Below, piece after piece: positions 1-64,000 of a DNA stretch of 64,000 nucleotides. Below the pieces are notes generated by a model, which did not search any database, was not told the origin of the DNA, and saw only the letters and a program-made list of their open reading frames with translations. Both the position numbers and the translations under genes were made by a program. Source of the DNA: Antedon mediterranea (Eukaryota > Echinodermata > Crinoidea > Comatulida > Antedonidae). The first letter of the stretch is position 1. Each line of letters opens with the position of its first letter. The stretch is from NCBI RefSeq assembly GCF_964355755.1, contig NC_092673.1:21829001-21893000 (forward strand). Reading direction: 5' to 3'.

Positions 1-118
1 ATACTGTTATTTTGATACTATTGCCAAATTGGAATACATATGAGCAGACTGCAATGTGTAAACTATTAATTGTTAAAATATTTTAAAAACATTTGTAAAG
101 TAATGGTTTTTTCTTAAT

Positions 119-693
119 TACCTCCGCCAAGGAGGTTATGTTTTCACCCCTGTATGTTTGTGTGTGTGTCTGTGAACAGCCTGGAGGCCACAGTTTTTAT
201 CCGATTCTAACCAAATTTGGACACAATGATCTATGCCCAAAAAGCTCGGACGAGTTCGAATTTGAGGGGGAAAGGTCATAGGTCAAGGTCACAACTAAAA
301 AAAAACTATTTTACTGCCTAGAGACCACAGTTTTGATCCGATTCTCACCAAACTTAGCCACAATGATCAATGACACATCATATAATTGTGGTTAAATTTT
401 GAAGGGTCAGGGTCAAAGATCAAGGTCCACAAAAAAAAAAAAAAAAAATTAATAAAAAAAAAATATAAAAAAAAAACCCTCAGTGGGACTTGAACCAGCG
501 ATCTCAACTGTGAGAGGCTGGATACATAACCATTACACCACACTGTCACCCACAACTTTGTTGTGTGCAGTTAACATATTTACACTTAGAACTAATAAAA
601 AAAAATGTAAAAAAAAAAATATTCAGGGGGCATTTTATGTAGGGGAATTTTACAGTAGGCGGAGGTTTGTACTCTCGGAGTACCCTCTAGTTT
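119..693. repeat. Composite interspersed repeat with CCTCCGCC/GGAGG ends carrying a tRNA-Glu-like SINE head
   Basis: The left end reads CCTCCGCCAAGGAGG and the right end reads GGCGGAGGTTTGTACTC, so the termini are partly inverted. The body holds two diverged copies of a segment (about 178-300 and 312-430) that share 'ccacagtttt.atccgattct.accaaa', followed by an A-rich run. On the minus strand 478-552 resembles a tRNA: box A-like TGGTGTAATGGTTA, a CTC anticodon-like loop and box B GGTTCAAGTCC. The acceptor stem does not pair. A degenerate inverted copy lies at 50939-51296, which supports a mobile origin. Confidence 0.6.
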
Positions 694-1074
694 TGATATA
701 TTTTGATTTTGTAATTCCTTGTAAGTTTATATATTATTTTATTGATATGTGTATACCTGTTTGTACTGTAAAAAGTTCATTTTTACCTAACAACAATAAT
801 AATGTCAACAAGGCCTTGTAGAATAACACAAAATTTTGGTGAATCAAGCTATCATGTTTAAAGAAAGTTATAATAATAATTGTCTACTAATGCTACAATA
901 GAGTATCATCCATATTTAACATTATAATCCCACCCCTAATTTAGGCTTAATTGTTAATGCAATCCCAATCCCAGTATAATCCCACCTGGAGTGATTGTTT
1001 TCACATGTTGTACCCAAGAATCCTGGGACTGTGGTATAATAAGCAAATGTGTGAGTCGCTATATTGTTGTTGGC

Positions 1075-1261
1075 CAGTGGCGTAACGGCTATGAGTGCTC
1101 ACTTGCTAAACCCAGGGGCCCCGGAGCTTATGGGGCTCCCTAAGCAGTACCCAGAAGAAAAACAGGCATTAAATTAATATGTCGAAAAAGGCTAAAAACG
1201 GCTGAGGCCTCCAGCATTAGAAGGCCACTTAGGGTTCCTAAATCTCTGCTTTACGCCACTG
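1075..1261. mobile_element. hAT-type MITE with 8-bp target duplication
   Basis: The ends are inverted: CAGTGGCGTAA at the left and TTACGCCACTG at the right. Flanking octamers TTGTTGGC (1067-1074) and TCATTGGC (1262-1269) match at 6 of 8 bases, as expected for an aged hAT target-site duplication. There is no transposase. An internal segment (cccagaagaaaaacaggcat) recurs inverted near 49870-49920 and 50350-50400. Confidence 0.65.
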
Positions 1262-1304
1262 TCATTGGCATTCATTTGTAACTGTATTAAAATGTTGTGT
1301 TTAG

Positions 1305-4300
1305 AAATGAAGAAGTGGAAGAATTGAAGGAAGAACTGATAAGATTTGAGAGACAACTAAAAGATAAAGAAAAACAAAACATGGATGCACAATCCATCAT
1401 CACGTCTCAAAGTCAACAAATTTTAAAGTTATCAAAAACAGTAGAAAATAAGAGTCAAGTGATTGAAGGAAAAGATGACGAAATTGAAAGGTAGGTTTAT
1501 TTACAAAACTTAGGATATATAGAAACAGAATAATGTCACAATTAATTCAAGAGTTGGCCAACTTTTTAATTAGTATCAGGCTTGTATGCCCTTTAAAGAA
1601 CGCTGTGCATCATGTTACTACCATATATGGGCATATCACTACCATATTTGGGCACACACACTTTTTTTGTTAAGCTAGTTTGATAGTGTAGGCAGAGCTT
1701 AAGAAGAGTAATTTGCTGTTCACTATTCCACTGTTCCAATCATTACTGGGAAAAATTTATATGGATATACATTTACAATACAGTACTTTAAGAAAAATGT
1801 TTTAAAATATTTATTTCTAGCCTGAAAGAAACAAGTTCTGATTTTGAAAAGAAAACAACGAATGATAAACGAAGGTTAGAAAACATTATTCGAAAGTTGG
1901 AGGAAAACTTGTCGGAAGAAGAGAAAGAAGTGAACTTCTTAAACCAATACAAGAAAGGATATGATGATCTACATCAAGGTAACTAAATCGGTTAAGACCT
2001 GAGTTGGCCACTGTTTAAAGGAGGCTGTCATCAGAAAACTAGTTTGTCAAGAAGGTGCATGGCCTAAAGCTCTGTCTACACTATCAAACTAGTTGACAAG
2101 AAAAGTGGGATGTGCCAAAATATGATGGTGATATGGCCAAATATGGTAGTGATATGACATCATGTCCATATATGGGCACATCACATTTTTTTTCACATAA
2201 AGTTTGGTAGTGTAGACAGCTAAACTTCTGCAGACTAGTTTCTATTCAGTTTGCTGAAGTTTGTCAACATTTTTAGTTTCTAACTGAAACAATTTCTTTC
2301 TAGGAAAGATCCCAGAGGTCAGTTGAGAAATAAATATAATAATAATAATAATTAATAACAAATAAACTGTTTTACTTTATTATAGCATTTATTTTTTCAC
2401 CGGAAGAAGACAAGTTTCCAGGAATGCATTCAAAGAAAAAAAAGGCCGTTCTTTCTACCAAGAAGGTAAATGTTTATTGAAATCACAGTACTATTGCAAA
2501 GCATCTAGAGCCAGTCTACACTATCAAACTTTATGTGACAAAAATGGGATGTACCCATATATGGACATGTTGATGTCATATCACTACCATATTTAAGCAT
2601 ATCACAACCATATTTGGGCACCTTTTTGTTAATCTAGTTTGATAGTGTAGACAGAGCTTTAGTTTTACTTACTTTTACTTGCTTTTTTCTTGCTAGAATC
2701 ACCTTCTGAGTAGCTATGAAGCAGCTAAAAAAATTGAACAACAGCTTTTAAAGGTGCAAAATCAAATCATAGAGGAGTTTGATTCATATTTGGAAACTCA
2801 CAAAGCTGAACTGTCTTCAAAACATTTCACAGATAAAGAAACAACAAACTTTAGTGAAGACCACCAAGAACTGAATAGAATTGATTTAGAAGTATGTATC
2901 GATAAAAAGAACTTTTACAACAAAGCTCTAACATAATTATTATAATCTTTATTGATGTACAATGTTCAATACACTATCACTGGAATTGCTTGAAAAGATG
3001 GGTGTCCTTTGGATAGGATGTGAAGCTGCTGTTATCGTATAGATACATTGTACATACTGTTTGAAGGTTTGCATGGCGAAATCAATGTTAATAATAATAT
3101 CCTGGATTTATATAGCGCCTAATGTTGTAAAACCTCCAAGCACTGAACATTATTACCCCAGTCATTACTCCCATAATGCAGCTAGTAATCAGCGCAAAGT
3201 TGTGTTTTGATCTAACCAGGTACCCATTTATACACCTGGGTGGAGAGATATAAAGTGTGCAGTACACCATGTGTAGTTTTGAGTTGAACTGTTTATACAC
3301 ATGGTGTACCGCAAACTTTATACATTGTATGATAAAGAAATGTTCAAAAAGAGTAGAGGATCATCTCCTGATCATGGTCCTGTACAAGACCAGTACTGAA
3401 GTGGTCTCTAAGTATAAAAAAGAAATAAATAAACTAAATCAAAATCATCATTGGACATTTCGATACAATATATGATGTAATGCAACCATTTGTTCCTATC
3501 GATGGTGGTTTTCTCTTTGAGCAGCAATTGTGTTGGAGTTGACTCTCTAGTTGTATAATAATACCTCTATGTTGTTTATTTTTAATTTGCTAGCTTCAAG
3601 AAGTACAAGATCGTTTCAAGACCACCATCGGGTCACTCGCCAATGAGCTTGACATGATTCGTCAACAAAAAAACAGCTTAGAGAAAGAGCTAGAGGAACT
3701 GATGAAAGTCCAAGCTCCTAAACCTCCAAGTTTTGAAGTCAAATCTGGATTCCGATCCATATCTAAGGAAAGCTCACAAAACAGCTTCCCCAATAGGAAA
3801 CAGTCCACACTCAGTGGCAAAGGTTAAACAAATATTTTTATTTTTAAATATTATTCATCATGATTTTAATTTATTTCTTTTCTATTTACACAGTCAACTG
3901 TGTGCTTAGTTCACTGTGCCGATAGACAACATAATTGAGGAGCACGGTTCACAATGCCGAAAACCTCATTGAAAATTGTAAAAGTTGTTGGCAGAACCGT
4001 GTTATTTATTTCTTGACAATTGAGTGAATTTCCAACATTCTACATCATTTTCACTGTAGTTTATGTGATGAGACTATAACATAAAGAAATCTTAGTATTA
4101 TGATCTTAGAATTTCACAGTTATAGAAGGGTCTTTAATATGTACTGTAGTACATAAAATATTTGGTAAAATTTAAAGTCTTTGAATTAGACATTTTTCCT
4201 ACTAACCAATCAAATTGCCTCTACAGGTTCATCTGTTTCCGCTGAGCCTGTTGAAAGTTTTGATTTGCTGAGCAGTCAACAAGATCCATTTGTACCCCAG

Positions 4301-7300
4301 GAGACCATTCTGAGCAAATACAGTGTCATGATTTACACCTCTGCCAATTCAAAACAAACGTTTCATGAGCTCAAGGATGGTAAATTCTGTTCAAGTTGTG
4401 GTGAAAAGGTATAGTATGAACAGACCATAGATGTAATATACTATATACAGAGTCATTTAAATAGGCTATCGAAGTGATGCATACAGGGCAGAGACTTACA
4501 ATGCCTGCTGTGTCTGTATTATTGGTATAATATGCAGCTAAATCGTCTTCATGGTGGCTCTCTTTTTGAGTTGTGATTATGTGAGAATTTGGAGTTACAT
4601 AATGCATCAAAATTTGTTCCCCTTTCTGAGCACTATACTAACCGGTGTGTTTTTGTACGTACAAATACAGTTTTATTCAACTATCAATTATGTGTGAATT
4701 GTCCTATTCTTTTGATAACAATAAAAATCGTATTAGGTCATATTTTGCAATAATATAAAATGGACGAAGCTGAAAAAAATATTAAGGAGCTCCTCTAAGG
4801 GTCTGTTTATGCAGCATAGCGCTGAATATTTCAAGATAGATTTAAAATATAATTTTATAATTATATCGACTGCATTTCTTCTCAATTTATGCTCCTACAT
4901 AACCATTTAAATCAGTGTTTTGTCGTCGACGGAAATCGTTAAATTGGTAAATTCGGTCAGCTAAAAGTTGCACAGTAATAACCGGTAAAATGGCGTTCTA
5001 ACACCGAATCGATTTGGTGTTTTTAATTGTTATTTTCAGGCTGCATTTAACCATTTAAAACAAATTTGTCCTGTTTCTGCTTCCAAGAAATTGTGGTTAA
5101 GAACCGTTTTTTGCAGCAGAAACAGGACCTAATTCTATTTATATTTATAATCAGTTTCGTTTTTTCTTTTCAGACAGTGCTTTGCCCCCATAAAGTCAGT
5201 GATGAGATGATAATAACTTTACCACATAATTGTACTCACATCAAACTTGCAAGGCCAAAAATCAGACTGCCAGTTGAGGTGAAACAGAAGTAAGAACTTA
5301 TACATTACTTGCCTTATACATTTATTTCTTTTTACATCTATTTACATAAACATGAAGAGCTATAGGTCAATATGTTATACATTTTGAATTCAGCTTGTTG
5401 ACTTGATTGAGTGACTAAAGTTCTGTCTACACTAGCAAACTTTATGTGACAAAAAAAATGTGATGTGCTCATATATGGAAATGATGATGTCATATCACTA
5501 CCATATTTGGGTATATCACTACCATGTTCGGACACATCACATTTTTTTTGTCAACGTAGTTTGATAGTGTAGACAGACCTTAAGTCATGAATGAACTTGA
5601 TAATTTTGTGTGGGACAAAGAGTTCTGTGTCGGGACAAATACTTTTTGATTTTTTTTTTGCTAGAATAGTAACCATCATAAGGTTTTGTTTCCCTTTTTT
5701 TGGAGGGTTGTATGAAAGCGAGCTTACCTTTTGCCTACCACTGAATCTGTCACAAAAGTATTTTATTGGTATTGTGTCCCTCCACCTTTGTCATGTTAAT
5801 ACTTATTTTAACTTGAAAATATTATTTTTCTAACATTTTACTAAATAACTGTTAATACCTGGCCCATGGAGGTAAATTGCATGGCCTTTTGGTATTTCTC
5901 AAAATCTAATAAATTATTTTTAGTTTTTATTTAATATCCTTCAATCACTTTTTTCTGCATTCCAATTTTTGATTGAAATAATTCAGAATTTTGAAATATA
6001 AAAGGTCTGTTAATTTAGTTGGAAGTAGCCTATGTATATTGACAAACATCTTCCATGGAATTGTAGCAGGCATGTATCGATGTTGTGGATGCTCTATCAG
6101 TAGAGCTTCAGTAATATTTGAAATGACAGGTGACAGATCAGCTGATCCAGCACTGGTTCTGCATAAATCGCAGAGGTAGTCGGAGATGCATTCAAAGTAG
6201 GCCTGTCCATATCTTTGTTTGACCTCTTCTGATGCAGATTTTTGGACACCATTTATTACGCTCTTGATTTTATCCTCAGTGAAAAGGTTTGTTGCAGCTA
6301 AAAAATGAAATTAATAAGTTTAGTAACTTTTTGTTTACGTTTTAGGTTAATTAAACATTCCACAATATTCAGTAACCTCATTCAATCAATCAATCAATCA
6401 AAGTAAACATTTATTTCCTTCAATTGCAAGAAAATATAAACATATAGAAACAATGAAAGGTTTAAAAAAGGAACAAATGACAAAAAAATGAAACGAACAA
6501 ATCATTACTTTCATCCAATCATAAAAAAGAATGTCAATATTTCTATTTCGATTATAATTAAATCTGTATAATAAAAAATTGAAAGCAAAAGAAGGTGGCA
6601 ACCTCCAAAAGGCAAGCCTGAGTGGGAGGAGCCATATATTAAGGTTTTTTCTTCAACACAACTCTAACCTCCACAGCAAGCTTTAATAAGCTATCCATCT
6701 AGGGATGTTGTTACACGAGGAAGCTGTTGATTTGTTATCACCTACGCATATACTGTGTCATCCAAAGGAATTGAGTGAGGAAGCACGTATGACGTAACTA
6801 GGTTGTCGCAAATCAAACCTTCCCTACAGTGTAGTTCCTATGACTACCAATCTCCGTTAATTTAAACAGTCTGAAGTTAATATATTAGGTACTATACACG
6901 GTAATAAAAGCAAACTGAATATTTAGAAATGCAATGTATATATCAACATTTTTGTTTGTTACTTACATCCAAAATTTCCTGGTTCAATAACTATTGCCTT
7001 TATACCCCATTTTCCAAGTTCCAATCGTAAAACATCCGTGAATGACTCAACACCATACTTTGATATACAGTATGGTGCGCTGAGAGGAAAACTAAACAGG
7101 CCACAACCACTGCCGATATTTACAACACGCCCTATAGATTGTAAAAACAATAGTATAGTGTAGTGTAACAGTACATGATTATAATCAAAAGAAAAGAAAA
7201 AACATTTTAGTTTATGTCTACATGAAATCATGTTAAACATTTTTTATGTCTCACCTTTACTCTGTTGTAGTAATGGTATTGTTGCCTTGGTAACCCGAAC

Positions 7301-10300
7301 CATTCCCCATAGGTTTACCTCTGACACTCGTTTGATCAATTCAGTGTCAAGCCATTCAATCTCTCCTAGAATGTTGATCCCTGCATTATTAACCACACCC
7401 CATAACTCTACAAGACAAAAAACGACAAGTGTCAAGGTAACTCTTTTCATAATATTGTTAACTGTATGATTAATCTCCACCCCTAATATTAATATTATTA
7501 TGAATCTGCGGCATGAATTTCTTTCTTGGTCAGATGCGTGCCCTACTCTGACATACTGTAATTTGTACTTTATACTAAATACATGAATACTTGCGAAAAA
7601 ATTCAGGTGACTCTAACCTATCACCTCCATCACTAGCCTGGCGTTATACCTCTAGACCACCAAGCTTGTGCTGATGGCTAGGAGTTAGAATCGAGCCCAA
7701 GTAAGCAGCGGGTACTGCACCAACATGATTGACATTACGGCACCCTGACGCAAAGCTTCTCCATAGTATAGTACAATTGTAAACCTAATTTTAAATGAAA
7801 GTAAAGCAATCCAATATTGCCTGAATGTGTAATCAATGTTTAATGAACTTTTAGCATTACTAATTCCAGTTACCACCTGCTCCCCCTATAAATACTAAGT
7901 TCATCCACAACCTGTTCTATATCCATACACATCTTAACAATGGACTGCTTGTCAACTCATTTAGAATCTGGGCCACTGTCCTTTCTACCGTTGATTCAAT
8001 TAACCCAGTAACCTATGACCTCTTTCAAATTAAAATTTCCCATCTCCTCTATTCTATCTTCACTAAAGTGAATAACCTTGGATAGGTTTTTACAATGGAT
8101 TTTATAATTATATTCAGAGCTTCATATTCAACACAGTTATGTATTTACTATTTTATGTTATGTCTTTAGGCACATGTGGCCAAGGATTACCAATAGTAAG
8201 TCAGTTACTGTCCTATCAGATAGGTGACAATAATCCCTGATACAGGGGCTATTTTGTGAACCAGTTCACCGGAGTAACCCCCTACTCATCTCGAATGATG
8301 AATGAACTGTGTACACTGGACCTACAATTTATAGTCCAACTTGTTCCACCACCAGAACTAGGAGCGAACCCATGCCGATATTATTAGCTGTTTAGATATA
8401 TGGTAAATGGCACCCCTGCCTTAACTACTCGGCCATTTGACTTGCTCTGAATTGAAAGAAATAAGTAATGATTGGTTGATTGAGAAAGGCACTTTTACAG
8501 GAGTAGTTGATGGGGATCCCTTTAAAATTTTCCCACGTCCACTGTTGAATTCCCTTGGATAGGTCTCCCAAGTTTTTACACAAGATTATTTTATTGTACT
8601 ATATTCAGAGCTTATAAGCTTTCATCCAACACTTAGTCCATGCTGTATTGTCAACCAGGAATATAAGTTGAAGTTATACAAATAAGTCAAATTACATTGT
8701 TATAAATTGATTCCCGACAAGGTTATTCTGCTCAGTGTTCCTCAGTAAAATTACTCTTTGTGACTGTAGACACTATACTTGTGAAATGACACTAGGTTTA
8801 TTACTACTAATAATAATAAATTAATTTTAAGGATATTTTAATAGCTGAAATTTTAATTTATTTTAAATTTAATTTAAAATTTAACAATGCTAAAATAATA
8901 TGTTAAGAAGCTCTCTACTTAATCATGTTTTTTTGTGAAATGCTGTTTTTTCACTATCATCATCACTATGATTTTGTGGAGTGTCACTAATGACTTTGAC
9001 ATATACTTATTACATTTTAAAAACAGATAAAAGTTGAGCTACTGTACACAACAGAATTATTCAAAGTATTCATTTTTGTACAAGCAAAATTATTGGTAGA
9101 TATCTAGAAATTGTCTGCATTAATCTATCTTTCTTGATTGTATATAATTGTTGTTTTTGTTCCTCCTCCACCCCCTTCTTCACCCAACACCAATTCTATT
9201 CATCTATCTAGCTATACATATTATATATATGATTTTATTTTGGTTTCTTTTTGTAATTTCTGTGATTTACTCTCTCGCCACTCTGTCATGTTGAATTAGT
9301 TTTGTGGTTGAATATCAGCTTGTTGGTTAATCATCAGGGTTTAGTAAGTTCTGTTGGTCTGTCCACCATCATTAGCATCTTAAACACTCACACGCCAACA
9401 CTTGTCATGCTTTATCAACAATAGAATACACCATACACCCGCTATCCTTGCGAACCTTAATTCTCTCTCCCATTGCAGCACAGGCAGGAAAAGCTTGCTT
9501 AATGATTGATTAAGTGCGGTGCTGTTGGTTCCTGCTCGCTACCACACACCCTTCAAGGTTACTCGTCGCAATGTCTTAGTCGGTAACGTAAAAAATACAT
9601 AATTAACACTATAGTTCGTGAAGAAAAGCATATGTCGTATGTAACTGGCCTAAATCAAATTAACTAATCGCAACACTGTATTTTTAGTTGAAGTGTCAAA
9701 CATACAGGAAAAGGTCAGATACATATATTGTTTTCAATACAACATGTCTTGTGGAAATTAAGATTACAATAAAATGAATATCATTGTAATGTATAAAATA
9801 GAACCCCCATTTAGGGGACACCCCCTCCCCCTCCCCCATCCTTTTAATAATAATAATAGGGGTGTCACTTTAATAGGGGTTAGCCATAGTGTTAAAACAT
9901 ATTTCCACTTGTTCGTCACATGAAATTGTCCCTTACATAGAGATGTCCCCTGAATAGGGGTGTCTCAAAGGAGGGGTTGTACTGTATATATTTTAAAACA
10001 TTTTTTAAAAAGGTGTCCCATTCACAGTTTAGTTTTCAATTGAAAAGTTCATGCAAGGTGATTTCTAACGAATTGATTAACCCTAATTGAAAAGTCCAAT
10101 CAAATTAAATATAATTAGGAACCATTCATGATTATGTCATCATCAACTGACCACTAACAAAATTCATGGTCACCTTAAACATGATTATATTTTGTTTTTA
10201 ACTTAAAATGGCATTCATTTTTTATTTGTTACTAAACAATTATGTTATGTTACACTGCGGGATAATGGTCGTGGAGATGTTAATTATGATTATGATAATG

Positions 10301-13300
10301 GTGATATTGATAATATTTGTAAATTGGAAAAAATCATATAACTTACCTTTTCCATTACTTTCCAAACTTTCTCTTACTATTTCAACGGCCTTGGTAACCT
10401 CATCCTCATTTGTGACGTCCATTTGTAAAATGTCAAGTCTCTCTGGAAATTCTTCCGCTAACTTAGTTGCCCCCTCACAGCCTTTGTTAAGGCATCCAGC
10501 ATACACATGAAGCCCAAGTAAGTGCATGTGTCTTACTAGCAAGTTCCCAATTCCTGTGTCGCATCCCGTAATCAAGACGGCTTTCCCAGTTGACGGCAGC
10601 ATTTTTCCCGGCGGTAAACATAGCAAAGCCTGAATGATAACAACTGCTAAGAGAATTATTGTTATTATGCTACTAATAACACCAAGTAGGTTTAGGCTTA
10701 TCACACCAGCAAGCATCGCAAGTAAAGTTTTGGTCATTCTGGTCTGAGTCTCCTTCAGCATATGATCTTTATTGAATATTCTGTTTGGTTTTATGAACGT
10801 CAGCCACCAACCCTTGCAGCCCCCGAGCTACACTGACAACCTTTTTGTTTTTAAGGTAATTGAACTGATGGCACGAAAATATGGGTTGAGTGACCTTTAA
10901 GAATGTTGAACTTATGGTGATTCAGAATTGTTCGGTTTTCTGCTCACTACTGTTGACTGCTTTATGCGATATATAACCTTCCGCCAGACAAAACACGAAT
11001 GGAATTATTTATACGTCATCTAGATTACTAGTATCTATACAATTACTACCTATTGTTATGCTAAAAAGTTTATAATTAAATTGAGCTTTTTCAATACCGT
11101 AAACTGCAAGTAGATTTTTGGCAACCGCCACCTGTTCTGGTAGTTTGCCAGTACAAGGTTTTTGGTGCGAATCCTATAAATAATCCTTTTATCACATTAA
11201 TTTTAGTTGTCAAGGTTGAATATGATATTCATTTCCTGACCATGTGAAATCACCGTCAATTTTTGTTGTGTTATTGATATTTCTATTTTACATTTATGAT
11301 TTAATTTTATTTATTTTATATATTTATTAAATGGTGATAGTTCATTAATGATATCTATGATTTTAATTCTATTGATTGTTAATCAAAAAGTGCAGACAAA
11401 TAATATTTGTTTATATTTAAATATTTTTAATTAACATAGACTTGAACTTGTCAACTGGACAAATAACTAATGAAATCTGATCTAAGTAACTTGTATAATA
11501 TACAGTAGAGTGCATTGAACAATCGAAATAAACCTGCCTACCTGATAACAAAAGTCATCACCTCAGGTTCCCTTAATGTCTTTCAACTGCCACCAAACGG
11601 TGCACATTTTTCTGTCTGACAGGGTCTCTGATGAACCCACAATACGGGGTAACCTCATGTACTTCCAAAAGATGCAATGGGTTTGTTAAAATGCACATGA
11701 GCAAGATGTGTACAGTAGACCTCTAGTCCTTATCGGAAAAGATTTGTGAACCTGTTTGTGGTTATAAGTTGAGGTGCCCTGGCTTAACCAGTTGGTAACT
11801 GGACTTGACACAATTTGAGACATTTTTTTTTCGACATTGGATGGACTTACATTAGAATCATCAATGCACTTATTTATTTTTCATCTACAGATTGAAAACA
11901 AAGCTTGAATCTGTCACATCTACCAAGGTTGAGTCCGAGACTAAGCCAGCCTACACTATCCTCAGCCGTCAATCCATGACCAACTTAGCAGTGTCAACCC
12001 ATTTCTTCCATGAGGATTCCATCACTCCTGGCAAAGTAGACACGGCAGCTATTGGTACAGTGTCTGTTGAGAATCCTGTTGATGGAAAGCCTGCCATTTT
12101 AGGTGGCATGCAGGAACAGCAGGTATGAACTTTTTTTCTTGTTATCAATATTGTAATTAGTATTAATAAATTAATGAGTATTAAATGAGTAAATTATATC
12201 TGCATAGAATATTATATCTGCTATATGTCATTCACCTTTAATACCTGCAAATATTATTTATAGATACTTTTATCATTATGTTAATATTTGTTTTAATATT
12301 ATAATTATATATAAACCTCCCAAACACTGTAAGTAAATCCGTATAATTATATTAGATTGTACAGAGTTCAAGTATTTAAAAATATTGTCTGTTTGACATG
12401 AGATCCGAAGAAAATTGTTTTAAAATTACAAGATCAAAACTATTACCGCAGATACTGTATTAATACTTATCTTTGATTGATTTGATCTAATTATTTATTC
12501 CGCATTTATTTTGTGTTCTTATTTTCCCATTTGTTTTTAAATTGTTCACATTCAGTAACAACATTTCCCCTTTTCATCAGTTTTGACTTTCATAATTTAT
12601 AACTAAAATGATTTAAACTGCAACGAACCTTACACCTGTTGTATCTTCTCCTTTGAAATCCTGGATCTGTTCCCCGGTGGTCCAGTCAATGACAGGAATA
12701 GAGCAATTCCCCCGTCCAGCCAATGACAGTAATGCCATATGTTGCAACATATGACCCTGTTTTTATCTGATGTAGCTTATAGCCAAGGTTCAATCATCTA
12801 CAAACATAGAAATATTTATACAGTTTATATGACACACTTTGTGTATTGTTAACTTTAATCTTATTGTTAAAGTAATCTATTGTTTAGGTTAATCCATTTG
12901 TATGATAATCCTATGTAGAATGTTAATCCTATTTGAAACCCACATACCAATATTGTTTAATTGTTTTGATTTGTTTCTCTAGGGTAACTGGTTAACGGTA
13001 AGTAAGTTTGTATTCTAGGTGTGCATGCTGTCTGTTATTCTTTTTTTTTTCTGTTTTTTACATATACACACATTATGATGTACTGTTTGATATCTACTCT
13101 AGTCTCACCGTTTTCATCCATTCGTTTTGTACGTAATATATTATCATGTCATAATTTAATACGTTATTCAATGAAATGTTCCTTTTCACAACTTTAATAT
13201 ATGACAATATTGATTGTTAACAAGTCATTTAGTGCAAGATAACACATTAGTATCATTTTTGAAATTAATTTTTCAGTTGAATTATTTTATACCTAAATTT

Positions 13301-16300
13301 TGATTGATTGTGCCCGCCTAGTGTCTGTGCATAGCATGTCAGTAATATTTTCTGTACTACTAGCATGACCACTACTATTATACTACTACCACTAATTTGA
13401 ACACGTCTTTTTAGCGTGTTGTAGGGGCTGAGGTCAACCCCTGAAAACCTTTCAGTTATACATACAGTTAAACTCCATATTCTACCATAGTTCATAATCC
13501 TAAGTTGTGTTTTTCTTTTGCATTATGAATTTTATGATTTAGCCATTCATCAGCAATTCAATAGTTAGGACTCAGCTTGTCGGTGTTTGGGTTGGGAACA
13601 AGTGAAAATTGAACAGCTTTCATCCGCAATTCAATAGTTAGGAGCTGTCGGTGTTTGGGGTGGGAATAAGTGAAAGTTGAACATCTTTCATCAGCAATTC
13701 AATAGTTAGGACTCCTGACGGTGTTTGGGGTGGGAACAAGGGAAAGTTGAACAGCTTTCATCCGCAATTTCAATAGTTAGGAGCTGACGATGTTTGGAGG
13801 TGGGAAGAAGTGAATGTTGAACAGCTTTCATCAGCAATTCAATAGTTAGGAGCTGACGATGTTTGGGGTGGGAACAAGTGAGTCATCAGCAATTCAATAG
13901 TTAGGACTCCTGACGGTGTTTGGGGTGGGAACAAGTGAAAGTTGAAACAGGTTCAAATCAAAATGAATCTGTTAAACAGGAAATGGGAGCTTATCCGTGC
14001 CAATTCCTCTTGGATCAGACAATTCTTTTTTCCGTCATGAACATTGAAACATTTCAACAAAGTTTAGGTTATCCGCAAGCATAATATTCTAATACATTAT
14101 TATCTCTGTTTCCTTGTTTGTTGTGTGTCACAATCAGTCTATAATTTACAAATTAGTACTGAACTTGGAAACAGGCCTAATCTTATTGCTTTCAGAATTT
14201 TACTTGTATTAAAACCAATAACAAAAATAATATTTTATACTGTAATACATCTAGTTTTACTTATATAGTTCTTTATATTATTATTATTATTTATTTATTA
14301 ATTTTAAATGCAAATCATTGCTTTGTTTATCTATAGATTTGTTTATCCACACCATTTATAAAGCATTAATTTTTAATAATTAATATTTAAAAAAATAAAA
14401 TGTCATGACAACAATTTCCATCTATTGCATCTTATATCAGGATTTAATCGTTTGTAACTACTATGGAGTAGCTTTGCGTCAGGGTGCTGAGTAATTGGTC
14501 AGATATTTGCCCTACTCTGACGTAATTTGTACTTTATACTAAGTAAATTGAGTAATTCTCAGGTGGGACTCAAACCTACGACCTCCAGATCACTAGCCTA
14601 GCGTTCATACCTCTAGACCACCAAACTTGCACTGTAGATTCCTAAGAGCCCAAGTAAGCAGCAGGCACTGCACCAACAGGATTTAATTGTTTTTAACTGC
14701 TTTATAGTAGGGCAAACATCTGACCAATTGTATCCCTTTCACATCGCCTAGACAACATACAAATGTTGGGGTTGATGCCCTGACTGTGTGTATAACTCCA
14801 GTGGCCGTATTCACCATTCACACTTGGGCTAAGGGAAATACTTAACCTTCAAATTAAAACAATCTCCTATCTAAGTGAATACAATTTACAGGAAATACTT
14901 AAATATTTATTGCGTTAAGTCATGGAGTAACTTATTTGATAAAATACTTGATATTTAAGGGAAATATCTCACTTAAGTGTGATTGTTGAATACAGCCACT
15001 TTTCTAAATGTGAAAGGGTATTTTTAATTCAATGCAATGTACTCTTGATTTTTTTTTTTTTTTTCTGTAATTTTAGGTAAATTCATTTATGAAACTTTGG
15101 GATGATTACAAAACTAGAACATCATTGCTTCGTGAAATCCCACGTCCCATGAAACTTGTAAGTAAGCACCAGTTTTCCTTTTAAATAAAAATACTGTACT
15201 ATGTAGATGATGGTACTGATATGATATAAAACAAGACAACATTATTTAATTAATATTTCAAAATTGTTTTATAATATTTATTCATGATGACTTAAGTCTC
15301 ACTTTGTCTTATACTATAGAATATGTAAATGTCATAATAGATTTACCTTAAACCCAGAACTGTGAATTAGTCCTAAAATATGGTAGGGTAGTCACAGAAT
15401 ATGATCAGTATACACCTTGGTCCTTCATTATACTGTACGTGTATCGTGTACATATGACCAATGGCTTCTTAATGTTAATCAATTCTTTCATTTGTACTAT
15501 TTTCAACTTGATTTTTTACAGACTTGGCTTTTTATATTTTATTATTATGTATTCTTCATTGATAATATTGTATTAATTAAATTATAATATAAGAATTTGT
15601 ACCTTATTACTATTGATTTTAAATCTGAAGGATAGAGTTAATGACACTGACAGCACGTTCTAGTACAAAAATAATTAATATTATAATAACGATTTTAGAT
15701 CTGAAGGATAGAGTTAATGACACTGACAGCACGTTCTAATACAAAAATAATTAATATTATAACAACTTTAAACATGATAGCTTGTTTTATCGTTTTTTTG
15801 TGTTATTCTATAAGATCATTTAGTCAAATTCTTATGGAATATTCTTCCACAATCAATCAAGAATGGCAATTCTATTGACATCTTCAAACAATTGCTGAAA
15901 ACCCATCTCTTTCGCATAGCATATGAAATGACGTAATTTCCACCTTGTTTCGAGCCTTGTGGTCGTAGCGCTTTAGAGAAAATTTATTTTGGTTAAGCGC
16001 TATACAAAAGACAATTATTGTTATTATTATTTGTTTTAGGACCACACCTTATCCATTGTTGCACAGTATTATGCAGATGTCCTATGGCACGATGAGAATT
16101 CTGATGAACAAAGTGAAAAGGTCTCTATCATTGTAAGTTTCCTTAGCGACTAGATTTATAGAGGAAGATTATTTTGTGGGTGGTGGTGGGGTTAGGTTAT
16201 AAGAAGTGGGTGATGAGAAGTTTGTTTACCGATTAAGAAAAAGGCAGACGTAATCCTGATGTATGTAGAGTTTAAAATGAAGACATTTGAATTCATTTGT

Positions 16301-19300
16301 TGCGTGGGGGAGAGGGTTAAGCATCATGGCCACAAGCCATATTTATAGTTTGATGCCGTGTCTTTCCATTCCCTTAAAATGTCAGTGGCATGAACAATTA
16401 CAAAAAAAGGCAACATTGACAACAATTAATTACCATATGCCTACTAATATTAATTGAGTGATAAAAATAAATAAATAAAATCCCATACAATCAATATAAA
16501 ATGGAAAATCACACTAAATCATAATTATTTGAAAGTTTATATTTAGAAATATTAAAAATAAAACTATAAATAAAATTAATATACTAAGGCAACATTGACA
16601 AGAATTAATTACCATGCCTACTAATATTTATTGGGTGATCACTTTATTTGAGAATAAAAATTTCATCACACTAAATCATATTTATTTGCAAGTTTAATAT
16701 ATTTAGAAATATTAAAAATAAAACTATAAAATTACTATAAAAGGCAATATTGACAAGAATTAATTACCATATGCCTACTAATATTGATTGATTGATCATG
16801 CAAGTTTAATATATTTAGAAGTATTAAAAATAAAACTATAGAGGGCAGTATGTACAAAAATCATATGGCCGCTAAAAAATTTGATTTAAAGCAAAATATT
16901 ATATTTTATTCTATAAATTTGATTAATTTTGTTTTAATTTAGGAGGGGTTGTACGATTTTATGTTTGATCGATATCTTACGAATGACGTAACATTTCTTG
17001 TCATGCATGATTTCATTTCTTCTCTGATTGATAATGCTGTTGTCAACAAGGTAATGTTTTTCTTATTTTTACTTTTGGACTACTAACCATCTTTCTCAGA
17101 ACACGCTTTGTTAACTTGCAAATATCTTTACTTATATTATTATGACGTTGGGTATGCCTCACTCAAGAGACTTTATGCAACACTACGATAACGAAAACAG
17201 ATACATTGCACAAACATATTCGTTTTTGTAAGCCAGTAAAAATCTGTTTCGCATGGAAACAAAATATTGAGGGTGCCGTTCAAAATATGACTGCTGTAAA
17301 TTTGAACAAAGCAGAGGCCTAGCGTAACATAGAGTGAATGAGGAATGCGAATACGATTTGATTATTTTCACACAGAATATAGGGACACTAAAGGGACATC
17401 CACTTTCAATTATAATATTTTTTAATATATTTAATATCTTTAATATATTTTATTATAACTTAAATTTGATTATTTTCACACAGCATGTACAAATATTTTC
17501 CCACATCTTGGTTGGTAATCTTGATGGCGCTGTCTTCCGCTATTTATTACTGATAGCTGATTTGATTGACAGAGTTGATTGGCGTTATGTTGAAGATTTC
17601 AAAGGGTTCATAGCAAATATTTACCCATTTCTTAATGTAAGCTAACAGTTTAACTTATTCACGTCCACATGGTGGTAGTTGACTGTAACTCGTCGACAGA
17701 TACTGTATGTGAACATTTAGATTAAGTCAGGGGTCCCAAATTTAAAAAGTCATGGTATGGTGGCGCTATTGCTCCCAAACTCTTCCCACCACTAGACTTG
17801 GGAGGTCTGTTAAGTGGACATTATGTTGACGTGCCAGTGAACGTATGACATAATTAACTTGGTATCTGACTTTGTAATCTCTATAATAGCTCGTCTGTGG
17901 TGCTAGTACACAGGCTTAGGTGAGGCTAGATCCTTAATTTTCTGAATGAAGGCTGGCATCCTAGTGATAAGACCCAGGCCATAACCTGTATTATTAAAGC
18001 TTTATTAAATATATGTTCAGTCTAAATAATTACATTACACAATTGAATGTTATTTAATTAATTTACATTTGAATTTTTTTGTTCTTAGGAAGACGACATT
18101 GACCAATTACATTTGGCATATACATCATTTAGCGAGAATAAGATCAGAAAGGATTTGGTTTATGAATTTTTCCTTTACATTGTACTGAAGTACAGAGAAC
18201 CACAATTTCATGAGGTAATACATGCACATTTTTAATGCATCATCATTTATCCTAATAGAAATAAAGTTGATATTTGTGTGGATTAGTAATTTAAAATTTT
18301 CATAATTCTATAATTAAATTATCACTTGACTGTTAAACTTAATTTGACCCTAATAAATTGTTATTAAAATAAGTTACATTTGTCCAAAACAACATACAAG
18401 TACACCCACATTTATACCCACACCAAATCACAAACAATTACTGTCTGATTTTAATCTCTGGTTTTTAATGAAATCTAATGTAGTTAAGCCTTATTTGGTT
18501 TTTGCATTGAATCAATCATTTTCAGGGTGTTTTAATCTGCCTTAGTATCCCAAATACCATGTTAACTTGTGATTGAAGAATTTTTTTTGAAATTGGAAAT
18601 GACATTTTAATTTGTGGTGCACCAGAGATAAACCGCCGGCAAAACTCAATAAGTATGGACAAATCAACAACCCACATACTGTCACGTCAGAAAATCTTTC
18701 TGCACATGCTTAAAAACATGTGTGCATGCGCAAAATGACAAACGTGATGTGTAAAAAAGCTATTGAAATTTTCTATTTAATAAGAAGACTTGTTAGGACT
18801 CTACTGCAGAGTTGTACACCAAATATAATACTGTACAAGAATAACTCTGTCCGAACAAGCCCTAAAATAGATACAAACGTAACTCTGTCTGAACAGGCTT
18901 TAAAATAGATACCTTAAAACTAAAAGAGACCAGACTTACAGTAATATCAAAAGATAAAATTAATAAATTTGAAAATATTCAAAAGCGATAAATCTCAATT
19001 TAATTCCATCATTGTATTTACGTCAACACTCTGGCGCGAAAATTGTCTCGCTTGTCACGTATATAAAACATTACAAATATGATAAAATACAAACAGTATG
19101 AAACCAAGTGGTAAAATACAAAAACAACAAATACAAAATTTGCATAAAAATGTTAAAACATGGCAGTATTAAAAGATATCATTAACATGTTGAAAACAGT
19201 GTCATAGGTTTAATAGGAAAATTGAAACACAATTTAATGAATCAAAAACGTACAATTGTACTTAAAAATAAATGTTTTATTATCATTTATATTGAATTTT

Positions 19301-21221
19301 AATATCAGCTTTTTCGCAACATAAAGACAAATTTCATACTGTACTATTTTTGTTTGTATGACAATAAAAGATCTGTATCTGTATCTGCCTGTGTATATAA
19401 AAATTGGATATTGGATTGAAGTATGATTCAAACTTTACATTAAAAAGCCTCATAGCAGATGGGAGAAAAGAATTTGTATTCTATTAGTTTTCATCATAGG
19501 GAAGCATATTCTACCACATTTTGGTGATTTGTTGATATCAGAATATTTTCTTTATCAGATTGAGAGCAAATTGCTTCAACATCCTGCAAAAGAAACTGGC
19601 GTATTGAACCAACAAGAGTTCTTTGATGCAATGGAAGTCTTATCACCATTGTCAAGTGAGAAGTTACGAAACAGACTTTTTGAAGAGTCGGCACTCCATT
19701 ACTGTGAAGACAACAAAGTGTCTGTAATGAGACTATCACGTATCCTTGTTTTAATTCTCAAGCTCTGTCTACACTATCAAACTAGTTTGACAAAAAAAGT
19801 GTGATATGCCCAAATATGGTAGTGATATGACATCATGTCCATGTATGGGCACATCACAATTTTTGTCACATAAAGTTTGATAGTGTAGACAGTACATAGC
19901 TTAAGATAATTGCTGGTGAATCCAGATGTGAGAATGAGTAATAAGTTGAAGCACATGACCCTTTCATTGTGTCTCTCCTCATCTAGACATGCTTCCCCTG
20001 CCACATGTGGAACAACTCTGACCAGTAACTAGATAAACTATTTATCATGCTTATAAACTAAGTCTCAATTTCAGTACAAATAGTCGTGAATTACAACCCT
20101 GGCACTACTGTAGGTCAAGATTGAACCCTGGATCTTGGGATTGAAAAGCAAGCATGTTAATCACCAAGCTCCAGTACTTTGTGTTATACTGTCTAAGTTA
20201 TAATGCTAACAATGTAGCAGTATCTGAATGATCTATTTTGATCATTTTTCTTTTCATTGATATTTTCTTTAAATATAATATCTCTAGAAATTGGGAGTTA
20301 CCTTCTTCTTCTGCAAGTGGCCCCTTTGCTAAGGTCAAAGGTCGCTGAAAATGTAGAAGATGCTCGACTTCATCACCAAATACAAGCAACATGTAAGTTA
20401 CACATTTGACATATTTGACACACATTTGAGAAAGAGAAATCCATGGGCCAGAATTCAAATCTCATTGTTGAAATTGAGTGAATATGTAGTAGTACTTCTG
20501 ATATGTTTCTTAATTCTGGTAATCTTGGCTTTGGTGTATTTATGTGTCCATAGTTTTATGTTAGGCATAGCTTTATTTGAGAATTACAAATTTCTTTATA
20601 TTTTGAAAATGTCAGCTGGTCTGATATTGTATAATTGTTTTTTATATATTACATTTTGATAAATCTTGCACATTGAATTTGTTTATTTAGAACATCAATT
20701 ATTTCAAAATTATTCTATTTTTATTTAATTGATCTTACAGTATTTTATTTTCTTGTTAACCTAAAGTAATAATTGTTTATTTGAAGTGAGCAAAGCTGAT
20801 GTTGAGGCATCGAGAAAGTCAGACATAATGTCAATGACAAAACTGAGAAACCTAGCAAGGAATGTTGCCAGGTTTGTCTTCCTCTTTCATCCCAAAAAAA
20901 TTAAGCAAAAGATGTAAAATGAGTTTATCAATTATGAAAAAGAGCAACCAGAGCCATTATGATTGTTCAGTTCAAGTATAAAACTCCTAATTTAGGCACA
21001 TTTAAACATTGGTAAATATCTCAGCCTATACCATGTAGTGCTAAATGTTTGTAATCGAGCATGATCTAATACTACCTTACTCACTTTTTAGGCGGGAACA
21101 ACACCGGAGTCTCAGACAAATTGAGGGAAACTTACAATTTAACACTGATGAAGATTCTGACAGCAACACATTTCTTGCAGAGCTTCTGCTGTCAAGTGAA
21201 CAGGTCAACGAAACAGAATGA
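1305..21221 (+). CDS. Unidentified coiled-coil protein, 18 exons seen, 5' end outside window
   Basis: One frame runs through exons 1305-1490, 1821-1978, 2386-2465, 2697-2891, 3594-3822, 4227-4408, 5174-5289, 11891-12122, 12983-12997, 15077-15157, 16040-16132, 16943-17050, 17484-17636, 18089-18214, 19559-19739, 20288-20392, 20787-20871 and 21092-21221 (TGA). Every junction is GT..AG and every phase fits, giving about 818 residues. The first exon in view starts mid-codon, so the N-terminus is missing. The first ~280 residues are a Glu/Lys/Gln-rich coiled coil. A Ser-rich linker follows, then a Cys-rich patch (FCSSCGEK continuing TVLCPH across the exon 6/7 junction) that could bind zinc. The C-terminal half is predicted helical, with the striking segment LLLIADLIDRVDWRYVEDF and an acidic tail. 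I do not recognise the family. A ciliary or TSNAXIP1-like protein is only a guess. The 6.6-kb intron 5290-11890 contains a complete antisense dehydrogenase gene. Confidence 0.75.
1616..1700. mobile_element. MITE family A, 5'-truncated copy
   Basis: Right half of the family A element, with the internal 'catatttgggca' motif and terminal TTTGATAGTGTAGGCAGAGCTT. The left terminus is absent. Confidence 0.6.
2067..2220. mobile_element. MITE family A copy
   Basis: Starts AAGCTCTGTCTACACTATCA and ends with the inverted TAGTGTAGACAGC. It lies in an intron of the coiled-coil gene and has no coding capacity. Confidence 0.75.
2511..2660. mobile_element. MITE family A copy, opposite internal orientation
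   Basis: Left end CAGTCTACACTATCAAACTT and right end TTTGATAGTGTAGACAGAGC. The internal sequence is in the reverse order to the copy at 2067. Confidence 0.75.
3098..3250 (+). repeat. SINE-like interspersed repeat
   Basis: Contains 'tggatttatatagcgcctaa' and, at the 3' side, 'ggtacccatttatacacctg', a pattern I associate with dispersed invertebrate SINE or 3'-tail sequence. Intronic and non-coding. Confidence 0.4.
5418..5580. mobile_element. MITE family A copy
   Basis: Left end TTCTGTCTACACTAGCAAAC, right end TTTGATAGTGTAGACAGACC. It sits between exon 7 of the coiled-coil gene and the 3' end of the antisense dehydrogenase gene. Confidence 0.7.
5945..10761 (-). CDS. BDH1-like short-chain dehydrogenase (D-beta-hydroxybutyrate / RDH / HSD17B6-type)
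   Basis: Four minus-strand exons: 10347-10761 (ATG at 10761), 7255-7407, 6967-7131 and 5945-6297 (TGA 5945-5947). They join in frame to 361 residues, close to mammalian BDH1 (343). Residues 12-50 are strongly hydrophobic, indicating a membrane anchor or targeting region. The Rossmann cofactor motif TGCDTGIG is at 65-72 and NNAG at 145-148. The Asn of NLWG is about 170, the catalytic Ser about 197, and YCISK gives Tyr210/Lys214. The run EPGNF and the C-terminal YGQAYF and DLSPVI segments fit the BDH1/17-beta-HSD6/retinol-dehydrogenase branch. Such enzymes oxidise or reduce hydroxyl groups of ketone bodies, steroids or retinoids using NAD(P). Which substrate applies here cannot be read from sequence. 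All catalytic residues are intact. The gene lies entirely within a 6.6-kb intron of the plus-strand coiled-coil gene. Confidence 0.88.
7505..7765 (-). repeat. tRNA-derived SINE copy
   Basis: Shares with 14455-14720 the blocks 'gccctactctgac', 'tttgtactttatacta' and 'acctctagaccaccaa'. Read on the minus strand the last block is box A-like (TTGGTGGTCTAGAGG). It lies in the first intron of the BDH1-like gene. Confidence 0.5.
8205..8450 (-). repeat. tRNA-derived SINE (Leu/Ser-like head), family S
   Basis: The minus strand starts near ATGGCCGAGTAGTTAAGGCA (box A-like) and has CATGGGTTCGCTCC (box B-like), then a tail with 'gtccagtgtacacagtt', 'tcattcgagatgagtagggg' and 'gaactggttcacaaaa'. Other copies are at 37925-38165, 59218-59530 and a fragment at 33431-33535. 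Confidence 0.6.
9800..9985. mobile_element. Small TIR element (pogo-like MITE)
   Basis: The left side reads AACCCCCATTTAGGGGACAC and the right side reads GTCCCCTGAATAGGGGTGTC then GGAGGGGTTGTACTGT, forming imperfect inverted ends. No coding sequence. The family assignment is by appearance only. Confidence 0.45.
11560..11815 (-). repeat. Diverged family S SINE-like segment
   Basis: Recognisable pieces in order: 'ggtaacctcatgtacttcca', 'gtgtacagtagacctctagt', 'ccttatcgga', and near the end 'ggcttaaccagttggtaact', the reverse of a box A-like region. Much more diverged than the copies at 8205 and 37925. Confidence 0.3.
12636..12756 (-). pseudogene. Isolated WD-repeat-like exon, antisense within intron
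   Basis: On the minus strand, an AG at 12757-12758 is followed by a 121-nt open segment and a GTGTAAGG donor-like site. The translation, GHMLQHMALLSLAGRG then NCSIPVIDWTTGEQIQDFKG, resembles a WD40 blade (a 'DW..G..I' strand). No neighbouring minus-strand exons of such a protein were found, so this may be an orphan exon, a gene fragment, or part of a gene whose other exons I missed. Low confidence. Confidence 0.3.
13547..13945. repeat. Tandem repeat, about 55-72-bp unit, six copies
   Basis: Each unit contains 'cagcaattcaatagttagga' or the variant 'ccgcaattcaatagttagga', then 'tgtttggggtgggaacaagt' and 'gaaagttgaacagctttcat'. Copies begin near 13547, 13619, 13688, 13758, 13828 and 13883 and vary in length. 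Intronic. Confidence 0.8.
14455..14720 (-). repeat. tRNA-derived SINE copy
   Basis: The minus strand has TTTGGTGGTCTAGAGGTATG (box A-like) and TAGGTTTGAGTCCCACC (box B-like). Same family as 7505-7765. Confidence 0.55.
15615..15766. repeat. 76-bp tandem duplication
   Basis: Two adjacent near-identical copies (15615-15690 and 15691-15766), each containing 'ctgaaggatagagttaatga' and 'cactgacagcacgttcta'. Intronic. Confidence 0.85.
15835..16030 (+). mobile_element. LINE 3' end: last codons of reverse-transcriptase ORF plus tail
   Basis: 15835-15936 translates to WNILPQSIKNGNS followed by IDIFKQLLKTHLFRIAY and a stop. This is the classic C-terminal signature of CR1/L2-type LINE ORF2. A 'tagcgcttta..aagcgctata' segment and (att)n tail follow. 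Truncated and inactive. Confidence 0.7.
16405..16840. repeat. Tandem AT-rich repeat, three diverged copies
   Basis: Three successive copies (about 16405-16585, 16586-16740, 16741-16840) share 'attgacaagaattaattacc' and 'atttagaaatattaaaaata'. Lies just upstream of the exon at 16943. Confidence 0.7.
19760..19902. mobile_element. MITE family A copy next to a splice donor
   Basis: Left end AAGCTCTGTCTACACTATCA and right end AAAGTTTGATAGTGTAGACA. It starts 20 bp downstream of the donor (GT at 19740) of the exon 19559-19739. Confidence 0.75.
20025..20185 (-). repeat. tRNA-derived SINE copy, family T
   Basis: The minus strand has AGCTTGGTGATTAACATGCT (box A-like) and CAGGGTTCAATCTTGACC (box B-like), then 'gccagggttgtaattc' and 'cttagtttataagcatgata'. 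The same layout occurs at 46620-46735. Confidence 0.6.
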
Positions 21222-22329
21222 AATACTTGAACTTGCTGGTTGTCATCTTGAATACTCCACAAGGACGTCTGACAAAGAGGCCTTTGAGAGTGGCTTATCA
21301 ATTAGACATTATCTCTTTAAATTTATCACTATTAGTGGCTTCAATAGCATATTAAGGCAGTTTATTTACCAGGATTGAATTAAAATAAATTTTTATTATG
21401 CAACTGGTGACCTGAACTATGAATAAGTTATCTGTTGATATAAAGCAATACTGGCAAACTTCACCAAGTGTTTGCAGAGTTAGTATAGACTTCTGCAGAC
21501 TGGTGATCTGAAGTTTGTCAACTGGTATACTTTTGTAAACTTTGGTAAACTTTTCCCACTTAAAGTTTGCTTGAGTTTGCAAACAAATTTTTGCTATTGT
21601 AAACTAGGTTTATGATTTAGTTTATGAGTGCATTAGGAAAGTGGCCAGCCAGCCAACCTTAGATTGTGCTGTTGAACTTTACTTGCCTAGCATTCTTCAG
21701 AAGACAGTTCTAGCATAACCACCGAGACATCAAGACATTCTCAACTATATGCCTATTTCCTTTTGGAAACACATCGTTAACTAGATTCTTCTAGCCCGTT
21801 AGATAAAGGTAAATATTTTGGCACATATTGCGTTTCATACATATAATATAATACTCACAATTACAAATTTTCAGACAAAAATCGAAACGTCGACTGGTCG
21901 AATAATAAAAAAGACAATAAATACAGACTTGGAGGAAGTCTAAACCTAACTTTACTAGCGACAGAATTATATCTACAGCATGTAATTCATTGCTTGAAAT
22001 ATGTATTATACTTTTCTATATATCTATATATTTTTTAAATTCTTGGATGATAAATATTGATAATGTAACTGTTATTAATTCAAATTAAATGTTAAATTAT
22101 TAATTTTATAAATGATGTAAATGTATTGCTTTGAAGATTAAAGCTGTATATTGTAATGAAATTGTATTTGTGTTCTCATACACCTTTTGTTATTTATCAA
22201 AAAGTTTTTTCAATGGGACCATTTGATTGGTCCAAAATTGATCCAAATAGTTTACGAGGGACCAGTAAGAAAGGTTAAGAAGTTCAAAAAGAGCAAAGCA
22301 ATAAAATTATTAGAGTAAAAGAAGTAACA

Positions 22330-24115
22330 GAGTAGCAGGTATGGATAACAGAGAGGAAAGCTTAAGAGGTGAAAAAAGGAGTAGCAGGGGATTATAAATA
22401 AGAGAAATGATTGAGAGGTGAAGGAAAGAGTAGCATAAGTTGGTAACACAGAGTTAGGATTGAGAGGTGTAGGAAGGAGTAGCAAAAGTTGGTAACAGGG
22501 AGTTAGGATTGAGAGGTGTAGGAAGGAGTAGCAGAAGTTGGTAACAGGGAGTTAGGATTGAGAGGTGTAGGAAGGAGTAGCAGAAGTTGGTAACAGAGAG
22601 TTGGGATTGAGAGGTGTAGGAAAGAGTAGCAGAAGTTGGTAACAGAGAGTTAGGATTAAGAGGTGTATGAAGGAGTAGCAGAAGTTGATAACAGAGAGTT
22701 GGGATTGAGAGGTGAAAGAAAAGAATAGCAGAAGTTGGTAACAGAGAGGAAAGATTGAGAGGTGAAGAAAAGAGTAGCAGAAGTTGGTAACAGAGAGTTA
22801 GGATTGAGAGGTGTAGGAAGGAGTAGCAGAAGTTGATAACAGAGAGTTGGGATTGAGAGGTGAAGACAAGAGTAGCAGAAGTTGGTAACAGAGAGGAAAG
22901 ATTGAGAGGTGAAGAAAAGAGTAGCAGAAGTTGGTAACAGAGAGTTAGGATTAAGAGGTGTAGGAAGGAGTAGCAGAAGTTGGTAACAGAGAGTTAGGAT
23001 TGAGAGGTGAAGAAAAGAGTAGCAGAAGTTGGTAACAGAGAGTTAGGATTGAGAGGTGTAGGAAGGAGTAGCAGAAGGTGATAACAGAGAGTTGGGATTG
23101 AGAGGTGAAGAAAAGAGTAGCAGAAGTTGGTAACAGAGAGGAAAGATTGAGAGGTGAAGAAAAGAGTAGCAGAAGTTGGTAACAGAGAGTTAGGATTGAC
23201 AGGTGTAGGAAGGAGTAGCAGAAGTTGATAACAGATAGTTAGGATTGAGAGGTGTAGGAAGGAGTAGCAAAAGTTGGTAACAGAGAGGAAAGATTGAGAG
23301 GTGAAGGAACGAGTAGCAGAAGTTGGTAACAGAGATTTATGATTGAGAGGTGAAGAAAAGCGTAGCAGAAGTTGGTAACACAGAGTTAGGATTGACAGGT
23401 GAAGGAAAGAGTAGCAGAAGTTGGTAACAAAGAGTTAGGATTGAGAGGTTTAGGAAGGAGTAGCAGAAGTTGGTAACAGAGAGGAAAGTTTGAGAGGTGA
23501 AGAAAGGAGTAGCAGAAGTTGGTACCACAGAGTTAGGATTGACAGGTGAAGGAAAGAGTAGCAAAAGTTGGTAACAGAGAGGAAAGATTGAGAGGTGAAG
23601 GAACGAGTAGCAGAAGTTGGTACCACAGAGTTAGGATTGACAGGTGAAGGAAAGAGTAGCAAAAGTTGGTAACAGAGATTTATGATTGAGAGGTGAAGAA
23701 AAGAGTAGCAGAAGTTGGTAACACTGAGTTAGGATTGACAGGTGAAGGAATCAGTAGCACAAGTTGGTAACACAGAGTTAGGATTGACAGGTGAAGGAAG
23801 GAGTAGCAGAAGTTGGTAACATAGAGTTAGGATTGAGAGGTGAAGGAAGAAGTAGCAGAAGTTGGTAGCAGAGAGTAAGGATTGAGGTTCAGGAAAGAGT
23901 AGCAGAAGTTGGTAACATATAGTTAGGATTGAGAGGTGTAAGAAAAAGTAGCAAAAGTTGGTAACAGAGAGGAAAGATTGAGAGGTTCAGGAAAGAGTAG
24001 CAGGGGCTTATAACAAAGAGTTAGGATTGAAAGATGTAAGAAGGAGTAGCAGAAGTTGGTAAAAGAGAGTTAGGATTGAGAGGAGTAGGAAAGAGTAACA
24101 GTAGTTGGTACCGTA
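22330..24115. repeat. 49-bp minisatellite with higher-order structure, about 36 units
   Basis: The unit core is 'gtagcagaagttggtaacag' then 'agagttaggattgagaggtg' plus 'taggaagga'. Unit types differ at two places (gagttagga, gagttggga or gaggaaaga, and gtaggaagg or gaagaaaag). Between about 22790 and 23180 they cycle in a three-unit order, suggesting a ~147-bp higher-order repeat. The open frames on the minus strand are by-products. It lies downstream of the coiled-coil gene. Confidence 0.9.
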
Positions 24116-24803
24116 GAAGGCTAGTGGTTGCATAATGAGTAGAAAAGCCATATCTAGATAAAGTAAAGTAAAAGTGAAAGGACATCATTAGAACAGTTAA
24201 GAGATTAGGGGACTGGTTTCGGTAGTATGGGTTTCGATAGGTTTGAATTATTGGTACTGAATTGTTTGGAAAATATAAAATGTATTCCAATACGCCCTGC
24301 TGCAAGAAGGCCGGTTGTATCTGGATTTACCAGATTTTATCCAGGTGGAAGCTCAACAATGGATTTGCCGTGTAGTAACCTTGTGCAGGTAGCGCTTGTA
24401 TTATTTCAGGGTTAAGATGTTGGGTTCAAATAGACGGTTTTTATCCGCAAAAATGTATTCTCGGCTAAAATAAATCTGTTAAATGTCATGTGAGATGCTA
24501 TCGGAGTTCATGCAAATAGAAAATGAATAGACACAATAAATAACAGTTTACAAAACCATATTAAATTATACAACTTTATTACTCACTCATTTCAACACAA
24601 CCATTTCAATTGAAATCTTCAACAATCATCAAGAATGTACATATAATTTCACTTTTATTTTACAAATAGATGAATATTATTTATCAGAAAATCTAATTTA
24701 GTTAGAATCTCACCATTAAAGAATAAATTGTGCATCTAATTGTGCAAAACTTGGTCCAATTTTGTTTTGCCATTTATAGAAAAAGGTCACTAGGAAATTA
24801 ATG

Positions 24804-24995
24804 CAGTCAACACTCCCAATACCGGAACTCTCTGAAAACCGGAAACTGTCCCAATACCAGACTTCAAAACAAGAAGTTCAAACAGTCCCAAATTCATTTT
24901 AATCATTAAAAACACATTTGAATACCAGACTTTTTCAGGAAAAACCAGATATATTTGGCCAGACCAAAGGTGTCCGGTATTGGGAGAGTTGACTG
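24804..24995. mobile_element. Pogo/Tigger-like MITE
   Basis: The ends are inverted: CAGTCAACACTCCCAATACC at the left and GGTATTGGGAGAGTTGACTG at the right, 192 bp overall, with internal partial repeats of 'caataccaga'. No transposase. Confidence 0.65.
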
Positions 24996-24999
24996 TAAA

Positions 25000-25700
25000 A
25001 GCTGGGGTACATTTTAAGGCACAACACATCAACTATTTAACAGTACTAATTATATATAAATCTAATTATTATTTCAATCAAACATTAACAGTTTTGGAAA
25101 ATAATTGAAAGCAAAAAAATACTATTTATCTTCTTCATTAGGAACGTCAAAAATGTTCTTCTGCAGTTACTGCAGTAACTATATTTCGTTTACTCTAACT
25201 GCCTCAAAATTATTGAAAAAATAAATCATGTTATTGCAGTAAAAAAATGTACTAATATCAAATAATGTTTAAAAAAGTTCCTTTTAATGAATAAACAAAA
25301 TCTTTAACAACTTCCCCCCACCCCACCCACTTTTCATCAAATACCATTCCATGACTGGCCTTTTAATTATAAAAGGTAATAATCATCATATTATTAAGCT
25401 TTATATCATATTCATTACATTACTATACTTCTTCCACAATATATACAATCTTTATACAATATATATTATAACATATTATAACATAAATATATATGCGAGG
25501 TAAACATATGAATATGGATGGATTGAATAATATCTTAGTAATTACAATATTAAGGTAATATAGAATATTTTTTACATTATATAATTATACCTCTACTAGT
25601 AGTAAATGAGCACAAGAACAATGTGGTAGCCTTTCTAGTAAAATCTTAGCACACATCCAAACGCGTATATAATCACCAGTTACTGTACTGGCTTTTGTTA
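25000..25700. other. AT-rich intergenic stretch, no gene seen
   Basis: Low-complexity AT-rich DNA with homopolymer and 'atatat' runs. I see no exon-like open frame with splice sites, RNA gene or named repeat. Confidence 0.6.
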
Positions 25701-25706
25701 TTTTAC

Positions 25707-25860
25707 AGGGGCAGATCCAGGGAGGGCTAGGGGAGCACTTCCACTTTTAACAGCTAAAATAACCACTTTTTTTATAACCATCTATTTTTTACAGACTGTT
25801 ATATGTTAGTGCTCCCCTGTTTAGCAAATCCTGGTTCCTCCCCATATATTATAGTAACTG
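25707..25860. mobile_element. hAT-like MITE remnant
   Basis: Left CAGGGGCAGATCCAGGGAGG and right 'agcaaatcctggttcctccc' are imperfectly inverted. The right half repeats 'gtgctcccct', the reverse of 'aggggagcac' in the left half. Confidence 0.45.
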
Positions 25861-25869
25861 GTAAAGAAT

Positions 25870-27425
25870 AAATACCATATTGTAAATATTAAATTAGTAT
25901 TTATAAATTCATATTGTACTACAGTACTGGGTATTTTAATATGAATCATTCAAATTAAATTCTTCATATGAAAATAAACAAGGATGAATATGAAATAATA
26001 AACGGGGCTTATATAGCCTCTAAATAAATGAGGCTTATAATATAACCTATAAATATTAAAATAATTATTAATTAATTAATTAATAAGCGGGTAAAGCTGA
26101 TAATAAAAGCTTATTGTAAGTAAATAATTATAGTATGTGTCATTTTGACAGAAATGAAATTAATATGATTAAGGATATTCATTTAACATAAAGCATTTTG
26201 TAGCCTGTTTAAAGCAATAAGAAATTAACAAGTTCTCTCATCTTAAGTGACAATCTATTACATATTACGATCAAAAGTCCTGTTTACAAAGAATCAAGTT
26301 ACAGTTAATAAATCACTCCCATTTAATATGAAAATGATTACAGCTTTTAATAATCTACTGATGGCATTGTTTACGATACTAAACTAAGTAACTAATGGCT
26401 CAAGGCACAAGCTTTCAGTAACCAAGGTTGAAGACATCATGCAAATAATGATAATATAATTAGAACTATGAATCAATATCTCAACCTTCAGTGAAGTGAC
26501 TTTATAAAACATTTTATATTACTCTATTATAAGCCTGAGGAAAACATTATTTGGATATTTGTCCCATCTGATTTGATTTTATTATATTTTCAAAGTTCAC
26601 CGCAAATTACTCCTGAAATTTCAAATTCCCATTTAGTTCAATTTAGTTTTAATCTTCGTTTGGAAAACATAGCCTTAATCTTTGTGACATATTTATATTT
26701 CAATATTATCCCTTGCCGGAGTTTCTTTCTGTTAGAAGAGACCTATAATGCAATACAAACGATCGCTTCCATTTACCTCTAATTAACAGTAAAATTAATC
26801 GGCAGTTAACTATTATACATAATAAGGAGGATCTGCCGCGCATTTACGTCAGATGTAAGTACTTGAACATTTCATGTATAAACAATTTATTCATGTACGT
26901 AATAATAACACCTCTAAAAATAGTGATCAATGTTACAATGCATAAATGGGTTATTGATTCATATCAATATGATATGATACAAAAACGCATTTTGAGTCAA
27001 CTAGCTTGTGTCCTATTATTCAGTTCAAATTACTCATCATTATAATGATAAGGAAGAATAGAAAAATATGATCTAAGACAATTATTACTGGTCAATGCTA
27101 TTATTATTATTATTTAAATTCTTATTTGTTTTACAGTATTATTACAAAATATCGCACTTATAACATACTCCAATACTGCTGTCCAGGTGGTTTAATTATT
27201 GATGGTGAATTAAATATTATAATGAACTTATATTTATTTTTTGAAAACCGAAAATAAAATCATTCTGAAGTTAATCGGATTTGAAGAACAATGCCATTGT
27301 GAAATATTATTGTTTGAATATTTTCCAACTTAATTATTGAATCATTATTAGTAATATTGCATCTTATTAAAATTATTTTTTATATTTATTAATTACAGTA
27401 CATAAATTATTTAAAACACACTAGT
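25870..27425. other. AT-rich intergenic stretch, no gene seen
   Basis: No coding segment with flanking splice signals, no tRNA-like boxes and no obvious tandem repeat. The short open frames here have no family resemblance. Confidence 0.6.
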
Positions 27426-27428
27426 ATA

Positions 27429-27563
27429 AAGGTCTGTCTACACTATCAAACAAAAAAAATGTGATGTGATGTCATATTACTACCATATTTGGGTATATCA
27501 CTACCATATTTGGGCACATCACACATTTTGTCAAACTAATTTGATATTGTAAACAGAGCTTTA
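27429..27563. mobile_element. MITE family A copy
   Basis: Left end GGTCTGTCTACACTATCAAA, right end TTTGATATTGTAAACAGAGC. The left internal arm is partly deleted. Confidence 0.7.
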
Positions 27564-28274
27564 ATGTGGATGATAAGTATATACATGTTGAAAGGAATTT
27601 AGCTATAAATACAATTTAAAGTTTAATCTGCAGAACCTTGTGCACACTAGAGACAATAGATTTTGAACTAATTCTTTCTTAAGTTCCTTCAAGACTGAAG
27701 TTCTTGGTTCAAGATTAGATGGCCTTGAATCTAAGTTTGCCATAAAGTCTTCTAAAGACTTCAATATAAATATACGAGGCAAAGTAAATGAAATCAATAT
27801 ACTTCACCAACCTCATATAAATATATGAGGTATCAAGTATATTTTTTTTTTATTTGAATGAGAATAAAAACAATTTTTGACTGAAATTGTTATTTTATTA
27901 ATGTTTTCTATGAATTTAAAGGCTTTCACTAGGAATGTCATAAAAGTACCAGCCTGCCTTAATTATTTTAAACACAACAGAATGATCTTTATATCATAAT
28001 ATTATCATAGATTCTAAATAGATATTTATCAATGTTGACCTCTGACATTTCATATCTTTATGATTACCCTGACTTACAAAAAACAAAAGATATATCAATG
28101 ATATTACATTTAAATTAGAATATAATTATTGATATTAATATAAAATCAAGTGCTTATATCTCTTGTTATATTTAGGAAAATTGACAAGGACAACCATAAG
28201 CGAATGAATTCACTATCCTTATCGAAGGTGGCCATCCTGTTTAAAAAAAAAATACTCAAGATGTTCTACGTATA

Positions 28275-28360
28275 CACATAAATCAAAAAGTCTTTGGGAG
28301 TGGAGGATTTGAACCCATGACCATGGTAGCTAAGCATCTTAACCTCCAAGCTACACTCTT
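28275..28360 (-). repeat. tRNA-derived SINE head
   Basis: The minus strand has TAGCTTGGAGGTTAAGATGC (box A-like) and ATGGGTTCAAATCCTCC (box B-like), related to family T at 20025 and 46620. Confidence 0.5.
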
Positions 28361-28574
28361 TATATTTCTTAAAATAAAATAATAAAACCAAATTTCTATA
28401 ACATTAATTACATAAATATACAAAGTATTACAAAAAGCATCAGATCCATTTAGTTATTGATTCATTTTACCAAATTAAAATCAAAATTAATACAGGTAAT
28501 ATCATAATTCTATATTTCATTCCAATGGCAATTTTGAGCTTTAAAAAATTAATGCAGAAGAATATTCATGTCAG

Positions 28575-28915
28575 TGGTTTTATCAGAATTTAACAGAATG
28601 TTCATGTAACAGAATTTAACAGACTGTTATTCAGCTAACAGAATGTAACATTCAGAAACAGAATGTTATTCATGTAACAGAATTTACAGAATGCTATTCA
28701 TAAACAGAATTTTACAGAATGTTATTTAAACAGAATTTAACAGAATGTTATTCATTTATAAAACAGAATTTAACAGAATGTTATTCATGTAACAGAAGTT
28801 AACAGAATGTTATTCATGTAACAGAATTTAACAGAATGTTATTCATGTAACAGAACGTTATTCATGAAACAGAATGTTATTTATGTAACAGAATTTAACA
28901 GAACATTATTATGTT
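28575..28915. repeat. Short tandem repeat, about 29-bp unit
   Basis: Irregular copies of 'aacagaatttaacagaatg' followed by 'ttattcatgt'. It ends about 40 bp from the stop codon of the tincar-like gene, so it may lie in that gene's 3' UTR. Confidence 0.8.
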
Positions 28916-28954
28916 ACCCTTTGTGCACTGTTTTATTTTTAGCAGGAAATATAT

Positions 28955-30948
28955 TCAAACAGGTCGACCATTCATTGAAGTATTTAAGACACCATTTTGA
29001 ATAGGTTCATGTTCTTGTTTTTGATGCAACAGTTGGCACTCTTCTGCCGTTGCTGACCCATTTCGGAGTCTTTTCGGGGAATATTTTTCTGATGCTTGAG
29101 GCATATTGTTTGTCATGTGTAACTTAGGTGACATTTTGACTTCTGTAACATTATCAGTGTTATGTCTTTGGTGGATATCTTGGTTATAATGATTAACAAA
29201 GCTGAGTTTAATGTCGTTTTTCATTCCACTGTCATTGAGAGAACCTGTAGATCCTGCGCTTTGACTAGACTCTTCGTTGACGCTCTGTACATTGTCGAGA
29301 TATGCAAAATTAAAATTCCATTCGCGTTTCAAAGCAAATACAACCCATAAAAATGCCCAGAAGAATATGTAAAATATATCATACAGCATGCAGGCTAATA
29401 GACGTGGGTCACCCTGATGGCGGAATGCTCGTAGATATTCAACTATTAAGGGAGATTTACAAATAATGAAAATTACAAGAACACAGAGGGCGCCCATGTG
29501 CGGTATGTAACCTTGACATCGCAATGCATTACCCTTGTAAACAACGGAACACTTTCCATCTTCTACATTATTTTTACGTTTGCGGAGTTCAGATTCTTTC
29601 ATTCGTGTATATCCATATAAAAACATGACAACAGCACTTAAAAATATTGTGATATTGTTTGTTAGGAATAAACCGACGAGTCCAGCCGCGCTACTTACAA
29701 CGGCTGGTTCCGGTATTCCATATTTGTCCCAGCCGTACGTGTGTAGTTTATAAAGTAAAGATACTCCGATAAATCCAAGTGAATATTGAATAGCGTTGAA
29801 CATCAACTGAACGGAAAGAAGTAAAGCAAAGCCCTTGTGGCAGAACCAGAATACATCACCATACAGAATCGCATACACGACCAACGCAGTGACATAGTTT
29901 ATGTAGTTGATGGTTACCATTGAGACTTTATAAGGTGGTTCTTTCACATGTGGTTTTAAGTCCGGTTGATTAGTATTCATGAGATCTGTATCTATTAACG
30001 GTGGTGGTGATGGGGCCCTGTCCATCTCAATAACTGGTACCAAACTAACTTCAGATCGCCAAATAGATTCTGTGAAAGAAACAAAAAACATAGAAATTGT
30101 TTGGTACCGATCTACAATAGTTAATTTTGATGATAACACAATGAAATCTTAAAATGGTAAATATTTCTATGCCAAACAGTCAAACATCAAGACTGGTTTT
30201 AGTATAAGAATTAATTAATCAATGTTCCAAACTTTGTATTAATGAATATTTTGATATAAATGTATATATAAACATATAGAACACAGTTACAATATGAAGA
30301 GCTATACAAATTGCCATTCAGTCACCTTGGTACAAGAAAGTATGGTTGTAGGTTAAATGTTCTCAGTACGTAGTCCATTATTATAGAGGGGTGCACAAGG
30401 AACTTTTATCTTTTTGCATACATCTCAGGCTATCGTAGTTTATCCAAGTAATACATGCAAGGAATGGTCTCAAATCAATAATACTTACGTGGTGGTAACA
30501 AGCCATGTTCTATTTCTCGAGCTTGTAGAAACATAACCGGAAGTAGAAGACAAAATGCTGATACTATATGCATGGTTGCCCCAACTGGTCCTAGATGTTT
30601 TGTATATCTTCGTACAAACACAAGCTTAGCTTTCAAACCACCTTTCCATTTTGGTGGTCCTTGATCGCCTTTCTCAACCCCGAGTTTTGTCCGATCATTT
30701 GCATTGTTCCCAACTTGGAATATTTGCGTTGGTATGAATAAGATCGTGATAAGTAACGCTGCTGTAACGCAGAGCATGTAAAGACCGAGTTCTGGTTTTG
30801 GTAAAGTTCCGTCGGGCCAGTCCATTTGACGCACACGGTGGTAGTGGTAAAACGCACTTATTACTAGGTAGGCGTGCGTCACCACAACAAACACACAGTA
30901 CCAAATTGACTGTAGACTGTTCAGTTTCAAAGACATTTTCATCGCCAT
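28955..30948 (-). CDS. Tincar-like eight-pass membrane protein
   Basis: Two coding exons: 30489-30948 (ATG at 30948) and 28955-30069 (stop 28955-28957). They join with a split codon to 524 residues. The first exon has a strong acceptor (pyrimidine run then AG at 31000-31001), so 30949-30999 is 5' UTR and at least one non-coding exon lies upstream. Eight hydrophobic segments are visible at about 15-36, 54-76, 119-141, 206-227, 233-258, 276-303, 343-364 and 377-400. Recognition as tincar rests on the N-terminal SLQSIWYCVF stretch, GNNANDRTKLG before the third segment and the eight-pass layout. Drosophila Tincar has eight membrane passes and acts in heart and eye development. This protein is much shorter than the fly one, and the Ser/His/Asn-rich tail (about 410-524) is not conserved-looking. 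Function in this organism is unknown. Confidence 0.65.
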
Positions 30949-31009
30949 TTTTTCTCAAATCGAATGACAGCACACACAAGATGATTACATCAACTCAATC
31001 TAAAGAAAA

Positions 31010-32090
31010 AAAAAACAATAATTAATGTTAAAAATATTAATTAAATGTATTAGTATGCTTCTTTTGTTAGCACAAGTAGATGTGATGTCCTTTTGATGCA
31101 AGTACTATCTTGTACATACTGTACTGTACCCGTCAGTTCCTGGAGTGTGAATGTACCAGGACAACTTGTTAGCTAACTTGTTTATTCAAAGACAATGGAA
31201 TCTATGTCATAACATGATGAGAAAAACCTGGCAAAGTGAAACAGAAAACCGCTTTATTGATAATAATGAATAAATTACTGCAAAGCTAGTGCATTCATTT
31301 TCACAGTACAACATAGTGAGCAAATACTCTACCATAAACCGAAATTAGTAAAATTACAAGGACCACTGTAAATAGGTTGATATAAGTGGTGGTTCCATGT
31401 GTATGCAGCTCCTATCTTAATTTATGTATATAGTATCTGGAAATAGTTTTTTACAGTAGAGTATAACAATGACATAAATAAAACCATTGTGTTAAAAAAT
31501 AAGCTAGCTGCTTACAGAATAACAAGGCAGATCAGTGGTATCAAATAGAAATGTACAGACTACTGTACAGGCTTACTCATTTCTATACTACAGTAATTAA
31601 TTTCCGTCGTACTGTAGAAAATTCACAATCATCGTCAAAAAAATCAACTTCCAATGTCACTTATTGTAGCCTACACTCATGCAACATCCTCTTCCTATGT
31701 TAACTATTACTTACATTGAACTTGACAAAAATACTGTACATGTAACTTCCTCCAGAAGGCCTGATGCTGAACGACTTGAAAATACAAGGCTTAAATATTG
31801 ATTGCAACCAAGAGAAGAATTGATTGTTAAGTTGTATCAACAGGCCTAGAAAATCTTGAATTGAATCTGATTGTGTTGTCATAGCAACTCTTTTTCATCA
31901 TCCAACGACAGCTGGATATGTTTGCTGTCCGCTCTAAGATCCCAATATGGATGAATTAACTAAATACCTGTAGCATAGATATTTATTGTATTTTGGATCT
32001 ATTTCTGCTTTTTATGTTTATTGAATAAATAAATAAAAATACTCAGATAAAATTTAAAACAATGCAAAAATTCCCAGGATTTTTTTCCAA
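31010..32090. other. Probable intron or upstream region of tincar-like gene, no further gene seen
   Basis: AT-rich sequence with no supported exon. If the donor at 43728 belongs to this gene, the stretch is part of a ~13-kb intron. Confidence 0.4.
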
Positions 32091-32108
32091 CAAAACAAAT
32101 GTTTAATT

Positions 32109-32652
32109 AAAAATGTATTGTCCCTTTGACTAATTCCCCCAAATTTTTTTTTTTAATTTCGAAAAAAAGTGGGTCATTTTGAAGTATCATAATAGTTATT
32201 AACTAGTTAATTAGTAAAAAAAAAAAAATAATTTAACCGAAATACAGATGTTTTTTTGTTCAAAAAATAACTTTGACTTCCAGTCAAAGTTTTCAATCAA
32301 AACATATCCCATAATGCAATGCGCTTGTTTGGCTACTCTGTATGCATAATCATAAAACTTCCTCGCGATCTGTGTGAAAACACCTTCTCAACCGTGATGA
32401 GTTGTAAACAATCCTAATTAGCATATGCATAATGCATACTCATGGTTTGAAATCTTTGTTTACTTTCGCTTGCGACGATTTCTCAGACGAAATGTAATCT
32501 AATTAATTTACCTGTTAATTACGTAAACTGTTGTTTTTGGCTCGAATTTTCGACTTAAAGTGAATAACTTTAATATTACTTTGATATGGCCAATTTAAAT
32601 TTAGAATATTTTTTTTTTCATTTTTTGTGTTTCAAGGGACAATACATCTTTA
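32109..32652. mobile_element. TIR element, family B
   Basis: Left AAATGTATTGTCCCTTTGA and right TCAAGGGACAATACATCTTT are inverted. The interior is non-coding. The same ends define elements at 36453, 51503 and 63503. Confidence 0.7.
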
Positions 32653-32860
32653 ATATACATTTTTTGAAACACATGTTTTGTAGTGTGTACTGTAGTTTAT
32701 AGGTAACATTACTTATTTTATTAAAACAATTGGTCCTAATCATCTCATTGAGGCCTTTAAAAAAATAGAAACAAGGGGGAGGAAGTGTCCCCTATTAGTA
32801 CTGTGGTTTAGATTTGTTCACAATAGTTATTCATACTGTAATCCAGTAGATGGATTCATT

Positions 32861-33003
32861 AAGCTCTGTCTACACTATCAAACTACAGTAGTTTGACAAA
32901 AAAGTGTGATGTGCCCAAATATGGCAGTGATTGCTTAAATATGGTAGTGATATGACATCACATTTTGTTGTCACATAAAGTTTGATAGTGTAGACAGAGC
33001 TTT
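32861..33003. mobile_element. MITE family A copy with intact ends
   Basis: Left AAGCTCTGTCTACACTATCA, right TGATAGTGTAGACAGAGCTT: perfectly inverted 20-bp termini. Confidence 0.8.
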
Positions 33004-33430
33004 AGGGATAGGGTTCCTAAATTCCGATAATTATAACTAAACTACTGTATGCAAAAGATAGAACATCAGATTAAGTTCAGCCCTTCATTTCACCATTTTC
33101 AATCTTGGATCCATCACTGAACTTTCCTAGGAACTTCCCTCTTGGGGATTTTGTACTGGTAAAATATGTTTAATTATTATCCAGTTTATTCTTGCACAAT
33201 TTCAAAATATTTCACTAAATGTAAACAGTATGACTTCAAATTAAATTAAAACGAATATGAAGCTAGGTTGTTAAGCAACAGCATAGTACCGTCTTATAAA
33301 AAAAAGCATTAAACATTGTAATCTTGGAGCTTCTTAATATTGCTCAAAAGCACTTAATTTTAATCAACGCATACCACACATTTATACTGATTGATACTGA
33401 TAGTAAATAAACAGTAAGAAAATTCTTCTT

Positions 33431-33535
33431 GGATAAGGACTATAAACCATAGTACACAGTTATAACCAGTGTTATAACCAGTGTACACAGTTATACCAGT
33501 ATAACCTGCACTTTAAAGAACCCAGTTCATCATTC
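33431..33535 (+). repeat. Family S SINE fragment
   Basis: Contains 'ggataaggactataaacca', duplicated 'gttataaccagtgt' blocks and 'aagaacccagttcatcattc', matching the tail of the copy at 59218-59530. Confidence 0.55.
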
Positions 33536-33659
33536 TAGACAAGACATATAATAGAATTTAGTAACTTTTTTTTCATAAAAAATACTAAAATTCAGTACTG
33601 TACAGTAGGTACTGTAGTCACTGTGATGAATACGTAAACTTACCTAAAGTTAAGGACTC

Positions 33660-33990
33660 TCTCTCTCGAGAGAGAAGACAAAATGGCTTACAAACATACC
33701 ATTATAAAATGGTTAACAACGAAATAAACATTAATCTGCAGCCTGTACCAAAAGTGAAGGAGCAAGAATGGATCAAAATGAAATCACACACAGTTTAGTC
33801 ATGAAATATACTCATTCCTTCCAGAAAACAATGAAGAAGTGGAACAAACTGCCCTAAAAAGCTGTAGATTCAAGAGTGTTGTTAACATTGAGCTATGCCT
33901 AGATAATTCAAGGAGATTTATCTTGAATTAAGCCACTCCTCCAAGGTCTCTAGACAGACTTCCAGTAGAGGGCAACCATCAAGTACCAAG
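33660..33990 (+). mobile_element. Degenerate LINE reverse-transcriptase C-terminus
   Basis: Across frameshifts I read remnants resembling the usual 'SF(F)P.T...WN.LP....' LINE end near 33805-33870, followed by 'ccactcctccaaggtctcta' and 'gacttccagtagagggcaac'. The latter recurs in reverse near 44860-44900. A perfect CTCTCTCGAGAGAG palindrome is at its left edge. Confidence 0.4.
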
Positions 33991-34049
33991 TACACAGCAG
34001 ATATTACTAATTCAGCTTAGGACTTGCTTAAATACACTTTGTTGATTTA

Positions 34050-35185
34050 CTATTATACTACGGTATACACTAGTATATACTTCTTAAATGATGTTAAATT
34101 ATTGGTGGACATAAAATAACACAGTTATTTGTAAAGTATTGGAATGTCCCACCTACAAAAAAATGTCATATTGTGGTTCTGCTCAATTTTATTAATTTAC
34201 AGTAAGCTTGAGTTATTGTATAGGAATTTATCAACAATACAACAATTGCTGTCTGTGGTAATCTACTGTATTCCAGTTGATTTCATAAAATGAATACAAA
34301 AAAACCACACAAAACAGGTATTATACAATACTCAAGTATGACAAACACAAACAGTGAAAGAATACAACTTGATGAGTCAATAAATACAGTAGGAATAATT
34401 TGACAATACAATGATTTAATATTTAGTTCCACACAGGACTAAAAGACAGAGACTATACTTTATTTCTTATATCTAGTAGTAGTACACATGATAATACTCG
34501 GTTTAAAACTACAGTACTGTACAATACAGGAGAGGTAATAAATTATCATCAGTCGTTTTTATTACATAGGCTAACGTCACAGCACATGTATCATGGAGTA
34601 AAGAATAACTCCATGCATGTATTAACTAGGGAATACGTAGATTCCTATGATGATGATGCCATCCATGGGTACAACATTAATCTCCAACACGTATGAACTA
34701 TAAATAATGTCGCTGTATATTTTAAATTGTTTTCAATTTCCATAGCAACAAACAGGTTAATCAAAACTGTATAATGTACCAAACATCTACATATTCATAC
34801 CATTATATTCAGTATTGAAAAATGTAACATACTTTTTTTTAAAGAAATATTAAGAAATCTAAATGAATTTATTTCTGATGATAATTGATTTGCATTTACA
34901 ATTGAAATATATTTACATAAGAGAGGAAGTTTTGTACTGTATATTATTATGCATTGCTACTGCACACATCACATACAGTACTGTATGCATACACAGTATG
35001 CAAACATACACAGTATGCAAACTACTTTTGAACCCCGTGCCCTGAGGCAGGTACAGTACATTTGCTAAAGTGTATTTACTGTATAGAGATTAACAAATAC
35101 TGTATACAGTACTGTATTTTTTATCACTCGCAGTACACTGTACTAAAGTATTCTTCAGAATACAAACCTTATATACTGTACATTC
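34050..35185. other. Intergenic or intronic stretch dense in TACTGTA/TACAGTA motifs
   Basis: No gene seen. The motif tactgta/tacagta recurs many times, often as the palindrome 'tacagtactgta', most densely at 34930-35180. Confidence 0.5.
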
Positions 35186-35189
35186 ATTG

Positions 35190-35402
35190 TATTATGAATC
35201 TTCCTGTACATATCCGTAAAAATTATGAGACACTTAGTCAAGTTGAATTTAAACATCTTCTATATAACTTCTATTGTAACATAGTTTTTTAGCTTTTATT
35301 TTTCTTGTATTTTTTTTCAAATCTGGACCTCTTGGGAGACCAGTACTTGTGTATTGAAAGAGCTATTCCAGAATAAAGACAGATTTGTATTGTATTGTAT
35401 TG
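35190..35402 (+). mobile_element. LINE 3' end with (ttgta)n tail
   Basis: 35199-35292 translates as LPVHIRKNYETLSQVEFKHL plus a short end and stop, resembling a LINE ORF2 C-terminus. A UTR follows, ending 'ccagaataaagacagat' and tandem ttgta units. Confidence 0.55.
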
Positions 35403-35409
35403 TAACTAT

Positions 35410-36440
35410 GTTTACTCAAATGATAACAAATAAAAGAATAACTTAAATCTACGATGACAATATAACGATCAAGCCAGTATGTAAACATGCTTTGATTGCG
35501 AAACAGTGATTAAAAAACATCAGAGGGCAGGTGGCGTGATTAAAAGTGGATAGAAAAAAATCTATTCTACAGTGTTTTACACTATTTACATAAAAATATA
35601 TTGATTTTTAATAATCACTTTCATAATATAAAATATGCAATAAGTCCTGTAATTATGCCTTTTATTCATATTATTGTGTTTTTCTAACATCAACTGAATT
35701 AATTTAATAATTGTTTCATGACACCATTCAACATACAGTAAGTGGCAAATATTGCACAAAGTGTATGCTGTGACCTTGTTGTACACATTGACCATTCGCA
35801 AATCAGTTCTCTACTAGTAATAGTACAGTAGTACTGCAGTAAGTAACTATTAATGGTCAGATGGTGAGAAAAAAAACAATGATTTAAACAACTTGAGCAT
35901 TATTAACCATTCAGCCAATCAACTAGCTTACGAGCAGAGTCGATTTATTATGCCCTCTATTTGTCAATTATTGTATACGACTATAGTATGACCACTATGT
36001 TTAATGTACTGTACTTGTCAGTGTCAATCAAGCCCAACATTTGTAATTTGTATTCATGTACTGTATTCTGGACAAGGAAAAAATGACCAATTCACAATAG
36101 AAACATAAAACCTGAACACTTTAAATACCATTTCTTTCTATCCATAACTACTATACGAAACCATGGAGGAAAAAATAATAATTTTTTTTCCTCCATGAGG
36201 AAACCAAATGTTAATGGGAATAAAAGACAACACATTATTAAATATTCTTTGATCTCTGTAGGTTAATCTATTTTGCACAACAGCATGGTTTTCTCATTTG
36301 CTTTATCCTCCATAATATTGGATAAAAAAATCAATAATATTTATACAGTGAGGCAATGCAAATATTGTTTTGTAATATGTACAGGCATTATACTATTATT
36401 AGTATTACTGTACAACAGCAATTTCAAAATTTGGAATAAT
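35410..36440. other. AT-rich stretch, no gene seen
   Basis: Contains scattered TACTGTA motifs and no supported exon, RNA gene or tandem array. Confidence 0.5.
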
Positions 36441-36452
36441 ATATTATTTAGA

Positions 36453-37433
36453 TGTACAGTATTGTCCCCCAAAAACATGAAAAATGAAGATTAATTAAAA
36501 TCAGACTTTGAATAAGTTATTTTGTAGTTTTAATAAAGTTAATCACTTTCGTAGAAAATAAAACGAACAAAAATAATGTTTTCACTTATAAAATGAAAAA
36601 AAAATTTGTTAAAGCCCCCTTCCCTACGGTTTTTAGATCTAATTTAAGATCACAAACTATATTTAATGTAAAAATAATACTATATGGTCCTATTGCGATA
36701 ACTTTTTTGGTCTTTAAACGGTTAAAAATGTGAAAAATAAGTTGATTCTAATAATTATAGCGGCCCGCTATAAATCCCAAAATGCATTGCGCGCGGATTG
36801 ATATTTTTGTTTTTCACCTGTAATTCGACTTTTCGATCGATCGTGAGGCCAAAACAAATGGAAGACTCCTAACTTTTCAGCGAAAATACCGGGTTTTCCC
36901 CAATTTGTATCAACGGAGTCTGGCAAAAATAGAAAGACAATTAATGCAGCAACTATACAACGTCAGGCTAGGTATATAGCTAGCGTATGATGTTCGTACG
37001 TTACCGATGTTTACCAGCTAGGCCTAAAAAACTAAGCCTAGCTAGGCTAGGCCTAAGACCGTCCACAAGAGGTCGATCGCCGCGAGCTACTTAGGTAGTG
37101 CATTGTTTCTCACTTTTTATCATAATTTACCATAAAACGTACATTTAAGACAAGGAATGACATGGTTTAATGTTTTAAAAGTGATATATATGTATTATTT
37201 TCCAAAAAAACGTCCAAAATTGCAGGGAAGGGGTCTTTAAATTCAACCAAACACATTGGGTTTTACTATTTTTTTGCTTTACATTTCTTTATTTTTTCCA
37301 GGAAAATAAAATTTGTTTTTATCCAATTTTTGGTCAAAGTTAATAACTATTATGTGATATTAATATGGCATTATTCAACAACAAAAAATGTTTAAGAATT
37401 ATTTTTTCAGGGGGACAATATTATCTTTAACAT
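36453..37433. mobile_element. TIR element, family B, disrupted by a nested element
   Basis: The left end contains GTATTGTCCCCCAAAAACAT and the right end CAGGGGGACAATATTATCTT, matching family B. The element is interrupted between about 36610 and 37242 by a different TIR element. Confidence 0.6.
36610..37242. mobile_element. Nested TIR element, family C
   Basis: Left TTAAAGCCCCCTTCCCTACG and right TTGCAGGGAAGGGGTCTTTAA are inverted. The interior is more GC-rich and contains AGGCCTA motifs. No transposase seen. Confidence 0.6.
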
Positions 37434-37924
37434 TGTTCTTTATTTTAAAACACACTGTCAGTTTGTTGTCTATATAGAAATATCATACTACAGAAAAAAC
37501 TAAAAAAACATTCTGCATTGAATGGTTAAAAAACTGTATAAACTAGCCACCAATAATAGTTAAATAAATTAAGTTTTAATCATTCATTAAAAAAAAAGTG
37601 ACTGCTGCAATTTAAAATGCGTGTACTCCTCTATTCAAAATTATAAAAGAACAAAACATTAAAGAATTAATTTCCTTACTACTACGTACTATTAATTGTG
37701 GAGTTTATTATGGATTATAGAAAGTTCGGATTAAGTACTCTCTAAAAAGAGATGTACCTGAATTCAACGGTGTCATCATGAGTTTGTTAGATTTACTTAC
37801 AGTATTCAACAGAGTTCAATAGAACAATTACAGTTAGGAAAACAAATTAAAATATCTTTGTAAGTTCCACAATCAATAAATTGATTAATACGGAGCTAGA
37901 AAGCCTACTTTTATATACTGTAGT

Positions 37925-38165
37925 GGCTGTGTGTGACAGTACCTGTTGAACTAATAAACGCCAGGATAACCCCTTACTCTTTTCGAAAGATGTACTAGGT
38001 TCTTTAAAGGACAAATGAGCATTTTGTGTACATTGGACCTACGGTATAGTCCTTATCCGAGAAGACTTGTTCTTCCACTAGAACCATGGAGCGAGTGAGG
38101 CTCGAACCATTGCCGATGTTATGGCTACATATTACGGTTCCACTGTCTTAAACTGCTCAGTTACT
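37925..38165 (-). repeat. Family S SINE copy
   Basis: Shows 'ggataaccccttactctttt', 'gtgtacattggacctacggt', 'tagtccttatccgagaa' and the reversed box A-like 'actgtcttaaactgctcagt'. Confidence 0.55.
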
Positions 38166-38946
38166 CACTCACAATGAGTACAAAACATTTATTGTTTTTT
38201 TACATTGTAAAACAAACAAATGTTCTATATTTTGCATATTTTGCAAAATGTAGGAAGATGTGATGCAATTAAGTTATATAGGGTTGTAATAATATCAATT
38301 GCAGAAATGTAAAACACTGAGTCACTGGTATCTATTTTAAAGTAAAATAATAATTAATTTCAAAATGTTATGGTAATCTACCAGAAATAAAAACAAACTG
38401 TTCAGTCTTTAAAACCTTTTTTCACGCTGCTGCTCTAGCCCGCTACATCCCATTAGGACTACTCAATCAGAAGCAGTTATAGTTCTAAGGACGACAGTTT
38501 TGCGAAAATGGAAACTCCACTATAATTTATTGATTCCAGCTGCTACAGTAGACCAAAAAAACGTCTGGGAAAAGAGTCTATTAGGACATGTCATGCTAAA
38601 ATTACAAATCCCAAACCATTTCTGGTATATTCACTGTCAGATATTCATTGAATTATTATCGAAAAAGTCCATTAAAGTTTGTGTTTGTAATAGGATACTT
38701 CACACTTGAAATATCTAGGGTGATGAAGTGACTTGACCTTAGCAATAAAATTAACTAAAGTGACAGAAATTGAGTATTCACTTCTGTAACAAATAAATAA
38801 TATTTATTCACATATAAAAAGAGAAAAGAAACCCAAAAACCATTGTCTGACAGACAATTTAAGTATTTGTTGCTTTAAATTACATTTTTTTCAGGTAATA
38901 TTAATATTTATTATGCAATTCATGCAATATAGTAAATTCTATGTCA

Positions 38947-39137
38947 TGCCAAGCTGTCATTTATTAAAAGCAATAGAGTTATCTTAGTTTTTAATAATAT
39001 CTTTAGTAGTTTTAAATAGATATCTTATCTTAGTTTTTAATAGAGATATCCCTGTTAATCCGTATATCTCTATTTAGTAGAGATCTCTATTTAAAACTAA
39101 GATATCTTTATTACCGAATAAATGACAGCTTGGTGCG
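38947..39137. mobile_element. Foldback element
   Basis: GCCAAGCTGTCATTTATT at the left and AATAAATGACAGCTTGG at the right are inverted. Most of the interior also pairs (for example tctcta/tagaga and cttagtttt/aaaactaag blocks), so single strands could form a long hairpin. Confidence 0.65.
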
Positions 39138-39139
39138 CC

Positions 39140-40250
39140 ATAGAATTCAGTATTATTGATTTTTAAAAAGGGTAAACATAATTATTTTAATGCCAGCCCA
39201 CCATATGTTTCTAAAGCTTTTCAATAACCTTCACATTTCCTGACTGAAATGACGACAAATCACACCATCAACTCTGACCAATGATGTAGCTGGAGTACAT
39301 TGGTACAGTAGCACCCTAGGTCTGTCATTGAGGCTGGTTAATAATAGTCTAATGAAATCATCTAGAGCCAACTTCTCATTTTGACTGTAAAAACAGTAGG
39401 CCTATGTACTGTATAGGATAAAAACTTACAGTAATGAAATTTTGTTTACACAATTTGGTAGACCCCATAATGCTACAGTAGTAGTATTATGGGGTTATGT
39501 ACAGTACAGATACCTTTTTTCTCCTCATTTACATTTCATTGGACAATATTAATTGGACAATTTAATTTCAAAAATATTTTTGCTGTATATTTTAGGCCTA
39601 CAGTATAGTAGTGTTATCTGTAATCCACTTCTTAAAATCAGTACCCTTGAATGAAAGTGGTATTATATACAGTAAAAGAAAAACAAAATACTGTAATATT
39701 CGAAATAAAATTCTAAAGCCCACTAACCTGGAAAAATAGCAAACATCCAGTTAACATATTAATAACTAAGAAATGAAATGGCACACGGCGCTTGTTGCTG
39801 TGCTACTGTAAAGCCGTACAATGCAATACAGGATGTATTAAATTGTTGATATTGTTTGTATAGGAGTTTAAGCTAATAATAGCAACATTATCATAGCAAC
39901 TAGCAACATTATCATAGCAACATTATTACTGAAAATATTCAATATAATTATACATACATTAATATCTATATTAGTAGCCCTATACTGTACAGTATTATAC
40001 ATTTACTGTACCGTATGCATTCTTTAATATTCAATAATATATTCTTTAGAATTCAATTCTGTCTCTTTTTTTAAACAAACATACTCATTGTTTCCACTGA
40101 CATACAGTAAAGAAATTGTAAAGTTCATCAAATAATAAATAAATTTATACTGTACTGCACACACCATCAGTGCAGACAAATGTTTCTAACCATTTTGCAT
40201 TCAATGGTTAATTATTAACGAATTATATTTAAATGTTCTCTGCTGTATTT
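39140..40250. other. AT-rich stretch, no gene seen
   Basis: Includes a short inverted pair (ccccataatgctacagtag/gtagtattatgggg, 39464-39495) and several TACTGTA motifs. No coding exon supported. Confidence 0.5.
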
Positions 40251-40253
40251 TAC

Positions 40254-40605
40254 AACAAATAGCAAGTAGGACCAATAGCCTTATTTAAAGCAAGTAGGAC
40301 CAATAGCTGTATTAAATTACAACTAGGACCAATAGCTGTATTACAGTACTAGGACCAATAGCTGTATTACAGTACTAGGACCAATAGCTGTATTACAGTA
40401 CTAGGACCAATAGCTGTATTACAGTACAACTAGGACCAATAGCTGTATTAAAATACAACTAGGACCAATAGCTATATTAAAGTACAACTAGGACCAATAG
40501 CTGTATTACAGTACTAGGACCAATAGCTGTATTACAGTACAATTAAAATACAACTAGGACCAATAGCTATATTAAAGTACAACTAGGACCAATAGCTGTA
40601 TTACA
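40254..40605. repeat. Minisatellite, about 26-31-bp unit
   Basis: At least 12 copies of 'actaggaccaatagctgtat' followed by 'tacagt' or 'taaaatacaa'. CCAAT occurs in every unit. Confidence 0.9.
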
Positions 40606-40782
40606 TTAAAAGTAGGAAATGGAGATTAGCAGAGCCAAGCAGCGCCTCAGTTCTTTAAAGCTAGATTTGTGGTCGTGAAATACAGGGATATAGAGGAAGT
40701 CATACTGGTAAAAAGTAATATGAACTTATAAACTAACTGTAAATACAAAAATTATGGAATTTACCACAAATTAAACACTGCT

Positions 40783-40897
40783 CTTCTGTTGCCTTATTTA
40801 AAAAATTGCTCAAAACTCATTTTTTCGACCACCACTAACATGCCCAGCACCTTTGATTTTGTACCTCGGTCTTTGAATTGACGCTTTATAAATTTTG

Positions 40898-40930
<33 letters not shown>
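40783..40930 (+). mobile_element. LINE 3' end
   Basis: A short frame reads SSVALFKKLLKTHFFDHH then stop, matching the FK..LKTHLF motif of LINE ORF2. A UTR and a (taa)n tail at 40903-40928 follow. Confidence 0.55.
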
Positions 40931-40931
<1 letters not shown>

Positions 40932-40999
40932 GTACATTTAAATTTAAAATACAGGTTGTCTGAATTTCAAATAGAAATATTTTCTACAAATAAAATTGA

Positions 41000-42715
41000 T
41001 GAATACAAAATTTGAGTTCAAATAAAACTGTACCTCCAAAATAATAGAGACCATTTTATGACCTTTAATTAAAAATTTAAAAAAAGTTAATGATTGTGCT
41101 CTTTAAATTATTTTTCATATAAAAACCACAATATGTTTAAATCTTTAATTCCATCAATGTGTTAATAGTGTATACTATACTAAAGTATACACTATTTTAA
41201 TGACTTTGAAAGCAATCTTACTCTACTCGTATACATATTGTGTACAGCTATAATGTATATTTTATTTTTAAAGTCTGTTAATTTTCACACAATAAAAAAA
41301 GCATAAAAAATAAAAGCCATCCAATTGTCATCATAACCATGACGACAATGTAAATAAGTATTATTACTGAAATAAAGAATAAAGGATACGTGATTAAGGA
41401 CCAACTGGTTGGTATTATCAAACAATTTATTTTTAGGGTAAAAACCCATATCTATTGATGTTTTGTTAATACAATTTTAAGTCTAGTATTTCCATGGTGA
41501 TAAAACAATCGTAAACTATAACTATACAGTGTACTGAAATAGTTCAAATATAAATAAAATCGTAAAGATTGAAATAACTAGAAAATGATAATTTACAGTA
41601 CAGTATTTCAATATTGTCATAGGATATAATATCAATAAATTCACGGAATTGTACAGTAAATTCAATAACCAATGACAATCTATAACAAATTATAGCTGTA
41701 CCTTTTTTTAAAACGTATTGGATATTTAACCTACTAATTGTAGAGAAATGATCGTTCTCGTTTTAACAGATTTATTTTATATAACTTTATAAGATGGCAT
41801 AATGATAAATAGATACTGTACAGGTATAGGTGACAAAAGTATAGTACAGTTAGTTACGTATTTAATTTGGTAATTTCCCTAGTCAACAAAGTCTTCTTTC
41901 TTAAATATGAGGAGTTGACAATACTGACTCAGGATTTTGTTTATTAGTCAAAATATGGTTGTTCTCATTACAGATCAATGTCCCTTCAAAAATATATTGC
42001 TATCAATTTATTATAATTATATTTAAAAAAAATTCATTTTATTGATATTCTTCTTGTTGAATTTCTTCTAAGTTATAAATTCAATTAATTTATTTTATAG
42101 GAAGATTAATGGGTGTGGCTTGTGAAGGTCAGATAATGATGTAATCTATACATTGGTAATATCGTACACTATAACTTTAAAGTATTACAAAACTATAAAA
42201 TAAATATAACACAATTACCGTTTTAACAAGAATGTTTACGATATAAAATCTGACAAAAAAAACAGAAAACGCTACTCACAATTTAATAATATTATCAAGT
42301 CGCACCATAAAGAGCACATACTTTTGTGAAACCTTTACAATGAAGTGTTTGTCACGGAATGCTATATACACTATTCTTTATTGCCTAGCATTTAAAGTAA
42401 CCTAGAGGCTTGTACAGCACACTGAAACCAAACAATTGCCAACAAAATTTGGAGGACACTGGCATTGTCCAAAGTTACATAGTGATAATCTGGTAGCATT
42501 TAGTTGTTAGGCTAATAGATTGTTATGCAAATTGGGCAGATTTTGCTGCAGAACTTGCATTAGTCATGTGTGTGAGTTCAGATTTTTGAACTGGTCACTG
42601 TCCAGGTCAGATAATCTTTTAGATAATCTATCCCCTTCTTATGACGCTACAGTATGACCCTACAGATATTGAGAAATGAAATATGTTCTTCCTAAATCTC
42701 AGTTCAAGGTTTAAA
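41000..42715. other. AT-rich stretch, no gene seen
   Basis: A perfect short hairpin (aatagtgtatact/agtatacactatt, 41165-41197) is the only notable structure. Confidence 0.5.
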
Positions 42716-42721
42716 ATCCTT

Positions 42722-42874
42722 AAGTTCTGTATTAAACTATCAAACTTTATGTGTCAAAAAAATTTGCCCATATGGACATGATGATGATGTCATATCACTA
42801 CCATATTTGGGAATCACTGCCATATTTGGCCACATCACACTTCAAACTAGTTTGATACTGTAAACAGAGCTTTA
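42722..42874. mobile_element. MITE family A copy
   Basis: Left end TTCTGTATTAAACTATCAAA (mutated), right end TTTGATACTGTAAACAGAGC. Confidence 0.65.
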
Positions 42875-43379
42875 GAATAAATTGACCCATGTTCAACAAA
42901 CAAGGTTTGACTGTATAGATTGTTATTTAATTATTTATTTTAAAGATGATTCACCTTTGGAATGATGGCACTCACACAAATTCTGATGCCAGTAAAATAT
43001 TGTACAAACATCAAACAACTATAGTTTAATAAAGTAGTAGAACAGAGTAAAAAATAAAAGCCAGTAAAAGTTAGATTTTAAACTCAAATATGACACAATC
43101 GTTTCAAAAAAATTAAAACTGCAGTGTTATAAATTTACAAAAAATCAAAAACCAATAGACTAAAACAATCTTTTGCATGAAGGGGTTTTGAATTGCAGCA
43201 TGTCTAAAGTTTCAAAATAGATGACATTACTATTCTAGTTCTAGTGGTACAAAATTGCAGTCTACAGTATGTTGCCATATTGGTTAGAGTGCAGTGTGAA
43301 TTTCCAATTCCGTTGGGGATATGCCTACATTCTGTGCTATAACTTATATTATAATTTTTTTTTAAATATCGCAATCAAA

Positions 43380-44480
43380 CTGATAACATAGGGGCCGCTA
43401 GGCCTACCGTAATATTAAGCCTAATAACATTCAAAACACAGGATTAGAAATTGATTTTTATTGTAACCAAAATAAAGCTTATTAATGTGACTGATATCAA
43501 TGTATTATTTTTGAAAAAACTAGGCCTAGTGCTGTTACAGTAGGTTAACTAGGCCTAGGCTAGCCAGGGCCGGCCCTAGCTAGCCTAATCATGTACCTAG
43601 GCGGCAGGCCTCTAGTCTAGGCTACCTACTAGCTAGGGCCTAGGGCCTAGCCTAGTCTAGCTAGGCCTAGCCTATAAAAAGATAGGCTAGCCTAGGCATA
43701 GAGTATTGCTTAAACTTTAAGACTTACCACCGGGTGTAGGTACCGGATCACTATTAGTAGAATGCTGAATCTCCAATATATAATTGATGTCGGTTTGACA
43801 TCATCTTTTTATTATTATTATTTTGTTACAATACGACAGCAGAAGTACCGCCGCGCCGTCGTATCATTTTTATCACACCACCACCACAAAACCAAACTTT
43901 TTTAATTCGATATAATAATAAGCGCGCCCTCAATGTTTAGCCGTCTGGTACGTGTGTGTGTGCTGCTGCTGTAAAAAAAACAACACATCCGATCCGATAC
44001 ATGTAATTTGTTATGGATTATTTAACCTTTTTACTAAACTACACAGTCTAGGCCTACTAGATAAATAGCACCCTATGCTCTCTAGGCCTAGACTATTAGA
44101 CTAGTAATTCTTACTTAGGCCTAAAAGTATAGGCCATTAGTGCAAAAACCGGATCATCCCAAAATAGTTTAGTTACCTAGCTAGGCCTAGCTAGGCTAGT
44201 AGAGGTGAGGAGGCCCTACTCACTAGCCCCTAGCTAGCCATAAATAGCCATAGAGGCCTACCTAGGCCTAGTAGTAGTAGGCATAGGCCTAGGCCTACAT
44301 AATAAGCCTGAGTGAGGCTGCGGGCTAGCCTAGTTAGTAGGCCTCTGGCCTAGACATATAGGCCTAGGCTAGTTAGTTGGTTAGCCATGCCTACCTAGGC
44401 TACGTTTCATGTGTGTGTTGCTGATGATAGACAACCAAGTATATTAAGACCATATAAGCCTAGCTAGCTAGTAGGACCGG
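43380..44480. repeat. AGGCCTA/CTAGGCCTAG-rich block
   Basis: Dozens of overlapping AGGCCTA, GCTAGGCCTA and TAGCTAG motifs in irregular order, separated by a CpG-containing stretch at about 43845-43930. It is not a simple tandem array. It lies upstream of the tincar-like gene (-) and the first dioxygenase gene (+). Confidence 0.7.
43724..43990 (-). promoter_or_regulatory. Candidate promoter and non-coding first exon of tincar-like gene
   Basis: On the minus strand a strong donor (GGTG|GTAAGTCTT, GT at 43728-43729) ends a GC-richer segment containing CCGCCGCGCCGTCG (reading +). It could splice to the acceptor at 31000, giving a ~13-kb 5' UTR intron. This link is inferred from position only. 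Confidence 0.3.
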
Positions 44481-44839
44481 CCTCCTATATATTGCAGGAC
44501 CATGACAACTTTTATTTTTATTTTTTTGTACATAGGCCTACAGTACATACAATGAAAGGGATCCCAATGAAAGTGACAATACAAATAAAAAAATTGATTT
44601 GGTTAGACCAAGGAGGTACAGTAGGCCTATTTATCAAAAAAATGTTTATAAAACTTAAAAAGAAAACCTCCATTTAAATATCATTATAATTACAAAAAAT
44701 TTAAAAAAAAATACTACACTATATAAACTAGCAAATCAAAATTCATTCAAAATATTAATCATTAATATTTAATATTGTACCTAACACCTCTCCCCCCCCC
44801 CCTTTTTTTTTTTAATGAAAAAAGAATGGTTTTACTACT

Positions 44840-45080
44840 ACAGTACTGGTACTTGGTGGTTGTCCTCTTTAATACTCCACCTGGAAGTCTTGGGGGAGTG
44901 GCTTGCCTAAGTTGAGATAATCTCTTTGAATTTGTCATGGTTTGGGCTTCTATTGTATTTTGGGGTAGTTTGTTCCATTTTCTGGTGGTTTTATTAGATA
45001 ACGTTGTTTTCCTTAATTGTTTAATTCCTCAAATTAATAATAAAGTGATACTGCTTTCTGGTATAGTTATGGATGTCTCT
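44840..45080 (-). mobile_element. Degenerate LINE tail
   Basis: Contains 'ggtggttgtcctctttaata', 'ctccacctggaagtct' and 'tagtttgttccattttctgg'. On the minus strand the last is the usual 'CCAGAAAATGG.ACAAACTA' (W N..P) LINE end. Related to 33660-33990 and to 21235-21300. Confidence 0.45.
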
Positions 45081-45260
45081 GTTTAGTTTAAAATATCGTT
45101 GAATATACTATAGTGGCAAGTTGTCTATGAGCTTTGTAAAACTTTTATTACAGTTGACCATCTATCTAAAATCTATCGAAAATGAAAATGTGCCAATCAA
45201 AAACCCACTGTACTTTATACTTTTTGTATATGTTTTGTTTTTCAGTCATCATCGATTATC

Positions 45261-48200
45261 ATGTTGCGAGGTCTTCAGCGTATTTCTATTTATAACATTT
45301 TAAGATGGAGAGCAGCTCCTTTGGTTCTAACAAATCCAAACCGAATCAGAATAGACATCTCATCCAATAGTAGATATTTGAAACAATTATATTCCTCTGT
45401 CAACAATAATCTACGAAACTCTGTTACAACCACCGATCAAGCGAAGCTTAAGATTGATTTGAATTCTGAAACTATAAAACTGGTGTTTGATGAGGTAAGC
45501 GTAGTTCAATGTCCGTTTGTTTGGTTACGAGACAACTGTCATTGTTCCAGTTGCTATGAACTATCATCAGGGCAGAAACAGAACTTGTTGGAAAACTTGG
45601 ACCTTGATATACACCCATTAAACGCCACAATAAAAGATCAATCAGTAATTGTCAACTGGTCTGATAAACACGTTAGCGAATATCCACTAAGCTGGCTAAG
45701 AGATGTCAAGTTTCCCGCAGCGACAGATCCTGAGGATGAGAGGAGATATTGGGGTTCCGAAATGACGAAATCAAAGGTATCAACTTTTTCTTATAATGAC
45801 ATCATGTCTGATAAATCCAGTTTACATTCTTGGCTTTTAAGCTTACACACAGATGGAATCACTATTGTGAATGATCTTGGAAGTGACGACAAGAATCTTG
45901 TACGATTGGCCAATATGGTGACGCACCCAAGAACTACATGTCATGGGTAGGAATATTATTATTATATCAATATTTATAATAATATTTCTGATGATGATAA
46001 TTTATTATGGTTATGATTATTAATCGTTATAAGTTTTCACAATCATCATGTTGATTGTCATGGAACTAGTCGGTGTGGTGGCGGTATTCACAGCAGGTTC
46101 TGGGTTTAATTTGATTGTTTGGATTTACTCCTTTTTTAAAATTTTTTTAATTTATTTTTCTTTCATACTTTTTATTCATTTTTACAAGGGTGTGATAATA
46201 ATGATGTACCTGATAATGATTTGCTTGGGATGTTGTTAAAAATGTTATATATTTTGTATTAGCCCTGTGATCAGTTTCTGCATGTCGAGAAAATGGATAC
46301 AGTAGGCCTGCTGTAAATAAGCCCCTCCCTTCCATCCCCAATAAATGGAGTTTAATTTCATTAGCAAATTGAAATAGCAGAATGAAAATAATGTTTTTTT
46401 TTTTGTATTTTAGGGTTGATTTTGGTATCAAACCAAATACGCTAGATCCGACTAATTTGGGCTACACTGGCAACCGACTTGGCTTACACACTGATCTGGT
46501 TTATTATTCTTTTGTACCTGGCGTTAGTATACTATACATATTTTTATTTTTTATTTCATCATCCAACAACGAGCACAAACTCACCAATTACAGGATGGAT
46601 AAACTATTTTATAGTTTATGGTGCTTATAAACTAAGTCTCATTTGAGGCTTAAGGAGTGGAGTTACAACCCTGGCACTAGGTCAGGATTGAACCCTGGAC
46701 CTTGGGAAACATGTTAACCACCAAGCTACAGCTCTACTACATATTTTTACATGAGCATTTCAGACTACAGGTTTTTTAAATAATACTTATAGATGCCCTC
46801 ACGGCAGTAAAAATTAAAAAAAATAATCTAGTAATTCTGGTATATTTGCTTTATTTATTATGTAAATTTCGTAAACTCGGAAAACATAATTACCAATAAG
46901 AACAACTTCCAGTCCACTCAGCTGTAAATAAGTGCCTGGTTGAAAAATACTAGGGGGGATAAGGCGGTGTGGAAAGGAACTGGCAACCATACCACGTAAT
47001 ACTTAAGCTCTGTCTACACTATCAAACTAGTTTGACAAAAAAAGGGTGATGTGCCTAAATGGTAGTGATGTACCCAAATATGGTAGTGATATGACATCAT
47101 CATGTCCATATAATGGGCACATCAAAGTTTTTTGTCACATAAAGTTTGATAGTGTAGACCATCAGCTAACAGCTAACAACTCATTCCCCATTCAGAATAA
47201 ATACTGGACTTTAAATTTTAAAGAGTGATTGACTGATTAAAAACTTAATTAAATTGTTCTCTGCATATATTTTTCTAGGTGCTAGTACTACATTGTATCA
47301 CAATGAGTGAAGATGGTGGATTGAGTGAGTTTGCAGATGGCTTCAAAGTAGCGTACGACTTACAGAAAGAAGACCCTGAAACATTTGACGTGCTAAGCCG
47401 TGTGCCTTTAGCATATCTTGATGATGGGGTGCACGGAATGTCTAAGACCAATTATATTTTAATGCATCAGAAACCAATTATAAGGTATTTATATTTTGTA
47501 AATCAGTATTTTTTGTATCAGTATCAGTAAAGTGCTATTCACATAGCAGGGGAGAATTCAGGCGTGTGGGGGGGGGGGGAGGGGGGTGTGGATGAAGCCA
47601 GCCCAGGCCTCTGCTAAATTTCATAAATTGTAATGCAAAATATGGGAAATTAAATTAAGTTCAAGACTTCACTTCACTACTTTTAAACCCCTCTATTCCA
47701 AGATCCTGGATCCGCCACTACATATATTATTCATAAAACCTGTTGTTTGCTTCTCAGTTGATATTGTCTTTTTCAGATTGAAAGAAAATAGTGAAATTAA
47801 ACAAATTTCACTTGGTTACCCCCACCTAAATAGTCGTATGAGTGTAGGTATTGAAGACGTAAAGAAAGTGTACAAAGCAATGAAGACATTCTATACTGCC
47901 CTCTATAAAAAAGAAAACCTAGTGTCGTTCAAGTTACATCCAGGTATGTATAAGATTAATTATCTTGATGATTTTGTCATTTCAGCTGTTTTAATTTTAC
48001 AAAAGTTTGAATGTCTGTGAATCATGTGATAGTCATGATGAGTGTAAGATGTCTTTACTCTCATTGTTACTCACCAAAGTTGTTGGTCCTGTAATCATAC
48101 ATTTCTCATTACAGAACTAGTTAACCATTTCCCAATTAGTTTATTTGAGTAGGCTAAATTACGAATTTCCTCACTTTCGAGTTAAGCTTGAGATTGATAA

Positions 48201-48513
48201 TAAATACCTTTACCCTGATAAACACAGACAAAGTAACTGTCTATGTATAAAATAAGTCATACAAACTGAACTAGAAAATATATCTCATGAATTGAAAGAC
48301 TTTAGGGCACAAATGTTTTGAGAACAGTGCATTATAGTATTGTACTTTACAGGTGAAGCTGTATGCATAGACAATACAAGAATTCTGCACGGCAGATCCA
48401 AGTTCACGATTCCTCAAGGATGTCAAACCCCAAGACATGTGCAAGGAATCTATATGGACTGGGATGAGATCTACTCAAGAATGAGAGGTATTAGGCCAAT
48501 TCATGTATATTAA
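45261..48513 (+). CDS. Gamma-butyrobetaine dioxygenase-like protein, paralog 1
   Basis: Five coding exons: 45261-45946, 46414-46522, 47279-47484, 47777-47943 and 48353-48513, giving 442 residues. A 3' splice site at 45243-45245 just before the ATG implies a non-coding first exon. The Arg-rich, acid-poor first ~40 residues suggest a mitochondrial presequence. The N-terminal zinc domain shows C93, C95, C98 and H137, and the motif YWGSEMT is typical. The Fe(II) ligands are H254 and D256 (LHTD) and H402 (LHGR). R417 fits the 2-oxoglutarate carboxylate binder. Family members hydroxylate gamma-butyrobetaine to carnitine (BBOX1) or trimethyllysine (TMLHE). Sequence looks closer to BBOX1 (PG.LVLHC), but the substrate is not proven. 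The second intron donor (GTTAGT) is weak. I read the last exon through to TAA at 48511-48513 because paralog 2 ends the same way. Splicing at 48488 to 48806 is an alternative end. Confidence 0.88.
46620..46735 (-). repeat. Family T SINE copy
   Basis: The minus strand has TAGCTTGGTGGTTAACATG (box A-like) and CAGGGTTCAATCCTGACC (box B-like), then 'gccagggttgtaactccac'. It lies in intron 2 of dioxygenase paralog 1. Confidence 0.65.
47004..47166. mobile_element. MITE family A copy
   Basis: Left end AAGCTCTGTCTACACTATCA, right end AAGTTTGATAGTGTAGACC. It lies 113 bp upstream of exon 3 of dioxygenase paralog 1. Confidence 0.75.
47545..47722. repeat. hAT-like MITE remnant with G-run
   Basis: 'caggggagaattcaggcgtg' followed by a 9-G run and ending 'aagatcctggatccgccact'. 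The ends resemble those of 25707-25860. Confidence 0.35.
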
Positions 48514-49110
48514 CAATCATGGATGTATTATACATATTAATTGTATAATAATATATTTTAATATAAATTTACAGGCATAGGCAAACTCTAACCCCCAATC
48601 AGTGATATACTAGAAATTAATTAATATTTATTATACGGTGATAAAATTGTTAAGAATGAGAAATAGCCCTCACTAAGATACAAGCCCAGAATTTTTTGCT
48701 TGATATTATTATGCTGGGGCTTTCGATTGTATCGATTTGATTGGAATCTACTACAGGGTAATAATAGTTTTATATAATTATATAGTATATATATATATAT
48801 TTTTAGGTATTAATAATACTATTTTGGAAGAATACAAATCGACAAACTTCACGTTAATATCTTCAATATTGAAGTTACCGGTACTCTTCTAACAAATTCT
48901 AAACTCTTAACATATTAAGGATCATGTGTAATAATATATATTTTATTTAGATCTAAATTAAATAGTAAACAACAGTATTGGTTCATTTTGTTCTACCACA
49001 TGTTTACGGATGCAGTAGCATTTAACTGAGAAAAATTACGTCTCTGTTGAGTACAGTAAACACACAAGAATCCTCAATTAACATTTCATATGAAAAAGTA
49101 CTGGAGTGTT

Positions 49111-49257
49111 AAGGTATATCAACAAAAAAATGTGATTTCCCCATATATGGACGATGATGATGATATATATCACTACTAAATTTGGGCATATCAATACCAT
49201 ATTTAGATACATCACACTTTTTTTGTCAAACTAGTTTGATAGTGTAGACAGAGCTTT
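49111..49257. mobile_element. MITE family A copy, left end degraded
   Basis: Right end TTTGATAGTGTAGACAGAGC is intact. It lies between the two convergent dioxygenase genes. Confidence 0.65.
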
Positions 49258-49604
49258 AGAATTGACTCATTCGTCGTATTACACATACAAAAAATGAGTT
49301 CTGGAGCTGGAAAACATTTTACAAACTAAATTTTTTAACTTCTACAAAAGACATGCAGCTCTCAAGTATGTTTTTAATCGTATATTTTTATCGTATCATT
49401 TTTACCGTATCATTTTCAATTCAATTCAATATAATATTTATTTTATAATGGTAAGACAATAAAAAATAGAACAATAAGAAACAGTAATACAATACAACTA
49501 CTATCATGTTTTTAAATGTCAATGGTCGATTCCTTTTATGATTTTCAAACATTTATGTTTACAAATTTCATATGTACTTGTCTTTGATGTCTTTAATTTT
49601 ACTG

Positions 49605-52600
49605 TTAAAAGAATATATTTTTGTTTCTAGCAATAACCCTAATACGCGAGTAGATGCTGTCCCAGTCAATGTAGTTCCCATGCAGATGTCGTGGTACAGC
49701 GTTACCTGCGGGAACCAAAAATTCCGCCCGACCGTGCAATGTTCGAATGTTATTAAAACAGACTGCTTCTCCTGAAAATATAAATAATAGTAGGTTTAAT
49801 ATGGCAATCAGAAAATTAATCAACATAGTAGGTCTACCTAATAAATCCAACGCTGGAGGCCGGCGTTTTGAGACTTTTTTGACATATTTTAATGCCTGTT
49901 TTTTTATCTGGGCACTGTTCAGCTCAACCCCCCCCCCCCCCCCCACACCTGCGTTTAGCCACTGAGCGCTAATAGCCCTTAGGCCACTGACAAGAATTAG
50001 CATTTCAATTCAATTCAATTCAATTTCTTTATTGCTGCAAATGCCATCAAGGGCTAATATCCGCTTAAACATACTACATCATACAAACATAATTATTATA
50101 CATATTTATATTTAAAATTTAAACACATAACAATTATACTCATTACTGCTGTAGTAGTTATTATTATTTTTAATTATTGTAATTATTGTTATTATGATTA
50201 TTGTTATTATAATAATTAATAAAAGAGTAATACATTATAGGTTACATCTTAAGGGCAGTTTTAACGTCAAGCACAGAAGAGCAAGACATGTTAAGATGAA
50301 AATATTGAGCGAGTGAGATAAATGATCAAAATTATTAATATTTGGAAATTGACTTTTTTGACATATTTTAATGCCTGTTTTTTCATCTTGGCACTGCTCA
50401 GGGCCCCCCATACGCTCGAGCTTATGGTGGGGATTGTTACATTATATATTATTTGAGCCAAAGGCCATATAATAAATGTTTGGATAATTCCAAGATAGAG
50501 AGATAATCTTTATTTTTACAGACATAATTTCATTATTACAGATGATAGATATTACCTTGTTGTATTTTAAAGGAAATCAGATTCTCTTGTTTATAGAGTG
50601 TGGTATTAAATTTCTTCCAAGCTCTGTAGAAGGATTTCATATTGTCGACACTTACACCAGTCCTGATACCACGAACGTGCTGATTGAAGTTGATTTTGTC
50701 AATGTTTCCTTTTAAGTCAAGACTGTGGAAGTACAGCGAAACGATAAGCAGCTCAACTTAGCAACAATTATTGTTTGTGTAGGAACCATGAATGAAGTTA
50801 GGATTGATTTATCAACACAAAATTTCTATGTACTTATAATCATTTACATAAGTATTCATTCTTTCATCATTTTAAATGAATAATTTTCACATTAAACTGA
50901 ATTACGATAAACAAGCGATATAAAACTCAAACTGGAACTAGAAAGCCCCTCCGAGAGTGCATACCTCCGCCTACTGTAAAATTCTCCTGCATAAGATTTC
51001 TCCGGTTAAAAAAAATATATATATATTGGTGTGTGTCTTAATGCTGTTTGTGATTTAGGCTAATTTCACTACAAGCATGTGTATGCGAGTTTGGTCTAAT
51101 ACAACTCCCTGGTGTAATGGTTATGTAACAAGCCTTTCAATTAACAATAGCTTCAATTGACTAACAATAGAACAGCAACATATCTATCTGTATATTCATT
51201 TTGGTAAAGATCTTGTAATTACTTTTTGAGTAATCCGATCCTGCTAACAAACAAACACATGCTACCGATTACATATACCTCCTTGGCGGAGGTAAAACAT
51301 GGAATAACTCCCTAGCAACACAAGAGGTTCGACCCATCATTTACAACAATATGTTACAATACTACTGTACTATAGTTTACATTGTATTATATACCTACAC
51401 AAATTGCATGCACTGTATAGATTCACAATTATATACAATATGATGATATACAATACATCGTAGGCCTACACACAATAAATAATCTTCAAAAATATAAAAT
51501 TTTAAAGATGTATTGTCCCCCAAAAACATGAAAAATGAAAATTAATTAAATCAGACTTTGACTATGTTATTTTGTAGTTTTAATAAATTTAATCACTTAT
51601 TAAATTATTACATTATTATTACAGTGAATAACTTGATAAAAACTGCAAAATGGCCTATTTAAAGTTTGATTTTATTTGTCATGTTTTTGGAGGACAATAC
51701 TCGTATTTAATATACAAAATGATATTAACTTGTACCTTATAACTGGTTTTGAATGTTTTAAATAATATTCTGATTTGGACACCTCGTCAATTCCCTGATC
51801 AGAAAATCCTACTGGGACGGTGCTCAATATTCTGAACGTGTCTGGGTCATCTCGTTTGAGGTCATACGCAACTTTAAACCCGTCAACAAATTCGCTTTCA
51901 CCACCAATATCGCTCACCTTTATACCGTGTAATAATTGAATCTATCAACGTGAATGAAACACAAATTAGTACCGTGTAATTCGTAAATACTTTAGTGCAT
52001 TTTTTCCAGAATGAGTTCAAGATGCATTGTTCCCCAAAAACATAAAAAGTATAGTCCCCTCCCAGTACATGCATATTAATTAGGACCGTTCCTTAAAATG
52101 GATGTAGGCCTACTGGTGAGAAGAAAAAGAGAGCTTGATATAATAAAACGTTTATAATAGAGAGAAGAAAACGTATTATAGCCAGGACAGACTGTATTAC
52201 ATTGAATATTGAAATAAAACTGTATCTGGACAAAACCATATTTACTGGGTTTACACTCTGTGACTGTGTGAAATCCTGCCACTGAGACTATATGAGACTG
52301 GAACATCTTGTATAAATGGGATGTAAAACTATTGTAAGGTTGTTGGATAGTAGAGGTTGGATATTCGATTGTAAAAGTTATTGTGAAGCTGTTGTTAAAA
52401 TTGCTTACTGGATTGTTGAAGTTGATTGAAATCAAAGCTTTGTTTTGAGTTATTTTACAACTTTGTGGATTTTTTGTGTGTACTTTTATGTGAGTTCCTA
52501 AAGTATTTTCAACCGTTTGGAAACATACGTAAAGGGAGTTCGTGACAAACCCACTAACGTAACAATCAACCACTAAAAAGCGTGGTTCCCACTAGAAAGC

Positions 52601-54847
52601 AACGCATTGACGTATTGACGAAAAGTGATGTATTGCGTCGCTAGTGGGAACCACGCTTTAACCTTGGTTCCCACTAGAACGTAACGCAAGGACGTAAACG
52701 CAACGCAAGCGTTTTAACCAATGACAAGCGAAGTTATAGACAGTTACCAATCACAAGCGAATAAGACATCGCTTGTGATTGGTCAATTCACTTGCGTTGC
52801 GTTCCGTCCTTGTGTTGCGTCGCTAGTGGGAACCACGCTTAAAGCACCAATGTATTATTAACCAAAAATAGTGGTTAATTTTTACGTTAAGCTTGGTTCT
52901 CACTAGCTACGCAACGTAACGCAATCTACGCAACGTAAGAAAATGCCCTTCCAATCATTGTGTTTGTCCCGCCTGCGTGAAATAAAACCTACGATGTTTG
53001 CAGCAATACAGCACTTTGCGTCGATACGTTGCTGCGTTGCGTTCTATTGGGAACCACGCTTGTGGGTGATACACGATCACAATTGTGGTTGTTTTTATGT
53101 TTCACGATTTCACGTGTCACATTCCAAATACTTACACAAGGCTCGTACATATAAAATGGCAAATCGTTATGAAGACATAAACGACATCCAGTATACGCAA
53201 GATTATTTGGTTCTGGTTTGCTCTTCACTTCCCAGTCGATACTATAATTAAAATAATAAAATTCGTTAAGCTTGTCCCACTAGAACGTAACGCAAGGACG
53301 TAAACGCAACGTAGGCCTAAGCGTGTTGACCAATGACAAGCGAAGTTATAGACAGTTAGCAATCACAAGCGAATAAGCCATCGCTTGTGATTGGTCAATT
53401 CACTTGCGTTGCGTTACGTCCTTGCGTTGCGTCGCTAGTGGGAACCACGCTCCCAAAGAAAATAAGGACGTACGTACGTGCGCGTACGAATGATCGCAAA
53501 CCGTATCAAGCTTGGTTCCCACTAGGACACAACGCAAGGACGTAAGACGCAACGCAGGCGAACTGACCAATCAAAAGCAATGGATTATTCGAACTGTCGC
53601 TTGTGATTGATCAATTCCCTTGCGTTGCGTACTAGTGGGAACCAAGCTTAAAGCTACACTGACACTTTTCGGTTTCATGGAACGTAAGACGTGTTCAATA
53701 AAGCGCGGTTCCCACTAGGACGCAACGTAACGCAATCTACGCAACGTAAGCAAATGCCCTTCTAAAATAATTGTGTTTTCGCCCGCCTGCCTGAAATCAA
53801 ACCTGCGATGTTTGCAGCACTATTGCGTCGTCGGTTCCCTTGTGATTACGCAATACAGCAATTTGCGTCGATACGTCGCTGCGTTGCGTTCTAGTGGGAA
53901 CCACGCTTTATCAGGATTTATTAAAAAATTATTGCAATTAGATCTTTACCAAAATTAAAATACAGATAGATATATGGTCAAGGACCACTCCATTAAATTG
54001 TGGGCAATCCGGACCAGGGTCTACAAAATAATTGGGGGTTTTTTTTCAGGAGAGAATTTTACAGTAGGAGTAGGAGTGCCGTAACGTATATGAATTTAAA
54101 TGAGAACCGAGGGAAAAACACAATTATTATAGTTCGTTCTTACCCGTAGCATGTTGATCTAGGATGTCCAACTCGTTCAGTCAATGTCAACGAGGCGTCC
54201 CTTTCCGTTCCCATACCGGTCACTAAATTGATCCCATGCGTGTGCAGACTCACCATCCAGGAATACAAAGCATCGTCATCATTCATTAAATCTTGAAACG
54301 AAAACTTTGCCAACTTATCTTTGGTCATCTCAGATCCCCAGTAGCTGACCTTTAGCTCCTGGATATGGTCTGTTACTTGCGGAAATTTGTAATTATGAAG
54401 CCAATTTATTGGATACTCGCTCGTATGTCCGTCCGTCCAGTAAATGGTCATCTTCTCTGAATCCATGTTGGCATCTCTGGCAATGACGTCGTCGACGTCA
54501 AAGTCATCCACGAGGATCTTCCGCTGTAAACTAGACTTATCAAAACATTCGTCGCAAGGACAATTGTCCCTTAACCAAACGAATGGATACCGGGAACTGG
54601 TTTTGTCGTCAAATAAGATGTCAATTGTTTCGGATTTGTTATCAATGTTATAAGTGGATGCAGCATGTTCTCCACCTGGGCTGTATGTTGCAGTAGTTAG
54701 ATATTTCTGTGTTGATAGTCGTTGGTTTTGATGAATGCAAAGATGTCTGTTTGTTAGTCGGTGGGTTACGATTGCAGATGTCGTAATCGGAAAGGTTTTC
54801 CTCAAAATCGATAGGCCCACATTTGTACGTGACAGAACTCGTAACAT
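49605..54847 (-). CDS. Gamma-butyrobetaine dioxygenase-like protein, paralog 2
   Basis: Five minus-strand exons: 54144-54847 (ATG at 54847), 53136-53241, 51736-51941, 50556-50722 and 49605-49771 (TAA), giving 449 residues. Exon sizes 704/106/206/167/167 and all phases parallel paralog 1 (686/109/206/167/161). A strong acceptor (TTTCACAG) lies 3 nt before the ATG, and a donor at 55223-55224 suggests a 5' UTR exon. The N-terminus is Arg/Thr-rich and presequence-like. Zinc ligands C96, C98, C101 and H141 are present. Fe(II) ligands are H259 and D261 (LHND, where paralog 1 has LHTD) and H407 (LHGR), with R422 for 2-oxoglutarate. The stretch after the HxD motif reads YMYEPC, closer to the TMLHE pattern EPCG than to PPG of BBOX1. 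The two paralogs may therefore differ in substrate, which is inference. Intron 1 carries a dense MITE cluster on both sides of exon 2. Confidence 0.87.
49860..50445. repeat. Two fragments of the 1075-type hAT MITE plus LINE tail
   Basis: 'tttgacatattttaatgcct' occurs at about 49878 and 50357, each followed by 'gcactg.tcag'. A 19-C run at 49929 and a gaatt/aattc pentamer tail (50007-50030) lie between. They fall within intron 4 of dioxygenase paralog 2. Confidence 0.55.
50939..51296. repeat. Inverted degenerate copy of the 119-693 composite repeat
   Basis: It starts with 'ctccgagagtgcatacctcc' and ends 'acctccttggcggaggtaaa', the reverse of the 119-693 termini. Positions 51108-51128 read TCCCTGGTGTAATGGTTA, very close to the start of tRNA-Glu. 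Confidence 0.6.
51503..51712. mobile_element. TIR element, family B, short copy
   Basis: Left AAAGATGTATTGTCCCCCAA and right TTTTTGGAGGACAATACTCG are inverted. The right edge is about 24 bp from the 3' boundary of exon 3 of dioxygenase paralog 2. Confidence 0.7.
52578..53909. mobile_element. Cluster of six related TIR elements, family D
   Basis: Copies are at 52578-52659, 52661-52840, 52889-53061, 53268-53452, 53508-53649 and 53701-53909. Each starts like AAGCTTGGTTCCCACTAG and ends like CTAGTGGGAACCACGCTT. They are CpG-rich (acgcaacg, gcgttgcg), and most are palindromic along their length. Two internal types alternate (with 'caatgacaagcgaagttata' or with 'atgtttgcagca'). Exon 2 of dioxygenase paralog 2 (53136-53241) lies between copies 3 and 4. 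Confidence 0.85.
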
Positions 54848-55224
54848 TGTCTGTGAAATAATATTTATAATGAATAAATATACATGGTAATCTAGTAGGT
54901 CTATAGATCATGGTCAGAGAAGATCATTTTGTTTAGCATACTGGTGCTTCCGTGGATACTAAAGTTAAACTTGATAAAGCGGATCGTTACGACCACACAT
55001 AGAAAATCCACCTCATATTAACAAGTCAAATATAATATCCACATACCCTAAATAATCTACCCATAGAGATATTATACCTAACCTAAATAATCTCCTAACC
55101 CTTTCATATTTATAACCATAAACAACACGGCCAATTTCGTTAGGATGTGCACCATCCAAATCATGATCTCATATCATCTTCTTATAATAAATTATAGTCT
55201 ATTCATGAGTTTATATATACTCAC

Positions 55225-55763
55225 TTCTGTAGAATCAGCTAGCTGAATAATCACAAGCGCTGGTTATGACCGTACCACGAAAAGAAGCAACCTTACTTAG
55301 CAAAGTCCAACTGATAGTTAACTTTATCGATCCATCTACTGTAGCCTACATTTGCCTTTTATTATATTGTAGAAGTCCATTTACTTGATTAATATTATTT
55401 GATTAGGACTATTTTGATACTGCATACCGTAGCTATATTATTGAAGTAGCTTTGGCTGAGGAATTATGGAATTGTAAACCATTGATTTTCATAAATAGAT
55501 ATAAATGGAAGCAGGAAGTTGTTATTTGTCAAAGATCATACAGTTAGTATCTTTACTTTGCTATTGAATTGTACAAACGTCCCTACTATGATGAGGGCTC
55601 CCTTTTATAAATAATAACATCATCGTTTCATCACGTCGCGCGGTGGCGGTCGGTTGTGTTTTTGGGTAATTTCAATGTTTTTTAGACCTTGCTAAAAGAC
55701 CTATTTTCAAATAATACAGTGTGACATACATATGTATGTCATACTAATGTATTGAACTGTGAG
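55225..55763. promoter_or_regulatory. Likely head-to-head promoter, dioxygenase paralog 2 (-) and SLU7 (+)
   Basis: On the minus strand a donor ACAGAA|GTGAGT ends at 55225. On the plus strand a donor GTGAG|GTAAGA ends at 55763. Each could close a non-coding first exon for its gene. Between them lies the most CpG-rich spot (GTCGCGCGGTGGCGGTCGG, 55634-55654). Start sites were not identified. Confidence 0.45.
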
Positions 55764-56201
55764 GTAAGATACGATTTGATTCAAGTCAAGGCCGGGTTGA
55801 AGCTAACTAAAAAGGTTGGCTGGCTTTGTCTAACTAGCCTAGCCTAGGCCTAACTTTACTAGGCCTCCTACCTAGGCCCAGCTTTCGCTGTCTTGTTGGC
55901 CTGTTTAGCTCTAGGATATAGGGATTTCCCTCTCTTTTTAGCGTAGCGGGACGTTTCGGCCCGGGAGCCCAAACGTCCCACTACCACTTTTAATATACAT
56001 TTATGTGGTACAGTATTTATCAGTTTTATGAATTTAAACATATTAGCCAATGAACGGTATTTTATTTTTATAAATAATAATTTACATTTTTCAATATTTA
56101 ATTTTAATTGAATTTAACTAAGTCAATAATGATTAGAAAATATATAGGCTAAACTCTTTCCTTTTTTTTAATCATCAGAAAGATATAAATTTAAATACAT
56201 T

Positions 56202-59200
56202 ATGTCAAAGTCTCATATACTGCCCTCAAGGGCAAATCAAAGTTCTGCAGCGGACGAGCAGTATGTCAAACCGTCTTTAGAGAACAAACGAGAAGATTGG
56301 AGGAAAGCGAAAGAATTGGAAGAAGCGAGAAAAGCTGGAACTGCTCCTGCTCTTGTGGATGAAGAGGGAAAGTATGACCTTTTTTAGCTATAATATTTTA
56401 TTGAATACTCTGTAAATAATAACATGATGCATGTAAGAGGTTGTATAGAGAAAAGTAAAATGATATGAGACTAACATTTTATTTGAGATATCACTTGATA
56501 ATCAATGAAATATTGGTTACTTTTATTTACTTTTTCTATGGCCGTGATTAACAACTTTATTACATCTACAAAATAACCTATTCAAAGTCTTATTTAGTTA
56601 ATCTTCATTTTTCATGTTTTTTGGGGACAATACATTTGTAACTGGTGTACCTCTTCAGTACAAGACTGTTCTCCCAGAGAGCCTATTAATAAATGATTAT
56701 ATTACATAGCCTATGTAAATACGCGAACGTGATTGGTTGAAACTGCATCACATGACTACCGCTGCGAGGATCGTAAATCGTATATATCCTCGAGAACGAT
56801 GATATTGACTGTGTAATTTTCGCGTAATAATCGTGTCCCCTGTTATTAATCATATAAATTCTCGAGTACGATGATATTGACTGTGTAATTTTCGTGTGCA
56901 ACACTCGAGTTTGCCGATAAATAAACAAAAGTCATCTACTCGATCTTGAACTCGGGTGGAATTGTCACTCCATCGCAAGACAACGTTTCATCCGCTGGGC
57001 CACGGAATTTGCTTGAAGAAAATAATCTTCTAAACTATTTAAGCTATGCATACATAGCGCCCTCATTTGTTATAAGTCCACCCTAAATGTGATGAAACAC
57101 CGTTTATGATTGGTCAATACTCACGGTAGTAACCTAGTAACTAGTACGCGCTGAACATCCGGTGATTCGGCTCCTCGAAGATCGAGAAGACGACGAATTG
57201 TTTATTCGGCCTACCTGAATATAATATTATTATTAATAGGCTTATTGATGGAAATTCTTCTGTTAATTTAAACGACCTAGGCCTAAGTGAATATTTTATT
57301 GCCAAGGAATCATTAATTAGTAATTATCTGTATATTATTCTTCGCAAGGTAAGGTGTCTAAGCAGTACAATACAATAAGGAGGCCTAGGCCCTAGCTAGC
57401 CTAGCTTCACCCAACCCAGCAGACTTGTTCTTGGCTATATAATGTAACAGATATTGCCTTTTATATCGGTTAAATATAAGATTTGACATCCCCTCGAGAA
57501 TGATATTAAGTTCTCGGGGAATATATATTTCCCTCAGCTGGCGCTTCGGGAAATATATATTCTCTCGAACTTAATATCATTCCCTCGGGGATGTCAAATC
57601 TTATATTTAACCTCTAAGCAGTCAATATCTGTATAATAGTAAAGTTTAACTTTCTTATTTTCAGAGATATTAATCCACATATTCCTCAGTACATATCAAC
57701 AGTACCATGGTATGTTGGTGTTGATCACCCGACCTTAAAACATCAACGTGTACAAGATGAGAAAAAGAAGGTTTTCAGTGGTATTGACCAGTGGTACAAA
57801 AAGGGTGTTAAAGAGGTAATCATAAAAAAGTATGAAAATCTAGATTTGATCCAGACAGATTAATTTATATTAGAATATTGTTTTTATGTACACAGAATGC
57901 TACTGTAGTATGAATATGGTGTAACCTAAAATGGGCATATACCTTTCTTCACTACAATTCATTACAGTATAAGGTATACTTAGCAGATAAAACTAAAGTT
58001 TAAAACTTTACATTTCAGGGATCAATAGCAACAAAATTTAGGAAAGGCGCTTGTACAAATTGTGGAGCTATTACCCACAAGAAAAAGGATTGCTTAGAGG
58101 TAGGTTATGTTACATATTGTTACCATTATAACCAAAATGTAGTGTTAAGTTAAATCTCTCTCTACATAAGATTAATTTAATCAATGTTATGTGCACAACA
58201 TTTCTATAAGCTTTTATGACATGAAATGCGTTTTTAGTTTTACAAATATGAAGTATGTATTGATTTACTGTACAATTAGTGATGGTTCCAGATTGTTTTT
58301 TAAATGGGGTTAATGTCCTATCTTTTACATTGTGTTTTCTACAATTTATTGGAGGCCGGCTAAGCCTGAACTTGAATCCGACAATATGTGTGTGTTTCTT
58401 AGAATTTGTACAAGTATGAATGAGCATTCCCACTTAAACTTTTACTATGTACTGTAAAAAATTACTGTGTATATTTTGTCTCTTACAGAGACCAAGAAGA
58501 GTTGGCGCCAAATTTACAAGTAGCCAAATTGCACCCGATGAGCATGAACAACCCAATTTGGATTTTGACTACGCTAGCAAACGTGATCGATGGAATGGCT
58601 ACGACGAAGAAGACTACGATGATGTTATCAAGGAATTTGCCAAAATTGAAGAGGTATAAAAACGTAATTTTTTATATAAAGATAGAAATCATCAATCAAA
58701 ACAAGTAACTGAATGTTACATATATTATTGAGGCTATATAAGACTGTTAAGGTGTGCAGAAATATGAAATTTAAAAAGTTAAAAGTTAAACCTTTTAAAG
58801 ACAGCGAGCAGATTTGATTCAGTTTTTACTCCTCAGGCTCTGTCTACACTATTAAACGTTATGTGACAAAAATATATGATGTGCCCATATATGGACATGA
58901 TGATGTCATATCACTACCATATTTGGGTATATCACTACCATATCTGTGCACATTACACTTTTGTTTGGTAGTTTAGACAGAGCTTCAGAGCAATTTTCAA
59001 CATTCTAATATATGGTAATTTTTTAAGCTGGGTTGTTATGTGTTATGGCTTAATTTTTCCTTGCTAAAGGTTTAGTAATAATAGAAAATATTGTTATTTT
59101 GTCACAGGCAAAAAAAGAACTAAAAGCTGCTCAACTTGAGGATGAAATGATGATTGAGAAACAAACCAAAGAAAAAGAAAAGGTGAATATATTTAGAATT

Positions 59201-62200
59201 AAACACCAATGAATGTTAAGGCAGGTGCGCCGTTTACCATACCTAAAGAGCCAACAATAACGGCATGGGTTCGAGGCCAACTCGCTACTAGTTCGGTGGT
59301 GGAACAAGTTTTCTCGAATAAGGACTATAAACCGTAGGTCCAGTGTACACAGTTATAACCTGTGTGCATGTTAAAGAACCCAATTCATCATTCGAGACGA
59401 GTAGGGGGTACTCCTGGTGAACTGGTTCACAAAAAATCCCTGTATCCGGGGGATTACCACCTATCTGATAGGACAGTGATTAATTTAGTATTGATAATCC
59501 TTGGCCACTTGTGCCTAAAAGGCATAAACTAAAAAAAAATAGAAAAGAATTGTAATTATATTAAAATAATCCATGAAAGAGACTATACACTATTGAAATA
59601 AGTCTGATAATGTGTACCTGAGTGCTAAGTCTCCCCTCCCGCTAAGGTGAAATTGCTCCTGATTGTTTTGAATACTGTACGAGAAAAAAAAATACTTGCA
59701 CTGATGAAAGGCTAGTGTTGCCTGAAAGCTCTGCTACTTTTTCTGACTGTTTTACTTATAGTTTTGCTTTAGCTTTTTGCTTATCTTATTTTCTATTTCC
59801 ATTGATACACCCACAGCATTTCATTATTTTCAGTAATTGCCTTTGGATATATTTATGCACTTATGAAGGGCTAGTGTTGCCCGAAAGCTCTGATAACTTT
59901 TCTGGCTGTTTACTTTATCGTTTTGATTTAGCTTTTCGCTTTTTTTTTTTTTTTTTGTATCGAGATCCAGCCACTGATACCCACAGCATTGTCAATTTTT
60001 TCAGTAATTTGCTTTTGGATTTATATATAGTGTATATATATATATCCAATCTGCAGACAGTACTGTTTCGATCTTAGTAGATCTCGTCAGTGCAGCTCAG
60101 GTTTCGAAATGAAATAAGCCGCAGAACTGGCACAATATATAGGCTGAGCCAGGTATGCGGGACATGGTACACTGATTATGAACACAAAGAGTGCACAAGT
60201 TCAACGAGCGTGCTTTGCAAAATGCTAATAGTATTCACAACAAAATGCACCGTTTCGAAATGAAGAGTGCTCTACAAAACAACATACTATATATGTATAT
60301 ATCAGAAAGTAGAGGAGCATAATATCCAATCTGCAGACAGTACTGTTTCGATCTTATTAGATCTCGTCAGTTCAGCTCAGGTTTCGAAATGAAATGTACC
60401 GCAGAACTGGCACAATATATAGGCTGAGCCAGGTATGCGGGACATGGTACACTGATTATGAACACCTATATATAAATATATGTGACAAATGTGTTTTTTT
60501 TTATTGAAATAAGCCTGATAGGATATAATGACATACAAACTGTTTCTGAAACTAATTTTATTTTGGTTAAAAGGGAGACAGTGACAATAGTGAAGATGAA
60601 GACAAGTATGCAGATGATTTTGACATGCCTGGTACAAACTTTGACAGCAAAAGGTTAGTTAATTCAAGTTACAGATTTCATTTTGACATGCCTGGTACAA
60701 ACTTTGACCGCAAAAGGTTAGTTAATTCAAGTTACAGATTTCATTTTGACATGCCTGGTACAAACTTTGACAGCAAAAGGTTAGTTAATTCAAGTTACAG
60801 ATTTCATTTTGACATGCCTGGTACAAACTTTGACAGCAAAAGGTTAGTTAATTCAAGTTACAGATTTCATTTTGACATGCCTGGTACAAACTTTGACAGC
60901 AAAAGGTTAGATAATTCAAGTTACAGATTTCATTTTGACATGCCTGGTACAAACTTTGACAGCAAAAGGTTAGTTAATTCAAGTTACAGATGTCACTTTG
61001 ACATGCCTGGTACAAACTTTGACAGCAAAAGGTTAGTTAATTCAAGTTACAGATTTCATTTTGACATGCCTGGTACAAACTTTGACAGCAAAAAGTTAGT
61101 TAATTCAAGTTACAGATTTCACTTTGACATGCCTGGTACAAACTTTGACAGCAAAAGGTTAGTTAATTCAAGTTACAGATTTCACTTTGACATGCCTGGT
61201 ACAAACTTTGACAGCAAAAGGTTAGTTAATTCAAGTTACAGATTTCATTTTGACATGCCTGGTACAAACTTTGACAGCAAAAGGTTAGTTAATTCAAGTT
61301 ACAGATTTCATTTTGACATGCCTGGTACAAACTTTGACAGCAAAAGGTTAGTTAATTCAAGTTACAGATTTCATTTTGACATGCCTGGTACAAACTTTGA
61401 CAGCAAAAGGTTAGATAATTCAAGTTACAGATTTCATTTTGACATGCCTGGTACAAACTTTGACAGCAAAAGGTTAGTTAATTCAAGTTACAGATTTCAT
61501 TTTCACATGCCTGGTACAAACTTTGACAGCAAAAGGTTAGTTAATTCAAGTTACAGATTTCACTTTGACATGCCTGGTACAAACTTTGACAGCAAAAGGT
61601 TAGTTAATTCAAGTTACAGATTTCATTTTCACATGCCTGGTACAAACTTTGACAGCAAAAGGTTAGTTAATTCAAGTTACAGATTTCATTTTCACATGCC
61701 TGGTACAAACTTTGACAGCAAAAGGTTAGTTAATTCAAGTTACAGATTTCATTTTCACATGCCTGGTACAAACTTTGACAGCAAAAGGTTAGTTAATTCC
61801 AGTTACAGATTTCATTTTGACATGCCTGGTACAAACTTTGACAGCAAAAGGTTAGTTAATTCAAGTTACAGATTTCATTTTGACATGCCTGGTACAAACT
61901 TTGACAGCAAAAGGTTAGTTAATTCAAGTTACAGATTTCATTTTGACATGCCTGGTACAAACTTTGACAGCAAAAGGTTAGTTAATTCAAGTTACAGATT
62001 TCATTTTGACATGCCTGGTACAAACTTTGACAGCAAAAGGTTAGTTAATTCAAGTTACAGATTTCATTTTGACATGCCTGGTACAAACTTTAACAGCAAA
62101 AGGTTAGTTAATTCAAGTTACAGATTTCATTTTGACATGCCTGGTACAAACTTTGACAGCAAAAGGTTAGTTAATTCAAGTTACAGATTTCATTTTCACA

Positions 62201-63190
62201 TGCCTGGTACAAACTTTGAAAGCAAAAGGTTAGTTAATTCAAGTTACAGATTTCATTTTGACATGCCTGGTACAAACTTTGACAGCAAAAGGTTAGTTAA
62301 TTCAAGTTACAGATTTCATTTTGACATGCCTGGTACAAACTTTGACAGCAAAAGGTTAGTTAATTCAAGTTACAGATTTCATTTTGACATGCCTGGTACA
62401 AACTTTGACAGCAAAAGGTTAGTTAATTCAAGTTACAGATTTCATTTTCACATGCCTGGTACAAACTTTGACAGCAAAAGGTTAGTTAATTCAAGTTACA
62501 GATTTCACTTTGACATGCCTGGTACAAACTCTAATAACCAAAACATGTACAGTAAATGATTCATCTTTTTCCTTTGGCTCTAGTTGAAGGCGTTTGTTGA
62601 TAATAACAGCATTTTATTTATAATTTTAGACGTATTACAGTGAGAAATCTGCGTATTCGTGAAGACACAGCCAAATATTTGTACAATTTAAACCCAAACT
62701 CTGCGTACTACGATCCGAAAACGAGATCAATGCGTGGAAATCCATTCAAAGACACCGGCAGGCATCCTAATGAGTAAGTCTAGCATTTATTCTGTTCTTA
62801 CAATTTAGTTTCTTTTTGTTCATATCCTTACAGTTAAACTTTCTTTCAAGTTGTTCATATTGTAAATTGTTTTAACCATTGCTACTATCAATCCTAGGCT
62901 AACCAGATAACTTGTAGGTCTTGTACTCATCGGTCATTGTTAATTCAAAATCGTAATGAAGAATATACTGTTTAGGTTCACCCTCTATAAATAAAGTGAA
63001 ATTAAAAAAAAAATAAATAAACTCAAAATAATATTTAATCATGTTGTGTTATATTTGATACAAGAAGGTGCAGATCATTATCAATAGAAAAACAATGTTA
63101 ATTTCCTTGTTGTATGTTTCAGTTTAAAATATGCTGGTGAGAATTTTGTTCGCTCAAGCGGAGATACTGGAAAAATGGCCAATGCTCAAT
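56202..63190 (+). CDS. SLU7: Pre-mRNA-splicing factor SLU7, 5' part (3' end outside window)
   Basis: Eight coding exons: 56202-56371, 57665-57815, 58019-58099, 58489-58653, 59108-59182, 60574-60653, 62630-62773 and 63123-63190. They encode about 311 residues. The next acceptor is the final AG of the window. SLU7 acts in the second catalytic step of splicing and helps choose the 3' splice site in the nucleus. Highly conserved blocks are present: [79 protein letters not shown] and [12 protein letters not shown]. The CCHC zinc knuckle has C119, C122, H127 and C132. The ATG follows an acceptor at 56177-56178, so an upstream non-coding exon (perhaps ending at 55763) is likely. The donor of exon 6 at 60654 is the first of a 30-unit array of copied donors (60622-62531), so longer exon 6 variants are possible. 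Confidence 0.95.
56770..56905. repeat. Direct repeat pair with CTCGAG motif
   Basis: 'cctcgagaacgatgatattg' (56788) and 'tctcgagtacgatgatattg' (56861) are each followed by 'actgtgtaattttcg'. Similar words recur in the palindrome at 57469-57609. Confidence 0.6.
57469..57609. repeat. Near-perfect foldback palindrome in SLU7 intron 1
   Basis: The left arm begins AAATATAAGATTTGACATCC and the right arm ends GGATGTCAAATCTTATATTT. The arms are about 60 nt with a short centre (ctcagctggcgcttc). It lies 55 bp upstream of SLU7 exon 2. Confidence 0.85.
58834..58986. mobile_element. MITE family A copy
   Basis: Left GGCTCTGTCTACACTATTAA, right TTTGGTAGTTTAGACAGAGC. Between SLU7 exons 4 and 5. Confidence 0.7.
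59218..59530 (+). repeat. Family S SINE, best-preserved tail
   Basis: Begins near a box A remnant (AAGGCAGGTGCGCCGTTTAC), has box B-like CATGGGTTCGAGGCC, then the family tail with 'gtccagtgtacacagttata', 'tcattcgagacgagtagggg' and 'ctatctgataggacagtgat'. Lies in SLU7 intron 5. Confidence 0.65.
59695..60040. mobile_element. Tandem 160-bp repeat, probable Penelope-like element end
   Basis: Two copies (from 59699 and 59859) start 'cactgatgaaaggctagtgt' / 'cacttatgaagggctagtgt', continue 'tgcc.gaaagctctg', and each contains 'tttagctttt.gctt' and 'acccacagcatt'. This end sequence resembles Penelope-like element termini as I remember them. No reverse transcriptase is present. Confidence 0.45.
60051..60095 (-). 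ncRNA. Type I hammerhead self-cleaving ribozyme, copy 1
   Basis: Read on the minus strand the parts are, in order: stem I CTGCA, core CTGACGA, stem II GATCT-(ACTA)-AGATC, core GAA, stem III ACAG-(TA)-CTGT, cleavage nucleotide C, stem I return TGCAG. All helices pair perfectly and the cleavage triplet is GTC. A 4-bp stem III with a 2-nt loop is the minimal form known from Penelope-like elements and animal retrozymes. Confidence 0.85.
60331..60375 (-). ncRNA. Type I hammerhead ribozyme, copy 2
   Basis: Same architecture as copy 1. The stem II loop is AATA in place of ACTA, and one stem I base changed (CTGAA against TGCAG), giving one mismatch. Core CTGACGA, GAAA and GTC are intact. Confidence 0.78.
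60622..62531 (+). repeat. 63-bp in-frame minisatellite duplicating the SLU7 exon 6 donor site, 30 full units plus a partial
   Basis: Each unit consists of the last coding bases of SLU7 exon 6 (encoding [10 protein letters not shown] and the first two bases of the Arg codon), the donor GTTAGT, and about 36 nt of following intron sequence. Read through, a unit encodes 21 residues beginning [10 protein letters not shown] and ending SYRFHFD, with no stop. Units are almost identical. Variants include D/H at the last position, one S-to-R, and one AAAAAGTTAG that loses the G before the donor. A 31st unit breaks off after MPGTN, and the frame stops at 62559. Confidence 0.97.
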
Positions 63191-63210
63191 GTAAGTTCGC
63201 TTAGTGTGTC

Positions 63211-63375
63211 AAAGCTCTGTCTACACTATCAAACTAATTTGACAAAAAAAGTGTGATGTGCCCAAATATGGTACTAATATGCCCAATAAGGTAGCGATAT
63301 GACATCATCATGTCCATATATGAGCACATCACATTTTTTTTGTCACATAAAGTATGATAGTGTAGACAGAGCTTA
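63211..63375. mobile_element. MITE family A copy with intact ends
   Basis: Left AAAGCTCTGTCTACACTATC, right GATAGTGTAGACAGAGCTTA. It begins about 20 bp after the donor of SLU7 exon 8 (GT at 63191), as at 19760. Confidence 0.8.
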
Positions 63376-63502
63376 AAGCACTTTTACAGAATACAAAAAT
63401 AAATAAAAACTTATTTTGAGGCTTACAGTAGTAGCTAGTGAGAAAATCATGATAATGAGTTCGGGCTAGGATTTGAACCAAACACATTGGGTTTGGTAAC
63501 TT

Positions 63503-63853
63503 TAAAGATGTATTGTCCCGCTGAAAAAATAATTCTTAACAAAATTTTGTTGAATATTCAATTTTAATGTAACATAATAGTTATCCACTTTGACCAAAAA
63601 TTGTATAAAAAAAAAAGTATTTAAATGAAAACACTGTAATTTAAAGCAAAAAATGGCCAAATTGGCTGCCAGCCAGTGGGTTTTTGTTGAATTGAACCAT
63701 TTAATTTGTCAATTTATAGGTGAAAACATTTTTTTTCCTTTATTTTTTGTATGTAAGTAATTAACTTTATTAAAACTACAAAATAACATATTCAAAGTCT
63801 GATTTAATTAATTTTCATTTTTCATGTTTTTGGGGGACAATATATCTTTAAGA
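63503..63853. mobile_element. TIR element, family B, intact ends
   Basis: Left TTAAAGATGTATTGTCCC and right GGGGGACAATATATCTTTAA are inverted, 351 bp, non-coding. Lies in the last SLU7 intron of the window. Confidence 0.75.
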
Positions 63854-64000
63854 AAGCAGCCTATAGATTCCTATAAGTAACGAATATTCCTTGTGGGTAT
63901 TTTGCCAAGCTACTATTTTTCCCCACTACAAATAAACTGAGGGCTTATAGCAGTGTCAGTAGGGTTATTACACTATATTCATCTGCTTTGTATATTTCAG

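Follow-up and report, generated by a model that had tools for sequence, protein, structure and literature searches.

A 63-bp minisatellite on the SLU7 exon 6/intron 6 junction of Antedon mediterranea and similar arrays at other genes of the genome

SLU7 and its repeated exon-intron junction

The window, a stretch of 64,000 nucleotides of the crinoid Antedon mediterranea (NC_092673.1, positions 21,829,001 to 21,893,000), contains on its forward strand a gene for SLU7, a protein that works in the second step of splicing. Joined frame, splice signals and the match to human SLU7 place coding exon 1, starting from its ATG, at 56202-56371. Exons 2 (57665-57815), 4 (58489-58653) and 5 (59108-59182) were assigned by joined frame and splice signals, exon 3 with the zinc knuckle (58019-58099) and exon 7 with the RITVRN block (62630-62773; acceptor TTTTAG/ACG) by joined frame and human match, and exon 8 (63123-63190) by the joined frame; the gene continues beyond the window. 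Exon 6, as spliced at the first of the donors described below, spans 60574-60653. When joined, exons 1-8 give one continuous protein, which matches human SLU7 (5xjc_Z, E 1.7e-119) and the Pfam family Slu7 (PF11708, E 1.7e-53). Together with the zinc knuckle this bears out the gene name given in a preliminary description of this DNA.

Tandem Repeats Finder, unit-by-unit alignment and the joined exons confirmed that a 63-bp minisatellite lies on the exon 6/intron 6 junction (60617-62530), as had been described. Tandem Repeats Finder reported 30.4 copies with 98% matches, 0 indels and a score of 3695, the highest of its 37 rows within the window. Unit by unit, 30 complete copies (60617-62506) are followed by a partial 31st, from 62507 to about 62530. 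Each unit is made up of about 37 nt from the exon 6 end (in unit 1, the final 37 bases of exon 6 itself) and about 26 nt from the intron 6 start. The preliminary description was right about the array and about the near identity of its units, but its limits (60574-62660) also enclosed exon 6 as a whole and the first bases of exon 7. The consensus is matched exactly by 14 of the 30 units, and the 18 changed cells are spread over 9 positions; a G6C variant runs through consecutive units 17-19, and other units carry private variants. A genome search with the unit as query, in which a missing match is no proof of rarity, listed 30 matches, all inside the SLU7 array. A SLU7-like paralog on contig C10 carries the exon 6 end just once and lacks the array.

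Splice signals and reading frame of the units

The units carry 5' splice sites at 60654 + 63k (k = 0 to 29), the final one at 62481, and the roughly thirty donors claimed earlier are indeed present. GT is kept in 30/30 units and AG/GT in 29/30; the donor reads AAG/GTTAGT in 27/30, with +6 T>A in two units and -1 G>A in one. Such retention of AG/GT signals in many repeats is a feature of 'mirage' minisatellites at exon-intron boundaries. Calculated pairing with U1 amounts to -6.7 kcal/mol for 27 of the 30 donors and is equal or nearly so for all, so donor strength does not single out donor 1.

Donor 1 (GTTAGT, 60654-60659) is nevertheless proposed as the normal donor from its phase and from protein continuity. 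Its use would remove an intron of 1976 nt (60654-62629) and join NFDSKR/RITVRN, and the resulting protein shows no insert when aligned to human SLU7 over NFDSKRRITVRN. Donor 30 (62481-62486), located by unit alignment, donor listing and arithmetic, would if used leave a 149-nt intron and add 609 residues. The frame that exits exon 6 stays open between 60571 and a TGA ending at 62559 (662 aa), and the first in-frame stop of a transcript retaining the intron through the array would be met at 62557-62559.

The motif TTACAG (unit positions 53-58), also noted earlier in each unit, is invariant in 30/30. The pyrimidine share of the tract upstream of it is 0.56, compared with 0.50-0.81 in 11 SLU7 acceptors, and the motif is compatible with a candidate 3' splice site. 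Donor and TTACAG of one unit are only 21 nt apart; the site would therefore need pairing with the donor of an earlier unit.

The preliminary description had laid weight on the period being a multiple of three and on the absence of stops. Both are facts, with the frame open to 62559, but they weigh less as evidence than they seem to, because one period in three is divisible by three, some 37 bases of the 63-bp unit were copied from coding sequence, and the units scarcely differ. For 9 random changes in the unit, the probability that no stop arises is 0.68. In a comparison of low power, the 9 distinct unit changes of the SLU7 array comprise 7 nonsynonymous and 2 synonymous ones; the 189 possible single changes comprise 148 nonsynonymous, 33 synonymous and 8 stop changes. 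Variable positions number 6 of 37 in the exon-derived and 3 of 26 in the intron-derived part. By these weak tests, the variation among units appears like that of DNA without coding constraint.

Junction arrays at other genes

Tandem arrays are common in this genome. We inspected 30 donor-bearing arrays, which were found via intact donors and chosen among the matches listed, not at random; six of them start on the 5' junction of an identifiable gene. These genes, with the array periods, are TDP2 (31 bp), DHX8 (37 bp), an axonemal dynein heavy chain (68 bp, about 80 units), a STAT5-like gene (69 bp), HUWE1 (30 bp) and eIF3L (29 bp), and at least six further genes of one genome are thus affected, as described for mirages. 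DHX8 is also a spliceosome protein. The names TDP2, dynein, HUWE1 and DHX8 rest on PDB matches; only the STAT stretch passes the Pfam curated cut-off, TDP2, dynein and HUWE1 being weaker and DHX8 giving no match. For TDP2, dynein and STAT5, the exon on the downstream side matches the same protein as the upstream one, and in solved chains the two exons adjoin for STAT5 (7tva, 147-197 then 198-255) and dynein (8j07_g3, 2863-2899 then 2900-2981).

Counting SLU7, the period is a multiple of three in three of the seven junction arrays. In five of the seven (TDP2, DHX8, dynein, STAT5-like and eIF3L), splicing from a downstream donor would shift the frame or introduce a stop, which makes first donor use the likely rule; the units of SLU7 and HUWE1 are in frame and open, and downstream donors would be tolerable in both.

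Two of the remaining inspected arrays (L019 and L023) are exonic in look and have no Pfam match. Another two, L025 and L026, belong to one family and may be exonic; the L025 stretch resembles DUF212 at E 0.014, below the cut-off. For the other 20 arrays no exon was seen by eye in the 180-240 bases upstream.

Triple donor motifs were counted on the forward and reverse strands (forward+reverse) against a reversed-pattern control, as overlapping matches dominated by single arrays. The counts were 711+504 against 1740+615, 434+247 against 265+183, 3+56 against 5+14, 44+42 against 54+8, 23+7 against 94+62, 23+101 against 6+12, 86+166 against 1381+73 and 489+246 against 208+198. Some lie above and some below the control, and we do not claim a donor-specific enrichment of arrays.

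Conservation of donors was compared with that of the other unit positions, in tests of low power. Pooled over three arrays (SLU7, 29 units; TDP2, 23 of 28 units; dynein, 75 units), 2 of 18 donor columns and 15 of 144 other columns are variable. In 4/4 arrays the donor has fewer mean changes per column than the remaining unit positions (SLU7 0.33 vs 0.40; TDP2 0.50 vs 1.20; DHX8, with 8 units followed, 0.17 vs 0.61; dynein 0.00 vs 1.06). The lower donor means stem from a few much-varying columns, and the column-wise count shows no difference; they leave some room for constraint on donors.

Interpretation and comparison with known systems

The array is very probably an exon-intron-boundary minisatellite that is removed as intron from donor 1, with no special tie to the splicing role of the gene. 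We infer that a short stretch across the SLU7 exon 6/intron 6 boundary was duplicated, and that the duplicate spread and was homogenised to 30 copies via unequal exchange or slippage. The spliceosome would pick the exon-proximal donor at 60654, the entire array would leave with intron 6 to give ordinary SLU7, and the downstream donors would be decoys, rarely used if ever. As in human F7, the first repeat would hold the authentic donor, here judged by protein continuity, and further donors lie downstream in near-identical repeats.

It had been suggested instead that donors 1-30 are all used to some degree, producing functional SLU7 proteins with from 0 to 29 additional inserts of 21 residues each, placed between KYADD...DSKR and RITVRN. 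The intact GT of every unit, the open frame with its period of 63, the near-equal U1 pairing and the somewhat fewer changed cells in donor columns would suit such use, and AlphaFold2 on the first 290 aa of the open reading frame gave a regular model with two strands per unit (mean pLDDT 80.2). However, period and open frame are ordinary by chance, the units vary as if free of coding constraint, and the insert would break a block that is conserved between this animal and human and that splicing at donor 1 leaves whole. Arrays of this kind occur in other genes, five of the seven being frame-breaking or stop-bringing, and the F7 and lancelet precedents, as far as the excerpts of these reports go, point the opposite way. 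We therefore regard these proteins as unlikely and not supported; U1 taking the first site, an alternative that the preliminary description also named, is likely the better reading. A coding repeat with its own fold was dropped as a candidate, AlphaFold2 being reported, in the part of the study available, to give such models for random sequences in perfect repeat (PMC11795689).

The 29 downstream U1 sites might also slow or otherwise tune intron 6 removal and make SLU7 level depend on copy number; transcripts that retain the intron would perhaps run into the stop at 62557 and be degraded. The presence of thirty U1 sites of nearly equal pairing within a single intron, the stop met ahead of exon 7 on read-through and the length instability of such arrays (PMC3087553, in the part seen) would fit; counted by columns, conservation of the downstream donors does not exceed background in three arrays, despite their lower per-column means, and the same structure recurs in unrelated genes. 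We consider this effect on dosage quite improbable. Equally doubtful is the idea that the array, with its open frame and near-equal donors, acts as a heritable and variable dial on the spliceosome, in which copy-number-dependent SLU7 proteins would feed back on splice-site choice, a notion that draws on the second-step role of SLU7. The causal tie hinted at earlier between the array and this role is best read as coincidence, although the spliceosome protein DHX8 is encoded by one of the six further genes. That the assembler made or inflated the array, conceivable for units 98% identical in a single assembly, is highly improbable given the private variants, the G6C run, the similar tandem arrays at many loci and flanks that belong to a continuous gene.

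The 30 near-equal donors of one natural transcript offer a clean test of choice among identical 5' splice sites, and a set joining frame-safe SLU7 with the frame-breaking TDP2, DHX8, dynein, STAT5-like and eIF3L arrays could distinguish true selection of the first site from degradation of incorrect products. Junction arrays at at least seven genes suggest that this genome repeatedly amplifies and tolerates splice junctions, which might supply material for new introns, as proposed for lancelets in the available text of PMC3087553.

The SLU7 array is a further case of an already published kind; its recurrence across this genome is the newer part. Among the literature matches listed, none reports an array on a SLU7 junction. 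Lancelet mirages are described, in the portions seen, for Adh3 (units of 10-72 bp), the globins BflGb6 and BflGb9 (about 150-160 bp), troponin C and PGBD5 (PMC3087553, PMC3902484), and are reported to be unstable in length and not to disturb regular splicing (PMC3087553). Judged from these portions, they share with the SLU7 array a minisatellite-like tandem duplication across an exon-intron boundary and AG/GT in many repeats, and several genes are hit per genome in both. Unlike them, the SLU7 array has 30 near-identical units, each of which has a 5' donor, keeps the frame and is free of stops. Length polymorphism and RT-PCR are reported for lancelets, whereas the SLU7 array is known from one assembly.

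The repeats of human F7 intron 7 number fewer than ten copies. Their unit is 37 bp, compared with 63 bp x 30 in SLU7, and is no multiple of three, so that downstream donor use shifts the frame; normally only the most upstream donor is in use, according to the part of PMC6627357 seen, and the repeats were not found in the part of PMC3778950 seen. In recently duplicated human genes, internal tandem repeats at exon-intron boundaries can change splicing (PMC2812944). As far as the excerpt of that report goes, these cases concern recent paralogs with repeats tied to new introns and with transcript support, whereas here a conserved gene is affected and the evidence is genomic sequence.

The SLU7 junction array and its host gene

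Tandem Repeats Finder delineated a 63-bp minisatellite on the exon 6/intron 6 junction of SLU7 at window positions 60617-62530 of the forward strand (30.4 copies, 98% matches, no indels). Cut into units, the array comprises 30 complete copies and one partial copy; 14 of the 30 are identical to the consensus, and unit-by-unit comparison revealed 18 changed cells spread over nine positions. In the phase of the repeat finder each unit combines 37 bases from the end of exon 6 with 26 bases from the start of intron 6; the exon-like part grows to about 43 bases once mismatches are allowed. The donor GT is present in 30/30 units and the full AAG|GTTAGT in 27, while two have an altered +6 and one an altered -1 base. 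An open frame runs from 60571 through the array to a TGA at 62557-62559, and exon 7 starts at 62630. The in-frame donor array reported in the preliminary description is real.

SLU7 exons 1-8 form a single joined frame, which matches human SLU7 (5xjc_Z; E 1.7e-119) and Pfam Slu7 (E 1.7e-53). The exon 6/exon 7 junction reads NFDSKR|RITVRN and the human alignment crosses it without an insert; splicing from the first donor (60654) would therefore yield the conserved protein. A SLU7-like paralog with similar junctions lies at G000:C10:12257974-12261021 (about 1950-5010 of L002, the stretch inspected there). Its exon 6 end (...TTCGAAAGCAAAAG|GTGCGTTCG) occurs only once there, with no tandem array; the two SLU7 copies therefore do not share the array. 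A protein search with SLU7 exons 3-4, which include the zinc knuckle, gave no match at the paralog locus. Exon 7 of the paralog carries its own threefold in-frame tandem duplication.

The SLU7 introns also contain interspersed elements with inverted ends, at about 58837-58987 and 63210-63376 (left end GCTCTGTCTACACTAT, right end its near reverse complement); one more copy is found in L001, the sequence beyond the window where SLU7 continues. Further features of the window are a 49-bp minisatellite at 22330-24110 (36.4 copies, 85% matches by Tandem Repeats Finder) and two gamma-butyrobetaine hydroxylase-like N-terminal stretches (PF06155), at 45186-45950 on the forward strand (E 4.6e-12) and 54140-54907 on the reverse strand (E 6.9e-16).

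Donor arrays at other genes

Tandem Repeats Finder returned 22 rows of at least 200 bp with a period of at least 10 in the window and eleven 10-kb samples (174 kb), at about 15 places, several with only about two copies. Among the matches listed in a genome search, where a missing match is no proof of rarity, the SLU7 unit was matched at its own locus alone. The whole assembly was searched for three donor-like motifs in succession, and the sense-upstream flank was inspected for 30 arrays (L014-L043), chosen from among the matches listed and not at random. In six cases the array starts at a 5' junction of a gene that could be identified: TDP2 (31 bp, about 28 units; gene match E 1.4e-10), DHX8 (G000:C1:17776255 onward; 37 bp, about 23 units in two repeat-finder rows; E 9.8e-20), an axonemal dynein heavy chain (G000:C1:19363306-19368754; 68 bp, about 80 near-identical units over 5.4 kb; E 5.3e-15), a STAT5-like gene (69 bp; E 1.3e-11), HUWE1 (30 bp, three units; E 1.2e-13) and eIF3L (29 bp; E 7.4e-5 over 20 residues). 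DHX8 is a second spliceosome gene with a donor array, its period not being a multiple of three. The exons 3' of the TDP2, dynein and STAT5 arrays match the same proteins as their upstream exons, and the STAT5 and dynein exons flanking the array adjoin without a gap in the solved chains. Those 3' of the DHX8 and HUWE1 arrays gave no Pfam match; by eye, we take them to be DHX8 and HUWE1.

Exon-like stretches with no Pfam match precede L019 and L023, and the upstream sequence of L025 and L026, with a sub-threshold DUF212 match for L025, may be exonic. The donor arrays of these four loci (17, 55 and 53 bp) follow open exon-like stretches ending CAG|GT. For the remaining 20 of the 30 no exon was seen by eye in the upstream flank. 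The recurrence of 5' junction arrays at several genes of this genome is the wider result and the part to follow up.

Donor choice and the extra SLU7 units

The seven junction arrays have periods of 63, 31, 37, 68, 69, 30 and 29 bp, three of them multiples of three. Read-through is open only in the SLU7 and HUWE1 units; the second codon of the STAT5-like unit is a stop, and the TDP2, DHX8, dynein and eIF3L units shift the frame. Heavy use of downstream donors would damage most of these conserved genes. Judged from sequence, the simple reading of the set is that the splicing machinery would choose the first donor and the whole array would be removed together with the intron. Pooled over the SLU7 (29 units), TDP2 (23 units, after five of 28 departing by at least 20% were dropped) and dynein (75 units) arrays, 2/18 donor columns vary versus 15/144 other columns, a low-power test. 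Changed cells are fewer in donor columns than elsewhere in 4/4 arrays, a difference in means that stems from a small number of highly variable columns outside the donor. This argues weakly against first-donor use, and the arrays had been found via intact donors.

Downstream donors might alternatively produce a ladder of SLU7 proteins, as had been proposed from the in-frame, stop-free units. The period and the open frame hold, but they are weak pointers: one third of periods are divisible by three by chance, only 8 of the 189 single-base changes that a unit can undergo create a stop, and the probability of no stop after nine random changes is 0.68. Copied coding sequence makes up about 37 of the 63 bases. 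Of the nine distinct changes among units, seven are nonsynonymous and two synonymous, which agrees with the numbers of possible changes (148 versus 33), and variable positions number 6/37 in exon-derived and 3/26 in intron-derived sequence, both low-power comparisons. By these tests the extra units bear no apparent mark of coding, and the first donor would give the conserved protein. We consider the ladder unlikely, and its feedback form, in which the mix of SLU7 proteins would act back on splice-site choice, more improbable still.

Relation to known arrays

Minisatellites spanning an exon-intron boundary ("mirages") have been published for lancelets (PMC3087553, PMC3902484); PMC3902484 names troponin C and PGBD5 as further mirage genes. 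Lancelet arrays reportedly leave regular splicing undisturbed (PMC3087553), and in human factor VII (F7), whose intron 7 carries 37-bp repeats, the furthest upstream donor is reportedly the only one in use (PMC6627357). As the host here is not a lancelet, mirages would extend beyond lancelets. The SLU7 array is a further case of this known array type, unusual in its count of near-equal donors and its open frame.
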